The notes under the pieces: model-generated | Database searches by the model: none | What the model saw: only the letters and a program-made list of their open reading frames with translations | What the model was told of the DNA's origin: nothing | Source: Pseudomonadota bacterium | Lineage (GTDB): Bacteria; Pseudomonadota; Gammaproteobacteria; Burkholderiales; Burkholderiaceae_C | Direction of reading: 5' to 3' | DNA: 64,000 nt | Assembly (NCBI GenBank): GCA_021808525.1 | Contig: JAKBBK010000006.1 | Span: 17,477-81,476 of the forward strand | Translations under genes and position numbers: made by a program | Shown: positions 1-64,000 of the stretch, piece after piece | Layout of the letters: each line of letters opens with the position of its first letter | Numbering within the stretch: position 1 is the first letter of the stretch

Positions 1-721
1 TGAGCTGCACGTCGCGCGCCCCCGACGGCCCGCTTGCGCGCAGGCTCAGCTCGGTGGTTCCGGAGCGGTTCACGCCCGGCACGACCAGCGCCGGAGCCTG
101 CGCCACGGTGATGCTGCCCTCCGTCTGGAATTCGATGGGTTGGTACAGCGGGTTGTCGACCCCGCTGACGGCGACTTCCGTGCTGCCGCGCGCATAGGGG
201 CCTGCGTCCAGTTCGGTGCTTACCGTGGCGGATTCCCCCACCGCCAGAAGCACCGGGCAGGCCACGAACCACTGGGTGGAGGTGCATCCCACCCCATTGA
301 TGCTGGCCGACACCACGGACAGGTACCACAGCGCTTCATAGCTGAATCGCACGCTGCCCTCGCAGGTTCCCAGGGCATTCGCGCGCAGGACGGCGCCCAC
401 TCGCGCGGACATGCGGCCGGATGCCGGCCCGGATGCCGACCCGGACCCCGGCAGGGAAACACCGCGCGGCTCCTGGCCCAACGGCACGCACTGCACGGTG
501 CCCTCCACGGACGAGCGCGTTCCGGCCGTCAGCAGCCAGGGCGTCGAGCCCAGGGTCTGGGCCGGGGCACGCCGGGCCGGCGCACGCTGGGCCGCAGCGG
601 CGGCTCCGGCGCAGACCGACAGACATGCGAACAGCAGCCACGCGACCAGGCGGAACCCAGCCGGGCGGCCCACCGGGATGGCCGCAGCCTGGCAGCTGCT
701 CGGGGTCGTTGTGAGCTTCAT
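1..721 (-). CDS. exported hypothetical protein (3' end outside window)
   Basis: This reading frame is open from an ATG at 721 down to base 1 and runs off the window, so its C-terminus is missing; about 240 residues are visible. It was not in the ORF track because it has no stop here. A GGAG ribosome site lies about 6 bases before the ATG. The first 45 residues look like a signal peptide: a basic stretch, the hydrophobic core VAWLLFACLSVCAGAAAAA, then a mature start. The rest is Gly/Ser/Ala/Val-rich with four scattered cysteines and a beta-strand-like pattern, as in extracellular or pilus-associated proteins. I do not recognise a family. A short proline/glycine/serine linker (SLPGSGSASGPASG) sits near residue 90. 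No function is assigned. Confidence 0.7.
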   Translation of the reverse strand, partial: MKLTTTPSSCQAAAIPVGRPAGFRLVAWLLFACLSVCAGAAAAAQRAPARRAPAQTLGSTPWLLTAGTRSSVEGTVQCVPLGQEPRGVSLPGSGSASGPASGRMSARVGAVLRANALGTCEGSVRFSYEALWYLSVVSASINGVGCTSTQWFVACPVLLAVGESATVSTELDAGPYARGSTEVAVSGVDNPLYQPIEFQTEGSITVAQAPALVVPGVNRSGTTELSLRASGPSGARDVQL

Positions 722-1006
722 GGCACGCTCCGTGCCCCCGCGGCCGCTTCGCGCCTGGAGCCGCACCCGGCAGCATGGCGCGCAGAACAGGGCGCATTGC
801 GCGGAACCGGCCCGGGGAGCAATGTCTGCAGATGGGTCGCCCATGGACAAAAAGGCGACTGAGGGGCATCCTAGGCCTGGCGCCGCGTCCAGGTCGGCCG
901 GCGGCCCGAAGCCCCCCCGGCGCGTCCAGGTATGCGGGTTTGGGCTTGCCGGGCCCGTGCGCCTCGTCCGCCCCGGCCGTCCCACGGCGGGCCCTGCGAG
1001 GCCGGA

Positions 1007-1939
1007 TCAGCGGCCGACCGGGTCTTGTGGCGCCGGACCGCGCTCCAGCACCCGCAACAGGGAACTGGTGTCGTCGCGCCCCCACCCCTCGGCGACCAGG
1101 GCCTGCAGCTGCCCATGCACCAGGCGCAGCGCCGGCAGTTCCAGCCCGGCCTCGGCGGCGGCCTGCTCCAGCAGGCCGAAGTCCTTCGCATGCAGGCGCG
1201 CCTGGATGCCGGCGGCAAAATCCCGCCCGGCCATTTTCGGGCCCATCAGGTCCAGCATGCGGCTGCCCGCGAAGCCGGCGCCCAGGGCCTGCAGCACGCG
1301 CGCAAGCGGCGCCCCCTCGGCGGCGGCCAGGCGCATGGCCTCGGCGATGCCCTGGATGTTCACCACCTGCACGAGCTGGTTGCACAGCTTGGCCACCTGC
1401 CCGCTGCCGGGCGGCCCGATGTAGGTGACCGTGGGTCCGTGCAGGCGCAGCAGCGGCAAGGCGCGCTCGAAGTCCTCCGGGCTGCCCCCGGCCATGATCG
1501 ACAGGCGGCCCTCGCGCGCGCCCTGCTCGCCCCCGGACACGGGCGCATCCACGAAACCCACGCCGCGCAGGGCCAGTTCGGCGGCGATGCGCCGCGCCCC
1601 CCGAGGGGCGATGGTGCTGTGGTCGATGCACAGCAAGCCGGGGCACGCACCGTGCACGGCGCCCTGCGCGCCCAGCAGCACCTGCTCCACGTCCTCGGTG
1701 GAAGTCACGTTGGTCACCAGCACCTGCACCCGCCCCGCCAGTTCGCAAGGGCTGTCGGCGAGCGCCATCCCGGCCTGCTGCGCGCGCCCGGCGGTCTCGG
1801 AGCCGCGTGCCCAGATGGCCACGGGGTGCCCGGCGGCGCGCAATCGCGCGGCCATGGGCCAACCCATGGCGCCCAGGCCGATGAAACCGATGCTCGGCGG
1901 CGGCTCGGCGCCCTGCGTGGGATGCTGGCTTGGTTGCAT
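1007..1939 (-). CDS. NAD(P)-dependent oxidoreductase, 3-hydroxyisobutyrate dehydrogenase-like
   Basis: Member of the beta-hydroxyacid dehydrogenase family, which oxidises or reduces short hydroxyacids with NAD(P) in the cytoplasm. Counting from the ATG at 1939 (310 residues), the Rossmann motif GFIGLGAMG is at 18-26, the substrate-binding motif DAPVSGGEQGAREG starts at 131, and the catalytic lysine lies in GSGQVAKLCNQ (K184). An all-helical C-terminal domain follows, ending with a KDFGL segment typical of the family. The exact substrate (3-hydroxyisobutyrate, tartronate semialdehyde or succinic semialdehyde) cannot be told. The start is uncertain: an in-frame GTG at 1960 would add seven residues, and neither start has a clear ribosome site. 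The gene is divergent from the rubrerythrin operon and stands alone. Confidence 0.88.
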   Translation of the reverse strand: MQPSQHPTQGAEPPPSIGFIGLGAMGWPMAARLRAAGHPVAIWARGSETAGRAQQAGMALADSPCELAGRVQVLVTNVTSTEDVEQVLLGAQGAVHGACPGLLCIDHSTIAPRGARRIAAELALRGVGFVDAPVSGGEQGAREGRLSIMAGGSPEDFERALPLLRLHGPTVTYIGPPGSGQVAKLCNQLVQVVNIQGIAEAMRLAAAEGAPLARVLQALGAGFAGSRMLDLMGPKMAGRDFAAGIQARLHAKDFGLLEQAAAEAGLELPALRLVHGQLQALVAEGWGRDDTSSLLRVLERGPAPQDPVGR

Positions 1940-2027
1940 GATCGAGGGTTCGACGCGCACGCGCCGCCGCCCCGGCAGGCACGCGCAGGCATAGGTTCAG
2001 GCTATGGGCGGCATTGACAGGCTGCAT

Positions 2028-2057
2028 TAGACACCGCGACGCGGCCCGGCCTACAGT
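2028..2057 (+). promoter_or_regulatory. candidate sigma-70 promoter of the rubrerythrin operon
   Basis: TAGACA (2028-2033, five of six matches to the -35 consensus), an 18-base spacer and TACAGT (2052-2057) as -10. Transcription would start near 2064, giving a leader of about 60 bases before the rubrerythrin ATG at 2124. The prediction rests on sequence only. Confidence 0.5.
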
Positions 2058-2123
2058 AGGTCGAGCCCTGCCGGGCGGTGCCCGCGGGACGCGACCCCAT
2101 TCCCACGACACCAGGAGACGGCG

Positions 2124-2546
2124 ATGACTGCGCTCAAAGGCTCGAAGACCGAGCAGAACCTGAAGGACGCCTTCGCGGGCGAATCGATGGCCAACCGGCG
2201 CTATCTGTACTTCGCGAACAAGGCCGACATCGAGGGACAGAACGACGTGGCCGCGCTGTTCCGCTCCACCGCCGAGGGCGAGACCGGCCACGCGCACGGG
2301 CACCTGGAATTCCTCGAGTCCGTGGGCGACCCCGCCACGGGCCTGCCCATCGGCGCCACCCGCGACAACCTGAAGGCCGCGGTGGCCGGCGAGACCCACG
2401 AGTACACGGACATGTACCCCGGCATGGCCAAGACCGCGCGCGACGAGGGTTTCGACGAGATCGCCGACTGGTTCGCCACGCTGGCCAAGGCCGAGCGCTC
2501 GCACGCCAACCGCTACCAGAAGGCGCTGGACGTTCTCGCGGATTGA
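2124..2546 (+). CDS. rubrerythrin-family diiron protein
   Basis: Ferritin-like four-helix diiron protein of 140 residues. Rubrerythrins reduce hydrogen peroxide to water in the cytoplasm using electrons from a rubredoxin or similar donor. The ligand residues are visible: E20 ([11 protein letters not shown]), E53 with H56 ([10 protein letters not shown]), E90 ([12 protein letters not shown]) and E124 with H127 ([10 protein letters not shown]). The C-terminal rubredoxin domain of classical rubrerythrin is absent, so an external electron donor is needed; the downstream Fe-S protein is the obvious candidate (inference). A strong ribosome site AGGAGA precedes the ATG. First gene of an operon with the Hdr-like Fe-S protein, DUF3501 and probably yaaA. 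Confidence 0.93.
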
Positions 2547-2631
2547 AGCCCCGGGCCCCTGCCTGCCGCGAGGGGCCTCGAAAACCCATCACGCGTGCCG
2601 CGCCCGGCGGCCCGCCACGGAGGCTTGTTTG

Positions 2632-3981
2632 ATGAGCACGCGCGAAGGCAATCTCGAGGCCCCCACCCGCCATCCGCTGGACTGGCGCGGCGAGGATTTC
2701 CACGACGAAGCCAAGTGCCTGGCCGAACTCGAGCGCGTGTTCGAGATCTGCCACGGCTGCCGGCGCTGCGTGTCGCTTTGCCAGTCCTTCCCCACCTTGT
2801 TCGACCTGATCGACGAAGGCGCCACCGGCGAATTGGACGCGGTGGACAAGGCGGACTACTGGAAGGTCGTGGACCAGTGCTACATCTGCGACCTGTGCTA
2901 CATGACCAAGTGCCCCTACGTGCCACCGCATCCGTGGAACGTGGACTTCCCGCACACCATGCTGCGAGCCAAGGCGATCCAGTTCCGCCAGGGCAAGGTG
3001 CCGCTGGCCAGCCGGGCGCTCGCCGCCACCGATGTGCATGGCAAGCTGGCCGGCATTCCCATCGTCGTGCAGACGGTCAACGCCGTGAACCGGCAGCCCG
3101 CCACCCGCGCCGTGCTGGAAAAGACCCTGGGCGTGGACCGCAAGGCCTGGCTTCCCGAGCTGGCCGAGCGCACCCTGCGCCGCAGCGCCCCGCGTTCGGG
3201 CGTGGACCAGCCGGTGGACGGCGAGCACGCGCCGGGGCGCGTGGCGCTGTTCTCCACCTGCTACATCAACTACAACGAGCCCGGCATCGGCCTGGACCTG
3301 CTCAAGGTGCTGGAGCACAACGGCATCGCCTACGAACTGGTGCGCAAGGACCGGTGCTGCGGCATGCCCCAGCTCGAACTGGGTGACCTCCAGGGTGTGG
3401 AGCGTGCCATGCGCGCCAACATCCCGCTGCTGCTGCGTTACGCCCGCGAAGGCTGGGCCATCCTCGCCGGCGTGCCCTCGTGCACGCTGATGTTCAAGCA
3501 GGAACTGCCCCTGATGTTCCCCGACGATGCCGATGTGCTGGCGGTACGCGACGCCATGTGGGACCCCTTCGAGTACCTGATGGCCCGCCACCGCGACGGC
3601 CTGCTCAAGACGGACTTCCGGCATTCCCTGGGGCGCGTGGCCTACCAGATCCCCTGCCACGGACGGGTGCAGAACATCGGCCGCAAGACCGAGGAGATGT
3701 TCCGCCTGGTGGGCAAGAGCACGCAGCTGGAGTTCACCACCATCGAGCGCTGTTCCGGGCACGCCGGCACCTACGGCGTGAAAAAGGCCCACCACGCCGA
3801 CGCCATGAAAATCGGCAGGCCGGTGTTCAAGGCCATGGCCGCGGCCCATCCCGACTACATCGGCTCGGACTGCCCGCTGGGCGGACACCACATCGCGCAG
3901 GGGGTCGCCGAGCTCGGCGGCGATTCGCAGCCCCGCCTGGCCCACCCGCTGACCCTGCTGCGCATGGCCTACGGCCTCTGA
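2632..3981 (+). CDS. heterodisulfide reductase/GlpC-like Fe-S cluster protein
   Basis: Predicted 449-residue electron-transfer protein. Near the N-terminus it has a four-cysteine [4Fe-4S] motif ICHGCRRCVSLC (C40-C50) and a second cluster motif QCYICDLCYMTKCP around 83-95, as in GlpC and HdrD. The C-terminal half has cysteine-rich CCG-type motifs (DRCCGMPQLE, ERCSGHAGTYG, SDCPLGGHH) that may hold further cofactors. ATG 2632 was chosen over the TTG at 2629 because a GGAGG site lies 8 bases before it. It sits 85 bases after rubrerythrin and 52 before the DUF3501 gene; this trio recurs in proteobacteria, which suggests that this protein feeds electrons to rubrerythrin, although I know of no direct proof. 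Confidence 0.9.
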   Translation: MSTREGNLEAPTRHPLDWRGEDFHDEAKCLAELERVFEICHGCRRCVSLCQSFPTLFDLIDEGATGELDAVDKADYWKVVDQCYICDLCYMTKCPYVPPHPWNVDFPHTMLRAKAIQFRQGKVPLASRALAATDVHGKLAGIPIVVQTVNAVNRQPATRAVLEKTLGVDRKAWLPELAERTLRRSAPRSGVDQPVDGEHAPGRVALFSTCYINYNEPGIGLDLLKVLEHNGIAYELVRKDRCCGMPQLELGDLQGVERAMRANIPLLLRYAREGWAILAGVPSCTLMFKQELPLMFPDDADVLAVRDAMWDPFEYLMARHRDGLLKTDFRHSLGRVAYQIPCHGRVQNIGRKTEEMFRLVGKSTQLEFTTIERCSGHAGTYGVKKAHHADAMKIGRPVFKAMAAAHPDYIGSDCPLGGHHIAQGVAELGGDSQPRLAHPLTLLRMAYGL

Positions 3982-4033
3982 GCCGGCGCGTATCCGCAAC
4001 GCCGCGCCCCCCCGAGGAACCCATGAGGAACGC

Positions 4034-4621
4034 ATGAGCAAACCCACCCCCGAGAGCCTGCTGGGCCTGGAGGCCTATGCACGCGAACGCGCGCGCCTGC
4101 GCGCCGAGATCATTCCCCATCGCAAGCTGCGCACCCTGCAGCTGGGCGGGCACCTGAGCCTGCAGTTCGAGGACGAGCGCACCATCCGCTACCAGATCCA
4201 GGAAATGCTGCGTATCGAGAAGATCTTCGAGCCGCAGGGCATCCAGGACGAGATCGACGCCTATGCGCCGCTGATTCCGGACGGGAGCAATTGGAAGGCC
4301 ACCATGCTGCTCGAATACCCGGAAGTCGAGCAGCGCAGGCGCGAACTGGCGCGCCTGGTCGGCATCGAGGACCACCTGTACGTCGATGTGCAGGGCTGCC
4401 CCCGCACCCCGGCGGTGGCCGACGAGGACCTGGAGCGCGAGAGCGCCGGGAAAACCTCGGCGGTGCACTTCCTGCGCTTCGAGTTCAGCGCCGCGGCCAT
4501 CGAGGCCATGCGTGGCGGCGCCGCCGTGCAGGTGGGCTGCGACCACCCCCACTACACTGCCAGCCAGGCCCTGAGCGGCCCCTTGCGCGAGGCGCTGCTG
4601 CGCGACTTCGCAGTCCACTGA
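4034..4621 (+). CDS. DUF3501 family protein
   Basis: Protein of 195 residues matching the DUF3501 family by its start (LLGLEAYARERARLRAEIIPHRKLRTLQLG) and its central RYQIQEMLRIEKIF segment. The family has no known activity. It is soluble, with no signal peptide or membrane segment, and has no conserved cysteine cluster. It follows the Fe-S protein by 52 bases and precedes yaaA by 22, so it is almost certainly part of the rubrerythrin operon. Its constant partnership with rubrerythrin and the Hdr-like protein implies a role in the same peroxide-linked redox function (inference). An AGGAA ribosome site precedes the ATG. Confidence 0.88.
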   Translation: MSKPTPESLLGLEAYARERARLRAEIIPHRKLRTLQLGGHLSLQFEDERTIRYQIQEMLRIEKIFEPQGIQDEIDAYAPLIPDGSNWKATMLLEYPEVEQRRRELARLVGIEDHLYVDVQGCPRTPAVADEDLERESAGKTSAVHFLRFEFSAAAIEAMRGGAAVQVGCDHPHYTASQALSGPLREALLRDFAVH

Positions 4622-4643
4622 TTCCCGACCCGAGGTCCTCCCG

Positions 4644-5417
4644 ATGCTGCTGGCCCTGTCTCCGGCCAAGACCCTGGACATGGACAGCGCGACCCCGCCG
4701 CTGCCCACCACGCTTCCCCGTTTCATCCCCGATTCCGCGCGCCTGATCGAGATCCTGCGCCAGCTCTCGCCCGCGCAGCTGGGCAGCCTGATGGGCATCT
4801 CCGACAAGCTGGCGCTGCTCAATGCCCAGCGCTACGCCGCATGGTCGCGGGATTTCGACGCCGACAACAGCCGCCCGGCCCTGCTCGCCTTCGCCGGTGA
4901 CGTCTACGCCGGGCTGGATGCCGCGCACCTGACGCCCGCCCAGCTGCGCTGGGCGCAGGACCACGTGGTGATGCTCAGCGGCCTGTACGGCGTGCTGCGC
5001 CCGCTGGACCTGATGCAGGCCTACCGGCTGGAAATGGGCACGCGCCTGGCCAACCCCGCCGGGCGCGACCTCTACGCCTTCTGGGGCAGGCGCATCGCCG
5101 AGGCGCTGCGCGAGCAGCTGGACTCCCATCGCAGCAAGCTGCTGCTGAACCTGGCCTCCGAGGAATACTTCCGCGCCGTCGACACCTCCGCGCTGGGCCA
5201 TCCGGTGGTCGACGTGGTGTTCCAGGAAGGCGACGCCAGGGGCTGGCGCGTGATCGGCGTGCACGCCAAACGCGCTCGGGGCCTGATGACCCGCTGGATC
5301 ATCGAACACCGCGCCGACCGTCCCGAGGCCATCCTGGACTTCGATGCCGAGGGCTACGCCTATGCCGCCGAGGCCTCCAGCGAAACCCGACGCGTGTTCC
5401 GGCGCCGGCACGACTGA
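4644..5417 (+). CDS. yaaA: peroxide stress protein YaaA
   Basis: YaaA (UPF0246/DUF328), 257 residues, the usual length. In Escherichia coli it is induced by OxyR and limits intracellular iron during peroxide stress; the fold binds DNA. Family hallmarks are the start MLLALSPAKTLD, the middle GDVYAGLDA and YGVLRPLDLMQAYRLEMG, and the end FRRRHD. A GAGG ribosome site lies about 9 bases before the ATG, and the gene follows DUF3501 by 22 bases. Its place behind rubrerythrin gives the whole operon a peroxide-defence theme. No OxyR site was recognised upstream. Confidence 0.95.
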   Translation: MLLALSPAKTLDMDSATPPLPTTLPRFIPDSARLIEILRQLSPAQLGSLMGISDKLALLNAQRYAAWSRDFDADNSRPALLAFAGDVYAGLDAAHLTPAQLRWAQDHVVMLSGLYGVLRPLDLMQAYRLEMGTRLANPAGRDLYAFWGRRIAEALREQLDSHRSKLLLNLASEEYFRAVDTSALGHPVVDVVFQEGDARGWRVIGVHAKRARGLMTRWIIEHRADRPEAILDFDAEGYAYAAEASSETRRVFRRRHD

Positions 5418-5452
5418 ATCGCGGGCGGGCCCCCTTGAGCTCGCGCGGGGCT

Positions 5453-5481
5453 TTTGCACCCTGCGCGCCATGGTGTATGAT
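5453..5481 (+). promoter_or_regulatory. promoter of tRNA-Ala
   Basis: TTTGCA (5453-5458), a 17-base spacer and TATGAT (5476-5481). The mature tRNA begins 12 bases after the -10 box, the distance expected for a tRNA gene. Confidence 0.65.
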
Positions 5482-5492
5482 GGATGTTTCGC

Positions 5493-5568
<76 letters not shown>

Positions 5569-5591
5569 AATCACAAATGAGTTGTTGATTT

Positions 5592-5609
5592 AGCTGAATA
5601 AAATCAGCT
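5592..5609 (+). other. AT-rich hairpin just after tRNA-Ala
   Basis: AGCTGA, loop ATAAAA, TCAGCT: a six-base perfect stem 24 bases after the tRNA. It may mark the 3' end or processing of the tRNA precursor. A consensus DnaA box TTATCCACA overlaps its right edge (5609-5617). Confidence 0.4.
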
Positions 5610-5670
5610 TATCCACAGCTTGTTCGGCAGATTTCCGTAGGTTTTACTGTACAGACTGCTCGAACCCAAG

Positions 5671-5711
5671 AAGCTCCGCGGCGTTGTTCTTCAACGTCCC
5701 GGAGCTTTTTT
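5671..5711 (+). terminator. rho-independent terminator after tRNA-Ala
   Basis: AAGCTCCG (5671-5678) pairs with CGGAGCTT (5700-5707), with further pairing inside (GCGTTG against CAACGT), followed by a run of Ts to 5710. This is a textbook terminator for rightward transcription and lies about 100 bases after the tRNA. The bases between, 5569-5670, hold no gene. Confidence 0.75.
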
Positions 5712-5754
5712 CATGCCCGGCTTCCATCGAGAAATGCAAACCCGCAGGGGCGCA

Positions 5755-6051
5755 TCACGCGCCTAGCAGCTCCTGCGCCCAGCGAGCGAATTCCTCGAGG
5801 TCCGCGAGTAACCGGCCGGCTTCATCGCGCTGGGCTTGGCGGGCGCCGTACTGCACCTCGTCCTTGAAACTCAGGATGCGACGATAGCGACGCTCGTGAC
5901 CATCGGGCAGCAGATTGCCCAGAACGTCCCGGAGGAGGCGGGGGGCCTGGGAATGGTCCTGCTGGGCGGCTTCGAGGTACGCCTGCGCCACGCGCAAGCG
6001 GCCCTGCCAATACAGCGCGTCGACCTTCCTGCGCGGACTCTTGCCTGTCAT
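5755..6051 (-). pseudogene. shortened HEPN-like protein, probably internally deleted
   Basis: Reading frame of 98 residues from ATG 6051 (an upstream in-frame start at 6141 gives 128). The start SPRRKVDALYWQGRLRVAQAYLEAA and the end ILSFKDEVQYG...ADLEEFARWAQELL resemble the two ends of HEPN-type proteins that accompany small nucleotidyltransferases. In such proteins, as I recall the family, about 40 residues of helical core separate these ends; here they are joined directly, suggesting an in-frame deletion. It follows, on the same strand, a gene that also looks cut short. The region is less GC-rich than its neighbours and adjoins a tRNA, as expected of an acquired and decaying module. Function as a toxin is doubtful. 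Family assignment is from memory of motifs, not a search. Confidence 0.45.
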
Positions 6052-6127
6052 CCCGACTGCGCCGCCTCGGCGCACCGAACTGCTTCCCTGGCGGGTGACA
6101 CTCCCTTCAGCACTTTCGCGTCCCGGC

Positions 6128-6481
6128 TCAGCTCCGACCACCAGGGGTCACTGGGTGATCCTGCAGGTGCCGCCAGTGCTGGCGCTCCGCTTCGAAAAGC
6201 TGCGCCAGCGCTGATACCAGCGGCTGGTTCAGTGCCGGTGCGAAGAGCCTGGAGCTGGCCGGACCCAGCACCTTGACGGCACCCTGCGCAACCAGAGCAT
6301 CGAGCGTGTTGCGCACGCCCCGCGACGTCATGGCGCAGTCCGAGGCCAATTGCGCTGCACTCTGGGCACCGCCGTGACTGAGCAGCGCGCGGAGAACGCG
6401 GACATGCCCGCCGCTGGCCAGCAAGCGGGTCAGCGGGAAACGCAGGAAGCTCTGGACGGACGAAGGCTGCATGGAGCGCAT
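6128..6481 (-). pseudogene. winged-helix protein, probably remnant of wHTH-nucleotidyltransferase
   Basis: Frame of 117 residues (an internal ATG at 6472 gives 114). Residues 14-85 form a clear winged helix: FPLTRLLASGGHVRVLRALL, SAAQLASDCAMTSRGVRNTLDAL, then VKVLGPASSRLFAP. In proteins of this type the segment LFEAERQHWRHL leads into a nucleotidyltransferase domain with a GSxxRG motif; here the frame ends 12 residues later, so that domain is missing. It would belong with the shortened HEPN-like frame downstream (the frames overlap if the longer start is used). The two together look like a decayed MNT/HEPN-type toxin-antitoxin pair. It could instead be an intact small DNA-binding repressor. 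Confidence 0.5.
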
Positions 6482-6709
6482 GCATAAAGCGCCACCGGAA
6501 GGAATTCAAGTTCCCTCTCATAAACTACATTTGCTCAAGTGGAAGTCTAGGTTCGCGGCGCCCGCCGGCCCGGACGAGCAGGAAATAGCCCGCCCCGGGG
6601 GGGCGGCAAATCCACAATGAATGAAGGGAAATAGTGCCGGATTCTCGGCGGGGCATGCGAATCACTAGCATTCACGGCTTCACTTCCCCCACCCCCGGAG
6701 ACTCGAACC

Positions 6710-7210
6710 ATGGCCCAGATCACCCTGCGCGGCAACCCCGTCGAAGTTCGCGGCACGCTGCCCAAGCGCGGCGACAAGGCGCCGGCGATGCGACTCACCG
6801 ACAAGAGCCTGGCCGAGGTGGGGCTGGACGCCTGGAGCGGCAAGCGCAAGGTGCTCAACATCGTGCCCTCGCTGGACACGCCGACCTGCGCGCAGTCGAC
6901 CCGGCATTTCAACCAGGAGGCCTCGGCCCTGGACAACACCGTGGTGCTGGTGGTTTCGGCGGACCTGCCTTTCGGCGCCAACCGCTTCTGCACCGTCGAG
7001 GGCCTGAACAACGTGCTGCCCCTGTCGACCTTCCGCAACCCGGAATTCCTCGACGCCTGGGGCGTGAACATGGTCAGCGGGCCGCTGCGCGGCCTGACCG
7101 CGCGCGCGGTCGTGGTGCTGGACGAGAGCGATCGCGTGCTGCACAGCGAGCTGGTGCCCGAAATCGCCCAGGAACCCGATTACTCCGCCGCGCTCACCGC
7201 GCTGCGCTGA
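6710..7210 (+). CDS. tpx: thiol peroxidase
   Basis: Tpx, an atypical two-cysteine peroxiredoxin of 166 residues that reduces hydrogen peroxide and alkyl hydroperoxides with electrons from thioredoxin. The peroxidatic cysteine is C60 in [15 protein letters not shown] and the resolving cysteine C94 in NRFCTVEG; both are intact. Length is normal. A GGAGA ribosome site lies 8 bases before the ATG. It stands alone, 228 bases from the wHTH frame, and together with rubrerythrin and YaaA makes this end of the window rich in peroxide defence. An 8-base GC hairpin (CGCGCTGC/GCAGCGCG, 7198-7218) spans its stop codon and might help end transcription. Confidence 0.97.
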
Positions 7211-7271
7211 GCAGCGCGTCGCCGCGCCCGCGGCCGCGGGCCGGCGCGCGGGCCCGGAGGGCCGCAGGCGC

Positions 7272-7277
7272 TACAGT
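7272..7277 (+). promoter_or_regulatory. -10 box of the PfkB kinase gene
   Basis: TACAGT within CTACAGTG, 34 bases before the ATG at 7312. The same box precedes several genes here. No good -35 is visible. Confidence 0.35.
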
Positions 7278-7311
7278 GACGGCTGATTCCTGCCTCCCCA
7301 GCCCTGCCCCC

Positions 7312-8262
7312 ATGTCCAGCCTGATCTGCGGTTCGCTCGCCTTCGACACCATCGCCCTGTTCGAGGGGCGCTTCGCCGAGCACATCCTGCCCGAGAAGGT
7401 CCACGTGCTCAACGTGTCCTTCCTGGTGCCCGAACTGCGACGCGATTTCGGCGGCTGCGCCGGCAACATCGCCTACACCATGCGACTGCTGGGCGGGCAA
7501 CCCGTGGTGCTGGCCACGCTGGGCGAGGACGGCGCCGCCTACGAACAGCGCCTGGACAGCCTGGGCATCGGGCGCGAGCATGTGCGCGTGGTGCCCAACA
7601 CCCACACCGCGCAGGCGCACATCGTCACCGACCGCGACGACAACCAGATCACCTCCTTCCACCCCGGGGCCATGCAGTTCGCCCACACCCAGCCGGTGCC
7701 GGCGCTGCCCGGGCTGCGCCTGGGCATCCTCGCGCCCGACGGGCGCCAGGCCATGATCGAGCACGCGGCGCAGATGGCCGCGGCCGGCCTGCCCTTCGTG
7801 TTCGACCCGGGCCAGGGCCTGCCCATGTTCGACGGCCCGGCGCTGCGCGATTTCGTCGGGCAGGCCGACTGGGTGGTGGTCAACGACTACGAAGCGGCCA
7901 TGCTGGCCGAGCGCACCGGCTGGAGCCTGGAGCAGCTTGCCGGACGATTGCGCGGCCTGGTGGTCACGCGTGGCGCCCAGGGCTGCGAGGTGTTCGAGGC
8001 GGGGGCCTGCACCCGCGTGCCGGGCCTGGCGGCCCAGCGCGTGGTGGACCCCACCGGCTGCGGCGACGCCTTCCGGGGCGCCTTGCTGTGGGCGCTGGAA
8101 GCCGGCTGGCCGCTGGTCGATGCCTGCCGCCTGGGCAATGTGCTGGGCGCACGCAAGGTCGCCTGCAGCGGTCCGCAGAACCACAGCCCCGACCTGGCGC
8201 AGGCCCTGCAGGACTTCCGCTCGGCCTACGGCGAGCCTCCGGCGACGGCGCGCGCGGCCTGA
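7312..8262 (+). CDS. PfkB-family carbohydrate/nucleoside kinase
   Basis: Ribokinase-like sugar or nucleoside kinase of 316 residues. The first motif, FGGCAGNIAYTMRLLGG, binds the substrate; the second, VDPTGCGDAFRGALL near residue 250, holds the catalytic aspartate and anion hole. The motif reads GCGD where most family members have GAGD, a variant I associate with the adenosine-kinase-like branch in Burkholderiales. Substrate is therefore uncertain: adenosine, inosine or a sugar. The track frame extends to 6634, but the first 226 residues are antisense-type filler over tpx; MSSLICGSLAFDTIALFEG is the natural start, behind a TACAGT box. Next downstream is an Fsr-type exporter. Confidence 0.88.
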   Translation: MSSLICGSLAFDTIALFEGRFAEHILPEKVHVLNVSFLVPELRRDFGGCAGNIAYTMRLLGGQPVVLATLGEDGAAYEQRLDSLGIGREHVRVVPNTHTAQAHIVTDRDDNQITSFHPGAMQFAHTQPVPALPGLRLGILAPDGRQAMIEHAAQMAAAGLPFVFDPGQGLPMFDGPALRDFVGQADWVVVNDYEAAMLAERTGWSLEQLAGRLRGLVVTRGAQGCEVFEAGACTRVPGLAAQRVVDPTGCGDAFRGALLWALEAGWPLVDACRLGNVLGARKVACSGPQNHSPDLAQALQDFRSAYGEPPATARAA

Positions 8263-8354
8263 ACGCACCCGGCACCGGGCCGCGCCCTGCCGCGGGCGCC
8301 CGCAAGTCCTGGCCAGGAGCACAGGCGCCACGGGCAGGAAAACCCTGATCGGCG

Positions 8355-8360
8355 TACAGT
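8355..8360 (+). promoter_or_regulatory. -10 box before the fsr-type gene
   Basis: TACAGT at 8355-8360, about 68 bases before the ATG at 8428. The -35 region is not recognisable. Confidence 0.3.
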
Positions 8361-8427
8361 GACTGTTTCGCGCCGCGGCCGCGCCCGCGGCGCAAGGCAC
8401 GATCCCGCACACCCCGTACGCCCCAGC

Positions 8428-9666
8428 ATGTCCCAGCCCGACACCGCGGCCGGCGCCCCGCAACGCACGCACTATTCCGTGCTCGGCGCCATCAGCCTGT
8501 CCCATCTGCTCAACGACATGATGCAGTCGTTGATGCTGGCCATCTATCCGCTGCTCAAGGGCAATCTGCACCTGAGTTTCGCGCAGATCGGCCTGATCAC
8601 CCTGACCTACCAGATCACCGCGTCGATCCTGCAGCCGCTGGTGGGCCTGTTCGCCGACCGCAAGCCCAGGCCCTATTCCCTTTCGGTTGGAATGGGCTTT
8701 ACCTTCGTCGGGCTGCTGCTGCTGTCGCGCGCCGACAGCTTCCCGCACGTGCTGATGGCGGCGGCCTGCGTGGGCATGGGCTCGTCGATCTTCCACCCCG
8801 AATCCTCGCGCGTGGCACGCATGGCCTCGGGCGGCCAGCACGGACTGGCGCAGTCCATCTTCCAGGTGGGCGGAAACGCCGGCAGCGCCCTCGGCCCGCT
8901 GCTGGCCGCGGCGATCATCGTCAGCCACGGCCAGCATTCCATCGCCTGGTTCTCGGCCGCCGCGCTGCTGGGCATGGTGGTGCTGGCGCTGGTGGGCCGC
9001 TGGGCGCGCCATCACCTGAGCCTGGTGCGCAAGCGCGCCGCCGCGAAACCGGTGCAGGCGCACGACCCCGGGGTCGTGCGCCGCACCATGGCGGTGCTGC
9101 TGGCCCTGGTGTTCTCGAAGTTCTTCTATCTGGCTTCGATCAACACCTACCTGATCTTCTTCCTGCAAAAGCGCTTCGACGTCAGCGTGCGCGATGCGCA
9201 GCTGCACCTGTTCGTGTTTCTCGCCGCGGTGGCCGCCGGCACCCTGCTGGGCGGGCCCATCGGCGACCGCATCGGGCGCAAGCGCGTGATCTGGGTGTCC
9301 ATTCTCGGCGTGGCCCCCTTCACCCTCGCCCTGCCCTACGCGGGCCTGGGCAGCTCGGCGGTGCTGACCGCCATCATCGGCTTCGTGCTGGCCTCCGCCT
9401 TCCCGGCCATGGTGGTCTACGCGCAGGAGCTGATGCCCGGTCGGGTGGGTGCCGTCTCGGGCCTGTTCTTCGGCCTGGCCTTCGGGCTCGGGGGCATCGG
9501 GGCCGCGGCCCTGGGCCAGCTGGCCGACCTGATCGGCATCGTCGGCGTGTACAAGGTGTGCTCCTTCCTGCCCCTCATCGGCCTGCTGGCGGCGCTGCTG
9601 CCCGACCTGCACCAACCCAGGGCCCGTGCGCAGGGGGCCGCCGCCGCGGGTGCGGGAGCGGCCTGA
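8428..9666 (+). CDS. fsr: MFS transporter, fosmidomycin-resistance type
   Basis: Twelve-helix major facilitator of 412 residues in the inner membrane. The start HYSVLGAISLSHLLNDMMQSLMLAIYPLLK and the loop FADRKPRPYSLSVGMGFTFVG are characteristic of Fsr-type efflux proteins, and FHPESSRVARMASGGQHGLAQSIFQVGGNAGSALGP matches the conserved fifth-helix region. Fsr in E. coli exports fosmidomycin; the native substrate is unknown. The track start at 8359 adds 23 unlikely residues; ATG 8428 begins the conserved part. It is convergent with the SIMPL gene, with a perfect 8-base hairpin between. Confidence 0.9.
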   Translation: MSQPDTAAGAPQRTHYSVLGAISLSHLLNDMMQSLMLAIYPLLKGNLHLSFAQIGLITLTYQITASILQPLVGLFADRKPRPYSLSVGMGFTFVGLLLLSRADSFPHVLMAAACVGMGSSIFHPESSRVARMASGGQHGLAQSIFQVGGNAGSALGPLLAAAIIVSHGQHSIAWFSAAALLGMVVLALVGRWARHHLSLVRKRAAAKPVQAHDPGVVRRTMAVLLALVFSKFFYLASINTYLIFFLQKRFDVSVRDAQLHLFVFLAAVAAGTLLGGPIGDRIGRKRVIWVSILGVAPFTLALPYAGLGSSAVLTAIIGFVLASAFPAMVVYAQELMPGRVGAVSGLFFGLAFGLGGIGAAALGQLADLIGIVGVYKVCSFLPLIGLLAALLPDLHQPRARAQGAAAAGAGAA

Positions 9667-9672
9667 GCCCGA

Positions 9673-9696
9673 GCCGCAGGCGCGCATACCTGCGGC
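9673..9696. terminator. hairpin between convergent fsr and SIMPL genes
   Basis: GCCGCAGG, eight-base loop CGCGCATA, CCTGCGGC: a perfect 8-base stem in the 83-base gap between convergent genes. There is no T run, so it is only a possible bidirectional transcription end. Confidence 0.4.
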
Positions 9697-9749
9697 AACC
9701 CTTCGCGCGCCACGAGGGCGCCAGGCCAGGGCCTGCCCTCGGCGCGGCC

Positions 9750-10493
9750 TCAGTGCAGCAACTGCACGCTGCCGCTGACGCTGACACTGAGTTCGCGCCT
9801 CCCCGGCTCCACGGCCAGCGCCGGCTGCGCGGCGCGCGCGGCCAGCATGCCCTGCTGGAACACCATGGGCCGCGGCTGCGGCTCCACACCCTGCAGCTCG
9901 CTGAGCTGGGCCTCTCGCAGGGTGTAGCCGGCGTAGCCGAAATCGCGCGCGGCGGCCTGCGCGCGTGCCCGGAACGCCGCGATGGCTCGCGCGCCCAGGG
10001 TGTCGAGTTCGTGCTGGCGCTGCGCCGCCGACATCTCGCCACGCACCGACTGCAGCTGCAGCTGCGCGCCCAGTTGCCCCAGCAGCGCACCCAGCACCTT
10101 CGGGTCGGCGGCGCGCAGGGTCAGCACGGCCCGGACGGTCCAGCCGTCCTGCTGCACCGTGCCGCTGGTGTCGCGATAGCGCGGCTGGGTGGAGACCTCG
10201 CCGGTGGAGGCCTGCACGCCCTGCGTGGCCCGTGCGGTGCGCAGCGCGTCGTCCAGGCGCCGCGCCACCTGCGCATTCAAGGCGGCGAGATCCTCGCCCT
10301 GCGCGACGGCGGCCAGGCTCGCCACGCTGCGGTCAGGCACCACCTCGGCGCTGGCCTGCGCCTGCAATTGCAGGACCCCGGAGGGAGCCGGCTGCTCGGC
10401 CCAGGCCGGCGCGGCCAGGGTACTCAGCGCCAGCACCAGGCCGGCAAGCACCCGTCGCGGGGAACCAGGAAGCGGGGTCGGGCGCATCGGCAT
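9750..10493 (-). CDS. SIMPL domain exported protein
   Basis: Secreted or periplasmic protein of 247 residues of the SIMPL/DUF541 family (E. coli YggE type). YggE is linked to lower oxidative stress, but the biochemical role is unknown. The signal peptide is clear: RRVLAGLVLALSTLAAPAWAEQ. The mature part begins GVLQLQAQASAEVVPDRSVASLAAV, typical of SIMPL, and ends with an ELSVSVSGSVQLL strand. ATG 10493 has a GAGGAG ribosome site 6 bases before it, which decides against the longer track start at 10592. It is divergent from degP across a 308-base gap. Confidence 0.9.
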   Translation of the reverse strand: MPMRPTPLPGSPRRVLAGLVLALSTLAAPAWAEQPAPSGVLQLQAQASAEVVPDRSVASLAAVAQGEDLAALNAQVARRLDDALRTARATQGVQASTGEVSTQPRYRDTSGTVQQDGWTVRAVLTLRAADPKVLGALLGQLGAQLQLQSVRGEMSAAQRQHELDTLGARAIAAFRARAQAAARDFGYAGYTLREAQLSELQGVEPQPRPMVFQQGMLAARAAQPALAVEPGRRELSVSVSGSVQLLH

Positions 10494-10801
10494 CGTGAAC
10501 TCCTCGTGAGGATGGTGGACGGGATCGGCCGGCCGGAGGCGCGGCAAGGCCCGGACAAGCCCAGGGTAACGCTCGGCAAACACGCAGAACATGGCATCGC
10601 GCGCACCATGCTGGGCAAACCCTACTCCCTTGCGGGCCCTTGCTTCAAGCCTTCACGCAGGTTCCGTGGGGTCGTGCAACCCAGGCGTGGCGGCCCCGGC
10701 GGCCCCTTCTCCCACCTTAAGCCCGCCCTAAGCGCGCAAGCGCAAACTCCCATCGTGCCGGATTGAAATCACCTGGATTGCACATCAGGAGCTACGCCAC
10801 C
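10494..10801. other. 308-base gap between SIMPL gene and degP
   Basis: Divergent control region with no convincing gene. An 11-base-spaced direct repeat TTAAG (10717-10721) and CTAAG (10728-10732) lies about 70-85 bases before the degP ATG, the arrangement seen for OmpR/PhoB-type response regulators. No sigma-E-like promoter was recognised. Confidence 0.4.
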
Positions 10802-12280
10802 ATGAAAAACACCAGACTTCTCGCCGCGGTCGCGGCCTCGATCGCCGTCACCCTCGGCGGCCTCACGCTGTGGCAGGTCAGCTACGCGGGCAGCGCGCCC
10901 TCGGTGAAGCTCAACCACCAGAGCCTTCCGCTGTTCAACAACCCGCCGGCCTCGGTCGGGCAGGCGGTGCCCGTGGGCGGCCCGAACTTCGCCTCCATCG
11001 TCAAGCGCTTCGGCCCCACGGTGGTTCATATCAACGTGCGCGGCGAGACCACCACCACCGGCGGCGCCGACATGTCGCAGGTTCCCCCGCAACTGCGCAA
11101 CTCGCCCTTTTTCCAGTTCTTCCAGCAATTCCAGAACCAGGGCCCGCGCGAGGTGCCGACCGAAGGGCTGGGCTCGGGCTTCATCATCAGTTCCGACGGC
11201 CTCGTGCTGACCAACGCCCACGTGGTCAAGGGCGCCAAGTCGGTCACCGTCACGCTCACCGACCAGCGCAGCTACAAGGCCAAGGTCCTGGGCAGTGACG
11301 CCAAGACCGACATCGCCGTGCTGAAGATCGACGCCACCGGGCTGCCCACGGTGCGCGTGGGCGACCCGTCCAAGCTCGAACCGGGCGACTGGGTGCTGGC
11401 CATCGGCTCGCCCTACGGCTTCTACAACACCGTCACCGCGGGCATCGTCAGCGCCAAGAGCCGCGCCCTGCCCGACGACAGCATGGTGCCCTTCATCCAG
11501 ACCGACGTCGCGGTGAACCCCGGAAACTCCGGCGGTCCGCTGTTCAACACCCAGGGCGACGTGGTGGGCATCAATTCGCAGATCTTCACCCAGACCGGCG
11601 CCTTCGAGGGCCTGTCCTTCGCCATCCCGATCAACGTGGCCGAGGCCGTGGCCCGCCAGATCATCGAGCACGGCCAGGTGCAGCATGGCAAGCTGGGAAT
11701 CGCCGTGCAGACGGTCACGCAGCAACTCGCCAACTCCTTCGGCCTGCGTGATCCGCGCGGCGCGCTGGTGGCGCAGGTCTCCGACGGCAGCCCGGCGGCC
11801 AAGGCCGGCCTGAAGGCCGGGGACATCATCCTCAGTGTCAACGGCCAGCCGGTGAACGACTCGACGGACCTGCCGATGATGATCGGCATGATGCAGCCCG
11901 GCCAGAAGGTCAAGCTGGGGGTGTGGAGCAATCACCATCAGTCCACGCTGGAAGCCACGCTCGGCAGCTTCAGCGACGGCACCCTGGTGGCCGACGCCGG
12001 CAGCAGCGCCAGCGGCCACGGGCTGGGCCTGCAGGTACGCCCGCTCAACGCCGCCGAACAGGCGCAGGCGCAGGTGCACAACGGGCTGCTGGTGCAAGGG
12101 GTCTCGGGCCCCGCCGAACAGGCGGGGGTGCAGCCCGGCGACATCCTGCTGGCCATCGACGGCAAGCCGGTGAGCAACGTGGCGCAGGTGCGCTCGATCC
12201 TCAAGTCCGCCGGCAACACCGTGGCGCTGCTGGTGCAGCGCGGTCACGCCCGCATCTTCGTACCGGTGGACCTGGGTTGA
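10802..12280 (+). CDS. degP: Do-family periplasmic serine protease DegP/HtrA
   Basis: Periplasmic protease and chaperone that degrades misfolded envelope proteins; 492 residues. Parts in order: signal peptide (MKNTRLLAAVAASIAVTLGG), trypsin-like domain with the triad H (TNAHVVKGA), D (KTDIAVLKI) and S (NPGNSGGPLF), at about 140, 170 and 245, and two PDZ domains, the first around IAVQTVTQQLANSFGL and the second from LGLQVRPLNAAEQ. The ATG at 10802 has an AGGAG site; the track start at 10763 would break the signal peptide. Family-typical length suggests MucD/DegQ-like function. It is followed by a strong terminator, so it is transcribed alone. Confidence 0.95.
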   Translation: MKNTRLLAAVAASIAVTLGGLTLWQVSYAGSAPSVKLNHQSLPLFNNPPASVGQAVPVGGPNFASIVKRFGPTVVHINVRGETTTTGGADMSQVPPQLRNSPFFQFFQQFQNQGPREVPTEGLGSGFIISSDGLVLTNAHVVKGAKSVTVTLTDQRSYKAKVLGSDAKTDIAVLKIDATGLPTVRVGDPSKLEPGDWVLAIGSPYGFYNTVTAGIVSAKSRALPDDSMVPFIQTDVAVNPGNSGGPLFNTQGDVVGINSQIFTQTGAFEGLSFAIPINVAEAVARQIIEHGQVQHGKLGIAVQTVTQQLANSFGLRDPRGALVAQVSDGSPAAKAGLKAGDIILSVNGQPVNDSTDLPMMIGMMQPGQKVKLGVWSNHHQSTLEATLGSFSDGTLVADAGSSASGHGLGLQVRPLNAAEQAQAQVHNGLLVQGVSGPAEQAGVQPGDILLAIDGKPVSNVAQVRSILKSAGNTVALLVQRGHARIFVPVDLG

Positions 12281-12402
12281 ACCCGGCCCCCCGGCACATG
12301 CCCGCCCTGGCGGGCCCCAACCCCCGGACGGCGCCGCAAGCGCCGCCCGGGACCTCCTGACCGGGTGGCACCGGCCAGGCCTCAAGCGAGCGGCAAGCGA
12401 TT

Positions 12403-12433
12403 GCGGCGGGGCGCGTCCCCGCCGCCTTTTTTT
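12403..12433 (+). terminator. terminator after degP
   Basis: Stem GCGGCGGGG (12403-12411), loop CGCGT, GCGGCGGGG complement (12417-12425), then seven Ts (12427-12433). It lies 123 bases after degP and just before the GNAT gene. The bases from 12281 to 12402 hold no gene. Confidence 0.85.
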
Positions 12434-12476
12434 GGGCGCCGGCGCATTACCATGGAGCCCCCGCGCCCACGATCCC

Positions 12477-13049
12477 ATGCTCGAATTCGACCCCGCCACG
12501 CGCAGCATGCGCACGCAGCGCATGCTGCTGCGCCCCTTGCAGGCCACGGACGCGGCCGGGCTGCTGGGCATCTACAGCCAGCCCGAGGTGACGCGCTACT
12601 ACGAGCTGGACACGCTGTCCGACCTGCTGCAGGCGCAGCGCGTGCTGGACTTCTTTCTCAAGCATCACGACCGTTTCGCGATGCTCGAGCCCGACAGCCT
12701 GCGCATGATCGGCACCTGCGGGCTGTTCTTCTGGGACAAGACCACCAACATGGCGTCCTTCGGCTACGACATGGCCAGCCAGTACTGGGGGCGCGGCCTG
12801 ATGCGCGAAGCCGCCGGCGCGGTGCTGGCCTACGGTTTCTCCACCATGCGCCTGAACCGGGTCAATGCGCTGACGGCCCTGGACAACCAGGCTTCCATCA
12901 AGGTGCTCGAGGCCCTGGGCTTCGAGCAGGAGGCGGTGCTGCGTCAGTTTGCCTACTGGAAGGGCGCCTACCACGACATGCGCATGTTCGCGCTGCTGCG
13001 CGAGCAACTCGGCGACGGGCCTGTCGCCCAGGCCATGGCCGCGTTCTGA
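12477..13049 (+). CDS. GNAT N-acetyltransferase, RimJ/RimL-like
   Basis: Acetyl-CoA-dependent N-acyltransferase of 190 residues. It starts with the strand RTQRMLLRPLQATDAAGLLGIY; the acetyl-CoA loop reads QYWGRGLMREAAGAVLAYGF, and VNALTALDNQASIKVLEALGFEQE is the standard RimL-type C-terminal motif. The substrate, whether a protein N-terminus, an amino acid or an antibiotic, is not predictable. There is no good ribosome site before ATG 12477; the track start at 12432 is a TTG that overlaps the T run of the preceding terminator, so it is unlikely. Confidence 0.88.
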   Translation: MLEFDPATRSMRTQRMLLRPLQATDAAGLLGIYSQPEVTRYYELDTLSDLLQAQRVLDFFLKHHDRFAMLEPDSLRMIGTCGLFFWDKTTNMASFGYDMASQYWGRGLMREAAGAVLAYGFSTMRLNRVNALTALDNQASIKVLEALGFEQEAVLRQFAYWKGAYHDMRMFALLREQLGDGPVAQAMAAF

Positions 13050-13079
13050 GACCAGCCCGGGCGGCGCGGCCGCTTGCGC

Positions 13080-13085
13080 TACAGT
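13080..13085 (+). promoter_or_regulatory. -10 box before ettA
   Basis: TACAGT within CTACAGTG, 68 bases before the ettA ATG. Same box type as at 2052, 7272 and 8355. Confidence 0.3.
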
Positions 13086-13152
13086 GCCCGCATGGCGGCC
13101 CGCCCCGCGCGGCCTGCCCCCCACTCCATCCCGCATCTTCGCGAATCCATCC

Positions 13153-14817
<1,665 letters not shown>

Positions 14818-14824
14818 GGCCGTG

Positions 14825-15220
14825 ATGGTGGCCGCGGGCATGCCCGGGACGCAGGCCGGCGACTGGATCGTCGCCTGCCTGTGCGCGCAGTGGTGCGGCA
14901 TCTGCCGCGGCTGGCGCGAGGCCTTCCGCGACCTGGCCCTGCAATCCCAGCACGTGCTGCCGGCCTCGCGCTGGCTGTGGGTGGACGTGGAATCCCAGGC
15001 CGACGCCCTGGGCGACTTCGAGCCGGAGAATTTCCCCGTGCTGGCCGTGCAGCGGGGCTCGCACCTGCTGTACTGCGCCGCGCTGCCCCAGCAGGCCGGC
15101 AACTGGCGCCGCATGGTGCAATCGCTGGGAGCGCTGGACGAGCAGCAGGCGCAGCGCTGGGCCGCCCAGCTGCAGGCCCTGGGCCTGGACTTGCGCCGCC
15201 TGCACGACGAGGCGGACTGA
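14825..15220 (+). CDS. thioredoxin-like family protein
   Basis: Small thioredoxin-fold protein of 131 residues. The active-site motif is CLCAQWCGICRGW, a WCGIC version of the thioredoxin WCGPC, followed by a strand (RWLWVDVESQ) and the cis-proline segment ENFPVLAV. This supports a thiol-disulfide role in the cytoplasm; there is no signal peptide. The first 20 residues are short, so the fold's first strand may be trimmed compared with thioredoxin. A GTG at 14822 is an alternative start. It lies directly behind ettA and is convergent with the yggS-type gene. Confidence 0.82.
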   Translation: MVAAGMPGTQAGDWIVACLCAQWCGICRGWREAFRDLALQSQHVLPASRWLWVDVESQADALGDFEPENFPVLAVQRGSHLLYCAALPQQAGNWRRMVQSLGALDEQQAQRWAAQLQALGLDLRRLHDEAD

Positions 15221-15271
15221 CCGCGGGCACCTTCGAACGGGCGAGGGCCGCGCGACAGGCGCGGCGGGATC

Positions 15272-15997
15272 TCAGGGCCCGGCCCGCCTGGGGCGCTCGC
15301 CGAACAGGGCGCTTCCCACGCGCACGATGGTGGCGCCCTCGAGCACCGCCGCCTCCAGGTCGGCGCTCATGCCCATGGACAGGGTGTCCAGTGCCAGGCC
15401 CTGGTGGGCGACCAGTTGGTCGCGCAACTCGCGCAGGCGCGCGAAGGGCTCGCGCTGCGCCGCCAGTTCGACCGCGGGGGCCGGGATGGCCATGAGCCCG
15501 CGCAGGCGCAGCCCGGGCAGGCGCGCGACCTCCCGGGCCAGCCCGGGCAGTTCCTCCGGGCTCACCCCGCTCTTGCTGGCCTCGCCGCTCACATTGACCT
15601 GCAGGCACACCTGCAGCGGCGCCCCGGCGACGCCTCCCGCGGGCGCGCCGCGCTGGGCCGACAGGCGCTGCGCCACCGACAAGCGGTCGATGCTGTGCAC
15701 CCAGTCGAATCCCGCGGCAACGTCGCGGGTCTTGTTGCTCTGCAGCGGGCCGATGAAATGCCAGCACAGCGCCGGCCAACCGGCGCGCAGGGCGGCCATC
15801 TTGGCCACGCCCTCCTGCACGTAGTTCTCGCCGAATTCGATCTGGCCGCAGCGCGCCAGGGCCGCCACCGCCTCGGCGCCGAAGGTCTTGGACACGGCGA
15901 GCAGGCGCACCTCGGCGGCGTCGCGCCCGGCCGCTCGCGCCGCCTGCTCGATGCGCAGGCGCACGCGCCGCAGGCGATCGGCGGGGCCGCCGGCCAT
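15272..15997 (-). CDS. YggS-type pyridoxal phosphate homeostasis protein
   Basis: PLP-binding protein of 241 residues (PLPBP/YggS/YBL036C family), a single alanine-racemase-like barrel that carries or buffers pyridoxal phosphate rather than catalysing. The PLP lysine is K37 in RLLAVSKTF; EFGENYVQE, WHFIGPLQSNKTRDVA and SMGMSADLEAAVLEGATIVRVGSALFGER are family motifs. ATG 15997 is chosen over the longer track frame. It is divergent from pilT, a very common arrangement in proteobacteria that supports both calls. Confidence 0.95.
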   Translation of the reverse strand: MAGGPADRLRRVRLRIEQAARAAGRDAAEVRLLAVSKTFGAEAVAALARCGQIEFGENYVQEGVAKMAALRAGWPALCWHFIGPLQSNKTRDVAAGFDWVHSIDRLSVAQRLSAQRGAPAGGVAGAPLQVCLQVNVSGEASKSGVSPEELPGLAREVARLPGLRLRGLMAIPAPAVELAAQREPFARLRELRDQLVAHQGLALDTLSMGMSADLEAAVLEGATIVRVGSALFGERPRRAGP

Positions 15998-16138
15998 GTC
16001 GTCAGGATCTGGAATCACGGAAAGTCTTGCGGAAAATGCGCCCAGGAGCCTGAGTCGGCCCCTGGCACGGACGTATGGACGAAACAACAAGCCTCGGGCA
16101 TGCTTCGGCCAAAGAGCCGTGGCCCCAGGCCCTGCCCT

Positions 16139-16147
16139 TACTATAGA
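16139..16147. promoter_or_regulatory. possible bidirectional -10 region between yggS and pilT
   Basis: TACTATAGA: TACTAT serves as a rightward -10 (pilT), and TATAGT on the other strand as a leftward -10 (yggS). The -35 boxes are weak in both directions. The gap 15998-16261 holds nothing else recognisable. Confidence 0.35.
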
Positions 16148-16261
16148 GCCACCAAGGGCGAGCTGCGTCCAGTCTGCCCGGGTGGAAACAAAGGAAAATC
16201 TGGGCGGGCCGGATTCGCTCGAAACCATGTCCGGGCTTGCCGGAAATCCAGGGGGATTGCA

Positions 16262-17308
16262 GTGGATATCACGCAGCTGCTGGCGTTCAGCGTGAAGAAC
16301 AACGCATCGGATCTTCATCTTTCGGCCGGACTACCGCCGATGATCCGGGTTCACGGCGATGTGCGCCGCATCAACGTCGAACCCCTGGATCACAAGATGG
16401 TGCACGCGATGGTCTACGACATCATGAGCGATGTCCAGCGCAAGCACTACGAGGAATATTTCGAGGTCGACTTTTCCTTCGAGATCAACGGCCTGGCTCG
16501 ATTCCGGGTCAATGCCTTCAACCAGCAGCGCGGCGCCAGCGCGGTGTTCCGCACCATCCCGAGCAAGATCCTCTCGCTCGACGACCTCAACGCCCCGAAG
16601 ATCTTCGGCGACCTGGCGCTCAAGCCACGCGGCCTGGTGCTCGTGACGGGGCCCACCGGCTCGGGCAAGTCGACCACGCTGGCGGCGATGGTCAACCACC
16701 TGAACGAGAACGAGTACGGCCACATCCTCACCATCGAGGATCCGATCGAATTCGTGCACGAATCCAAGAAGTGCCTGATCAACCAGCGTGAGGTCGGGCC
16801 GCATACCCTGAGCTTCTCCAACGCCCTGCGCTCGGCGCTGCGCGAGGACCCGGACTCGATCCTGGTGGGTGAAATGCGTGACCTGGAGACCATCCGCCTG
16901 GCGCTGACGGCCTCCGAGACGGGCCACCTGGTGTTCGCCACCCTGCACACCTCCTCGGCCCCGAAGACCATCGACCGCATCATCGACGTGTTCCCCGCGG
17001 CCGAGAAGGACATGGTGCGGGCGATGCTGTCGGAAGCCCTGATCGCGGTGGTTTCCCAGACCCTGTGCAAGCTCAAGGACGGCAGCGGTCGCGTGGCGGC
17101 GCACGAGATCATGATCGGCACCCCGGCCATCCGCAACCTGATCCGCGAGAACAAGGTCGCGCAGATGTACTCCATGATCCAGACCAGCCAGGCGCACGGC
17201 ATGCAGACCCTGGACCAGAATCTTTCCGACCTGGTGCGCCGCAGCCTGATCTCGCCGGCCGAGGCGCGCAGCAAGGCCAAGCAACCGGAGAATTTCCCCG
17301 GCGGCTGA
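16262..17308 (+). CDS. pilT: type IV pilus retraction ATPase PilT
   Basis: Hexameric cytoplasmic ATPase that depolymerises type IV pili for twitching motility and DNA uptake; 348 residues. The start is GTG 16262 (read as Met: MDITQLLAFSVKNNASDLHLSAG), with a GGGGG site just before; PilT proteins start at exactly this point. Motifs: Walker A GPTGSGKST about residue 135, the Asp box TIEDPIEFVH, Walker B SILVGEMRDLETI, the His box GHLVFATLHTSSAP, and the AIRNLIRENK motif needed for retraction. It heads a cluster with a cNMP-binding protein and pilU. Confidence 0.97.
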   Translation: MDITQLLAFSVKNNASDLHLSAGLPPMIRVHGDVRRINVEPLDHKMVHAMVYDIMSDVQRKHYEEYFEVDFSFEINGLARFRVNAFNQQRGASAVFRTIPSKILSLDDLNAPKIFGDLALKPRGLVLVTGPTGSGKSTTLAAMVNHLNENEYGHILTIEDPIEFVHESKKCLINQREVGPHTLSFSNALRSALREDPDSILVGEMRDLETIRLALTASETGHLVFATLHTSSAPKTIDRIIDVFPAAEKDMVRAMLSEALIAVVSQTLCKLKDGSGRVAAHEIMIGTPAIRNLIRENKVAQMYSMIQTSQAHGMQTLDQNLSDLVRRSLISPAEARSKAKQPENFPGG

Positions 17309-17375
17309 GGCCCGGGCAGTCGCACGCCGGGCCGCGCCCCCGCGGCCGATGCCTCCACCGCCTCCATCGGATGCC

Positions 17376-18020
17376 ATGAAAAAAGTCCTGGATTTCCTGC
17401 GACCCCAACGCCCCAGCGGCGACGCCCCGGCCGAGCGCGAAGGTTTTCGCGAATCCCAGTTCTTCACCACCGGTTTCCACGATCCCTCGGGGGCCTCGAG
17501 CGCCCTGCTCGGATGGGGAGAGCGCGCCCGCGCTCTGGGCGCGCGGCGCCTGCCGCAGGAACCGGGGGCCAGGCGCCTGCGCGAATTGTGGGCCCAGGAC
17601 CGTTTCATGACCGGGCTGTCGGCCCCGGACCTGGACAAATGCGCCCGCCACTTCGAGTTCTGGGCCGTCGACGCGGACCGCGACATCATCGAGCAGAACG
17701 AACACGGCAGTTTCATGTTCGTCGTGCTGCACGGCGTGATCGCGGTGGACCGCCAGCAGCCCTGGGGGGAGCGTGTGCGCCTGACCGAATCGCGCGCCGG
17801 CAGCGTGCTGGGCGAGATGTCGCTGCTGGACGCCGGCCCGCGTGCTTCCTACTGCACCACCCTGCGCCCCTCGGAAATCGCGGTGCTGGAGGCACGCGTG
17901 CTCGACCAGCTCATCGAGCGCGACCCGGCCTCGGCGGTGCGCATCGTGGGCTCGCTGGCGCGACGCCTTTCGCTGCGCCTGCGCAAGCTCGGCGCCCCGA
18001 CGGTGGGCAGCTCGGCGTGA
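17376..18020 (+). CDS. cyclic nucleotide-binding domain protein between pilT and pilU
   Basis: Protein of 214 residues (223 if the upstream ATG at 17349 is used). The N-terminal 85 residues are not recognised; the rest is a cNMP-binding beta-barrel: EFWAVDADRDIIEQNEHGSFMFVVLHGVIAV, then GSVLGEMSLLDAGPRASYCTTLRPSEIAVL. The phosphate-binding cassette reads GEMSLLDAGPRAS, close to the FGExALLxxxPRxA pattern, so binding of cAMP or c-di-GMP is plausible. There is no helix-turn-helix, so it is not a CRP-type regulator. Lying between the two retraction ATPases, it probably adjusts pilus retraction (inference). Confidence 0.88.
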   Translation: MKKVLDFLRPQRPSGDAPAEREGFRESQFFTTGFHDPSGASSALLGWGERARALGARRLPQEPGARRLRELWAQDRFMTGLSAPDLDKCARHFEFWAVDADRDIIEQNEHGSFMFVVLHGVIAVDRQQPWGERVRLTESRAGSVLGEMSLLDAGPRASYCTTLRPSEIAVLEARVLDQLIERDPASAVRIVGSLARRLSLRLRKLGAPTVGSSA

Positions 18021-18042
18021 CTCGGAACCAGGGAACCCGCTC

Positions 18043-19176
18043 ATGGAACGCGACCAGGCTTCGAAATTCGTCCAGGACCTGCTGCGCAGCCTGGTGCAGC
18101 GCGGCGGATCGGATCTGTTCCTGACCGCCGATTTCCCGCCGGCGATGAAAATCGACGGCGAGGTGCACCGCGTGTCGGCACAGTCGCTGAGCGCGCAGCA
18201 CACGCAGGCGCTCGCGCGCTCGTTGATGAGCGATCGCCAGGCGGCCGATTTCGAACGCACCAAGGAATGCAACTTCGCCGTCGCGCCGCCGGGGATCGGG
18301 CGATTCCGGGTCAACGCCTTCGTGCAGCAAGGGCGCGTCGGCCTGGTGCTGCGGGTGATCCCGCAGCAGCTTCCGTCCATCCAGTCCCTGGGGTTGCCAC
18401 GGGTGCTCGAGGAACTGGCGATGAGCAAGCGCGGGCTGATGGTGCTCGTGGGAGCCACGGGCAGCGGCAAGAGCACCTCCATGGCGGCGCTGCTGGACTG
18501 GCGCAACGAGAACAGCCGCGGGCACATCGTGACCATCGAGGACCCGATCGAGTTCGTGCACGCGCACAAGAATTGCATCGTCACCCAGCGCGAGGTCGGC
18601 TTCGACACCGACAGCTGGGAGGCCGCGTTGAAAAACAGCATGCGCCAGGCCCCGGACGTGATCCTGATGGGCGAGATCCGCGATCGCGACACCATGGACC
18701 ACGCGGTGGCCTTCGCGGAGACCGGGCACCTGGTGCTGGCCACGCTGCATGCGAACAGCGCCAACCAGGCGCTGGACCGCATGATCAATTTCTTCCCCGA
18801 GGAGCGCCGCTCGCAGTTGCTCATGGATCTGTCGCTGAACCTGCGCGCCATGATCTCGCAGCGCCTGGTGCCGCGCCAGGACGGTCGCGGCCGGGTGGCG
18901 GCGGTGGAGGTGATGATCAACTCCCCGCTGATCGCGGACCACATCTTCAAGGGCGAGGTCGGCGAGATCAAGGAGGTCATGCGGCGCTCCCGCGAACTGG
19001 GCATGCAGACTTTCGACCAGGCCCTGTTCGACCTCCACGAGCAGGGCACCATCGCCTACGAGGACGCGCTGCGCAATGCCGATTCGGTCAACGACCTGCG
19101 CCTGCGCATCAAACTCGACAGCAAGCGCGATCAGGCCGACCCGGCCAGCGGAACCGAGTACCTGGCCATCGTCTGA
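18043..19176 (+). CDS. pilU: PilT-like retraction ATPase PilU
   Basis: Accessory pilus-retraction ATPase of 377 residues that works with PilT to raise retraction force. Walker A is GATGSGKST, with TIEDPIEFVHAH, VILMGEIRDRDTM and GHLVLATLHANSANQALDR as Asp, Walker B and His boxes. The N-terminus (FVQDLLRSLVQRGGSDLFLTADFPPAMKIDG) is PilU-like, and the C-terminal tail (LRLRIKLDSKRDQADPASG) is longer than in PilT. ATG 18043 has an AGGGAA site 9 bases before it. It is convergent with the next gene at a distance of only 9 bases. Confidence 0.96.
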   Translation: MERDQASKFVQDLLRSLVQRGGSDLFLTADFPPAMKIDGEVHRVSAQSLSAQHTQALARSLMSDRQAADFERTKECNFAVAPPGIGRFRVNAFVQQGRVGLVLRVIPQQLPSIQSLGLPRVLEELAMSKRGLMVLVGATGSGKSTSMAALLDWRNENSRGHIVTIEDPIEFVHAHKNCIVTQREVGFDTDSWEAALKNSMRQAPDVILMGEIRDRDTMDHAVAFAETGHLVLATLHANSANQALDRMINFFPEERRSQLLMDLSLNLRAMISQRLVPRQDGRGRVAAVEVMINSPLIADHIFKGEVGEIKEVMRRSRELGMQTFDQALFDLHEQGTIAYEDALRNADSVNDLRLRIKLDSKRDQADPASGTEYLAIV

Positions 19177-19185
19177 CCGGCCGCG

Positions 19186-20421
19186 TCAGCGGGATCCGAA
19201 GAACCAGTAGCACACCGCGATCGAGGCCAGCACCCCGGCCAGGTCGGCCAGCAGCGCGCAGGCCACGGCGTGGCGCACGCGCCGGATGCCCACGGCCCCG
19301 AAATACACCGCCAGCACGTAGAAGGTGGTCTCGGTGCTGCCCTGCATGGTGGCGGCGGTCAGCGCGGGAAAGCTGTCGACCCCGTCGTGGCGCATGGTCT
19401 CGATCAGCATGGCGCGCGCCGCGCTGCCCGAGAAGGGCTTGACCAGGGCGGTGGGCAGCGCATCGACGAAGCGCGTGTCCAGGCCCAGGTGCTGCACCGC
19501 CCAGCGCACCGCCTGCAGCGCCATGTCGAGGGCGCCCGAGGCTCGCAGCACCCCCACCGCGCACAGCATGGCCACGAGGTAGGGCAGCAGTTCGCGCGCC
19601 ACCTCGAAGCCCTGGCGCGCGCCGTCGATGAAGGCTTCGTACACCGGCACGCGGCGCCAGGCGCCCGCCAGCAGGAAGGCGATGATCACCCCGAACAGCA
19701 TGAGGTTGCCGGCCAGATCCGACACACGCGCCAGCGCGACGGCGGACAGCGAGGCCAGGCCGGCCAGCGCCGCCGCGTACACCAGCAGGCCCGCGGCCAT
19801 CCAGCCCAGCGCGCGCGCGTCGCGCAGGGGCAGGCGCTGCACCAGCGCCACGCTGAGCAGGCCCACCAGCGTGGAAGCGCTGGTGGCCAGCAGGATGGGC
19901 AGGAACACCACGGTCGGATCGCTGGCGCCCTGCTGCGCGCGGTACATGAAGATACTCACGGGCAACAGGGTCAGCGACGAGGCGTTGAGCACCAGAAACA
20001 GGATCTGCGCGTTGCTCGCCGTGTCGCTACTGGGGTTGAGGCCCTGCAACTCGCGCATGGCCTTCAGGCCGATCGGCGTGGCCGCGTTGTCCAGCCCCAG
20101 CATGTTGGCCGCCATGTTCAGGGTGATCAGCCCCAGCGCCGGATGGCCGCGGGGCACCTCGGGCATCAGCCGGGAGAACAGCGGACCCAGCGCGCGCGCC
20201 ATCGCCTGTACCAGCTGGGCGCGTTCGGCGATGGCCAGCAGCCCCAGCCACAGGGTCAGGGTGCCGAACAACAGCACCATCACGTCCACCGACAGCCTGG
20301 CCATGGCGAACAGGCTGGCCACGATGGCGGCGAACACCCCGGCATCGCCGCCGATCAGCCAGCGCCCCGCGGCCGCCGCGGCGGCGACCAGGAACAGGCC
20401 GAGCCACAGGCGGTTGAGCAT
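19186..20421 (-). CDS. nucleoside-recognition domain membrane protein (SpmA-SpmB fusion type)
   Basis: Inner-membrane protein of 411 residues with about ten hydrophobic helices and two 'Gate'/nucleoside-recognition halves. The first (LITLNMAANMLGLDNAATPIGLKAM) matches SpmA and the second (SGSAARAMLIETMRHDGVDSFPALTAATMQGSTETTFYVLAVYFGAVGIRR) matches SpmB, which in Bacillus are separate spore-maturation proteins. Gram-negative bacteria often carry the fused form although they do not sporulate; its function is unknown, possibly transport of a small solute. It is read leftward behind the DEAD-box helicase with a 21-base gap, suggesting co-transcription. Confidence 0.87.
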   Translation of the reverse strand: MLNRLWLGLFLVAAAAAAGRWLIGGDAGVFAAIVASLFAMARLSVDVMVLLFGTLTLWLGLLAIAERAQLVQAMARALGPLFSRLMPEVPRGHPALGLITLNMAANMLGLDNAATPIGLKAMRELQGLNPSSDTASNAQILFLVLNASSLTLLPVSIFMYRAQQGASDPTVVFLPILLATSASTLVGLLSVALVQRLPLRDARALGWMAAGLLVYAAALAGLASLSAVALARVSDLAGNLMLFGVIIAFLLAGAWRRVPVYEAFIDGARQGFEVARELLPYLVAMLCAVGVLRASGALDMALQAVRWAVQHLGLDTRFVDALPTALVKPFSGSAARAMLIETMRHDGVDSFPALTAATMQGSTETTFYVLAVYFGAVGIRRVRHAVACALLADLAGVLASIAVCYWFFGSR

Positions 20422-20442
20422 GCTGCCCGCGCGGACCTCGCC

Positions 20443-22407
20443 TCAGCGTTCGTGCTTGCGCCTGGGCGCCGGGGCCTTCGCGCGCGGTGCGGCGGCACGC
20501 GCGGGGGCCCTTGCCGCGGCACCCGTGCGCGCCGGGGCGCGGTCGCGCGGCGCGGCGGAGCGCGGCGCCGGCGCGGCGCCCTCGTCCGCCGGCGCCAGCT
20601 GCAAGGGTCGACCCAGCACGCGCAGGCGTTGCAGCATGCGCAGCACCTCGCGCGGCATGTCGGCCGGCAGTTCCACCAGGCTGTAGTCGCGGCGGATCGC
20701 GATGTTGCCGATGCGGCTGTTGTCGAGCCCGGTCTCGTTGGCGATGGCGCCCACCAGGTTGCGCACTTCCACGCCGTGCTCGCGCCCGATCTCCACGCGG
20801 TAGGTGCTCAGCGCGCCCGGGGTCGCACGCCTGCGTCGCGGCTGCTCGTCGTCCTCGTGCGCGGCGCGCGATTGCTCGAAGTCCGACAAGGCCTGCTCGG
20901 CCAGCTGTTCCAGGCTGCGCGGCGCGCCGGCCGGCGCGGGCCGGGACGGCCGGGGCCGGGGCGTCTCGCCCGCGGCGCGGGCCTCGCGCACGGCGCGGCT
21001 CTGGTAGGGCTCGCGCACCGTCTGCGCGCGCGCCGCCTGCTCCTCGGCTCCCAGCAGCAGCGGCTTGCCGCCCTGCAGCAGGCTGGCCAGGGCAGCGGCG
21101 ATTTCCAGTGCCGGCACGTCGTGCTCGCGCTCGTAGCGCTCGACCAGGGCGAGGTAGGGGCGCAGGGCCTCGTCCTGCTCGCGCGCCTCGCTGATGCGCT
21201 CGAAAAAGCGCGCGGTACGCCGGTCGTTCACCGCCTCGACACTGGGCAGCTGCATCGGCTCGATGCGCTGGCGCGTAGCGCGCTCGATGGCCTGCAGCAG
21301 GTAGCGCTCGCGCGGCGTGACGAACAGGATGGCCTGCCCGCTGCGCCCGGCACGCCCGGTGCGCCCGATGCGGTGCACGTAGGACTCGGTGTCGGTGGGA
21401 ATGTCGTAGTTCACCACATGGCTGATGCGATCGACGTCCAGGCCGCGCGCCGCCACGTCGGTGGCCACGAGGATGTCCACCTGACCGTCCTTCAGGCGCT
21501 GCACGGTGCGCTCGCGCTGCACCTGCTGGATGTCGCCATTCAGCGCGGCGGTGGCGAAGCCGCGCGCCGCCAGTTTCTCGGCCAGCTCCTCGGTGGCCAC
21601 CTTGGTGCGCGCGAACACGATCATCGCCTCGAAGGTCTCGACCTCCAGGATGCGGGTCAGCGCATCGAGCTTGTGCATGCCGCTGACCATCCAGTAGCGC
21701 TGCTGCACCCCGGAAGCCGTGCGCGTGCGTGCCTTGATGGTGATCTGCGCCGGCTCGCGCAGGTGGCGCTGGGCGATGGCGCGGATGGCGCTGGGCATGG
21801 TCGCCGAGAACAGCGCCACCTGGCGCTGCGGGGGCGTGCTGGCGAGAATGCGCTCGACATCGTCGATGAAGCCCATGCGCAGCATCTCGTCGGCCTCGTC
21901 GAGCACCAGATGACGCAGGGAATCGAGCTTGAGGGTGCCTCGATCCAGATGATCGATGATGCGCCCCGGCGTGCCCACCACGACCTGGGCGCCCCGGCGC
22001 AGGGCCGCCAGCTGCGGCGTGTAGCTCTGGCCTCCGTAGACGGGCAGCACATGAAAGCCGCCCAGGTGCGAGGCGTAGCGCGAGAAGGCCTCGGCCACCT
22101 GGATGGCCAGCTCGCGCGTGGGCGCCAGCACCAGGGCCTGGGTCTCGCGGCGCGCCGGGTCCACCCGCGCCAGGATGGGCAGCGCGAAAGCCGCCGTCTT
22201 GCCGGTGCCGGTCTGCGCCTGGCCCAGCACGTCGCGCCCCTCCAGCAGGGGCGGGATGGTCGCCGCCTGGATGGGCGAGGGGCTTTCGTAGCCCACGTCG
22301 CGCAGCGCACGGAGCAAGGCCTCGGGAAGGCCGAGATCGGCAAAACCCACGCTGGGCTCGGAGGGCGGACCGTCGGGGACGGAGGACTGGGGTTCGACGT
22401 CGGGCAT
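20443..22407 (-). CDS. deaD: DEAD-box ATP-dependent RNA helicase, CsdA/DeaD type
   Basis: RNA helicase of 654 residues that remodels structured RNA and ribosome precursors, often important in the cold. Q motif GYESPSPIQ, motif I AQTGTGKTAAF, PTRELA, the DEAD box LVLDEADEML, SAT, and HRIGRTGRAGR are all present. After the helicase core there is a DbpA/CsdA-type RNA-binding domain (YRVEIGREHGVEVRNLVGAIANETGL) and then an Ala/Arg/Pro-rich basic tail ending PRRKHER. The conserved part starts at ATG 22407, so the longer track frame is rejected. The symbol deaD is by similarity; another DEAD-box name is possible. Confidence 0.93.
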   Translation of the reverse strand: MPDVEPQSSVPDGPPSEPSVGFADLGLPEALLRALRDVGYESPSPIQAATIPPLLEGRDVLGQAQTGTGKTAAFALPILARVDPARRETQALVLAPTRELAIQVAEAFSRYASHLGGFHVLPVYGGQSYTPQLAALRRGAQVVVGTPGRIIDHLDRGTLKLDSLRHLVLDEADEMLRMGFIDDVERILASTPPQRQVALFSATMPSAIRAIAQRHLREPAQITIKARTRTASGVQQRYWMVSGMHKLDALTRILEVETFEAMIVFARTKVATEELAEKLAARGFATAALNGDIQQVQRERTVQRLKDGQVDILVATDVAARGLDVDRISHVVNYDIPTDTESYVHRIGRTGRAGRSGQAILFVTPRERYLLQAIERATRQRIEPMQLPSVEAVNDRRTARFFERISEAREQDEALRPYLALVERYEREHDVPALEIAAALASLLQGGKPLLLGAEEQAARAQTVREPYQSRAVREARAAGETPRPRPSRPAPAGAPRSLEQLAEQALSDFEQSRAAHEDDEQPRRRRATPGALSTYRVEIGREHGVEVRNLVGAIANETGLDNSRIGNIAIRRDYSLVELPADMPREVLRMLQRLRVLGRPLQLAPADEGAAPAPRSAAPRDRAPARTGAAARAPARAAAPRAKAPAPRRKHER

Positions 22408-22570
22408 GGCTAGGAAGCTGGGACTTGGCTCGACATTGTGCGCCACGCGCTGGCGCCGTGGGCCGAAGGCCTGCGCGGCGGGCAAAAAAATGCCAAGCAC
22501 GCGGCTTGGCCAAGGGGGGATCGGAAGCCCTGGGGTGTCTGCGCACCCCCGGGCGATGTTCGTGGCGGGA

Positions 22571-22813
22571 TCAGTGCATGCCGTCGCCCGCGGCCGCCGC
22601 GCCCTGTGCCTGGGAGCCGTGGGCCGCCTCGTGCTCGTGCCCCGCGCCCGCATGGGTCTGGACGCTGGCCTGGACCGGCGCGGCGGCCGCCTGGGCCTCG
22701 AGCTGGCTGGCCGCCGCGGCGGACTCCGGGGGCATGCCGGCCGCCTGCGCACCCGCCCACGCACAGCAGCCTGCCAGTGCGATGGTCAAGGTCTTCGAGC
22801 GGAACTGGATCAT
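22571..22813 (-). CDS. small exported His-rich protein under a predicted sigma-54 promoter
   Basis: An 80-residue protein I do not recognise. A signal peptide is clear (FRSKTLTIALAGCCAWAGAQA), with possible cleavage after AQA. The mature part of about 57 residues is Ala-rich and disordered in look, with a histidine-glutamate cluster HAGAGHEHEAAHG that could bind metal, and ends GDGMH. A GGGAG ribosome site lies 9 bases before the ATG. The gene is preceded by a near-perfect sigma-54 promoter and two GlrR-type enhancer sites and lies next to glrR, so it is probably the output of that two-component system. Function is unknown; an envelope-stress or metal-related role is conjecture. Confidence 0.7.
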   Translation of the reverse strand: MIQFRSKTLTIALAGCCAWAGAQAAGMPPESAAAASQLEAQAAAAPVQASVQTHAGAGHEHEAAHGSQAQGAAAAGDGMH

Positions 22814-22883
22814 GGTCGGAACTCCCTGCGGTAGCGGACCTTGCCGGGGCACGGGCCTGTGGACGGGTCTGCCGTACAGCTGA

Positions 22884-22899
22884 AGCAACCGGCATGCCA
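22884..22899 (-). promoter_or_regulatory. sigma-54 (-24/-12) promoter
   Basis: On the minus strand TGGCATGCCGGTTGCT: -24 TGGCA and -12 TTGC with the invariant GG and GC exactly ten bases apart. It departs from the consensus TGGCACG-N4-TTGCW at one base. Predicted start is near 22874, giving a leader of about 60 bases for the small exported protein. Confidence 0.8.
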
Positions 22900-22995
22900 G
22901 GTGAAATTTCCACCGTGAATTCGGGCACTTGGCGCATCTCCACCCACGCGCACCGGATTCCGGGGCCGCGCCCCTGGGGGATGGGGCAGGGTTTT

Positions 22996-23013
22996 TGTCG
23001 CCTGGCGCCGACG
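22996..23013. promoter_or_regulatory. second GlrR-type enhancer site
   Basis: TGTCGCCTGGCGCCGACG fits TGTC-N10-GACA with one mismatch in the last base. Its centre is 63 bases (six helical turns) from the perfect site, on the same DNA face, and about 130 bases before the predicted start. Confidence 0.55.
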
Positions 23014-23058
23014 CTTTGGAGCCCCAGAGGCCAAATCGGCGCCGATCCAGGCCTTTTT

Positions 23059-23076
23059 TGTCGCCGTGGAGCGACA
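23059..23076. promoter_or_regulatory. GlrR-type enhancer site
   Basis: TGTCGCCGTGGAGCGACA is a perfect match to TGTC-N10-GACA, the binding pattern of GlrR (QseF) at E. coli glmY. It lies about 195 bases before the predicted sigma-54 start, a normal enhancer distance. The gap 22814-23119 holds this site, the second site and the promoter, and no other gene. Confidence 0.7.
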
Positions 23077-23119
23077 GGGCGCACCGGCCCCGAGTCTTCC
23101 CGGCGACTGCGGCGCCGAA

Positions 23120-24465
<1,346 letters not shown>

Positions 24466-24469
<4 letters not shown>

Positions 24470-25152
24470 CGGACGGCCCCCTTCGGCGGCACGGGCTTCG
24501 GGGCGCGCTCCTGGCTACGGTTCTGCAATTGCACCTCCAGGTTCTTGATCTGGCCGATCTTGTCCTCCAGGTCGCCGACCTTGCGGTTCGCCTTGGCGAG
24601 ATCGGCGCGTGCCTGCGCCAGCTCCACGGTCTGCAGGCTCAGGCGCTGCAGCACGCGGATGAACTGGCGACTGGCGCGGTCCTCGGTCTGGAAGTCCAGA
24701 CCTTCTAGCAATTCGTGTGCCTGCGTCGCCTCCTCGCTGGTCGGCGCGGCCCGCGCGATCAGCAGATAGGCCAGCTCCAGGCGCTGCTCCGGGCGGCGGC
24801 GCGGGCCCAGGGCCTGCAGTTGCTGCTGGCGCAGATTGGCGGCCGCCTGGGTCATGGCCGAGACCTCGCGCAGCATGTCGGCGATGGCCTGCATGCGCAG
24901 GGGGCCGGTTCCGGGACGCAATTCGACGCTGTCAGGCGACAGGGGCGCCGCCGGGGAACCGGCCGGAGCCTGGAGATCCGCGCCGCCGCGTTGCACGGCA
25001 ACCGGACTCTGCGCGCTGGATGCCTGCATCGGCTCGGCCCCATGGGCGCCCGGTCGCGGCGCGGCGCAGGCGCCGAGGCAGGCGGCCAGCACCAGGGGCA
25101 AGGCCCGCACAAGCGGGCGCGAGCCGCGCGAGGAAGACGCTGGAAGGGTCAT
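24466..25152 (-). CDS. qseG: QseG/YfhG-like lipoprotein of the GlrK/R system
   Basis: Predicted lipoprotein of 228 residues with a lipobox-like LAACLGAC near residue 28, so it is exported and lipid-anchored. A low-complexity linker is followed by two helical parts; the last 60 residues (ARADLAKANRKVGDLEDKIGQIKNLEVQLQNRSQE) are a coiled coil. In E. coli the protein between the kinase and GlrR (QseG/YfhG) is an outer-membrane lipoprotein needed for kinase activation. Sequence similarity is weak, so the name depends on the kinase-lipoprotein-regulator order. It overlaps both neighbours by four bases, implying translational coupling. Confidence 0.78.
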
Positions 25153-26657
25153 GGTCGGGAAGGCGTGGAGTTCCGGGTCGGGGCCGCGAAAGCCGCCGGG
25201 ACGGGGTCGTGCAGGTGCGGCAGGCGCACGCAGAAGCAGGCGCCGCTGGATTCGGATTTTTCACACAGCCGGATCTGTCCGCCGTGAAGCGCCGCGTATT
25301 CCTGCGCGATGGCCAGGCCGAGCCCGTTGCCTGGCGCCGCGCCCGCGGGCTGGCGCATGCCCTGGAAAAAAGGCTCGAACAGGTGCTCCCGGTCCTGCTC
25401 GGCCACGCCGGGGCCGTCGTCGCTGACACTGACCGTGACGGCCTCGCCATCGTCGCGCAGGCGAATGCGCACGATGCCCGCGGCCGGACTGAAGCGCATG
25501 GCGTTGATCAGCAGATTCTCGAACAGGGTGTCGAGCTTGCCCTGGTCCGCCTGCAAGGCGGTGGCCTCGCCGTCGATCTGCACGGCGACGTGCTTGGCCC
25601 GCAGCGCCAGCTCGTTGCGGCGAACCAGCGAGGCCAGCAATTCGTTCAGGTTCACCCCGGCCGATACCAGGGGATCCAGGCGGCGTTGCGCGCGGCTGTA
25701 GTCGATGAGGTTCTCGATGCGCTGCTGGAGATCGCGGGCGTTGCCGCGCATGATGGTTCCGATCTCGCGCTGCTGCGTGCCCAGGGGCCCCGCCACGCCG
25801 TCGAGCAGCAGCTCGACGCCCTCGCGCAGGGAAGCCAGCGGGGTCTTCAGCTCATGCGACACATGCCGGAGGAAGCGCTGCTTCTGCTCGTCGGTCTCGC
25901 GCAGGCGCCTGCGCAGCCAATCCAGTTGATGGCCCAGTTGCACCAGGTCGCGCGGACCGCGCACCTGCGGCTGGGGCTGCAGGTCGCCGGCGCCGAGCTT
26001 GCGGATGGCCTGATCGATCTGGCGCAGCGGGCGCGTGAGCACCCAGGACAGCAGGGCCGCGATCAGCGCCGACAGCAGCAGGGCCGCCCCGGCCTGCAGC
26101 AACAGCGCCGCGCGCAGGGTGCGGGACTGACGCCCCAGTTCGCCGACCTGGCGGTCCACCAGCAGGTTGCCGGCATTCAGGATGCGGTCGATGCTGGAAG
26201 CCAGCGCGGCGAAACGAGGCGCGAAGGCATCGAAGCGCGGAAGATCCGCGGGGCCCGCGCCGCCGAGCTCCTCGTACAGCGCGGCCTCCGCGGCGCCGAT
26301 GCGCTGCAGCCGGGCCTGTTCCAGCGCGTCGAAGGGCATGGTGCGCAAGGTGCGCAAGTCGCCTTGCAGGGCCTGATGGGCATCGCGCATGCCCACGCGC
26401 AACTGCGGGTCCTGCAGCACGTAGTACTGGCCCGCGGCGCGCTGCAGGGCCGACAGATCCTCCGAGGCCTGGCGCGTGGCGCGGGTGACGTCGACGGTGA
26501 TGCGAATCGCCTCGCGGGTCTGCAGCGCCAGGCGCTGCTGCGCGTAGGCGGTGTAGAGCATGCCCACGACCAGCGGCAGCATGACCAGCGCGAAGGCGGC
26601 CAGCAGCAAGGCGTGGAAGGAACGTGGATAAGGCGGAGACGGAGACTTCAGCGACAT
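25149..26657 (-). CDS. glrK: sensor histidine kinase GlrK (QseE)
   Basis: Membrane sensor kinase of 502 residues. One N-terminal transmembrane helix (FHALLLAAFALVMLPLVVGMLY), a helical periplasmic domain of about 145 residues, a second helix (ALLLQAGAALLLSALIAALL), a HAMP segment (VLTRPLRQIDQAIRKLGAGDL), the phosphorylated histidine in RHVSHELKTPLASL, and ATPase boxes ENLLINAMRFSP, SDDGPGV and GNGLGLAIAQEYA. ATG 26657 begins the conserved part; the track start at 26981 would run back into rlmJ. No clear ribosome site is seen. In E. coli the system senses envelope signals; the ligand here is unknown. Confidence 0.9.
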   Translation of the reverse strand: MSLKSPSPPYPRSFHALLLAAFALVMLPLVVGMLYTAYAQQRLALQTREAIRITVDVTRATRQASEDLSALQRAAGQYYVLQDPQLRVGMRDAHQALQGDLRTLRTMPFDALEQARLQRIGAAEAALYEELGGAGPADLPRFDAFAPRFAALASSIDRILNAGNLLVDRQVGELGRQSRTLRAALLLQAGAALLLSALIAALLSWVLTRPLRQIDQAIRKLGAGDLQPQPQVRGPRDLVQLGHQLDWLRRRLRETDEQKQRFLRHVSHELKTPLASLREGVELLLDGVAGPLGTQQREIGTIMRGNARDLQQRIENLIDYSRAQRRLDPLVSAGVNLNELLASLVRRNELALRAKHVAVQIDGEATALQADQGKLDTLFENLLINAMRFSPAAGIVRIRLRDDGEAVTVSVSDDGPGVAEQDREHLFEPFFQGMRQPAGAAPGNGLGLAIAQEYAALHGGQIRLCEKSESSGACFCVRLPHLHDPVPAAFAAPTRNSTPSRP

Positions 26658-26706
26658 GGGCGACGGCGAACCGGGCGCGGCGCGCCCCCGGGGCGCGCTC
26701 GAGGCC

Positions 26707-26712
26707 ATTATC
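26707..26712 (-). promoter_or_regulatory. possible -10 box of the glrK operon
   Basis: GATAAT on the minus strand, about 50 bases before the glrK ATG and just beyond the rlmJ stop. The -35 is weak. A 9-base GC inverted repeat lies between it and the start codon. Confidence 0.35.
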
Positions 26713-26719
26713 CCCGGCT

Positions 26720-27598
26720 TCAGGGCGTATGCGCGTCCAGCACGAAGCGCCCCGCCCCCTCCTGCCCCAGGGCCTCGGCCAGCCAGGGCCCGGCCTCGCG
26801 CAGCGCCTGTGGCAGCCCGAAAGGGGGATTCAGCACGAACATGCCGCTGCCCATCAAGCCGAAGCCGTCGGCGCGCGGCGGCGCGGTCCAGAGTTGCGCA
26901 TCCATCCATGCACCCGGCGCCAGCGCCCGCAGGCGCCGGGAAAGGCGCTGGGACTCCAGGCTTTGCAGCATCGGGTACCACACCAGGTACACGCCGGTGG
27001 CGAAACGCTCCAGCGCGTCGCGCAAGGTCGCTAGCAGGCGCGTGTAGTCGGCGTCGAGCTCGTAGGAAGGGTCGATGAGCACCAGCGCACGGCGCGAGGG
27101 GGGTGGCAGCACCGACCTGAGCTCAGCGAAGCCGTCCGCCTGACGCACCGTGGTCTGGCGCCGGCGGGCGAAGGCCGACTGCAGGGCGCGGAAATCGGCG
27201 GGGTGCAGCTCGAACAGGCGCATCGGATCGTCCGCGCGCAACAGCCCCGCGGCCAGCAGCGGCGAGCCCGGCGCGACGCGCAAGGCCCCGTCGGGATTGA
27301 GGCCCAGCACCGCGCGCAAGTAATCGAGTACGGCCTCGGGCAGCTGGCCGGAGGCGCCGTCCACCAGCGCGTGCTGCACGTCCTCGCGCTGCCACAGACG
27401 ACCCACACCTTCCATGTACTCCGCCAGGCGCTGGCTCATGCGCTCGCCCAGCTGGTAGCTGCCGGCCCCGGCATGGGTGTCCACGTAGCTCAGCGGCTTG
27501 GGCTTGGCCAGCAGCAGGTGCAGCGCGCGCAGCAACACCACGTGCTTGAGTACGTCGGCCGGATTGCCGGCATGGAAGGCGTGGCGGTAGGCGAGCAT
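26720..27598 (-). CDS. rlmJ: 23S rRNA (adenine-2030-N6)-methyltransferase RlmJ
   Basis: SAM-dependent methyltransferase of 292 residues that methylates A2030 in helix 72 of 23S rRNA. Start MLAYRHAFHAGNPADVLKH is the family signature; THAGAGSYQL is the SAM-binding loop and LVLIDPSYE the catalytic motif (DPPYE in E. coli). The end NPPFGLPQALREAGPWL is typical. ATG 27598 is chosen over the longer track frame because of the conserved N-terminus. It is read toward glrK with 62 bases between. Confidence 0.95.
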   Translation of the reverse strand: MLAYRHAFHAGNPADVLKHVVLLRALHLLLAKPKPLSYVDTHAGAGSYQLGERMSQRLAEYMEGVGRLWQREDVQHALVDGASGQLPEAVLDYLRAVLGLNPDGALRVAPGSPLLAAGLLRADDPMRLFELHPADFRALQSAFARRRQTTVRQADGFAELRSVLPPPSRRALVLIDPSYELDADYTRLLATLRDALERFATGVYLVWYPMLQSLESQRLSRRLRALAPGAWMDAQLWTAPPRADGFGLMGSGMFVLNPPFGLPQALREAGPWLAEALGQEGAGRFVLDAHTP

Positions 27599-27684
27599 CG
27601 GATCGGCGCAGGGCGGGCAAGGCGCAACTGTAGCGCCGTCACGCTCCGCTCCGACAAGAGGCTGGCCCAGCAAGGCCTTGCGAT

Positions 27685-27903
27685 CTACCGGGTCGGGGCC
27701 AGGGAGCAATGGCCGGCATCCGCGGCCGGGCCGTTGCCCAGGGCCAGGGGCATGGGCTCGTCGAAGCGACGGTGCGGCGTGCTGGCGTGCCAGTCCAGGG
27801 CCAGCAAGACCAGTACCACGGCCCACAGCAGCCAGGCACGCCAGGCCGCGCGCAGCCTGCGCAGGGCGGAGCAGGACGCAGAGGACGGGCGCTCGTGTCG
27901 CAT
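27685..27903 (-). CDS. small single-helix membrane protein coupled to the YeeE gene
   Basis: A 72-residue frame whose ATG starts two bases after the stop of the YeeE/YedE gene (TGAGCATG), so it is probably translated by coupling. A basic N-terminus is followed by one strong transmembrane helix (AWLLWAVVLVLLALDW) and a polar tail with one cysteine (DAGHCSLAPTR). I do not recognise a family. It was hidden in a longer track frame that mixes it with antisense sequence. The context suggests a helper for thiosulfate uptake or sulfur transfer, but this is inference. Confidence 0.55.
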   Translation of the reverse strand: MRHERPSSASCSALRRLRAAWRAWLLWAVVLVLLALDWHASTPHRRFDEPMPLALGNGPAADAGHCSLAPTR

Positions 27904-27905
27904 GC

Positions 27906-29057
27906 TCAGACTCCCACGCCCAGACGCTCGCGCAGGCGAACCCCGAGCAGGCTGCCGGCGAAGGCGCAGGCGAACCAGACCCACCCGTGCAGGGAACCGG
28001 TCGCGATGCCCGAGAAATAGGCCCCCACGTTGCATCCGAAGGCCAGGCGCGAGCTGTAGCCCATCAGCAGCCCGGCCGCGATCGAGGCCACCCAGGCCCT
28101 GGGCGGCACGCGCAGCCTGGGGCACAGGCGGCCGCCGCGTTGCGCGGCCAGCAAGGCGCCGAACAGCATGCCCAGGTCGGTGATGCTGGTGTTGTCGGCC
28201 AGCACGCTGGCATGCAACTGGGCCTGCTGCACCGGCAGGCCGTAGAAGGCGTTGTGCGAAAGGTTCACGCCGAGAGCCTGCACGATCTTCGCGCCCCACA
28301 GGCCCAGGCCGTAGACGATGCCCCAGGGCTGCCCGGCCACGACCAGGTTGAGCGCGCCCAGCACGCCCAGAGCGACCGCGGCGATCCAGACCGCCGAGCC
28401 CTTCCAACGCCGCGGCGAGCCGGGGCGCCGCAGGCGCCACAGCAGCGCCGCCAGCAGGGCCAGCACGCCGAGCTGCAGCGCCAGGGTTCCCGCCGCGCCC
28501 AGGCGATGCACCAGGGAGACCGGCGGCAGCGCGCCCAGGCTCAGCCAGGCCGGCAGTTGCGCCGACCCGGCGAAACTGCCGAACACGAAGGCCGGCAGCA
28601 CGGCCAGGCTCACCGGATGCCCGAGCCCCGCCTTGTACAAGGTGCCCGAACCACAGCCGTCGGCGATCTGCATGGAGGCGCCGAACACGAAGGAGCCGAT
28701 CAGCAGGCTCCAGGACAAGGGCCCGTCGGCTCCCTGCAGTTCGGGATGCGCGGCCAGCAGGGGCACGCTCAGCACCATGCACACGGCGATGGCCAGGAAC
28801 TGGGCCAGCAGGCCCGTGGGGTCGCGATGGGTGATCCACACCCGCCATCCGGTCGTGAACCCGAAGCTGCCGGCGGCCAGCGCCACGCCCAGTCCCACGC
28901 CGATGCACCAGAGCAGGCCCTGGCGCCAACCCACCAGCCAGGTGGTGGCGAGGAAGCCGACGGCCGCCAGGGCGAGCAGCAGCGCCTGGGTGGAACGCGC
29001 GCCCGGGCTGCGTGCCGCGCTCAGCGGGAATGCCAGGTCTGCTTGAGTTGCGCCCAT
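27906..29057 (-). CDS. YeeE/YedE family transporter, thiosulfate (TsuA) type
   Basis: Inner-membrane protein of 383 residues with about nine hydrophobic helices. Two conserved cysteine motifs lie in pseudo-symmetric halves: ADGCGSGTLYKAG and LAFGCNVGAYFSGIATGSLHG. In TsuA such cysteines relay thiosulfate through the pore, so thiosulfate or a related sulfur species is the probable substrate. It overlaps the preceding rhodanese gene by 37 bases, which gives strong functional linkage. ATG 29057 (MGATQAD) is the natural start; the track frame reaching 30026 is an artefact. Confidence 0.9.
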   Translation of the reverse strand: MGATQADLAFPLSAARSPGARSTQALLLALAAVGFLATTWLVGWRQGLLWCIGVGLGVALAAGSFGFTTGWRVWITHRDPTGLLAQFLAIAVCMVLSVPLLAAHPELQGADGPLSWSLLIGSFVFGASMQIADGCGSGTLYKAGLGHPVSLAVLPAFVFGSFAGSAQLPAWLSLGALPPVSLVHRLGAAGTLALQLGVLALLAALLWRLRRPGSPRRWKGSAVWIAAVALGVLGALNLVVAGQPWGIVYGLGLWGAKIVQALGVNLSHNAFYGLPVQQAQLHASVLADNTSITDLGMLFGALLAAQRGGRLCPRLRVPPRAWVASIAAGLLMGYSSRLAFGCNVGAYFSGIATGSLHGWVWFACAFAGSLLGVRLRERLGVGV

Positions 29058-30112
29058 AGTTGATCGCTGCGGGAAGGAACGTGGGTCATCGGCTCGTCGT
29101 GACGCGACCAGTCGACCATGGAGCCGGGGTACAGGCGCACCCCCGGCCGGTGCAGGAGTTCGGACAGGACGAACCAGTTGGTGGCCGCCCAGTGCCCGGT
29201 GTTGCAGAAGGAGATGGTCTGCCGGGCCTGTTGCTCCTGCGCCGGCAGGCCGCTGGCGATGGCGCGCAGCACGGCGGGTGCGGGAAGCGCGCCGCCGCCT
29301 TGGGGGAACCAGCGCAGGTTGTTGAAGTCCACCGAGCCGGCGATGGTACCCGGCGCCACGGCCGCCGGAGCCTTGGCCTTGCCTTGCCAGAAGGCGACGG
29401 GGCGCGCGTCGAGCAGCACCCGCGAGGCCTCGGGCGCGCGCGTGGCCTGCAGCACCTGCGCGCGCGTGGCCAGCAGCGCGGCGTCCGGATGCGCCACGAA
29501 ATGCGAGGGCACGATCCGCGGCGTCGCGGTCTGCAGCCCGCCCAGTCCGGCGTCCTTCCAGGACTGCATGCCGCCGTTGAGTATCGACAAATGACCCATG
29601 CCCAGCCATTTCAGGGTCCAGTACACGCGGGCCGGAGCGCCGAAATCGCTGGGATTGTCCCCGGCGGACACCAGCACCACCTGGTCCGTGTCGCGCAGGC
29701 CGAGGCTGCGCACGAGTCGCACGAAACCCTCCACGGGCAGCAGCTTGCCGGGGTTGTCGGCGCCCGAGCGCCAGCGCGCGTAGGGGGCGTTCACCGCGCC
29801 GGGCAGGTGGCCGGCGGCATAGGCGTCGGGGTCGCGCAGGTCGACGATGCGCAGCGCAGCACCCTGCCGCAGCAGGGCCTGCAGCTGCGCCGGCTGCAGC
29901 AGCGGGCCCGGCGCCTGGGCCTGCGTGGATACGCCAGCCCGGGCGCCCGGGTCCGCGGGAGCCGCGCCGGAGGGCTGGCTCAAGGCCCAGGAGGCCATCG
30001 CGACCGCCGTCGCGAGCAGGCGCCACAGGCGACGGCGGGATTCGCCGGGGGATGTTCGAAGGGCAGATCCGCGAGGAGAAGACGCGCGAGAGGAGGACGC
30101 AAACAGGTTCAT
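29021..30112 (-). CDS. exported rhodanese-type sulfurtransferase
   Basis: Two-domain sulfurtransferase of 363 residues. The N-terminus has a long basic leader and a hydrophobic stretch (LWRLLATAVAMASWALSQPSG), so it is probably exported. The first rhodanese domain (RIVDLRDPDAYAAGHLPGAVNAPY) is inactive-type, and the second carries the catalytic cysteine in ISFCNTGHWA. Such enzymes move sulfane sulfur between thiosulfate, thiols and cyanide. It overlaps the YeeE transporter and is its likely periplasmic partner. ATG 30112 is favoured; a GTG at 30130 is an alternative, and neither has a clear ribosome site. Confidence 0.88.
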   Translation of the reverse strand: MNLFASSSRASSPRGSALRTSPGESRRRLWRLLATAVAMASWALSQPSGAAPADPGARAGVSTQAQAPGPLLQPAQLQALLRQGAALRIVDLRDPDAYAAGHLPGAVNAPYARWRSGADNPGKLLPVEGFVRLVRSLGLRDTDQVVLVSAGDNPSDFGAPARVYWTLKWLGMGHLSILNGGMQSWKDAGLGGLQTATPRIVPSHFVAHPDAALLATRAQVLQATRAPEASRVLLDARPVAFWQGKAKAPAAVAPGTIAGSVDFNNLRWFPQGGGALPAPAVLRAIASGLPAQEQQARQTISFCNTGHWAATNWFVLSELLHRPGVRLYPGSMVDWSRHDEPMTHVPSRSDQLWAQLKQTWHSR

Positions 30113-30161
30113 CGCGACATTCTGATACACGCCTGCGCGTGAACGAAGGACACTTTTCGCA

Positions 30162-30190
30162 TTCGCTTATGACCCGTGGAAATAAGCGAA
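30162..30190. promoter_or_regulatory. 9-base inverted repeat before the sulfurtransferase operon
   Basis: TTCGCTTAT, an 11-base spacer, ATAAGCGAA: perfect arms centred 64 bases before the sulfurtransferase ATG. It is a likely operator for a dimeric repressor. The spacing resembles ArsR-family sulfide/sulfane-sulfur sensors, but the regulator is not in the window. Confidence 0.55.
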
Positions 30191-30206
30191 CCCGGCCCCG
30201 GGGTCT

Positions 30207-31592
30207 TCAGTACCGACCGGTCCCCCCAGCCAGGGCGATGAACAGGCGCGCGACGACCCCGACCAGGGGGCGGGTCCACCACGCCACGCGCTGGCGCAGA
30301 CGGGCATGGTCGATGGGCAGGGACCAGTGCAATTGCTCGTGGACATGGCGCGCCAGGACGGCGGCGAATCCGGCGTCCCGCACCACCACGTTGGCTTCGC
30401 GGTTCACCAGCAGCGACAGCGGATCGATGTTGGAACTTCCCACCGTGGCCCAGGCCTCGTCGATCACGGCCACCTTGCCGTGCAGGTAGGCACGCTGGTA
30501 TTCATGGATGCGCACGCCGGCGTCGATCAGCTCGCGGTACAAGGCCTGCGCGGCCCAGGCCGCGGCCCGGTAGTCCACCCGACCCTGCAGCAGCAGGGTC
30601 ACCCGGACGCCGCGCAGCGCGGCCGCCTTCAGGCTTTCGCGAAAAGCCTGCCCGGGGTAGAAGTACGGACACACGAGCAGCACGGATTGCCGGGCCTCGT
30701 CGATGGCCTGGATGTAGCAGTGCTCGATGGAGCGACGGCGCAGCAGGTTGTCGCGCAGCACCAGGGCGGCGCGCTGCGATGCGGCCCCGCCGGCGCAGGA
30801 TGACACCGCGGCCGGCACCGCCGCCGCCACGCGGGCGGCGCGACGCCCGCGCAGACCCGGAAACACGCCGGCGGCCCGCAGCTCTTCCAGGTAGCGGCGG
30901 CGCTGTTCCTGCGAGCCCAGCAGCCGCGGGCCGGGCGCACGACGCAGGCCGCGCTGCACGCTGCCCGTGGCCACCGTACGCAGCCACAGCCGGCGCATGC
31001 TGCGCAGCACCTGAGCCACCACCGGCCCCTGCACGCGCACCGCGTAGTCCAGGCGCGGCTGTTCGCTCCAGCCGTGATGGATGTCGTAGCGGTCGTCGAT
31101 GAGGTTGATGCCGCCGACAAAGGCCACGCGCGAGTCGACCACGCACATCTTGCGGTGCAGGCGCCTCCAGTGACCGCGTTGCAGCAGGTCGATCCAGCGC
31201 CGCCACGGCCGGTACACCATGAATTCCACGCCCGCCGCCTCGAAACGATGGCGCAGCGTGGGAATGGATCGATTCGAGCCCAGCCCGTCGACCAGCACCC
31301 GCACCTGTACCCCGCGACGCGCCGCCGCGATCAGGGCCTCGGCCAGCTCCAGGCCCGTCGAGTCGTCGTGAAAGATGTAGGTCTCCACCCAGATGCTGCT
31401 GCGCGCCTCGCTCCAAGCCTGGCGCAGCGCCGGGAACAGGCTTTGGCCCAGGGGCAGCAGCTCGATGCAATTGCCGTCGCGCCAGGGCGTGCGCAGCGGC
31501 GCTCCCTCGGCGCCGCTGCCTTCGCGCAGCGCGCGCAGATTGCGCCGCCACCACGCGCGCAGCCGTCTGCGCCGCGTGCTGCTGCTAGCCAT
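30207..31592 (-). CDS. clsB: cardiolipin synthase ClsB
   Basis: Phospholipase-D-superfamily enzyme of 461 residues that makes cardiolipin from phosphatidylglycerol or phosphatidylethanolamine at the inner membrane. Two HKD motifs are intact: HRKMCVVD and HGKVAVID, each followed by the usual GGxN/GSxN segment (GGINLIDDRYD; GSSNIDPLS). There are no N-terminal transmembrane helices, which fits ClsB rather than ClsA. The start overlaps the end of the EEP-phosphatase gene by eight bases. The same pair, EEP protein plus ClsB, occurs in E. coli (ybhP-clsB), which supports the call. Confidence 0.94.
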   Translation of the reverse strand: MASSSTRRRRLRAWWRRNLRALREGSGAEGAPLRTPWRDGNCIELLPLGQSLFPALRQAWSEARSSIWVETYIFHDDSTGLELAEALIAAARRGVQVRVLVDGLGSNRSIPTLRHRFEAAGVEFMVYRPWRRWIDLLQRGHWRRLHRKMCVVDSRVAFVGGINLIDDRYDIHHGWSEQPRLDYAVRVQGPVVAQVLRSMRRLWLRTVATGSVQRGLRRAPGPRLLGSQEQRRRYLEELRAAGVFPGLRGRRAARVAAAVPAAVSSCAGGAASQRAALVLRDNLLRRRSIEHCYIQAIDEARQSVLLVCPYFYPGQAFRESLKAAALRGVRVTLLLQGRVDYRAAAWAAQALYRELIDAGVRIHEYQRAYLHGKVAVIDEAWATVGSSNIDPLSLLVNREANVVVRDAGFAAVLARHVHEQLHWSLPIDHARLRQRVAWWTRPLVGVVARLFIALAGGTGRY

Positions 31593-32472
31593 GGGCGGCG
31601 CGCAGCGCCGCGCCCCTGCCCAGCACGCGAGGCGCGTCCTGCGGCAGCGCGGTCAGGTCGACCAGCAGCGGCGCATGGTCGGAAAGCCGCGCCCAGTCGG
31701 CGCCCCAGCCCAGGCCCAGGCCGTGGGCGGCGAAGCCGCGCACGTAGATGCGGTCCAGCGGCATCAGGGGCAGCCACGCGGGAAAGGTCCGCGTGCGATG
31801 GTGCCAGCGCGGACGGCGCGCGTCGACGCTCGCCGAGGCGCGGGCCGACACGTCGAGCAGCCCGGAGGCCGCGAGTTCGGCGCCGAGCTCGCCGCGCCAG
31901 TCGTTGAAGTCGCCGCCCACGATCACCGGCTCCTGCGCCGGCACCTGGCGCGCGAGATATTCGGCCAGGCGCTCGATCTGGCGCTTGCGCCCTCCGCGGA
32001 ACAGGCCGAAATGCACCACCACGCAATGCAGCACCTGCGGCTGCGCCACGCCCGCGCTGCCCTGCGGCAGGGCCAGGCGCACGTGCAGCAGTCCGCGTTG
32101 CTCGAAGCGGTGGTCCGACACGTCCTCGTGCGACACGCCCAGGATCGGGAACCGCGACAGCAGCGCGTTGCCATGCTCGCCATGCCGGGTGCGCGCGTTG
32201 GTGTGATAGGCGGCGAACATGCCCAGGCCCTGGCCCAGCAGTTCGTGCTGCGGCTGCTCGGGCCATCCGGCCAGGCGCAGCGCGTGGCGCCGGTGCTCGA
32301 ACTGCACCTCCTGCAGCAGCACGAGGTCGGCGTCCAGGCTGCGCAGTCCTTCCTGCAGGGCGTGGATGCGCAGGCGCTTGGCCGGCCCCATGCCCAGCAC
32401 ACCCTTGTGGATGTTGTAGGAGGCCACGCGCAGCGCCTGCGGCCATGGGCGTACGGGAGTGCGCGCGTGCAT
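31585..32472 (-). CDS. endonuclease/exonuclease/phosphatase family protein (YbhP type)
   Basis: Metal-dependent phosphodiesterase-fold protein of 295 residues. Motifs: SYNIHKGVLGMG with the metal-binding Asn, DLVLLQEVQ with the catalytic Glu, VVVHFGLFRGGRKRQ, GGDFNDW and the final LSDHAPLLVDL with the Asp-His pair. The substrate is unknown; the constant pairing with clsB suggests a phospholipid-linked role (inference). ATG 32472 overlaps the nudB stop (TGATG), so translation is coupled. There is no signal peptide. Confidence 0.9.
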   Translation of the reverse strand: MHARTPVRPWPQALRVASYNIHKGVLGMGPAKRLRIHALQEGLRSLDADLVLLQEVQFEHRRHALRLAGWPEQPQHELLGQGLGMFAAYHTNARTRHGEHGNALLSRFPILGVSHEDVSDHRFEQRGLLHVRLALPQGSAGVAQPQVLHCVVVHFGLFRGGRKRQIERLAEYLARQVPAQEPVIVGGDFNDWRGELGAELAASGLLDVSARASASVDARRPRWHHRTRTFPAWLPLMPLDRIYVRGFAAHGLGLGWGADWARLSDHAPLLVDLTALPQDAPRVLGRGAALRAAHG

Positions 32473-32927
32473 CAGCCCGGCCCCCGTCGCAGGCGCCGCG
32501 GCAACTGCTCGATGGCCTGCGCGTTCGAGGCGGAAAAGCAGCGCGCCGCGGCCTCGCGCCAGGGCAGCCATTGCCAGGCGCGATGTTCGCGCTCGGCCAG
32601 GCGCACCGGGGTGCCCTCGGGCACCTCCAGGCTGAACACATGCTCGACGTTCTTCCACACCCCGGGGGCGTAGCGATGGCGCCAGCGGGGGTAGATCTCG
32701 TACTCGTTGGCCAGATGCCAGTCGCGCAGCCCGTGGCCGGCGAGGATGCCGGTCTCCTCGGCCACCTCGCGCGCCGCCGCCTCGGCCAGGGGCTCGTCGG
32801 CGAAATCCACGCTGCCCGTGACGCTTTGCCAGAACCCGGGCTGCGCCGCGCGCTCGATCAACAGCACGTGCAGCCGCGGGTCGTGGATCACCACGAGCAC
32901 CGACACCGGCAGCTTGGGCGCCGGCAC
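32472..32927 (-). CDS. nudB: dihydroneopterin triphosphate pyrophosphatase NudB
   Basis: Nudix hydrolase of 151 residues that removes pyrophosphate from dihydroneopterin triphosphate, an early folate step. The Nudix box is GSVDFADEPLAEAAAREVAEETGIL, and the surrounding FWQSVTG and YPRWRHRYAPGVWKNVEHVFSL are typical of NudB. The start is taken as GTG 32927, which has a GAGGAGG site at the end of aroG and gives the usual length; the track start at 33053 lies deep inside aroG. It is coupled at both ends. Confidence 0.9.
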   Translation of the reverse strand: MPAPKLPVSVLVVIHDPRLHVLLIERAAQPGFWQSVTGSVDFADEPLAEAAAREVAEETGILAGHGLRDWHLANEYEIYPRWRHRYAPGVWKNVEHVFSLEVPEGTPVRLAEREHRAWQWLPWREAAARCFSASNAQAIEQLPRRLRRGPG

Positions 32928-32931
32928 GGCC

Positions 32932-34050
32932 TCAGCCCCCTCCTCGCCGCGCGCGCACGCAGGCGGCGAGATCGTGCAACAGGGCCAGGGAATCCTCCCA
33001 GCCCAGGCAGGCGTCGGTGATCGAGACTCCTTCGCGCAGCGCCTGTCCGGCACGCAGCTCCTGGCGGCCTTCGTGCAGGTGGCTCTCCACCATCACGCCG
33101 ACGATGCGCCGCTCGCCCGAGGCGATGCGACGCCCGATGTCGGCGGCCACCTCGATCTGGCGCCGCGGCTGCTTGGACGAGTTGGCATGCGAGCAGTCGA
33201 TCATCACCTGCTCGCGCAGCCCGGCGCGGCGCAGCACCTCGCAGGCCGCGTCGACCGCCGCGGCGTCGTAATTGGGCTGGCGTCCGCCGCGCAGGATGAC
33301 GTGGCAATCGGCGTTGCCGCGGGTCTCGAAGATCGCGGCCACGCCCATCTTGGTCATGCCCATGAAGGCATGCGGGGCGCCGGCGGCCACCACCGCGTCG
33401 GAGGCCACCTGCACGCCGCCGTCGGTACCGTTCTTGAAGCCCACCGGGCAGGACAGCCCCGAGGCCAGCTGCCGGTGGCTCTGGCTCTCCGTGGTGCGCG
33501 CGCCGATGGCGCCCCAGGCGATGAGGTCGCTGAAGTACTGCGGCGACAGCAGGTCGAGGAATTCGGTGCCGGCGGGCAGCCCCATCTCGCCGATCTGCAG
33601 CAACAGTTCGCGCGCGCGGCGCAGGCCCTCGTTGATGCGAAAGCTGCCGTCCAGGCGCGGATCGTTGATGAAGCCCTTCCAGCCCACCGTGGTGCGGGGC
33701 TTCTCGAAGTACACCCGCATCACCGGCAGCAGCGCGTCCTCCAGACCGGCGCGCGCTTCGCGCAGGCGCGCCGCGTACTCCAGGGCCTGCGCGGAATCGT
33801 GAATGGAACAGGGCCCGATGACCACGATCAGGCGGTCGTCGTCGCCACGCAGCACGCGCGCGATGTCGGTGCGCGCCTGCTCCACCAGTTGTTCCACCGC
33901 CGGTGTCACCGCCAGTTCCTCCAGCAGCACCGCCGGGGACACCAGCGCGCGCACGGCGGCGATGCGGGTATCGTCGATGCGCGTGGTGTCCAGCGTGGCC
34001 TCGGCCCGGCCTGCCTCGCTGTCGTGCCGGGGGTCGTCGATGCGGGTCAT
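32932..34050 (-). CDS. aroG: 3-deoxy-7-phosphoheptulonate (DAHP) synthase, AroG/F/H class
   Basis: First enzyme of the shikimate pathway, 372 residues: condenses phosphoenolpyruvate with erythrose 4-phosphate. Class I motifs are present: VIGPCSIHD with the metal-binding Cys, MRVYFEKPRTTVGWKGF, GARTTESQSHRQLASG, and IDCSHANSSKQ near the C-terminus. The N-terminal extension (RIDDTRIAAVRALVSPAVL) is the feedback-control segment, so aromatic amino acid inhibition is likely, but which amino acid cannot be told. It is 16 bases after aspS and ends four bases before the GTG of nudB. Confidence 0.96.
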   Translation of the reverse strand: MTRIDDPRHDSEAGRAEATLDTTRIDDTRIAAVRALVSPAVLLEELAVTPAVEQLVEQARTDIARVLRGDDDRLIVVIGPCSIHDSAQALEYAARLREARAGLEDALLPVMRVYFEKPRTTVGWKGFINDPRLDGSFRINEGLRRARELLLQIGEMGLPAGTEFLDLLSPQYFSDLIAWGAIGARTTESQSHRQLASGLSCPVGFKNGTDGGVQVASDAVVAAGAPHAFMGMTKMGVAAIFETRGNADCHVILRGGRQPNYDAAAVDAACEVLRRAGLREQVMIDCSHANSSKQPRRQIEVAADIGRRIASGERRIVGVMVESHLHEGRQELRAGQALREGVSITDACLGWEDSLALLHDLAACVRARRGGG

Positions 34051-34066
34051 GGCGGGGGTGCGGGGT

Positions 34067-35863
34067 TCAGGCCGGGGTGCTCTGGCGCAGGCGGATGTGC
34101 AATTCGCGCAGCTGGCGCTCGTCCACCGGGCTCGGGGCGTCGGTGAGCAGGCACTGCGCGCGCTGGGTCTTCGGGAAGGCGATGACGTCGCGGATGCTGG
34201 CGGCGCCGGTCATCATGGTGACGATGCGGTCCAGCCCGAAGGCGATGCCGCCATGCGGCGGCGCCCCGTACTGCAGCGCGTCGAGCAGGAAGCCGAACTT
34301 GGCCCGCGCCTCCTCCTCGCCGATGCCCAGCGCGGTGAACACCTTGCGCTGCATCTCGGCGCGGTGGATGCGCACCGAACCGCCGCCGATCTCCCAGCCG
34401 TTGAGCACCATGTCGTAGGCCTTCGCCAGGCAGCGTCCGGGATCGCTGGCCAGGTAGTCGACATGCTCGTCCTTGGGAGCGGTGAAGGGATGATGGCAGG
34501 CCACCCAACGCTGCTCGTCGTCGTCGAATTCGAACATCGGGAAGTCCACCACCCACAGCGGCTTCCAGGCATCCTCGAACAGCCCGCCGGCGCGCCCGAA
34601 GTCGCTGTGGCCGATTTTCACGCGCAAGGCCCCCAGCGCGGCGTTGACCACCTTGGCGCGGTCGGCTCCGAACAGCAGCAGGTCGCCGTCGCGCGCGCCG
34701 CTGCGTTCCAGCAGCGCCGCGATCGCCGCGTCGTGCAGGTTCTTCACGATCGGCGACTGCAGGCCGTCACGCCCGCGGGCGATCTCGTTGACCTTGATCC
34801 ATGCCAGGCCCTTGGCGCCGTAGATCTTCACGAAATCGGTGTACGCGTCGATGTCGCTGCGGCTGATCTGGCTGCCGCCGGGCACGCGCAGGGCCACCAC
34901 GCGCCCGTCGGCCAGCGCGGCCGCCGAGCTGAACACCTTGAACTCGACGTCGCGCATGACATCGGTCAGTTCGGTGAACTCCAGGCGCACCCGCAGGTCG
35001 GGCTTGTCCGAGCCGAAGCGCGCCATCGCCTCCGAGTAGGGCATCACCGGGAAGGGATCGGCCAGGCGCACTCCCAGCACGTCGGCGAACACGCCGCGGA
35101 TCATCGGCTCGAACAGGCCGCGGATCTCGTTCTCGTCCAGGAAGGAGGTCTCGCAGTCGATCTGCGTGAACTCGGGCTGGCGGTCGGCGCGCAGGTCCTC
35201 GTCGCGGAAGCACTTGGTGATCTGGTAGTAGCGATCGAAGCCCGACACCATGAGCATCTGCTTGAACAGCTGGGGCGACTGCGGCAGGGCGAAGAACTGG
35301 CCGGCGTTGACCCGGCTGGGCACCAGATAGTCGCGCGCGCCTTCCGGCGTGCTCTTGGTGAGCATCGGAGTCTCGATGTCGATGAAACCCTGCGCGTCCA
35401 GGTAGCGGCGCACCGCCATCGACACGTTGTAGCGCAGCTTGAGGTTGTGCTGCATCTGGGGGCGCCGCAGATCCAGCACCCGATGGGTCAGGCGCGTGGT
35501 CTCGGACAGGTTGTCGTCATCGAGCTGGAAGGGCAGCGCCGCCGAGGGGTTGAGCACCTGCAGCTCATGACACAGCACCTCGACCTTGCCCGAGCCCAGC
35601 GAAGCGTTCTCGGTGCCCTGCGGGCGGGCACGCACCAGGCCGCGCACCTGCACGCAGTACTCGTTGCGCACGCCCTCGGCCACGGCGAACATGTCGGCCC
35701 GGTCGGGGTCGCAGACCACCTGCACCAGACCCTCGCGATCGCGCAGGTCGATGAATATCACACCGCCATGGTCGCGGCGCCGCTGCACCCAGCCGCACAG
35801 GCTGATGGTTTGTCCGAGCAGGGCTTCGGTGACGGCGCCCAGGGTATGGCTGCGTAGGGTCAT
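34067..35863 (-). CDS. aspS: aspartyl-tRNA synthetase
   Basis: Class II tRNA synthetase of 598 residues, the bacterial AspRS length with the GAD insertion. N-terminal OB fold ([23 protein letters not shown]), motif 2 [19 protein letters not shown], and motif 3 [15 protein letters not shown] are clear. Whether it also charges tRNA-Asn is not decided by the residues I can judge; finding gatCAB or asnS elsewhere would settle it. It is read after the DUF502 gene, in the fmdB-to-clsB operon. Confidence 0.97.
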
Positions 35864-35941
35864 GATCGGGAAGGAAGACTTTGGCGATGCCGAAAGGAAT
35901 GTCGGGAGACTTGCGGGGCGCGAGAACGCCGGGATGGCGGC

Positions 35942-36580
35942 TCAGCGCGACGGGGCCTGCGCGGAGGGGGGCGGCGCGACCACTCCCATGGAGATCACGT
36001 ATTTGAGCGCTTCGTCGACACTCATCGACAACTCCACCACTTCGGCCTTGGGCACCATGAGGAAAAAGCCCGAGGTCGGATTGGGCGTGGTGGGCACGTA
36101 CACGCTGATGTGCTCGCCTGGAAGCTGCTGCGCGACCTCGCCGCCGGGAACCCCGGTGACGAAGGCGATGGTCCAGCTGCCCGCGCGGGGGTACTGCACC
36201 ATCACCGCCTGACGGAAGGCGTTGCCGGTGCTCGAGAACAGGGTGTCGGAAACCTGCTTGACGCTGCTGTAGATGCTCTTGACGATGGGAATGCGCGCGA
36301 TCACCGCATCCCATTGGCGCAGCCACCATTGCCCGACGATGTTGGCCACCAGCAGGCCGGTGAGCAGGATGGCCGCGATCACCACGATCACGCCCAGCCC
36401 CGGGGTGCTCGCCAGCTTGTCCAGCAAGGGCTGCAGCGGCGGCGCGACGGCATCCAGCGCGCCGACCACGGCGCGGAAGATGCCGTCGAACACCGACAGC
36501 AGCTGCCACAACACCCAGATGGTGATGGTCAGCGGCAGCCAGACCAGCAATCCGGCGACGAACAGGTTTTTCAGGCGCAT
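35942..36580 (-). CDS. DUF502 membrane protein
   Basis: Protein of 212 residues with two transmembrane helices, LFVAGLLVWLPLTITIWVLWQLL and GVIVVIAAILLTGLLVANIVGQW, and a mainly beta soluble domain (VMVQYPRAGSWTIAFVTG, ISVYVPTTPNPTSGFFLMVP). These motifs define DUF502, whose role is unknown; it occurs next to aspS and fmdB across Burkholderiales. ATG 36580 is used; the track frame to 37024 is out of frame with fmdB. It lies between fmdB and aspS in the same operon. Confidence 0.92.
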   Translation of the reverse strand: MRLKNLFVAGLLVWLPLTITIWVLWQLLSVFDGIFRAVVGALDAVAPPLQPLLDKLASTPGLGVIVVIAAILLTGLLVANIVGQWWLRQWDAVIARIPIVKSIYSSVKQVSDTLFSSTGNAFRQAVMVQYPRAGSWTIAFVTGVPGGEVAQQLPGEHISVYVPTTPNPTSGFFLMVPKAEVVELSMSVDEALKYVISMGVVAPPPSAQAPSR

Positions 36581-36638
36581 GCGCAGCTTTCGCGCGACAA
36601 CGGCGGTTGGAGGCGGCGGCGCGCGCCGATCGGGAGGA

Positions 36639-36935
36639 TCAGTGGCAGGCGCAGGAGGCACCGCAGGACGCGGCGGGAGCGGACTCGCTCGCCGTCGTCG
36701 CGGCGGCCGCGCCCGCGCCGGCCGCGGCCTTGCCGGCGGTGGAACTGCCGGAGCCTCCCTTGAAGTCGGTCGCGTACCAGCCGGAGCCCTTGAGCTGGAA
36801 GCCCGCGGCGGTGACCTGCTTGTGCAGGGCGGCGGCGCCGCAGGCAGGGCAATCGCGCAGCGGCGCGTCCGAAACCTTCTGCAGAGCGTCCAGGCTGTGT
36901 CCGCAGGACTCGCAGCGGTATGCGTAGATGGGCAT
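36639..36935 (-). CDS. FmdB-family zinc-ribbon protein
   Basis: Small putative regulator of 98 residues. It starts MPIYAYRCESCGHSLDALQKVSDAPL and the zinc ribbon is made by CESC and CPAC. The second half is low complexity (Gly/Ala/Ser) and ends in SCGASCACH, a Cys-rich tail that may add another metal site. FmdB proteins are thought to regulate amide or other gene expression, but the evidence is thin. AGGAG lies 7 bases before ATG 36935. It is the first gene of the leftward operon that includes DUF502, aspS, aroG, nudB, the EEP gene and clsB. Confidence 0.92.
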   Translation of the reverse strand: MPIYAYRCESCGHSLDALQKVSDAPLRDCPACGAAALHKQVTAAGFQLKGSGWYATDFKGGSGSSTAGKAAAGAGAAAATTASESAPAASCGASCACH

Positions 36936-37076
36936 GACGAACTCCTGATGCGAAATACGCTCGCCCGACGGCATCGCGGGCTGGGGCCGACCTTGTATAT
37001 GGAGGGGATTCGCGCGGGCTTCAAGACCGTGCGAGCACCGCCGCGCCTCGCGGCCGGCGGTGCAAGATTCGTGCCG

Positions 37077-37082
37077 ATTATA
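37077..37082 (-). promoter_or_regulatory. -10 box of the fmdB-aspS-clsB operon
   Basis: Perfect TATAAT on the minus strand, giving a leader of about 135 bases for fmdB. No convincing -35. The gap 36936-37148 holds nothing else recognised. Confidence 0.5.
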
Positions 37083-37148
37083 GGGAAAACACTGCGGGCC
37101 AGCGAGGTTCCGGACCCCCGTGCCCCCCACGGCCCGGCCGCGACCCCG

Positions 37149-37799
37149 TCAGCGCGGCGGCGGAGCTTCGCGCACCAGGCGCTTGCCGCTGCCCTGCGGG
37201 AAATCCGCGAAGGCCGCCGCGGCGAGCTGGCGAGCCACCGGGGCGATGCGCTGATCGTAGCCGCCGATCACCGAGCTGCTGCGCCACACCAGCGCCCCGC
37301 TGGAGGCGTCGCGGATCTCGATCTCGAACACCCTTTCGTACCACGGCGGGGGCCAGGACCAGCCCTGGTACCACCAGGGATAGCCGTTGTAGATCCACGC
37401 GCCATCCGGCAGCAGGATCGGGGGCCCGGGAGGCGGCCAGGCGCTGGGGAAGCTGGCCTCGAAGTCGGCGTAGCTGTGGAAGGCGTAGCGCGCGGTGTAA
37501 GGGGCCGGGCTGCCCAGCAGCGGCACCATGCCGGCATGGGTCATGGCGTCCAGCACGGCCGTGCGCAAGGCCTCGGCCCCCGGCCCCTCGGAGTCGGCGG
37601 GCGCCGCCTGCAGCTGCACGTGGGCGCCGACCAGCGCCTGGGGTGCCGGCCTGGGGGTGTCGACATGGTAGGCGTTGACATTCAGCGACGCGCAACCACC
37701 GAGCAGGCCGAACAGCACCAGCGCGCCACCCAGCAGGCCGGCACGCAGGGTGCCCGAGGCGCGACGGGCCAGGGGAAGCTTCGACAGGTCAGACATCAT
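37149..37799 (-). CDS. DUF4136 family lipoprotein
   Basis: Lipoprotein of 216 residues. The signal peptide ends with the lipobox LLGGC after LRAGLLGGALVLFGL, so it is lipid-anchored in the envelope. The mature part has the DUF4136 pattern: a YHVDTPRP start, a Trp/Pro/Tyr-rich middle (GYPWWYQGWSWPPPWYE), the segment FEIEIRDASSGALVWRSS, and a C-terminal helix. The function is unknown. Two adjacent ATGs (37799 and 37796) can serve as start. It stands between ttcA and fmdB. Confidence 0.85.
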   Translation of the reverse strand: MMSDLSKLPLARRASGTLRAGLLGGALVLFGLLGGCASLNVNAYHVDTPRPAPQALVGAHVQLQAAPADSEGPGAEALRTAVLDAMTHAGMVPLLGSPAPYTARYAFHSYADFEASFPSAWPPPGPPILLPDGAWIYNGYPWWYQGWSWPPPWYERVFEIEIRDASSGALVWRSSSVIGGYDQRIAPVARQLAAAAFADFPQGSGKRLVREAPPPR

Positions 37800-37888
37800 G
37801 GCTCGGACCGCGCGGGATCGAAGGCCCGCGGCGGTGCTGAGTACTTTACTCCGCCCGCGGGCGGGGCGCCTCGCCCTGGCGGCGGGGC

Positions 37889-38800
37889 TCAACCCACGCT
37901 GTCCAGCCAGGCCAGCGGGCGCCGCGCCGGGGCGGGAGGCTCGCAGGGTTCGGGATCGAAAGCCTTGTCGCCGTCGGGGTCGGGAAGCCCCCGCGCGCGC
38001 AGATCGGCGAAGCCGAAGGCCTCGCGGTCGAGCAGATGGGAAGGCACGACCCGGCCCAGCGCGCCGAACATCGACTCCAGGCGTCCGGGGTACTGGCGCT
38101 CCCAGTCCCGCAGCAAGGCGGCGACCTGCTTGCGCTGCAACTGTTCCTGGCTGCCGCACAGCGTGCAGGGAATGATGGGGAAACCCCGATGCTCGGCCCA
38201 GCGGGCCAGGTCGGCCTCCTCGACGTAGGCCAGGGGACGGATGACCACGTGGCGCCCGTCGTCGCTCACCAGCTTCGGCGGCATGGCCTTGAGCTTGCCG
38301 CCGAAGAACAGGTTGAGCAGGAAGGTCTGCAGGATGTCGTCGCGGTGATGCCCCAGCGCGATGCGGGTCGCGCCCAGTTCGCTGGCCACGCGGTACAGGA
38401 TGCCGCGCCGCAGGCGCGAGCACAGGCTGCACAGGGTGGCGCCCTCCGGAACCACCCGCTTGACCACCGAATAGGTGTCCTGCTGCTCGATGTGAAAGGG
38501 CACGCCGCGGCCGGCCAGGTACTCGGGAAGCACGTGCTCGGGAAAGCCGGGCTGCTTCTGATCCAGGTTGACGGCGACGATGTCGAAGTCCACCGGTGCG
38601 CGCTCGCGCAGGCTGAGCAGCAGGTCGAGCAGCACGTGGCTGTCCTTGCCGCCGGACATGCACACCATGACCTTGTCGCCGTCCTGGATCATGCCGAAAT
38701 CGCCGATGGCCTGACCGACCAGGCGATGCAGGCGCTTGGAAAGCTTGTTGATCTCGTGTTCGTGCTTGCGCGGATCCATCGCGGCGCTCCGGTGACTCAT
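37889..38800 (-). CDS. ttcA: tRNA 2-thiocytidine(32) synthetase TtcA
   Basis: Fe-S enzyme of 303 residues that thiolates C32 of some tRNAs using ATP. PP-loop [15 protein letters not shown], the two CxxC pairs that hold the [4Fe-4S] cluster ([11 protein letters not shown] and [10 protein letters not shown]), and [23 protein letters not shown] are all present. The C-terminal 50 residues are a variable acidic/proline tail. ATG 38800 overlaps the folB stop (ATGA); [13 protein letters not shown] at 38779 is an alternative start. It is coupled to folB and the FolM-like gene. Confidence 0.96.
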
Positions 38801-39162
38801 GGGTTGCGCACGCGGTCCTGGGACACCTCGATGCCCACGCCGTCGCAATCGGGAAAGATGTTCGGCTTGTCCACGCGCACCCGCACGCGGCGCACGCCCT
38901 CGAGGCCCAGCACCCGCTGCGCGATGCGCCCGGCCAGGGTCTCCAGCATGTTCACGTGGCCGTGGCCGACCTCCTCCAGCGCGATCGAGCGCAGCAGCCG
39001 GTAGTCCAGCACGTGGGCCACGTCGTCGGCGACCGGCAGGGAGGGCGCGTCGGGCAGTTCCGCGGCGATGGACACCAGCAGAAGCTGGCGCGAGCGCAGT
39101 TCGTGTTCGAGGATCCCCACGCTGGCCTGCACACGCAGGCGTTCGAGGTACAAGGTACGCAT
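38797..39162 (-). CDS. folB: dihydroneopterin aldolase
   Basis: Folate-pathway enzyme of 121 residues that splits 7,8-dihydroneopterin to hydroxymethyl-dihydropterin. The N-terminal [17 protein letters not shown], the middle [11 protein letters not shown], and [13 protein letters not shown] with the catalytic-site glutamate are typical, and the C-terminal [16 protein letters not shown] matches. It sits two bases after the FolM-like SDR gene and overlaps ttcA, so the three are one transcription unit. Together with nudB nearby this gives two folate-branch enzymes in the window. Confidence 0.93.
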
Positions 39163-39164
39163 GG

Positions 39165-39902
39165 TCAGAAGGAGAAATCGCGAGACCGCGCCTGCGGGTG
39201 CTGGCCGGCGTCCACCAGGAGTTCACAGCCGCTCATCGCGGGATTGCGCAGCGCGAACAGCACGGCATCGGCGATGTCCTCGGCACGCGTCCCCTGGCCC
39301 ATGCCGGGAGCCACCGCCACCACGCGCAACTGGGGTGCCAGCGCCTGCGCCAGCAGGGTATGGGCCTCGCGCAGGGCCGCCTTGCTCAGGGTGCAGGAAA
39401 AATGCCCGGGATCGGGGTTCCCAGGCTCGTGGTCCAGCAGGTTGACCACGCAACCTCGCCGCCTCCGGGCCAGCAGTTCGGCATGCAAGGCCTGTGCCAG
39501 CAGCACCGGCGCGATGGTGTTGACGCGGTAGTGCAGCAGCGCGCAATCGCCCCCGAAACCGGCGGCCGAGTCGTATTCGAGCAGGCAGGCGTTGTTCACC
39601 ACCGCGTCCACCCGGCCGAGCAGGCGCGCCACGCTCGGCACCAGCTCGCGGGCGGAAGCTTCGTCGGCGAGATCGGCGCGCAGGCCTTCGGCGCGCGCAC
39701 CCAGCTCGCGCAGTTGCGCGCACAGCGCCTCGACCTCGTCGGGCGAGCCGTGGTCATGCACCGCGACATCCCAGCCCGCCTCGGCCAGCCGGGTCGCCAC
39801 GGCCCGGCCGATGCGCCGCCCCGCGCCGGTGACCAGGGCCACGGCCCGCTGCGCGGCCGGCTCGCCGGCTGCGCCTGCGCGGCGGGATGGAACTTCGGGC
39901 AT
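39165..39902 (-). CDS. FolM/pteridine-reductase-like SDR with catalytic Tyr replaced by Cys
   Basis: Short-chain dehydrogenase/reductase of 245 residues. The cofactor loop [13 protein letters not shown] (TGxGRRxG, NADPH type as in pteridine reductases) and NNACLLEYD are intact. The catalytic YxxxK should lie in [11 protein letters not shown]174 is present, but position 170 is Cys (codon TGC, 39393-39395), where relatives read YTLSK. One base change (TAC to TGC) explains it. The enzyme may be inactive, altered, or used as a binding protein. It precedes folB by two bases, which supports a pterin-linked role. Confidence 0.85.
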
Positions 39903-39914
39903 GGGCGGCGAACC

Positions 39915-39920
39915 TACAAT
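39915..39920 (+). promoter_or_regulatory. -10 box of the MidA-like gene (leaderless)
   Basis: Perfect-type TACAAT ending eight bases before ATG 39928, so transcription would begin at or next to the start codon. No ribosome site fits in this space. Confidence 0.5.
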
Positions 39921-39927
39921 CGCATCA

Positions 39928-41148
39928 ATGGATCCAAGGCGTAGTCTACCCCGCGAACCCGCGGCGGCGCCGGCCGCACAGGCCGCGCGCGCTGCCGAGC
40001 TGATGGCTGTGCTGCGCCGCGAGATCGCGGCAGCCGGAGGCTGGATCGGCTTCGATCGCTACATGCATCTGGCGCTGTACCACCCCGGCCTGGGCTACTA
40101 CGCGGCTTCCCCCGGCGTGCTCGGGGCCTGGGGCGGCGCCAGCGACTTCATCACCGCCCCCGAACTCTCGCCCTTGTTCGCGGCCACGCTGGCGCGCCAG
40201 CTGGCCGGGCTCGGGGCCTCGATGCGCGTGGACCGCGTGGTCGAGTTCGGCGCGGGCAGCGCGGCACTGGCCTGCGCGCTGCTGCGCGAGCTGGCCGATG
40301 CCGGCGCCTGGCTGCCCGAGGAATACGCCATCGTCGAGGTCTCCGCGGCGATGCGCGAGCGCCAGCGCGCGGCGGTGGCCGAGCTGCCCGGGGAATTGGC
40401 CCGACGCGTGCGCTGGTGGGAACGCCTTCCCGAGCGTTTCGACGCCCTCGTGCTGGGCAATGAAGTGCTGGACGCGATGCCGGTACGCCTGCTGCGCCGC
40501 GAGCAGGCCGGCTGGGTGGAGCGAGGCGTGGGAGTGGACGCCGAGGGCCGGCTGTGCTGGAGCGATCGCCCCTTGCCCCCCGGCTGCACCCTGCGCCCGA
40601 GCCTGCGACAGCTGGCGGTGGGCAGCGTGACCGAATGGCACGAGGCGGCCGAAGGCTTCCTGCGCAGCCTGGGCGCGCACCTGGGGCGGGGCGTGGCACT
40701 GCTGTTCGACTACGGTTTCCCGGCCCGCGAATACGACCATCCGCAACGCTCGGGGGGCACCCTGCGCTGCCATCGCGCGCACCGGGCCCACGACGACCCG
40801 CTGTGGGAGCCGGGACTTTCGGACATCACCGCCCATGTCGACTTCAGTGCCATGGCGCGCGCGGCGCGCGAAGCGGGGATGGACCTGCTGGGCTACACCA
40901 GCCAGGCACGCTTCCTGCTCAACGCCGGACTGCTGGACCTGCTGGGCCCGCGCATGGCCGCCGGGGATGCGGCCTCGCTGCGCCTGGCAGCCGGCGTGCA
41001 GAAGCTGCTGGGCGAGCACGAGATGGGCGAGCTGTTCAAGGTGCTGGCGGTGGGCCGCGGCCTGGAGCAGCCGCTGGCGGCTTTCGCGCAGGGCGACCGC
41101 AGCGCGGCGCTGGAGGACGCGCCGGACGGGGCGTCGCCATGGGCTTGA
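39928..41148 (+). CDS. MidA/NDUFAF7-family SAM-dependent methyltransferase
   Basis: Class I methyltransferase of 406 residues, DUF185/MidA family. The human relative methylates an arginine of complex I subunit NDUFS2; the bacterial target is not known. Motifs: GWIGFDRYMHLALYHPGLGYY, SDFITAPELSPLFAATLA, VVEFGAGSAALACALL (SAM loop), ALVLGNEVLDAMPVR and LLFDYGFPAREYDH. The start follows a TACAAT box so closely that the mRNA appears leaderless. Its end overlaps the DUF2905 gene by ten bases. It is divergent from the FolM-like gene, with only 25 bases between. Confidence 0.92.
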   Translation: MDPRRSLPREPAAAPAAQAARAAELMAVLRREIAAAGGWIGFDRYMHLALYHPGLGYYAASPGVLGAWGGASDFITAPELSPLFAATLARQLAGLGASMRVDRVVEFGAGSAALACALLRELADAGAWLPEEYAIVEVSAAMRERQRAAVAELPGELARRVRWWERLPERFDALVLGNEVLDAMPVRLLRREQAGWVERGVGVDAEGRLCWSDRPLPPGCTLRPSLRQLAVGSVTEWHEAAEGFLRSLGAHLGRGVALLFDYGFPAREYDHPQRSGGTLRCHRAHRAHDDPLWEPGLSDITAHVDFSAMARAAREAGMDLLGYTSQARFLLNAGLLDLLGPRMAAGDAASLRLAAGVQKLLGEHEMGELFKVLAVGRGLEQPLAAFAQGDRSAALEDAPDGASPWA

Positions 41149-41330
41149 TGGGATTCCTGCTCGGCAGCCTGGTGCTCAGCGCCCTGCTGCCCTGGCTGAG
41201 CAAGTTCGGCTTCGGCCGCATGCCCCTGGACCTGCGCTGGCGCATGTTCGGCAAGCCCTGGCTGCTGCCGCTGGGCTCGCTAAGCCTGCTGTGGCTGGGG
41301 CTTTGGCTGGTGGACCGCCTGCTGCGCTGA
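41139..41330 (+). CDS. DUF2905 small membrane protein
   Basis: A 63-residue membrane protein with two short hydrophobic helices (FLLGSLVLSALLPWL and LLPLGSLSLLWLGLWLVDRLL) separated by FGFGRMPLDLRWRMFGKPW, the DUF2905 signature GxLPGDxRxxxxG. Unknown function. It overlaps the end of the MidA-like gene by ten bases and its own 3' end overlaps the convergent MFS gene by 51 bases. It was hidden in a longer track frame. Confidence 0.82.
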   Translation: MGLMGFLLGSLVLSALLPWLSKFGFGRMPLDLRWRMFGKPWLLPLGSLSLLWLGLWLVDRLLR

Positions 41331-42521
41331 CTCGGCGCGCGCCGGCCAGATGCGCAGCGCCGCCACGGCGATGAGCACCTGCACCAGGATGACCAGCCCC
41401 ACGCAGCCCGGCCAGCCGGCGCGAAGCCACACCGCGCTGGGGGCGAAGGCGCCCACGCTGCCCCCGATGTAGTAGCACATCACGTACAGGCCCACGGCAC
41501 TGGAGCGCGCCTGGCGCGCGAACATCGGGACCTGCGAGGTAGCCATGCTTTGCGCGATGAAGACCCCGGCCGAGCTCAGGGTCAGGCCGATCACGATCAG
41601 CGCCAGGCTCGGGGCCAGGCTCAGCGCGATGCCCAGGATCGAGCAGGAAACGGCCGCGAAAAACACCCTGCGCTGCCCGAAACGCCAGGCCAGGCGCCCC
41701 GCCAGGGGCGTGACCACCATGCCCACCAGGTACACGGTGAACAGCAGGCTGAGCTGGCGCAGGCTCAGATCGTAGGGAGCCGCCGCCAGGTGAAAGCTCA
41801 CATAGGTGAAACTGCAGACCTGGGAGAACAGGATGCCGAAGCCGATGGCGTAGCTGCCCAGCAACAAGGGGTTGCGCAGGTGCATCGGAAGCCCGGCCAG
41901 GGACTCGCGCAGGCTGGCCGAGGGGCGAAAGCGTGTCGAGGCCGGAAGCCATGCGGCGATCACCACGGCGATGCCCGCGTTGATCAGGCCCAGCAGCACG
42001 AAGGCAGCCTGCCAGTCCCAGCGCGCCGTGGCCAGGCCCGCGATGAAACGTCCGAGAAACCCCCCGGCCACCGAGCCGGAGATGTACAGCGCGGTCACCG
42101 ACGGGACCTGTCCCGCGGGCCACTCCTCGCCGATGTAGGCCACGGTGGCGGTGAAGATGCCGGGGATGCACAGCCCCTCCAGCAGGCGCCAGAACAGCAG
42201 GCCGTGCAGGGAGCGCGCGGTGCCCGCCAGCAGGGTGCTCAGCGCAAGGGCGGCCACCGACACCAGCAGTACCCGCCGGCGTCCGAAGCGGTCGGACACG
42301 CTGCCCGAGAAGGGAGCGGCCAGCGCCACCGCCAGGGTGGTGAAGGTGATGGTCAGGCTGAGCTCCGCGACCCCGGCGTGAAACACGCCTTGCAGCGAGG
42401 GCAGCAGGCCCTGGGTGACGTACATGGTGAAAAAAGCGCTCATGCCGGCGGCGACGACGGCGACGCGCGCGCGCCACGAAGGCGTGGCGACGGCGGGGAG
42501 GCGAATCGGGGTGACGGACAT
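41280..42521 (-). CDS. MFS transporter, divergent from LysR
   Basis: Twelve-helix major facilitator of 413 residues. The loop motif SDRFGRRRVLLVS is clear, with FTMYVTQGLLPSLQGVFHAGVAELSLTITFTTLAVALAAP at the start, resembling the YnfM/arabinose-efflux subgroup of drug exporters. Substrate unknown. ATG 42521 is preferred over the track start at 42560. A promoter TTTCCA-17-TATGCT lies 52 bases ahead, overlapped by a motif that also covers the lysR start, so the adjacent LysR protein is its probable regulator. The last 51 bases overlap the DUF2905 gene on the other strand. Confidence 0.9.
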   Translation of the reverse strand: MSVTPIRLPAVATPSWRARVAVVAAGMSAFFTMYVTQGLLPSLQGVFHAGVAELSLTITFTTLAVALAAPFSGSVSDRFGRRRVLLVSVAALALSTLLAGTARSLHGLLFWRLLEGLCIPGIFTATVAYIGEEWPAGQVPSVTALYISGSVAGGFLGRFIAGLATARWDWQAAFVLLGLINAGIAVVIAAWLPASTRFRPSASLRESLAGLPMHLRNPLLLGSYAIGFGILFSQVCSFTYVSFHLAAAPYDLSLRQLSLLFTVYLVGMVVTPLAGRLAWRFGQRRVFFAAVSCSILGIALSLAPSLALIVIGLTLSSAGVFIAQSMATSQVPMFARQARSSAVGLYVMCYYIGGSVGAFAPSAVWLRAGWPGCVGLVILVQVLIAVAALRIWPARAESAQQAVHQPKPQPQQA

Positions 42522-42572
42522 GCGCGCTGCCGGCGCGGCGGGCGCACGGCGGGAACTCAAGCAGGGATTCCC

Positions 42573-42601
42573 AGCATAGTCCCGCCTGTTTCATATGGAA
42601 A
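42573..42601 (-). promoter_or_regulatory. promoter of the MFS gene
   Basis: TTTCCA (-35, 42596-42601), 17-base spacer, TATGCT (-10, 42573-42578). The -35 lies inside the direct repeat TTCATATGGA at 42590-42599. Confidence 0.55.
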
Positions 42602-42623
42602 ATCGATTTTTCGTCTACTTTGA

Positions 42624-42629
42624 TACGAT
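42624..42629 (+). promoter_or_regulatory. extended -10 box of lysR (leaderless)
   Basis: TGATACGAT: TACGAT with the extended TGN element, ending seven bases before ATG 42636. The transcript would start at the start codon. Confidence 0.45.
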
Positions 42630-42635
42630 ATTCAT

Positions 42636-43550
42636 ATGGATATCCAGGATCTGCGGGCCTTCCTGGCCGTCGCCGAGGAACGTCATTTCTCGCGCGCCGC
42701 GCAGCGCCTGCACATTTCCCAGCCTCCGCTGTCCCAGCGCATCGGCGCGCTGGAACGCAAGCTCGGCGTGCGCCTGTTCGAGCGCGGGCGCGGCGGTGTG
42801 TCCCTGACCGCGGCGGGCGCGGCCCTGCTCCCCCAGGCGCGCGTGGTGTTGCAGCAACTGGCTCGCGCCCAGGAACTGGCGCAGCGCGCCGGGCGCGGCG
42901 AAAGCGGGGAGCTGTCCATCGGCTTCGCCGGCTCCATGCCCTTTTCCGAGCTGCTGCCCAGGCTGCTGCGCGACTTCCGCGCAGCCTGGCCCGAGGTTCG
43001 CCTGCAACTGCGCCAGCTTTCCTCCAACGAGCAACTGCGCCAGTTGCAGGAGCATGGGCTGGACCTGGGTTTCATTCGCAGCACCAGCCAGGCCGACGAG
43101 CAGGCGCTGCAGCTGCGCGTGCTGCAGCGCGAGCCCCTGTACGCCGCCGTGCACGCCGGGCATGCCCTGGCCGGGCTGGGGCGCGTGCCCCTGAGCCGCC
43201 TGCGTGACGACCCCTTCATCCTGTACAGCCGCGAGTTCGGCTCGGGCTTGCGCGAACAGATCGTCGCCCTGTGCCTGGACGCCGGCTTCAGCCCGCGCGT
43301 GGTGCAGGAGGTGCATGAAATGCCCACGCTGATCAGCCTGGTCTCGGCGGGCATCGGCGTGGGCCTGGTCGCGGCATCGATGCAACGTGCCTCGGTGCCC
43401 CAGGTGCATTACCTGGAACTGGATGATCCCGGCGCGAGCACGGACATCGTGCTGGCCTGGCGGCGCGGCGACGCCTCGCCGGTGCTGGGCAATTTCCTCG
43501 ACCTGGCCTTCGCGCCGTCTGGCGCGGCGCAAGCGCCGCGCCAGGGCTGA
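42636..43550 (+). CDS. LysR-family transcriptional regulator
   Basis: LysR-type regulator of 304 residues. The N-terminal helix-turn-helix is AVAEERHFSRAAQRLHISQPPLSQRIGALERKLGVRLFER, followed by the linker helix and a two-lobe effector domain (ELSIGFAGSMPFSELLP and LIGxGVGL-like AGIGVGLVA). The domain looks like the aromatic/catechol branch (CatR/BenM-like), but the effector is not predictable. It is divergent from the MFS exporter, and TTCATATGGA repeats at its own start and at the MFS promoter suggest control of both genes. No ribosome site is seen, which fits a leaderless mRNA. Confidence 0.92.
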   Translation: MDIQDLRAFLAVAEERHFSRAAQRLHISQPPLSQRIGALERKLGVRLFERGRGGVSLTAAGAALLPQARVVLQQLARAQELAQRAGRGESGELSIGFAGSMPFSELLPRLLRDFRAAWPEVRLQLRQLSSNEQLRQLQEHGLDLGFIRSTSQADEQALQLRVLQREPLYAAVHAGHALAGLGRVPLSRLRDDPFILYSREFGSGLREQIVALCLDAGFSPRVVQEVHEMPTLISLVSAGIGVGLVAASMQRASVPQVHYLELDDPGASTDIVLAWRRGDASPVLGNFLDLAFAPSGAAQAPRQG

Positions 43551-43633
43551 GGCCTCGGGGCCCCTGGGCCCCTGGGCCCGCTGGCGCGCCGGGTACCCGC
43601 CCGGGCTTCCCCCTCGCGCCGGCCCGGGCTCGC

Positions 43634-44992
43634 TCAGAGCGCCGGCCGAGCGCCCAGGGCCTGCTCGATGGCCTGCTCGCGCGCGCGCGCCACCGCCAGC
43701 GCGATGGCCTGCGCCGGGCCCTGCGCTTCGCCCTGCGCTTCGCCCTGCGCTTCGCCCTGCGCTTCGCCCTGCGCCTCGCCCTGCCCCTCGCCCTGCCCCT
43801 CGGCCCGCGCACCGGGGCCACGCTGCAGGGCCTGGCGCGCCACCGCGCCGGCGTCCACCTCCAGCGCCGCGGCCTGCGCGGCCAGCAGGCGTGGCTCCTG
43901 GGGATAGGGACGCGCGGGCCAGTCGCCTCCGCGGCCCAGATGGTCGGCGCGACAGGCCTGCAGCACCAGCTCGAAACGCCGCGGGCGGCGCAGCGCGTCG
44001 CAACGCTGCAAAAGGCGCAGCGTGGCCGCGGCGCCGAACTCCAGGCTTCGATGCACGTTGCCATGCTCGGCGCACACCACCGCCGCCAGCTCGGCGCATT
44101 CGGAGGGAACGCGCAGGCGCTCGGCCACGGCCGCGGCCAGGCGCACGCTGCGCGCCTCGTGCCCGATGTGGCGCGGCAACAGCTCCGCGGGGGTCCGCGC
44201 CTTGCCCAGGTCGTGCATCAGGCAGGCCCAGCGCACCGCCAGCGGCGCCCGCGCGGCGGCGGCGGCCTGCAGCACCAGCATCTGGTGTTCCCCGCAATCG
44301 ATTTCCGGGTGGGCGTCGGCGCGCTGGGGCACGCCCCACAAGGCATCGAGCTCGGGCAGGACCCGCGCCAGCGCGCCGCAGTCGCGCAGCACCTCGAACA
44401 TGCGCCGCGGCGCGTCCTCCATCAGGCCGCGGGCCATTTCCTGCCACACGCGCTCGGGCACCAGCGCGTCGACCTCGCCGGCGATCACCATGTCGCGCAT
44501 GAGTTGCAGCGTGTCGGGATGCAGCCGGAATCGCGGCAGCCGCGCGGCGAAGCGGGCCACGCGAAGAATGCGTACCGGGTCCTCGGCGAAGGCGGGCCCC
44601 ACGTGGCGCAGCAGGCCTTGCTCCAGGTCGCGGCGCCCGCCCCAGGGATCGACGATGTTCCCCTGCTCGTCCTGCGCCATGGCGTTGATGGTGAGGTCGC
44701 GGCGCTGCAGATCCTGCTCCAGGGTGACGCCGGGGTCCGCATGCACGGCGAAACCCCGGTAGCCCGCGGCGGTCTTGCGCTCGGTGCGCGCGAGTGCGTA
44801 CTCGGCGCCGCTGAGCGGGTGCAGGAACACCGGGAAGTCCCGCCCCACCGGACGGAAACCGGCCTCGATCATCTGCTGCGCGGTGGCGCCGACCACCACC
44901 CAGTCGCGGTCGTGCACCGGGCGACCGAGCAGCGCGTCGCGCACGGCTCCACCGACGATGTAGGCGCGACCGGGAACCCGCGGGGAAGTCAT
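43634..44992 (-). CDS. cca: multifunctional CCA-adding tRNA nucleotidyltransferase with repeat tail
   Basis: Class II CCA-adding enzyme of 452 residues that builds or repairs tRNA 3' CCA ends. Nucleotidyltransferase motif GGAVRDALLGRPVHDRDWVVVGA, the RRDLTINAMAQDE segment, and an HD phosphohydrolase domain with CLMHDLGKA are present, as in the E. coli multifunctional form. After residue 410 a tail unlike other Cca proteins contains GEGQ/GEAQ repeats (43719-43802) and ends in a helix. The repeat is a 12-base minisatellite, so length could vary between strains. It is followed by fadD in the same direction. Confidence 0.93.
   Translation of the reverse strand: MTSPRVPGRAYIVGGAVRDALLGRPVHDRDWVVVGATAQQMIEAGFRPVGRDFPVFLHPLSGAEYALARTERKTAAGYRGFAVHADPGVTLEQDLQRRDLTINAMAQDEQGNIVDPWGGRRDLEQGLLRHVGPAFAEDPVRILRVARFAARLPRFRLHPDTLQLMRDMVIAGEVDALVPERVWQEMARGLMEDAPRRMFEVLRDCGALARVLPELDALWGVPQRADAHPEIDCGEHQMLVLQAAAAARAPLAVRWACLMHDLGKARTPAELLPRHIGHEARSVRLAAAVAERLRVPSECAELAAVVCAEHGNVHRSLEFGAAATLRLLQRCDALRRPRRFELVLQACRADHLGRGGDWPARPYPQEPRLLAAQAAALEVDAGAVARQALQRGPGARAEGQGEGQGEAQGEAQGEAQGEAQGEAQGPAQAIALAVARAREQAIEQALGARPAL
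43719..43802 (-). repeat. 12-base tandem repeat in cca
   Basis: Seven head-to-tail copies of CCCTGCGCTTCG (plus-strand reading): four identical, the next with one change and the last two with two or more. On the coding strand they encode GEAQ and GEGQ units, so copy changes keep the frame. Confidence 0.9.
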
Positions 44993-45011
44993 GGCGACGG
45001 GGACCCCTCGC

Positions 45012-46709
45012 TCAGGGGCGCGCGGCCTGGCGCTGCACCATCTGCTCGCGCAGCGAACGGCGCAGGATCTTGCCCACCGAGGTCTTGGGCAGCTCGTCGC
45101 GGAACTCGATGCGCCGCGGCCGCTTGTAGCCGGTCAGTCGCTCGGCCAGCCAGGCGCGCAGGCTGGCCTCGTCCAGCGAGGGGTCGGAACGCACGACGAA
45201 CAACAGCACGGATTCCCCGGAATCGGGATCGGGCACGCCCACCGCGGCGGCCTCCAGCACCCCGGGGTGGGACACCGCGACGTCCTCGATCTCGTTGGGG
45301 TAGACGTTGAAACCCGACACCAGGATCATGTCCTTTTTCCGATCCACGATGCGCACGTAACCCTGCGCGTCGATGATGCCCACGTCCCCGGTCTTGAAGT
45401 ACCCCTGGGAGGTGAAGGCGCGCGCGGTATCGTCGGGGCGCCCCCAGTAGCCCTGCATGACCTGCGGGCCGCGCACCGCGACCTCCCCGCGCTCGCCGGC
45501 CGGCAGCAACTGGCCGTCGTCGTCCACCACCACCATCTCGGTGGACGGCAGCGGCAGGCCGATGGTCCCGCTGAAGTGATCGGTGTCGGTGGGGTTGCAG
45601 CATACCGAGGGCGAGGTTTCCGAAAGGCCGTAGCCCTCGCAGATGGGGCAGCCCGTGCGCTCCAGCCATTGCCGTGCCACCGCCTCCTGCACCGCCATGC
45701 CCCCGCCCACCGAAAGCATCAGCTTGCGGGTGTCCAGGCGCCCGAAGTCCGGGTGGTGCAGCAAGGCGTTGAACAGGGTGTTCACCGCCGGGAAGCAGTG
45801 CAGCTCGTAGCGGCTGAGCTCCTCGATGGTGGCCTTCAGGTCGCGCGGGTTGGGAATGAGCACGATCATGCCGCCCTGGTAGGCCGACAGGAACATCACC
45901 ACCGTGAAGGCGAAGATGTGATAGAGCGGAAGCGCGCACACCGTGTTCATCTGGGCCAGCTCGGGATGCCTGCGCAGGGCCGGCTGGTTCCAGGCGTCGC
46001 TTTGCAGCACGTTGGCGATCAGGTTGCGGTGGCTCAGCGCCGCGCCCTTGGACACCCCGGTGGTGCCGCCCGTGTACTGCAGCACCGCCACATCCTCGGG
46101 CCGGGCGTCGACCGGGGTGAAGGCCATGGCCCGTCCGCGGGCCAGGGCCCGCGGGAAGCGATGGTGGCCGGGCAGCGAAAACCTCGGAACCAGGTGCTTG
46201 AGGTGCCGCACGACCAGGTTGACCACGCTGCCCTTGAGTCCTCCCAGCATGTCGCCCATGCTGGCCACCAGCACCACGCGCAGCCCCGCGCGCTCCCCCA
46301 CCTGCTCGAGGGTGTGGGCGAAGTTCTCCAGGATGACGATGGCGCTGGCCCCGCTGTCGAGCAGCTGGTGCTCCAGCTCGCGCGCCGTGTACAGGGGATT
46401 CACGTTGACCACCACCAGCCCGGCGCGCAGCGCCGCGGCCACGGCGATGGGGTACTGCGGCACGTTGGGCATCATCAGCGCGATGCGCTCGCCCGCGCGC
46501 AGGCCCTGGGCCTGCAGCCACGCCGCCAGGGCCGCCGAGTCGCGCTCCCACTGGGCATAGCTGGTGCGCTTGCCCATGAAGGCGAAGGCCGGCCGCTCGG
46601 CGAACTGCTGGAAACTGCGCTGCAACAGCGCGGGCAGGGACCGGAACGCGCCGGGGTCTATTTCGGCGGGTACGCCTTGCGGGTACTGCGCGAGCCAGGG
46701 TCGGTCCAT
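45012..46709 (-). CDS. fadD: long-chain fatty-acid-CoA ligase
   Basis: Acyl-CoA synthetase of 565 residues that activates long-chain fatty acids for beta-oxidation or lipid synthesis, at the inner face of the membrane. Motifs: P-loop LQYTGGTTGVSKGAALSH, EGYGLSETSP, and YFKTGDVGIIDAQGYVRIVDRKKDMILVSGFNVYPNEIED (FACS region). A GAGGAG site lies before ATG 46709, which decides against 46796. A perfect 16-base palindrome lies 45-60 bases upstream, the place for a repressor. In Burkholderiales TetR-type FadP or PsrA controls such genes. Confidence 0.94.
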   Translation of the reverse strand: MDRPWLAQYPQGVPAEIDPGAFRSLPALLQRSFQQFAERPAFAFMGKRTSYAQWERDSAALAAWLQAQGLRAGERIALMMPNVPQYPIAVAAALRAGLVVVNVNPLYTARELEHQLLDSGASAIVILENFAHTLEQVGERAGLRVVLVASMGDMLGGLKGSVVNLVVRHLKHLVPRFSLPGHHRFPRALARGRAMAFTPVDARPEDVAVLQYTGGTTGVSKGAALSHRNLIANVLQSDAWNQPALRRHPELAQMNTVCALPLYHIFAFTVVMFLSAYQGGMIVLIPNPRDLKATIEELSRYELHCFPAVNTLFNALLHHPDFGRLDTRKLMLSVGGGMAVQEAVARQWLERTGCPICEGYGLSETSPSVCCNPTDTDHFSGTIGLPLPSTEMVVVDDDGQLLPAGERGEVAVRGPQVMQGYWGRPDDTARAFTSQGYFKTGDVGIIDAQGYVRIVDRKKDMILVSGFNVYPNEIEDVAVSHPGVLEAAAVGVPDPDSGESVLLFVVRSDPSLDEASLRAWLAERLTGYKRPRRIEFRDELPKTSVGKILRRSLREQMVQRQAARP

Positions 46710-46753
46710 CGGGATCTCCTCGTTGGGAAACCGCCCTTCTGCGGGGCGGAAAA

Positions 46754-46769
46754 ACGAACGATCGTTCGT
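46754..46769. promoter_or_regulatory. 16-base perfect palindrome, TetR-type operator of fadD
   Basis: ACGAACGATCGTTCGT, a perfect palindrome 45-60 bases before the fadD ATG. On the minus strand the TATGCT at about 46780-46785 could be the -10, putting the palindrome at the transcription start. Confidence 0.6.
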
Positions 46770-46847
46770 ATGTCCGCGAAGCATAACCCGCAGCACCCCG
46801 ACTTGCCCAGTCCATCCTCACGGCAAGCGGGGTCTGGACCGCCCGGC

Positions 46848-47948
46848 TCAGGTATCCACCACCTTGATGCTGGGAAAGCGGGCGGAATAATCGCGCGCGC
46901 GCTGGGCCACGCGGGCGCCCAGGCGCCGGGCGATGGCCAGGTATTCGGTGGCGGCCGCCCCCTGCGGCTCGGCCGCCACGCTGGGGGTACCGCTGTCGGC
47001 CTGCTCGCGGATGCGCAGGTCCAGCGGCAGCGAGCCCAGCAGCTCCACGCCGTACTCCTCGGCCATGCGCTGGCCCCCTCCGCTGCCGAAAATGGCTTCC
47101 ACGTGGCCGCAGTTCGAACATACGTGGGTGGCCATGTTCTCGACGATGCCCAACACCGGAACCTGGACTTTCTCGAACATCTTCAGGCCCTTGCGGGCAT
47201 CCAGCAGGGCGATGTCCTGGGGCGTGGTGACGATCACCGCACCGGTCAGGGGCACGCGCTGGCTCAGCGTGAGCTGGATGTCGCCGGTGCCGGGAGGCAT
47301 GTCCACCACCAGGTAGTCCAGGTCCTGCCAGCGGGTCTGGTGCAGCAGTTGCTCCAGCGCCTGCGTGGCCATCGGGCCGCGCCAGATCATCGGCGTGTCC
47401 GCGTCCATCAGCACGCCGATGGACATGACCTGCAGGCCATGGCCGATCAAGGGTTCCATGGTCTTGCCGTCGCTGCTCTGCGGGCGGCCCTGCAGGCCCA
47501 GCATCATCTGTTGCGACGGTCCGTAGATGTCGGCGTCGAGCAGCCCGACCTTCGCCCCCTCGGCGGCCAGCGCCAGCGCCAGGTTGGCCGCCGTGGTGCT
47601 CTTGCCCACGCCGCCCTTGCCCGAGGCCACCGCGATCACGTTGCGCACACCCTCGAGGGTGCGCACGCCGCGCTGCACCGAGTGCGCCTCGATGCGCGTG
47701 GAAATGTCCACCTGCACGTCGACGTCCGCCGCCCCGGGCAGGGCGCGCACGGCCTTGCGCACGGCCTCGCGCACGGCCTCGTGCTGGCTGCGCGCCGGAT
47801 AGCCGAACTGGAGCTGCACCCGCAGGCCGGAGCCGGCCGGCTCCACCTTGCGCAGCACGCGCGCGGCACGCAGCCCCTGGCCGCTGCCGGGGTCGGCGAC
47901 GGCGTCGAGGGCTTGTTCGATCTGTTCCTGGGTCGGCAGCGAGGACAT
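46848..47948 (-). CDS. apbC: ApbC/Mrp-type iron-sulfur cluster carrier ATPase
   Basis: P-loop ATPase of 366 residues that carries Fe-S clusters to apo-proteins. Deviant Walker A ASGKGGVGKSTTAANLALAL, Walker B MPPGTGD and the metal pair CSNC (HVCSNCGHVEAIFGSGGG) are intact. An N-terminal MIP18-like domain of about 95 residues (IEQALDAVADPGSGQGL) precedes the ATPase, as in many betaproteobacterial ApbC proteins. ATG 47948 starts the conserved part. It is divergent from metG, the arrangement also seen in E. coli (metG-apbC). Confidence 0.95.
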   Translation of the reverse strand: MSSLPTQEQIEQALDAVADPGSGQGLRAARVLRKVEPAGSGLRVQLQFGYPARSQHEAVREAVRKAVRALPGAADVDVQVDISTRIEAHSVQRGVRTLEGVRNVIAVASGKGGVGKSTTAANLALALAAEGAKVGLLDADIYGPSQQMMLGLQGRPQSSDGKTMEPLIGHGLQVMSIGVLMDADTPMIWRGPMATQALEQLLHQTRWQDLDYLVVDMPPGTGDIQLTLSQRVPLTGAVIVTTPQDIALLDARKGLKMFEKVQVPVLGIVENMATHVCSNCGHVEAIFGSGGGQRMAEEYGVELLGSLPLDLRIREQADSGTPSVAAEPQGAAATEYLAIARRLGARVAQRARDYSARFPSIKVVDT

Positions 47949-48050
47949 GGCGGGGGTGAGCGGAGTGACAGGATTCGGCGCGCCCGGGCACGGACGCACC
48001 AGAGCCCGCAAGTCTAGCCCCGCCTGGCACAAGGCTGCGCGGCGCCTGCC

Positions 48051-48056
48051 TACAAT
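48051..48056 (+). promoter_or_regulatory. -10 box of metG
   Basis: TACAAT within CTACAATG, about 100 bases before the metG ATG. No clear -35. Confidence 0.4.
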
Positions 48057-48154
48057 GACGCATTCGGCGCGCCCCGCGCCGCCTCGCCGGCCCGCGCCGG
48101 CCCAGCCGCCCCCGCCGCGCCGGCCCCCGCCGGCCGGCCCGCATTCGACCGCGC

Positions 48155-50323
48155 ATGACCTCGCCGACGCCCACCCCCTCCAGCACCCCGCCCGCCGCGA
48201 AGCGACGCCTGTTCGTCACCACGGCGCTGCCCTACGCCAACGGCGCCTTCCACATCGGCCACATGATGGAATACATCCAGGCCGACATCTGGGTGCGCCT
48301 GCAGCGCATGCAGGGCCATGAGGTGCACTTCGTCTGCGCCGACGACGCGCACGGCGCGCCCATCATGATCGCCGCCGAGAAGGCGGGCAAGACCCCGCAG
48401 CAGTTCGTCGCCGACATCGCCGCCGGGCGCCAGGCCTACCTCGACGGCTTTCTCATCCGCTTCGACAACTGGCACAGCACCGACGGCCCCGAGAACCACC
48501 GGCTGGCGCAGGACATCTACCGCGCGCTGCGCCGGGCCGGCCTGATCTACGCGCGCTCGATCGAGCAGTTCTACGACCCCGTCAAGGGCATGTTCCTGCC
48601 CGACCGCTACATCAAGGGCCACTGTCCGAAGTGCGATTCCGCCGACCAGTACGGCGATTCCTGCGAGGTCTGCGGCGCGGTCTACGGGCCCACGGAGCTG
48701 CGCAAGCCCTACTCGGTGCTGTCCGGCGCCACGCCGGAGCTGCGCAGCAGCGAGCATTACTTTTTCCAGCTGTCCTCGCCTCGCTGCGCGGAGTTCCTGC
48801 GCGACTGGACCCAGGGCAGCGGCGCGCACGGCATGCCGCGCCTGCAGGCCGAGGTGCTCAACAAGGTGCGCGAGTGGTTCGCCGTCGACGAGCACGGCCA
48901 TGGCGGGCTGGCCGACTGGGACATCTCCCGCGACGCGCCGTATTTCGGCATCGAGATCCCCGATGCGCCGGGCAAGTACTTCTACGTCTGGCTGGACGCG
49001 CCCATCGGCTACCTGGCGAGCCTGAAGAACCATTTCGACAAGGGCCAGGCGGCCGCGCACTGGCACGAGCCCTCGCGCACCACGCAGGGTTTCGACGAAT
49101 TCCTCGCCGACCCCTCGGTGGAACAGGTGCATTTCATCGGGAAGGACATCGTGTATTTCCACACGCTGTTCTGGCCCGCCATGCTGCACTACTCCGGGCG
49201 CAAGACTCCGAGCCAGATCAACGTGCACGGCCACGTGACGGTCGGGGGCGAGAAGATGAGCAAGAGCCGCGGCACCGGAATCTCGCCCCTGCGCTACCTG
49301 GAGCTCAAGCTCGATCCCGAATGGCTGCGCTACTACCTGGCGGCCAAGCTGTCGGCGCGCGTGGACGACCTCGACTTCGGCGCCGAAGACTTCGTGGCCC
49401 GCGTGAACAGCGACCTGATCGGCAAGTACGTGAACATCGCCAGCCGCGCGAGTCGCTTCATCGCCCAGCATTTCGAGGGTCGCCTGGACTACCTGGGCGC
49501 CACCGACGCGATGCGCGATGCCGCCGTGGCGCTGGCGCACGACGTGCGCACCGCGCTGGACGGACGCGAGTACGCCCGCGCCCTGCGCGAGATCATGGCC
49601 CACGCCGATCGCATCAACGCCGCCTTCGACAGCGCCCAGCCCTGGGTGCTGGCCAAGGACCCGGCGCGCCGCGCCGAGTTGCAGGACGTGTGCTCGCGGG
49701 CGATGGCGGGCTTCTGGACCTTGTCGGTACTGCTGGCGCCGGTGCTGCCGGGCACCGCGTCGCGGGTGGCCCGCGAGCTGTTCGGGCTGGAGCGCGATTT
49801 CCTCTGGAGCGACTGCGCCGAGCTGCCGCGGCGGGTGGCTCCCTACCGTCACCTGATGCAGCGCGTCGACCCCGCCAGCCTGCAGCGCCTGCTGGAGCCC
49901 GAAGCGCCCGCGGTCGCTCCCGCGGCGGCCGCGGCCCCCGCGGCGCCGCGGGCGCAGGAAGGCGCCCCGGCAAGCATCGGCATCGACGATTTCGCGCGCG
50001 TGGAGCTGCGCATCGCCCGCATCCACGACGCCGCGGCGGTCGAAGGCTCGACCAAGCTGCTGCGCCTGAGCCTGGACCTGGGCGAGCGCGACGAGGCGGG
50101 GCAACCGAGGCTGCGCAACGTGTTCTCCGGCATCGCCTCGGCCTACGATCCGGCCGCGCTGGTGGGCAAGCTCACCGTGGTGGTGGCCAACCTGGCGCCG
50201 CGCAAGATGAAATTCGGGCTCAGCGAAGGCATGCTGCTTGCCGCCTCGGGGGATGACGGTACGCCAGGCATTTTCCTGCTGTCTCCCGACACGGGCGCGC
50301 GGCCCGGCATGCGGGTGAGCTGA
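48155..50323 (+). CDS. metG: methionyl-tRNA synthetase
   Basis: Class I synthetase of 722 residues. HIGH motif in [16 protein letters not shown], a zinc knuckle ([17 protein letters not shown]), and [18 protein letters not shown] are all intact. The last 110 residues form the EMAP/Trbp111 dimer domain ([32 protein letters not shown]) joined by an Ala/Pro-rich linker. Full length, normal for betaproteobacteria. The kdoO gene follows after 23 bases, so the unit may continue through LPS and vitamin genes. It is divergent from apbC. Confidence 0.97.
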
Positions 50324-50346
50324 GCCCGCAGGCGCGAGCAGCCGTC

Positions 50347-51282
50347 ATGCCAGGCCCGATGAACCTTCCCGAGGGGCGCCGACCGGCGCAGCCCACGCCG
50401 CAGCAGGCGCTGCGCGACTTCGACGATACCGCCTACGAGCAGGGCCCCAGCCGGCACCTGGAGCATCTGGTGGAGGCCGGCTGCGTGCTGCGCTTCGCGC
50501 GCATGCCCTTCGCGCTGCACGAGGGGGAGGCCCGCTTCCTGGATCCGTGCTGGAGCAACGGGCAGGCCAAGAACATCAGCCTGCGCGGATCGGGCGAGCT
50601 GCGTGGCGCGCAGGGCGCGCAGGCCGAGCTGGCCCAGCTGCGCGCCATGATCGAGCGCTTCGCCCGGCAGTCCGCGCAGCTGGTCGATCGCCTGTTCCCG
50701 CAATACCGGGGCAAGCTGCGGGCCGGCAACGCCTCGCTGCGGCCCTTCGAGGTGGAGACCCGCCACCGATCCTGGCGCCAGGACGACTCCCGGCTGCATG
50801 TGGACGCCTTCCCCTCCAATCCGATGCGCGGGGTGCGCCTGCTGCGGGTGTTCACCAACGTGCACCCGGGCCAGCGCCCGCGCCAGTGGCGTGTGGGCGA
50901 GGCCTTCGCCGATTTCGCCGAACGCTTCGCCCCGCGCCTGCGTCCGGCCTTTCCCGGCTCGGCCCGGCTGTTGCGCCTGCTGCGCGTGACCAAGGCCCTG
51001 CGCACGCCCTACGATCAGGCCATGCTGCAACTGCACGACCTGGCCAAGGCCGACCTGGATTACCAGCGCGACGCACCGCAGGCCGCGGTGGACTTCCTCC
51101 CGGGAAGCACCTGGGTGGTGTTCTCCGACCAGGTGCTGCATGCGGTGATGAGCGGGCAGCACATGATGGAGCAGACCTTCTACCTGCACCCGGACGACCA
51201 GCTGGTGCCGTCGACGGCGCCGCTGCGCGTGCTCGAGCGGGTGCTCGGGCGCGACCTCGGCGTGCCGCCCCGCCATTCGTGA
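50347..51282 (+). CDS. kdoO: Kdo hydroxylase (Fe(II)/2-oxoglutarate oxygenase)
   Basis: Enzyme of 311 residues of the Kdo 3-hydroxylase family, which turns Kdo of the LPS inner core into Ko (D-glycero-D-talo-oct-2-ulosonic acid). The iron-binding HxD is in SRLHVDAFPSNP, and the distal histidine probably lies in VLHAVMSGQHMMEQTFYL; RVFTNVHPGQRPRQWRVGEAFADFA is typical of the family. Burkholderia are known to contain Ko. The gene overlaps the next one, a WaaC-type heptosyltransferase, by four bases (GTGA), which strongly supports an inner-core LPS role. Confidence 0.88.
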   Translation: MPGPMNLPEGRRPAQPTPQQALRDFDDTAYEQGPSRHLEHLVEAGCVLRFARMPFALHEGEARFLDPCWSNGQAKNISLRGSGELRGAQGAQAELAQLRAMIERFARQSAQLVDRLFPQYRGKLRAGNASLRPFEVETRHRSWRQDDSRLHVDAFPSNPMRGVRLLRVFTNVHPGQRPRQWRVGEAFADFAERFAPRLRPAFPGSARLLRLLRVTKALRTPYDQAMLQLHDLAKADLDYQRDAPQAAVDFLPGSTWVVFSDQVLHAVMSGQHMMEQTFYLHPDDQLVPSTAPLRVLERVLGRDLGVPPRHS

Positions 51283-52361
51283 ACACCCCGCCGCCGCTCG
51301 CCGGCTCCCCGCGAGCCTCGCTGCGCTGGCCGGGCCCCCGCCCGGGCCAGCCCGGGCGCGTGCTGCTGGTGCAACTCTCGGCCATGGGCGACCAGGTGCA
51401 GACCCTGCCCGCCGTCTCGGACATGCTGGCGCGCTGGCCGGGCCTGGAGCTGCACTGGGCGGTGGACCGGCGCTTCGCCGAGATCCCGCGCATGCACCCG
51501 GGCGTGCGCGAAGTGCACGCCTTGCCGCTCAAGGATGCGCAACAACGCCGCGCCGGCGCGCTGCCGGAGCTGCTGCGCCAGGTGCGCGCGCTTCGCGGCC
51601 GGGGTTTCGACCTGATCTGGGACCCCCAGAGCGTGCTCAAGAGCGCGCTGGTGGGGCGCCTGGCGCGCCTGGCGCCCGGCGGGCTGCGCGTGGGGTACCG
51701 CGCGGCGGACTGCGGCGGCGAGCCGCTGGCGGCGCGCCTGTACGACCGCCACTACGCGCGCCCCCCCGGAGTGCACGGCACCCCCGGGCGCCGCCTGTTC
51801 GCGCAGGCGGTGTTCGACACCGACACCTCGGGCCCGCCACGCTACGGCTTGCGCGAGGCCTTTGCCGTGCCCCCGCCCGGCCGGGGCGTCTCGCCCGCAC
51901 CCTATGCCGTGCTCGCCCATGGCGCTTCCAAGGCGGACAAGCTCTGGCCCCAGGACCACTGGCGCGCGCTGGGCGAATGCCTGCTGGGCCAGGGCCTGCG
52001 CCTGGTGCTGCCCTGGGGCAGCGAGGAGGAGAAGGCCCGCGCCCAGGCCCTGATCGCCGCCTGGCCCCCGGGCGCGGCGAGCCTGGCTCCGCGGGGCAGC
52101 CTGACCGACATGGCATGGCTGCTCGCCGGCGCCAGGCTGGTGGTGGGCGTGGACAGCGGCTTCAGCCACCTGGCGGCCGCGCTGGCGCGCCCGCTGCTCA
52201 TGCTGTTCACCAGCACCGGCCCGGAGCTGTTCAGCCCGGAACTGAGCCGCCTGAGCGTCACCCTCGGAGGCCACGGCCGGGTGCCGCCGGCGGCGCCTGC
52301 CTGCGAGGCGGCGCTGGACCTGCTGCGCGCGGCCGGGGACCCGCGGGCGCAAACCGCCTAA
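51279..52361 (+). CDS. waaC: LPS heptosyltransferase I (WaaC), GT family 9
   Basis: Glycosyltransferase family 9 protein of 360 residues that adds the first heptose to Kdo at the inner membrane. Start region VLLVQLSAMGDQVQTLPAVSDMLARWPGLELHWAVDRRF, the donor-site motif AHGASKADKLWPQDHWRALG and VGVDSGFSHLAAALARPLLMLFTSTGPE are all present. The start is GTG 51279, read from the last bases of kdoO (GTGA overlap), so the track start at 50547 is wrong. It could be another family 9 heptosyltransferase; the DQVQTLPA segment and partner kdoO favour WaaC. Confidence 0.88.
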   Translation: MNTPPPLAGSPRASLRWPGPRPGQPGRVLLVQLSAMGDQVQTLPAVSDMLARWPGLELHWAVDRRFAEIPRMHPGVREVHALPLKDAQQRRAGALPELLRQVRALRGRGFDLIWDPQSVLKSALVGRLARLAPGGLRVGYRAADCGGEPLAARLYDRHYARPPGVHGTPGRRLFAQAVFDTDTSGPPRYGLREAFAVPPPGRGVSPAPYAVLAHGASKADKLWPQDHWRALGECLLGQGLRLVLPWGSEEEKARAQALIAAWPPGAASLAPRGSLTDMAWLLAGARLVVGVDSGFSHLAAALARPLLMLFTSTGPELFSPELSRLSVTLGGHGRVPPAAPACEAALDLLRAAGDPRAQTA

Positions 52362-52411
52362 CATTGCATATTCCCCTTTTCGCCCCATCCTCCTACCCCG
52401 GTACGACGCCC

Positions 52412-52609
52412 ATGCCCTTCGCCGTCAAACCCTACGTGTCCGAAGCCACGCGTTTCCTGCAGGAACTGAAATCCCAGCGCCCCGAGCTCGAGTCCGAGCA
52501 GAAGGCCGGGCGCTCCCTGCTGTGGGACCGCCCGCAGGACCCCCAGCTGCGCGCCGGATTCGACGCTGCCCGCGTGCGCCAGAAGGCCTACGTGTACGGC
52601 ATCGACTGA
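52412..52609 (+). CDS. DUF3460 small protein
   Basis: A 65-residue protein matching the DUF3460 family seen mainly in Burkholderiales: AVKPYVSEATRFLQELKSQRPELESEQKAGRSLLWDR followed by RVRQKAYVYG. Charged and helical, soluble, function unknown. It lies 50 bases after waaC and 17 before scpA, linking the LPS and cell-cycle/vitamin genes in one direction. It was hidden inside the longer track frame 51977-52609. Confidence 0.85.
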   Translation: MPFAVKPYVSEATRFLQELKSQRPELESEQKAGRSLLWDRPQDPQLRAGFDAARVRQKAYVYGID

Positions 52610-52626
52610 AAACCGGAGCCAACCCG

Positions 52627-53487
52627 GTGTCCAGCGCCTTGGTCGATCCCGGCGCGCCCGAGCAGGCGCTGGCCGCGGCCACGGACTCGCTGCCGCAGAC
52701 CGTCGACGGCCTCGCGGTGGCCCGGCTGTACGGCCAGCCCCTGTTCGAGCTGCCGCAGGATCTGTACATTCCGCCCGATGCGCTGGAGGTCTTCCTCGAG
52801 GCCTTCGAGGGGCCGCTGGACCTGCTGCTCTACCTGATCCGGCGCCAGGATTTCAACATCCTGGACATTCCCCTGGCCCAGGTCACGCGCCAGTACCTGG
52901 AGTACGTGGAACAGATCCGGCGCACCAACCTGGAGCTGGCCGCCGAATACCTGCTGATGGCGGCCATGCTCATCGAGATCAAGTCGCGCATGCTGCTGCC
53001 GCGCCCCCCGGCTCCCGACGGCGCGGAACCCGAGGATCCGCGCGCCGAGCTGGTGCGGCGCCTGCTCGAGTACGAACGCATGAAGCTGGCGGCCCAGCAA
53101 CTCGACGCGCTGCCGCAGGCCGGGCGTGATTTCTGGCGCGTGCAGGTGGCGGTGGAGCGCACGCCGCGCTCGCTGCTGCCCGAGCTCGGGGTCGAGGAGC
53201 TGCGCAGCGCCTGGGCCGACGTGCTGCGGCGTGCGCGCCTGAACGCCCATCACACCATCGGGCGCGAGCAGATTTCCATGCGCGAGGTGATGAGCAGCGT
53301 GCTGCGGCGCCTGCAGGACCGGCGCTGGGCCGAGTTCTCCGACCTGTTCGAGCCCACGCAAGGCGTGCTGCACGCGGTGGTCACCTTCGTGGCGCTGCTG
53401 GAGCTGGCGCGCGAGGGCCTGGTGCAGATCACCCAGGCCGAGGCCTTCGCGCCGCTGTACCTGCGCCTGGCCTACACCCCTTCCTGA
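52627..53487 (+). CDS. scpA: segregation and condensation protein A
   Basis: Kleisin subunit of the SMC-ScpAB condensin, which organises and separates chromosomes; 286 residues. N-terminal [37 protein letters not shown] and [23 protein letters not shown] are the SMC-neck contacts; a C-terminal winged helix ends with [23 protein letters not shown]. The start is GTG 52627, with GGAG 8 bases ahead; the track start at 52522 is out of the conserved region. scpB is not next to it. panB starts two bases after its stop. Confidence 0.94.
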
Positions 53488-53489
53488 CC

Positions 53490-54356
53490 ATGTCCCAACC
53501 CCCATCCCAGGGTGCCTCAGCGCCCTACGGCGGCACGGCACCTGCCGCGAGTCGCAAGCCCATGACCCTGCACAGGTTGCGGTCGATGCGCGAAGCCGGC
53601 GAGAACATCGCCATGCTCACCGCTTACGACGCGGCCAGCGCGGCGCTGCTCGAGGACTGCGGCGTCGACTGCCTGCTGGTGGGCGACTCGCTGGGCATGG
53701 TCATGCAGGGCCACGGCTCCACGCTGCCGGTGAGCCTGGAGCAGATGAGCTACCACGTGGCCTGCGTGAGCCGCGGCGCGCCCCGCTCCTGGGTGCTCGC
53801 CGACCTGCCTTTCGGCAGTTACCAGGCCGATGTCGCGCAGGCCGTGCGCAGCGCCGCGACGCTGATGCAGGCCGGCGCGCAGATGGTCAAGCTCGAGGGC
53901 GGCGGCTGGACGCCGCCGGTGGTGACCGCGCTGGTGGACCGTGGCATTCCGGTGTGCGCGCATCTGGGGCTCACGCCGCAGAGCGTGCATGCGCTGGGCG
54001 GCTACCGCATCCAGGGGCGCGACGAACAGGGCGCGCAGACCCTGCTGCGCCAGGCGCGCGAACTCGGCCAGGCCGGAGCGGCGATGCTGGTGCTCGAACT
54101 CGTGCCCTCGGATCTGGCCGCCCGGGTCAGCGCCGAGTTCCCGGGAATCACCATCGGCATCGGCGCCGGCGCGCGCACCCACGGCCAGGTGCTGGTGCTG
54201 CACGACATGCTCGACATCACGCTCGGCGCCAAGCCGCGCTTCGTGCGCAATTTCATGCTCGGCGCGGGAAGCATCCGCGCGGCCGTGCAGGCCTATGTGC
54301 GAGACGTCAAGTCCGGCGCCTTCCCCGACGAGGCGCTGCACGGCTACGCGACCTGA
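53490..54356 (+). CDS. panB: 3-methyl-2-oxobutanoate hydroxymethyltransferase
   Basis: First committed enzyme of pantothenate (coenzyme A precursor) synthesis, 288 residues: transfers a hydroxymethyl group from methylene-tetrahydrofolate to ketoisovalerate. Motifs [33 protein letters not shown] (metal-binding Asp), [26 protein letters not shown] and [26 protein letters not shown] are intact. A 30-residue polar N-terminal lead precedes the barrel. It is two bases after scpA and 12 before panC, an obvious operon. Confidence 0.97.
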
Positions 54357-54368
54357 GGAAGCCGATCG

Positions 54369-55217
54369 ATGCAGATCCTGCACAGCCGCGCGAGCCTGCG
54401 CGAGGCCCTGTCCTCCGGGCCCCGTCCCGTGCTGGTCCCCACCATGGGCAACCTGCACGCCGGCCATCTGGCGCTGGTGGCGCGGGCCCGCGAGCTCGGC
54501 GCGCCGGTGATCGCCAGCGTGTTCGTCAACCGCCTGCAATTCGGCCCCGGCGAGGACTTCGAGCGCTATCCCCGCACCCTGCCGCGCGACGCGCACATGC
54601 TGGAGCAGGCGGGTTGCGACATGCTGTTCGCGCCGGACGAGTCGGAGATGTACCCGGCGCCGCAGACTTTCCACGTGCTTCCCGATCCGCGACTCGCCGG
54701 CGAACTCGAGGGCGCGTCCCGCCCCGGGCATTTCGAGGGCGTGACCACCGTGGTGCTCAAGCTGCTGCAACTCGTTCAGCCCTCGGCCGCGGTGTTCGGC
54801 AAGAAGGACTACCAGCAGTGGATGCTGATCCGCGCGATGGTCGAGCAATTCGCGCTGCCGGTGCGCATCGAGGGCCTGGACACGGTGCGCGACAGCGACG
54901 GGCTGGCCCTGTCCTCGCGCAACGGCTACCTCAGCCCGGCCGAGCGAGCGAGCGCGCCGCAGTTGCAGCGCGCGCTGCGCGAACTGGCCTCGCGCGCGCC
55001 TGCCTGCGCCGACCTGGAGCAACTGCGCCAGGCGCAGGCGCAGGCCGAGCAGGGCCTGCGCGAGCTGGGCTGGGAGCCCGATTACCTCAGCGTGCGCCGC
55101 CGCGCCGACCTGCAGGCCCCGGCGCGGCCGGAGGAACTGCGCCGCGAAGCCCATCTGGTGGTGCTGGGCGCGGCCCGCCTGGGACGCACGCGCCTGATCG
55201 ACAACCTCGAATTCTGA
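54369..55217 (+). CDS. panC: pantoate-beta-alanine ligase
   Basis: ATP-dependent ligase of 282 residues, the last step of pantothenate synthesis. The nucleotide motif PTMGNLHAGHLALV, FVNRLQFGPGEDFERYPRTLPRD, the substrate region VFGKKDYQQWMLIRAMV, and LALSSRNGYLSPAERA are as in other PanC proteins. It follows panB and is followed by nadB after seven bases. panD is not in the window. Confidence 0.97.
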   Translation: MQILHSRASLREALSSGPRPVLVPTMGNLHAGHLALVARARELGAPVIASVFVNRLQFGPGEDFERYPRTLPRDAHMLEQAGCDMLFAPDESEMYPAPQTFHVLPDPRLAGELEGASRPGHFEGVTTVVLKLLQLVQPSAAVFGKKDYQQWMLIRAMVEQFALPVRIEGLDTVRDSDGLALSSRNGYLSPAERASAPQLQRALRELASRAPACADLEQLRQAQAQAEQGLRELGWEPDYLSVRRRADLQAPARPEELRREAHLVVLGAARLGRTRLIDNLEF

Positions 55218-55224
55218 ATCCACG

Positions 55225-56826
55225 ATGGCCTCGATTTCCCCTGGTTCCGACGGCGTGCTGATCATCGGGGGCGGCCTGGCCGGGCTCAGCGCCGCGCTGC
55301 AGCTGGCCGACCGCATGCCGGTGACCGTGCTGGCCAAGCGCGAACTCGAAGTCTCCTCCAGCCAGTGGGCGCAGGGCGGCATCGCCGCCGTCCTGGGCAG
55401 CGGCGACAGCTTCGAGTCCCATGTGCACGACACGCTGGTGGCCGGGGCCATGCTCAACGACCTGCCGGCCACGCGCTTTGTGATCGAGCAGGGACCGAAT
55501 GCCATCGACTGGCTGCGCGCGCAGGGCGTGCCCTTCGACACCGAGCACGGCCAGTTGCACCTGACCCGCGAGGGCGGCCACAGCCAGCGCCGCATCGCCC
55601 ATGTGGCCGACGCCACCGGCGCCGCGATCCAGCGCACGCTGCTGGCGCGCGCGCGCGCCCACCCGGGCATCCGGCTGCTGGAGAACCACGTGGCGGTGGA
55701 CCTGATCACCGGGCGCCATGTCGAGGACGGCCACCAGCACCGCTGCTGGGGCGCCTACGCGCTGGACCTGGGCAGCGGGCGCGTGGACACCTACGGCGCG
55801 GCGCACACCATCCTGGCCACCGGCGGCGCCGGCAAGGTCTACCGCTACACCACGAACCCCGACACCGCCAGCGGCGACGGCGTGGCCATGGCCTGGCGCG
55901 CCGGCTGCCGGGTGGCGAACATGGAATTCATCCAGTTCCATCCCACCTGCCTGTACCACCCCAAGGCCAAGAGTTTTCTCATCTCCGAGGCCGTGCGCGG
56001 CGAAGGCGGCGTGCTGCGCCTTCCCGACGGCACGCGCTTCATGCCGGCGCACGACCAGCGCGCGGAACTCGCGCCGCGCGACGTGGTCGCGCGCGCCATC
56101 GATTTCGAGATGAAGCGCCATGGCATCGACTGCGTGTACCTCGACATCACGGCCCGTGGCGAGGAGTTCATCCGGCATCATTTCCCGACCATCCATCAGC
56201 GCTGCCTGGAACTGGGCATCGACATCGCGCGCGAGCCCATTCCCGTGGTGCCCGCGGTGCACTTCACCTGCGGCGGCGTGCTCACCGACCTGGCCGGGCG
56301 CACGGACCTGCCCGGGCTGCACGCCATCGGCGAAGTCGCCTACACCGGCCTGCACGGCGCCAACCGCCTGGCCAGCAACTCCCTGCTGGAGTGCGTGGTG
56401 TTCGGCACCGCCGCGGCGCAGGCCATCGCGCAGGAGCAGGCCCCGCGCACGCCGCGCCTGCGCGACTGGGACGAGAGCCGGGTCAGCGACGCCGACGAGC
56501 TGGTGGTGATCAGCCACAACTGGGACGAACTTCGGCGCATGATGTGGAACTACGTCGGCATCGTGCGCACCGACAAGCGCCTGGAGCGCGCCGCGCACCG
56601 CATCGCCCTGCTCCAGGCCGAGGTGCAGGAGTTCTACGCCAACTTCCGGGTCAACCGAGACCTGCTGGAACTGCGCAACCTGCTGCAGGTGGCCGAGCTG
56701 ATCGTGCGCTCGGCGCGCCTGCGCCATGAAAGCCGCGGCCTGCACTACAGCGCGGACTGGCCGCGCACGGCCGCGCCCGCGGCGCCGACCATCCTGGTTC
56801 CGGGCGCCCCGGCTGGCGAATCCTGA
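55225..56826 (+). CDS. nadB: L-aspartate oxidase
   Basis: FAD enzyme of 533 residues, first step of de novo NAD synthesis: oxidises L-aspartate to iminoaspartate using oxygen or fumarate. FAD motif IIGGGLAGLSAALQLADR, SSSQWAQGGIAAVLGSGDSFESHVHDTLVAGA, and the active-site HFTCGGVLTDLAGRTDLPGL plus GLHGANRLASNSLLECVV are typical. nadA and nadC are not adjacent here. It sits in the scpA-panB-panC unit, with two cofactor-synthesis paths side by side. Confidence 0.97.
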   Translation: MASISPGSDGVLIIGGGLAGLSAALQLADRMPVTVLAKRELEVSSSQWAQGGIAAVLGSGDSFESHVHDTLVAGAMLNDLPATRFVIEQGPNAIDWLRAQGVPFDTEHGQLHLTREGGHSQRRIAHVADATGAAIQRTLLARARAHPGIRLLENHVAVDLITGRHVEDGHQHRCWGAYALDLGSGRVDTYGAAHTILATGGAGKVYRYTTNPDTASGDGVAMAWRAGCRVANMEFIQFHPTCLYHPKAKSFLISEAVRGEGGVLRLPDGTRFMPAHDQRAELAPRDVVARAIDFEMKRHGIDCVYLDITARGEEFIRHHFPTIHQRCLELGIDIAREPIPVVPAVHFTCGGVLTDLAGRTDLPGLHAIGEVAYTGLHGANRLASNSLLECVVFGTAAAQAIAQEQAPRTPRLRDWDESRVSDADELVVISHNWDELRRMMWNYVGIVRTDKRLERAAHRIALLQAEVQEFYANFRVNRDLLELRNLLQVAELIVRSARLRHESRGLHYSADWPRTAAPAAPTILVPGAPAGES

Positions 56827-56867
56827 GCGCGCCCGTGCCTGGCGACGCATCGCGAGACCCTCGGACC

Positions 56868-57695
56868 ATGTCCTTCCGGCTTCCCCTCCCCTCCGACCTC
56901 GATGCCCTCGGCGCGCTGCTGCGCGAGGCGGCGCGCGAGCATATCCTGCCGCGTGCCGCCGACCCGCGCGCGCGCCTGAAGGACGACGGCAGCTGGGTCA
57001 CCGACGCCGACCTGGGCATGCAACGCCATCTGCAGGCACGACTGGCCGAGCGCTGGCCCGAGGTGCCGCTGCTGGGCGAGGAGATGAGCCCGCAGCGCCA
57101 GCTCGAACTGATGCAGGCCGAGGCGGCATCGCCCGAGGGTCCCGGGCTGTGGGTGCTCGACCCGCTGGACGGCACCAGCAATTTCGCCGCCGGCCTGCCC
57201 GCCTTCGGACCCTCGCTGGCCTGGGTGCAGGCCGGGCGGGTGCGCCTGGGGCTGGTGCTCGACGTCATGCGCGACGAATTGTTCGATGCCGCGCTGGGCC
57301 ATGGCGCGCGCCTGCAGGGCCGCGCGCTGCGCTGCCCCGGCGCGCCGCCCATGCGCCGCGCCATCGCCTGCGTGGATTTCAAGCGTCTGCCGGCCGCGCT
57401 GGCCTCGCGCCTGGCCACCGCGCCGCCCTATGCCTCCCAGCGCTCCCTGGGCTCGGTGGCGCTGGACTGGTGCTGGGTGGCCGCCGGACGCTTCCACGTC
57501 TACGTGCACGGCGCCCAGGGCCTGTGGGATTTCGCCGCGGGTTGCCTGGTGCTGGACGAGGCCGGCGGCAGCTCCCAGACCCTGCGCGGCGACGCCGTGT
57601 TCGACAACTCCCTGGACAAGCGCTCGGCCCTGGCCGCGGTGGATGCCGCGCTGCTGCGCGAGTGGGCGGACTGGGTGCGCCAGGCCCAGGCCTGA
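56868..57695 (+). CDS. inositol monophosphatase family protein
   Basis: Metal-dependent sugar-phosphatase-fold protein of 275 residues. Metal-binding motifs: LLGEEMS (E), LWVLDPLDGTSNFAAGLPAFGPSLAW (DPxDGT) and GLWDFAAGCLVLDEAGG. Members act on inositol phosphates, 3'-phosphoadenosine 5'-phosphate or fructose 1,6-bisphosphate; which one is not evident. ATG 56868 begins the protein; a GTG at 56835 is possible. It is the last gene of the rightward unit, convergent with amn. Confidence 0.88.
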   Translation: MSFRLPLPSDLDALGALLREAAREHILPRAADPRARLKDDGSWVTDADLGMQRHLQARLAERWPEVPLLGEEMSPQRQLELMQAEAASPEGPGLWVLDPLDGTSNFAAGLPAFGPSLAWVQAGRVRLGLVLDVMRDELFDAALGHGARLQGRALRCPGAPPMRRAIACVDFKRLPAALASRLATAPPYASQRSLGSVALDWCWVAAGRFHVYVHGAQGLWDFAAGCLVLDEAGGSSQTLRGDAVFDNSLDKRSALAAVDAALLREWADWVRQAQA

Positions 57696-57725
57696 CGGCC
57701 CCCGGCCGCGGGCCTTGCGCCCGGA

Positions 57726-59312
57726 TTACTGGAACGCGACCTCGTCGAAGCTGCGCAGCTTGCGGCTGTGCAGGCGCTCCATGCGCTGGCCCCGCAGGAT
57801 TTCCAGCGCGCGCAGGCCGATGCGCAGGTGCTGCCCCACGCGCTCGCGGTAGAAGCGGTCGGCCATGCCCGGCAGCTTCAGGTCCCCGTGCAGCGGCTTG
57901 TCGCTGACGCACAGCAGGGTGCCGTAGGGCACGCGCAGGCGAAAGCCGTTGGCGGCGATGGTGGCGCTTTCCATGTCCAGCGCGATGGCTCGGCTCTGGG
58001 AGAAGCGCAGGCGCGGCGTGCTCAGCGGCCCGCCGAAGGGCTGCAGTTCCCAATGCCGGTTGTCGGTGGTGGCCACCGTGCCGGTGCGCATCACGCGCTT
58101 GAGCTCCAGGCCCTGCAGGCGGGTGACCTCGGCCACGGCCTGCTGCAGCGCCACCTGCACCTCGGCCAGCGCCGGAATCGGAACCCAGGGCGGCAGGTCC
58201 TCGTCGAGCACATGGTCCTCGCGCACGTAGCCATGCGCCAGCACGTAGTCGCCGAGTTGCTGGCTGCTGCGCAGGCCCGCGCAGTGCCCCAGCATCAGCC
58301 AGGTGTGGGGGCGCAGCACGGCCACGTGGTCGGTGATGGTGCGCGCGTTGGACGGCCCGACCCCGATGTTCACCAGCGTGATGCCCGAGCGATCCGCGCG
58401 AACCAGGTGGTAGGCCGGCATCTGGGGCATGCGTGCCGGCGGCATGCCGGCGTCGCCGGGCTGGGGCGCACTTCCGGCGCGGCGCGTGATCACGTTGCCC
58501 GGCTCGACCAACGCCACGTAGTCCTGCGCGTGGGCAGCCGGCTCGCGCATCATCTCATGGGCCATGCGCACGAACTCATCGACGTAGAAGCCGTAGTTCG
58601 TGAACAGCACGAAGTTCTGGAAATGCTCGGCCGAGCAGCCCGTGTAGTGGCGCAGGCGCTGCAGCGAGTAGTCCACCCGCGGCGCATTGAACAGGGCCAG
58701 CGGCCGCGCCTGCCCCGGCGCCGGCGAAAAGGTGCCGTTGGCGATGCCGTCGTCCATCGCCGAAAGATCGGGCATGTCGAAACCGGCGAGGAGTTCGCGC
58801 CGCGCCGCGGCGTCGAGTTCGGCCTCGAATCGGGTATGTTCGTCGAAGGTGAAGGGCAAGGCGATCGGCACCTCGCTGGGCCCCACCTGCAGCGGCGCGC
58901 GGTGGTTGCGCAACAGCAGTTCGAACTGTTCGCGGTAGTAATCGGCGAACAGGTCGGGCCGGGTCAGCGTGGCCTCGAACACCCCGGGGCCGGACACGAA
59001 GCCGTAGCTGGGCAGCGAATCCGCCAGGGCCTCGGGGCTGGGATGCCCCTGCGCCTCGAGCCGCACCCGCGGGTAGAAGGCGCGCACCCGCTGCGCCGGC
59101 GGCGCGCCCCGCACCGTGTCGCGCAGCGCCTCGTGCAGGCGCGCCACGCCGTCGGCGTACAGCGCCTGCACATGCGCCAGCGCCGCCTCCGCGCTGACGT
59201 GGCTGCGCTCCATCGCCTCGCCCTCCAGCGCCGGCCGCGCCACGTCACCCAGCGGCGTGGCCTCCGGCAACGCCCCGCCTCGCCCCTCGGATCCAGACCC
59301 GTGCTCGTTCAT
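57726..59312 (-). CDS. amn: AMP nucleosidase
   Basis: Purine salvage enzyme of 528 residues that splits AMP into adenine and ribose 5-phosphate and so helps to control AMP levels. The N-terminal regulatory domain (VRAFYPRVRLEAQGHPSPEALADSLPSYGFVSGPGVFEATLTRPDLFADYYREQFELLLRNH) and the C-terminal phosphorylase domain (GPSNARTITDHVAVLRPHTWLMLGHCAGLR and ALDMESATIAANGFRLRVPYGTLLCVSDKPLHGD) are clear. The first 30 residues are acidic/Gly-rich and not conserved, so an inner start (MERSHVS) is possible. Confidence 0.94.
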   Translation of the reverse strand: MNEHGSGSEGRGGALPEATPLGDVARPALEGEAMERSHVSAEAALAHVQALYADGVARLHEALRDTVRGAPPAQRVRAFYPRVRLEAQGHPSPEALADSLPSYGFVSGPGVFEATLTRPDLFADYYREQFELLLRNHRAPLQVGPSEVPIALPFTFDEHTRFEAELDAAARRELLAGFDMPDLSAMDDGIANGTFSPAPGQARPLALFNAPRVDYSLQRLRHYTGCSAEHFQNFVLFTNYGFYVDEFVRMAHEMMREPAAHAQDYVALVEPGNVITRRAGSAPQPGDAGMPPARMPQMPAYHLVRADRSGITLVNIGVGPSNARTITDHVAVLRPHTWLMLGHCAGLRSSQQLGDYVLAHGYVREDHVLDEDLPPWVPIPALAEVQVALQQAVAEVTRLQGLELKRVMRTGTVATTDNRHWELQPFGGPLSTPRLRFSQSRAIALDMESATIAANGFRLRVPYGTLLCVSDKPLHGDLKLPGMADRFYRERVGQHLRIGLRALEILRGQRMERLHSRKLRSFDEVAFQ

Positions 59313-59340
59313 GCGCCGAGCTTAGCAGTAGAGGGGGTTG

Positions 59341-59356
59341 CCCCCCCCCGGGGGGG
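59341..59356. repeat. C9G7 palindrome between metF and amn
   Basis: CCCCCCCCCGGGGGGG, a homopolymer inverted repeat in the 45-base gap after the metF stop, flanked by GTTG and CAAC, so an extended hairpin can form. A possible transcription end without a T run, or a hard-to-sequence spot. Confidence 0.5.
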
Positions 59357-59357
59357 C

Positions 59358-60182
59358 TCACAACCTTTCGAGAACCGACAGGCTGGCCTCGGCCTGGTTC
59401 AGGGTGTACAGGTGCAGGCCCGGCGCGCCCCCCTCCAGCAGCCTGCGGCACAGCTGCGCCACCACGTCGCGTCCGAATTCCACGATGGAAGCGCGGTCAT
59501 CGCCGAAGGACTGCAGGCGCAGCCGGATCCAGCGCGGCACCTCGGCGCCGCAGACATCGGAAAACCGCAGCAACTGGCTGGCGTTGGTCACCGGCATGAT
59601 GCCCGGCACCACCGGAGCCTCGACGCCGGCCTTGCGCAGCTCGTCGACAAAGCGGAAGTACGCATCGGCGTTGAAAAAATACTGGGTGATGGCGGAATCG
59701 GCGCCGGCGCGCATCTTGGCCACGAAATGCTTCAGGTCGTCGGCCGGACTGCGCGCCTGGGGGTGGGTCTCCGGATACGCAGCGACCTCGATGTGGAACC
59801 AGTCCCCCGTCTGCTCCCGGATGAAGGCCACGAGATCGGCCGCGTGCGCGAACTCCCCGCCCAGGCCGTAGCCCGAGGGAAGGTCGCCGCGCAGCGCGAC
59901 GATGCGCCGGATGCCCTCCGCGCGGTAGCGCTGCAGCAGCGCGCGCACGCTGTCGCGGCTGCCGCCGATGCACGACAGGTGCGGCGCGGCGCGCACCCCC
60001 TCCCCGGCGATTTCCAGCACCGTGTCCAGCGTGCCCTCCTGCGTGGAGCCGCCGGCGCCGAAGGTCACCGAACAGAACTCCGGCGCGCAGGCATACAGGC
60101 GCCGACGCGCCGCGCGCAGCTTGTCGGCGCCCTCGGGCGTCTTCGGGGGGAAGAACTCGAAACTGAGATGGTCGAGCTTCAT
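59358..60182 (-). CDS. metF: methylenetetrahydrofolate reductase
   Basis: FAD enzyme of 274 residues that reduces 5,10-methylene-THF to 5-methyl-THF with NADH, feeding methionine synthesis. Start MKLDHLSFEFFPPKTPEG, SVTFGAGGSTQEGTLDTVLEI, RIVALRGDLPSG, and ITQYFFNADAYFRFVDEL with PVVPGIMPVTN are all intact. It begins five bases after the ahcY stop, so it is part of the SAH-riboswitch-controlled unit. Confidence 0.96.
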   Translation of the reverse strand: MKLDHLSFEFFPPKTPEGADKLRAARRRLYACAPEFCSVTFGAGGSTQEGTLDTVLEIAGEGVRAAPHLSCIGGSRDSVRALLQRYRAEGIRRIVALRGDLPSGYGLGGEFAHAADLVAFIREQTGDWFHIEVAAYPETHPQARSPADDLKHFVAKMRAGADSAITQYFFNADAYFRFVDELRKAGVEAPVVPGIMPVTNASQLLRFSDVCGAEVPRWIRLRLQSFGDDRASIVEFGRDVVAQLCRRLLEGGAPGLHLYTLNQAEASLSVLERL

Positions 60183-60187
60183 GCCGG

Positions 60188-61606
<1,419 letters not shown>

Positions 61607-61733
61607 GTCGGAATCTCCGCGAAACGTGGGCCCGCCAGGGGATGCGCACCGCATCACCGTGACGGGCACGGGTGAGGTGAGCGCGGTTGCATGGGCGGCG
61701 CGCGCACCGGGTGCGGCGCCGCCGACGTCAACG

Positions 61734-61816
61734 GATCCCGAGCCTGGCGACCCGCCGCGAACGCGCGTCCTGGACGCGCGTTCCACGCAGCGGGCGTTGC
61801 AACGCTCCTCGGGATC
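61734..61816 (-). promoter_or_regulatory. SAH riboswitch in the ahcY leader
   Basis: Reading the minus strand, the element starts GATCCCGAGGAGCGTTGCAA and ends CGCCAGGCTCGGGATC. The outer stem is a perfect 9-base pair (GATCCCGAG with CTCGGGATC), and the inner conserved parts GAGGAGCGTTGCAACG and GCCAGGCTCGG match the published SAH riboswitch consensus as I remember it. An 11-base inverted repeat (AACGCGCGTCC/GGACGCGCGTT) fills the variable arm. It lies 128 bases before ahcY; SAH binding is expected to raise expression of ahcY-metF. Confidence 0.88.
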
Positions 61817-61828
61817 GCGAAATTGTAC

Positions 61829-63034
61829 TCAGGCCGCGGCCACCGGCACCTCGGGGCTCAGGCCGACATCGGCGCGCAAGGCCGCCGCCTTGTCCACGGC
61901 CTCCCAGGTGAACTCCGGCTCGTCGCGACCGAAATGCCCGTAGGCCGCGCTCTTGGCGTAGATCGGACGCTGCAGGTCGAGCATGCGGATGATGCCGCGC
62001 GGGCGCAGGTCGAAGTGCTGGCGCACCAGTTGCTCCAGGCGCGCGTCGTCGACCACGCCGGTGCCCTGGGTGGTCACCATGATGCTGGTCGGCTCGGCCA
62101 CGCCGATGGCGTAGGACACCTGCACCAGGCAGCGCCTGGCCAGGCCCGCGGCCACGATGTTCTTGGCCACGTAGCGCGCCGCGTAGGCGGCCGAGCGGTC
62201 CACCTTGCTCGGGTCCTTGCCCGAGAAGGCCCCGCCGCCGTGCGGCGCCGCGCCGCCGTAGGTGTCGACGATGATCTTGCGCCCGGTCAGGCCGCAATCG
62301 CCCTGCGGGCCGCCGATGACAAAGCGCCCGGTCGGGTTGATCAGGTATTTCACCGGGTGGCGCATCCAGTGCGCGGGCAGCACGGGCTTGATGATCTCCT
62401 CGATCACCGCCTCGCGCAGCTGCCCCATCTCGATGTCGGGCGCGTGCTGGGTGGACAGCACCACGGTGTCGATGCCCACGGGCAGTCCGCCTTCGTAGCG
62501 GAAGGTGATCTGGCTCTTGGCGTCGGGGCGCAGCCAGGGCAGGCGCCCGTCGCGGCGCACCTGGCTCTGGCGCTCGACCAGGCGGTGGGCGTAGTAGATC
62601 GGCGCCGGCATCAGCTCCGGGGTTTCGTCGCAGGCGTAGCCGAACATCAGGCCCTGGTCGCCGGCGCCCTGGCCGAGGTCGTCGTCCTGGGCGCGGTCCA
62701 CGCCGCGCGCGATGTCGGGGCTCTGCTTGTCGTAGGCCACCAGCACCGCGCAGCTCTTGTGGTCGATGCCGAAATCGGCGTCGTCGTAGCCGATGCGCTG
62801 CAGGGTGTTTCGCGCCACCTGGATGTAGTCCACCACCGCGCGGGTGGTGATCTCGCCGGCCAGCACGATCAGGCCGGTGTTGGCCAGGGTCTCGGCGGCC
62901 ACGCGCGATTGCGGGTCCTGCTCGAGCAGCGCGTCCAGGATCGCGTCGGAGATCTGGTCCGCCACCTTGTCGGGGTGGCCCTCCGAAACCGATTCGGAGG
63001 TAAACAGGTGCGAGGAAGTGGGTTGATCGGCCAT
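61829..63034 (-). CDS. metK: S-adenosylmethionine synthetase
   Basis: Enzyme of 401 residues that makes SAM from methionine and [26 protein letters not shown] at the start, [55 protein letters not shown] in the middle, and [12 protein letters not shown]-type [15 protein letters not shown] are diagnostic. ATG 63034 has GGAG 7 bases ahead; the track start at 63088 adds 18 poor residues. It is separated from ahcY by 222 bases with the SAH riboswitch between. Its own leader of about 135 bases has a strong hairpin. Confidence 0.97.
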
Positions 63035-63063
63035 GCGCGAGCTCCGGAAAGGGGATGCGGTGG

Positions 63064-63109
63064 GGGAACCGCCTCGGATCTGCTGCATGCCGACGCTTTA
63101 GCGGTTCCC
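63064..63109 (-). promoter_or_regulatory. stem-loop in the metK leader
   Basis: GGGAACCGC and GCGGTTCCC pair perfectly over nine bases around a 28-base loop in which TCGG/CCGA can pair further. It lies inside the predicted 5' leader, 30 bases before the ATG. A regulatory RNA is possible; I cannot match it to a known class. Confidence 0.45.
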
Positions 63110-63178
63110 ACGGCCGGCGGACCCTGGGCCTGCCGGCTTGTCGCCCCGCAAGTTGTCATTAACTCGGCGACAGTGCGC

Positions 63179-63208
63179 ATTATAGGCCGGCTGCCCGGGC
63201 GTCGCTAA
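63179..63208 (-). promoter_or_regulatory. metK promoter
   Basis: TTAGCG (-35, 63203-63208), 18-base spacer, perfect TATAAT (-10, 63179-63184) on the minus strand; predicted start near 63172, leader about 135 bases. The same gap must also hold the rightward acyltransferase promoter (TTGTCA at 63153-63158 is a candidate -35). Confidence 0.6.
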
Positions 63209-63262
63209 CATGCTCGCCTTGCCCCGCCCGCCTTGCACGCATTCCCCGAGCCGCCGTCCACC

Positions 63263-64000
63263 ATGCTGCGCCTGTTCCGCATTCTGTCGCTGCTGCCGCT
63301 GGGCCTGCTGCAGGCTGCCGGCACCGTGACCGGGCTGCTGGTCTACGCCGCATCGCCGCGCTACCGGCGGGTGTTGCGCGCCAACCTCGCGCAGGCCGGC
63401 TTCAGCTCGCGCCGGCTGGCGCTGCGGGCGGCCATGGACGCCGGGCGCATGGCCGCGGAATTGCCCTTCGTATGGCTGCGCCGCGGCCCGGGCGCCGCCG
63501 TGCACCGGGTGCAGGTGTTCGGACGCGAGGCGGTCGAGCAGGCGCGGCGCGAAGGCCGCGGCGTCTTGTACCTCACGCCGCACCTCGGCTGCTTCGAGGT
63601 CTCGGCCCAGGTGGCCGCGCAGTGGGGCCCGATCACCGTGCTGTACCGCCCGCCGCACAAGACCTGGCTGCAGGCGCTGGCCGGCGCGCGCCTGCGCGAG
63701 AACCTGCGCACCGCGCCGGCCAGCGTGGCGGGCATGCGCCCGCTGCTGCGCGCGCTGCGCAATGGCGAGGCCGTGGGCATGCTGCCCGATCAGGCTCCCT
63801 CGGCCGGCGAGGGGGTGTGGGCGCCGTTTTTCGGGCGGCCCGCCTACACCATGACCCTGCCGGCGCGCCTGGTCCAGCTCACCGGCGCGCGCATCGTGTT
63901 CGCCGTCGCCGAGCGCCTGGCCTGCGGCAGGGGCTACCGGCTGAGCCTGCGGGCACTGCAGCAGCCGCTGCCCGAGGATGCGCGGCAGGCGGCGGCGCTG
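63263..64000 (+). CDS. lipid A biosynthesis acyltransferase (LpxL/HtrB type), cut by window edge
   Basis: Frame open from ATG 63263 to the window end, 246 residues visible, so the track does not list it. An N-terminal hydrophobic anchor (ILSLLPLGLLQAAGTVTGLLVYAA) is followed by LTPHLGCFEVSA, the HxxxxE catalytic motif of lysophospholipid-type acyltransferases, then YRPPHKTWLQAL, VAGMRPLLRALRNGEAVGMLPDQAP and FFGRPAYTMTLPARLVQLTGA, as in LpxL/LpxM. It attaches a secondary acyl chain to lipid A at the inner membrane. Divergent from metK; some Burkholderiales place it next to metK. Confidence 0.9.
   Translation, partial: MLRLFRILSLLPLGLLQAAGTVTGLLVYAASPRYRRVLRANLAQAGFSSRRLALRAAMDAGRMAAELPFVWLRRGPGAAVHRVQVFGREAVEQARREGRGVLYLTPHLGCFEVSAQVAAQWGPITVLYRPPHKTWLQALAGARLRENLRTAPASVAGMRPLLRALRNGEAVGMLPDQAPSAGEGVWAPFFGRPAYTMTLPARLVQLTGARIVFAVAERLACGRGYRLSLRALQQPLPEDARQAAAL

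Follow-up and report, generated by a model that had tools for sequence, protein, structure and literature searches.

Active-site decay in a folB-linked, FolM-like SDR of a Burkholderiales bacterium and in a second, degenerate copy of the same genus

Does a cysteine in the place of the catalytic tyrosine of an annotated FolM-like reductase reflect an error of assembly, an unusual catalyst or an enzyme that has ceased to be one? The question is raised by an open reading frame at positions 39165–39902 (minus strand) of the window, i.e., the whole stretch of 64,000 nucleotides of contig JAKBBK010000006.1 that was analysed. The reading frame and its translation give a catalytically degenerate FolM-like SDR of the PRK09134 type with 245 amino acids, as compared to 261–278 amino acids for the full-length orthologues of the genus. 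The Rossmann-fold SDR domain (PF00106/PF13561) is present (PF00106, 91.4 bits with a cut-off of 26.6), and where classical SDRs require YxxxK the protein reads CxxxK. NCBIfam PRK09134 (NF006597) is the best curated family in profile searches: its equivalog cut-off of 281 bits is exceeded by two intact congeners, L011 (283.3 bits) and L012 (281.9 bits), while the window protein (219.6 bits) and the copy of congener G014 (215.3 bits) both fall below it. Among solved structures, Brucella FolM (PDB 5tgd, 5bt9) was the top sequence match (E 4e-29). A methyltransferase gene in divergent orientation (PF02636) borders the gene on one side, folB (PF02152) and then ttcA on the other, and these three genes flank the SDR in the 14 genomes of the locus comparison; locus and gene tree position make the window SDR an orthologue of the FolM-like SDR that is linked to folB in this genus. 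The dihydroneopterin aldolase gene folB (38797–39162, minus strand; PF02152, 75.3 bits) stays under the TIGR00525 equivalog cut-off (53.8 vs 72.15) though it is strongly conserved within the genus. On the other side, only about 25 nt separate the starts of the SDR and methyltransferase genes (39900–39928), and TACAAT at 39915–39920, near a −10 box, sits 7 nt upstream of the likely methyltransferase ATG at 39928, a position that would suggest a leaderless transcript; the stretch encoded after this ATG looks conserved among close congeners.

Translation and codon alignment placed Cys170, encoded by TGC at 39393–39395 on the minus strand (GCA on the plus strand), at the position of the catalytic Tyr, and Lys174 of the motif is kept (39381–39383, minus strand; translation and alignment). 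The CxxxK reading of the first-pass annotation was thus confirmed, as was its statement that the cofactor loop is intact: TGAGRRIGR is present and contains the GX3RXG NADPH-binding motif of the PTR1/FolM group (39801–39830, minus strand; PMC1971073, PMC1618733), whose TGX3RXG form it matches. The Tyr-to-Cys exchange that it had noted does not stand alone: 13 of 91 invariant positions are broken and 21 residues are deleted. Besides Y170C, the protein carries S106C, F108L, Q158H, K159E, L160P, W161G, N164D, D166G, and L236P. Where QKLWNPNPD is near-invariant, residues 158–166 read HEPGNPDPG (39405–39431, minus strand; alignment and codon alignment); compensating indels in the motif, judged by eye, offered no clear advantage over plain substitutions. 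Moreover, an in-frame deletion of 63 nt after VAPGM, seen in the codon alignment, removes 21 residues of the β6-α6 substrate loop and leaves a Met201/Gly202 junction at 39297–39302 (minus strand). The reading frame contains neither a stop nor a frameshift.

In PTR1, the Asp-Tyr-Lys triad positions the nicotinamide and transfers a proton to the substrate, Ser95 touches the pteridine, and the site is lined by Phe97 and bordered by the β6-α6 loop (PMC1618733). By motif and spacing, rather than by direct alignment to PTR1, these elements would map to D157, Y170, K174, S106, F108 and the deleted loop. Asp157 (39432–39434, minus strand), aligned with the putative equivalent of the catalytic Asp161 of T. 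brucei PTR1, is kept together with Lys174, and Cys-Leu-Leu at residues 106–108 (39579–39587, minus strand; alignment) replaces the Ser-x-Phe that appears to correspond to the pterin-site Ser and Phe. Cys170 is real in the assembly but a symptom: the pterin site was lost as a whole. With the Tyr, the Phe and Ser equivalents and the substrate loop all gone, the earlier suggestion that pterin reduction was lost is borne out at the level of the predicted site, and the protein is most likely inactive. The AlphaFold2 model of the window SDR is a confident Rossmann fold (pLDDT 86.8, pTM 0.85), for which Foldseek matched SDRs, FolM and PTR1 at a TM-score of about 0.8, and it lacks the helix 210–218 that follows strand 192–199 in the model of an intact orthologue. 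Retention of NADPH binding is plausible, as GX3RXG is kept and the modelled Rossmann fold is confident.

The collection holds 27 congeners of the window genome (28 genus genomes with it), in 25 of which SDR orthologues were found (26 of 28 counting the window), those of G016 and G005 being interrupted by contig ends. No SDR orthologue was recovered from G006 and G007; absence of the gene is not concluded, because the folB match of G006 is partial and G007, without a folB match, is 82% complete. In the alignment, 24 same-genus orthologues have Tyr at the position of Cys170, with the codons TAC, TAC and TAT in the nearest relatives G021, G025, and G013, and the intact ones read LDQKLWNPNPDHxSYTLSKAAL or a near form, with VAPG followed by a substrate loop of about 20 residues. 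At the level of the family, a pattern scan detected the Tyr-form motif in 270 of 401 genomes. The Cys-form pattern matched 80 of the 401, mostly by chance, given that a reversed control pattern also matches, and none of the four matches reading [S/T]CTL[S/T]K elsewhere than in the window proved to be an SDR. Homologues at E≤1e-22 were present in 55 of 80 Tyr-pattern-negative genomes, about 50 further pattern-negative genomes lying outside this count, and all of the best 48 of these 55 homologues (48/48) have Tyr and Lys with minor motif variants. The remaining 25 of the 80 had no homologue at this threshold and several of them are nearly complete, which indicates that the FolM-like gene is dispensable in the family, where it was probably lost repeatedly. 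Nearly complete family genomes without a close FolM-like homologue include G041, G056, G061, G138, and G154. Two congeners encode, elsewhere in their genomes, an extra relative with 42% identity to the window SDR: L038 (G017:C256:2818-3432) and L039 (G002:C6:140001-140603).

The changes are in excess and they are specific to this gene. When invariants were defined from 22 full-length intact congeners, the window copy broke 13 and the G014 copy 15 of the 91 positions, as compared to 0–1 in the other congeners except one with five; in the 14-genome set the numbers were 25 and 27 of 138 vs 0–3 elsewhere. The neighbours in the window genome are almost untouched (folB 0/85, methyltransferase 2/208, ttcA 0/201), their dN/dS on the window branch is 0.03–0.06, and the nucleotide length of this branch is 0.100 for the SDR vs 0.035 for the three neighbours together. 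The process of change is confined to the SDR gene, which argues against poor local sequence quality. A sequencing or assembly error at 39394 within an otherwise normal enzyme, as the first-pass annotation had also envisaged, would need a single A-to-G change to turn Tyr into Cys, and the source genome is indeed a draft in 144 contigs with 90% completeness. However, one wrong base leaves unexplained the twelve other invariants that this gene breaks and its 63-nt deletion, next to normal contig neighbours, and the unrelated assembly of G014 has the same kind of change, so that an error is extremely improbable. Apart from these two copies, L033 (G024:C104) has Tyr and Lys but breaks five invariants, namely A136T, N162T and A187G as well as two positions of the loop that follows VAPG, and may represent the same decay at an early stage.

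A Cys shared with close relatives, as the annotation had asked, was found in one of them, G014, but the copy of this species is itself degenerate. Its folB-linked SDR (L020/L102 at G014:C71:110117-110917) has an open frame, reads LDPKPRSPNPDHLSCTLSRAAL and VSGVFAPGS, and differs from the window copy in having no loop deletion and in extra changes that include K174R, N104H, P199G, and G200V. Seven broken positions are common to both copies, with a chance of 0.0004 if all invariants are equally likely to break, and at four of them, F108L, L160P, Y170C and L236P, the change is identical. In the SDR tree the window copy groups with G021, G025, and G013, while that of G014 joins G018 and G022 (99% support), with intact lineages between them. 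A common origin of both decayed copies by recombination was rejected: the motif DNA identity of the window genome (G000) and G014 is 71%, no higher than that of either to intact relatives. Taken from the tree and alignments, the loss most likely occurred twice, separately in the two species.

Codon models with separate ratios for the window and G014 branches gave whole-gene dN/dS values of 0.234 and 0.212 with a background of 0.149. Both are below 1 (p=1e-5 and p=3e-8, respectively) and neither differs significantly from the background (p=0.14 and p=0.18). By contrast, in the region of residues 154–176 the ratio rose from 0.003 in the background to 0.135 in the window (p=0.003) and 0.109 in G014 (p=0.004). 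Furthermore, AT>GC changes at codon positions 1+2 were 38:20 on the two decayed branches vs 12:21 on sister branches (p=0.009), a shift that is expected if constraint is released in a genome with 90% GC at third positions.

We regard it as probable that a FolM-like dihydropterin reductase lost catalysis here through relaxed selection and that its frame was kept, probably, by coupling to folB. The account starts from the directly observed substitutions, deletion and excess, their restriction to one gene, the fact that the two cases are independent, and the presence of FolA and ThyA. The ancestral gene would have encoded a dihydropterin reductase of the FolM-like, NADPH-dependent kind; in the window species its catalysis would have ceased to be under selection, and the pterin site would then have decayed, the acid Tyr becoming Cys, the pterin-site Phe and Ser being replaced, the QKLWNPNPD loop altered and the substrate loop deleted, to leave a product that should be incapable of pterin reduction. 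The frame would have stayed open since the fold was constrained during much of the lineage and, probably, since ribosomes coming from the SDR frame aid the translation of folB by termination-reinitiation at TGA-CC-ATG, and a second species of the genus would have undergone the same loss separately. Absent activity, folB coupling and the reason for dispensability are the parts that we infer. What counts against decay is the dN/dS of the window branch, which lies significantly below 1, so that the gene was not neutral for the whole branch, and likewise the lack of any stop or frameshift. The gene may be a young pseudogene or a retained pseudoenzyme.

The same ratios on both branches would fit a selected pseudoenzyme, one that no longer reduces pterins but is maintained for NADPH binding or for a structural role, e.g., in partnership with FolB or with a further SDR. 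The confident Rossmann model with its likeness to solved SDRs, the retained GX3RXG and the identical parallel changes in two species point in this direction, and so does the distribution of broken invariants, which number 1/25 (window) and 0/25 (G014) within the first 100 residues as compared to 12/66 and 15/66 in the remainder (exact P=0.0007 for the sparing of the N-terminal part). However, under a codon-weighted neutral expectation in the 14-genome set the sparing of the N-terminal half is not significant (P=0.12), and sparing of the NADPH half was thus rejected as proof of a pseudoenzyme; low dN/dS could predate the loss, and the four identical changes require one transition each at sites freed by the same functional loss. 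A selected pseudoenzyme is therefore rather unlikely, and it is distinctly doubtful that a FolM-like reductase twice became a non-catalytic NADPH-binding protein for the folB-coupled folate branch by losing F108, L160, Y170 and L236 with the cofactor half kept. Very unlikely, too, is continued catalysis with Cys170 in the role of general acid/base, as the annotation had proposed, or on a new substrate. Two members of the triad, Asp157 and Lys174, are kept, Cys is ionisable near neutral pH and the same Cys occurs in two species, but the rest of the substrate site is missing from the window protein, which has lost the DQKLW loop, the substrate loop and both the Ser and the Phe of the pterin site. 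In G014 the catalytic Lys has become Arg as well, and no gene-wide dN/dS above 1 was obtained, though the motif changes fast. Literature searches on SDR pseudoenzymes found none, and those on Tyr-to-Cys SDRs nothing relevant.

Relaxed selection on the reductase agrees with the folate context: 27 of the 28 genus genomes have folA and all 28 have thyA, the window genome having both, whereas phhA is limited to 4 of 28, the window genome not among them. With FolA and ThyA encoded and no PhhA, the loss looks tolerable. In the window genome and in G014 no SDR passes the pteridine or dihydromonapterin reductase cut-offs, which the intact congeners fail as well. Elsewhere, FolM has been tied to tetrahydromonapterin and not to folate reduction (PMC5587915, PMC5705918, PMC1971073). 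As to folB, the SDR-folB junction TGA-CC-ATG leaves a gap of 2 nt in the window as well as in G014, and in the junction check of 14 genomes neither showed a Shine-Dalgarno-like sequence upstream of folB; termination-reinitiation can work at such spacings (PMC10666635). Some relatives in this set have longer spacers, likewise without Shine-Dalgarno-like sequence, which suggests that coupling is not the only translation route of folB.

Taken together, this looks like the loss of an enzyme on a small scale and not like a new catalyst. A near-ubiquitous gene of the genus that carries a reductase annotation can twice lose its catalytic function with the frame kept, and annotation by family name alone would give the window SDR a very unlikely activity. 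The role of FolM-like proteins in such bacteria is still poorly understood (PMC5587915), and with their intact sister species the two losses provide a small natural experiment on FolM-like function in bacteria with FolA and mostly without PhhA. Comparison with characterized systems underlines what is gone. Brucella FolM (5tgd, 5bt9) resembles the window SDR in fold, in GX3RXG and in the motif region up to FSxTLSK, but has Tyr and a full substrate loop where the window SDR has Cys and a 21-residue gap. Similarly, trypanosomatid PTR1 (T. brucei 2x9v, 3jq8) shares the fold, GX3RXG and the Asp and Lys of the triad, whereas its Tyr, the equivalents of its Ser95 and Phe97 and its β6-α6 loop are gone from the window protein. 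Another member of the Burkholderiales, Burkholderia pseudomallei, remains viable with loss-of-function alleles of folM (PMC5587915), and there FolM function is likewise lost with folA kept (PMC5587915, PMC5705918). Contrarily, those alleles are recent point or frameshift changes in a folE-linked folM (PMC5587915, PMC5705918), whereas the loss in the window, for which no link to drugs is claimed, is old, in frame and folB-linked.
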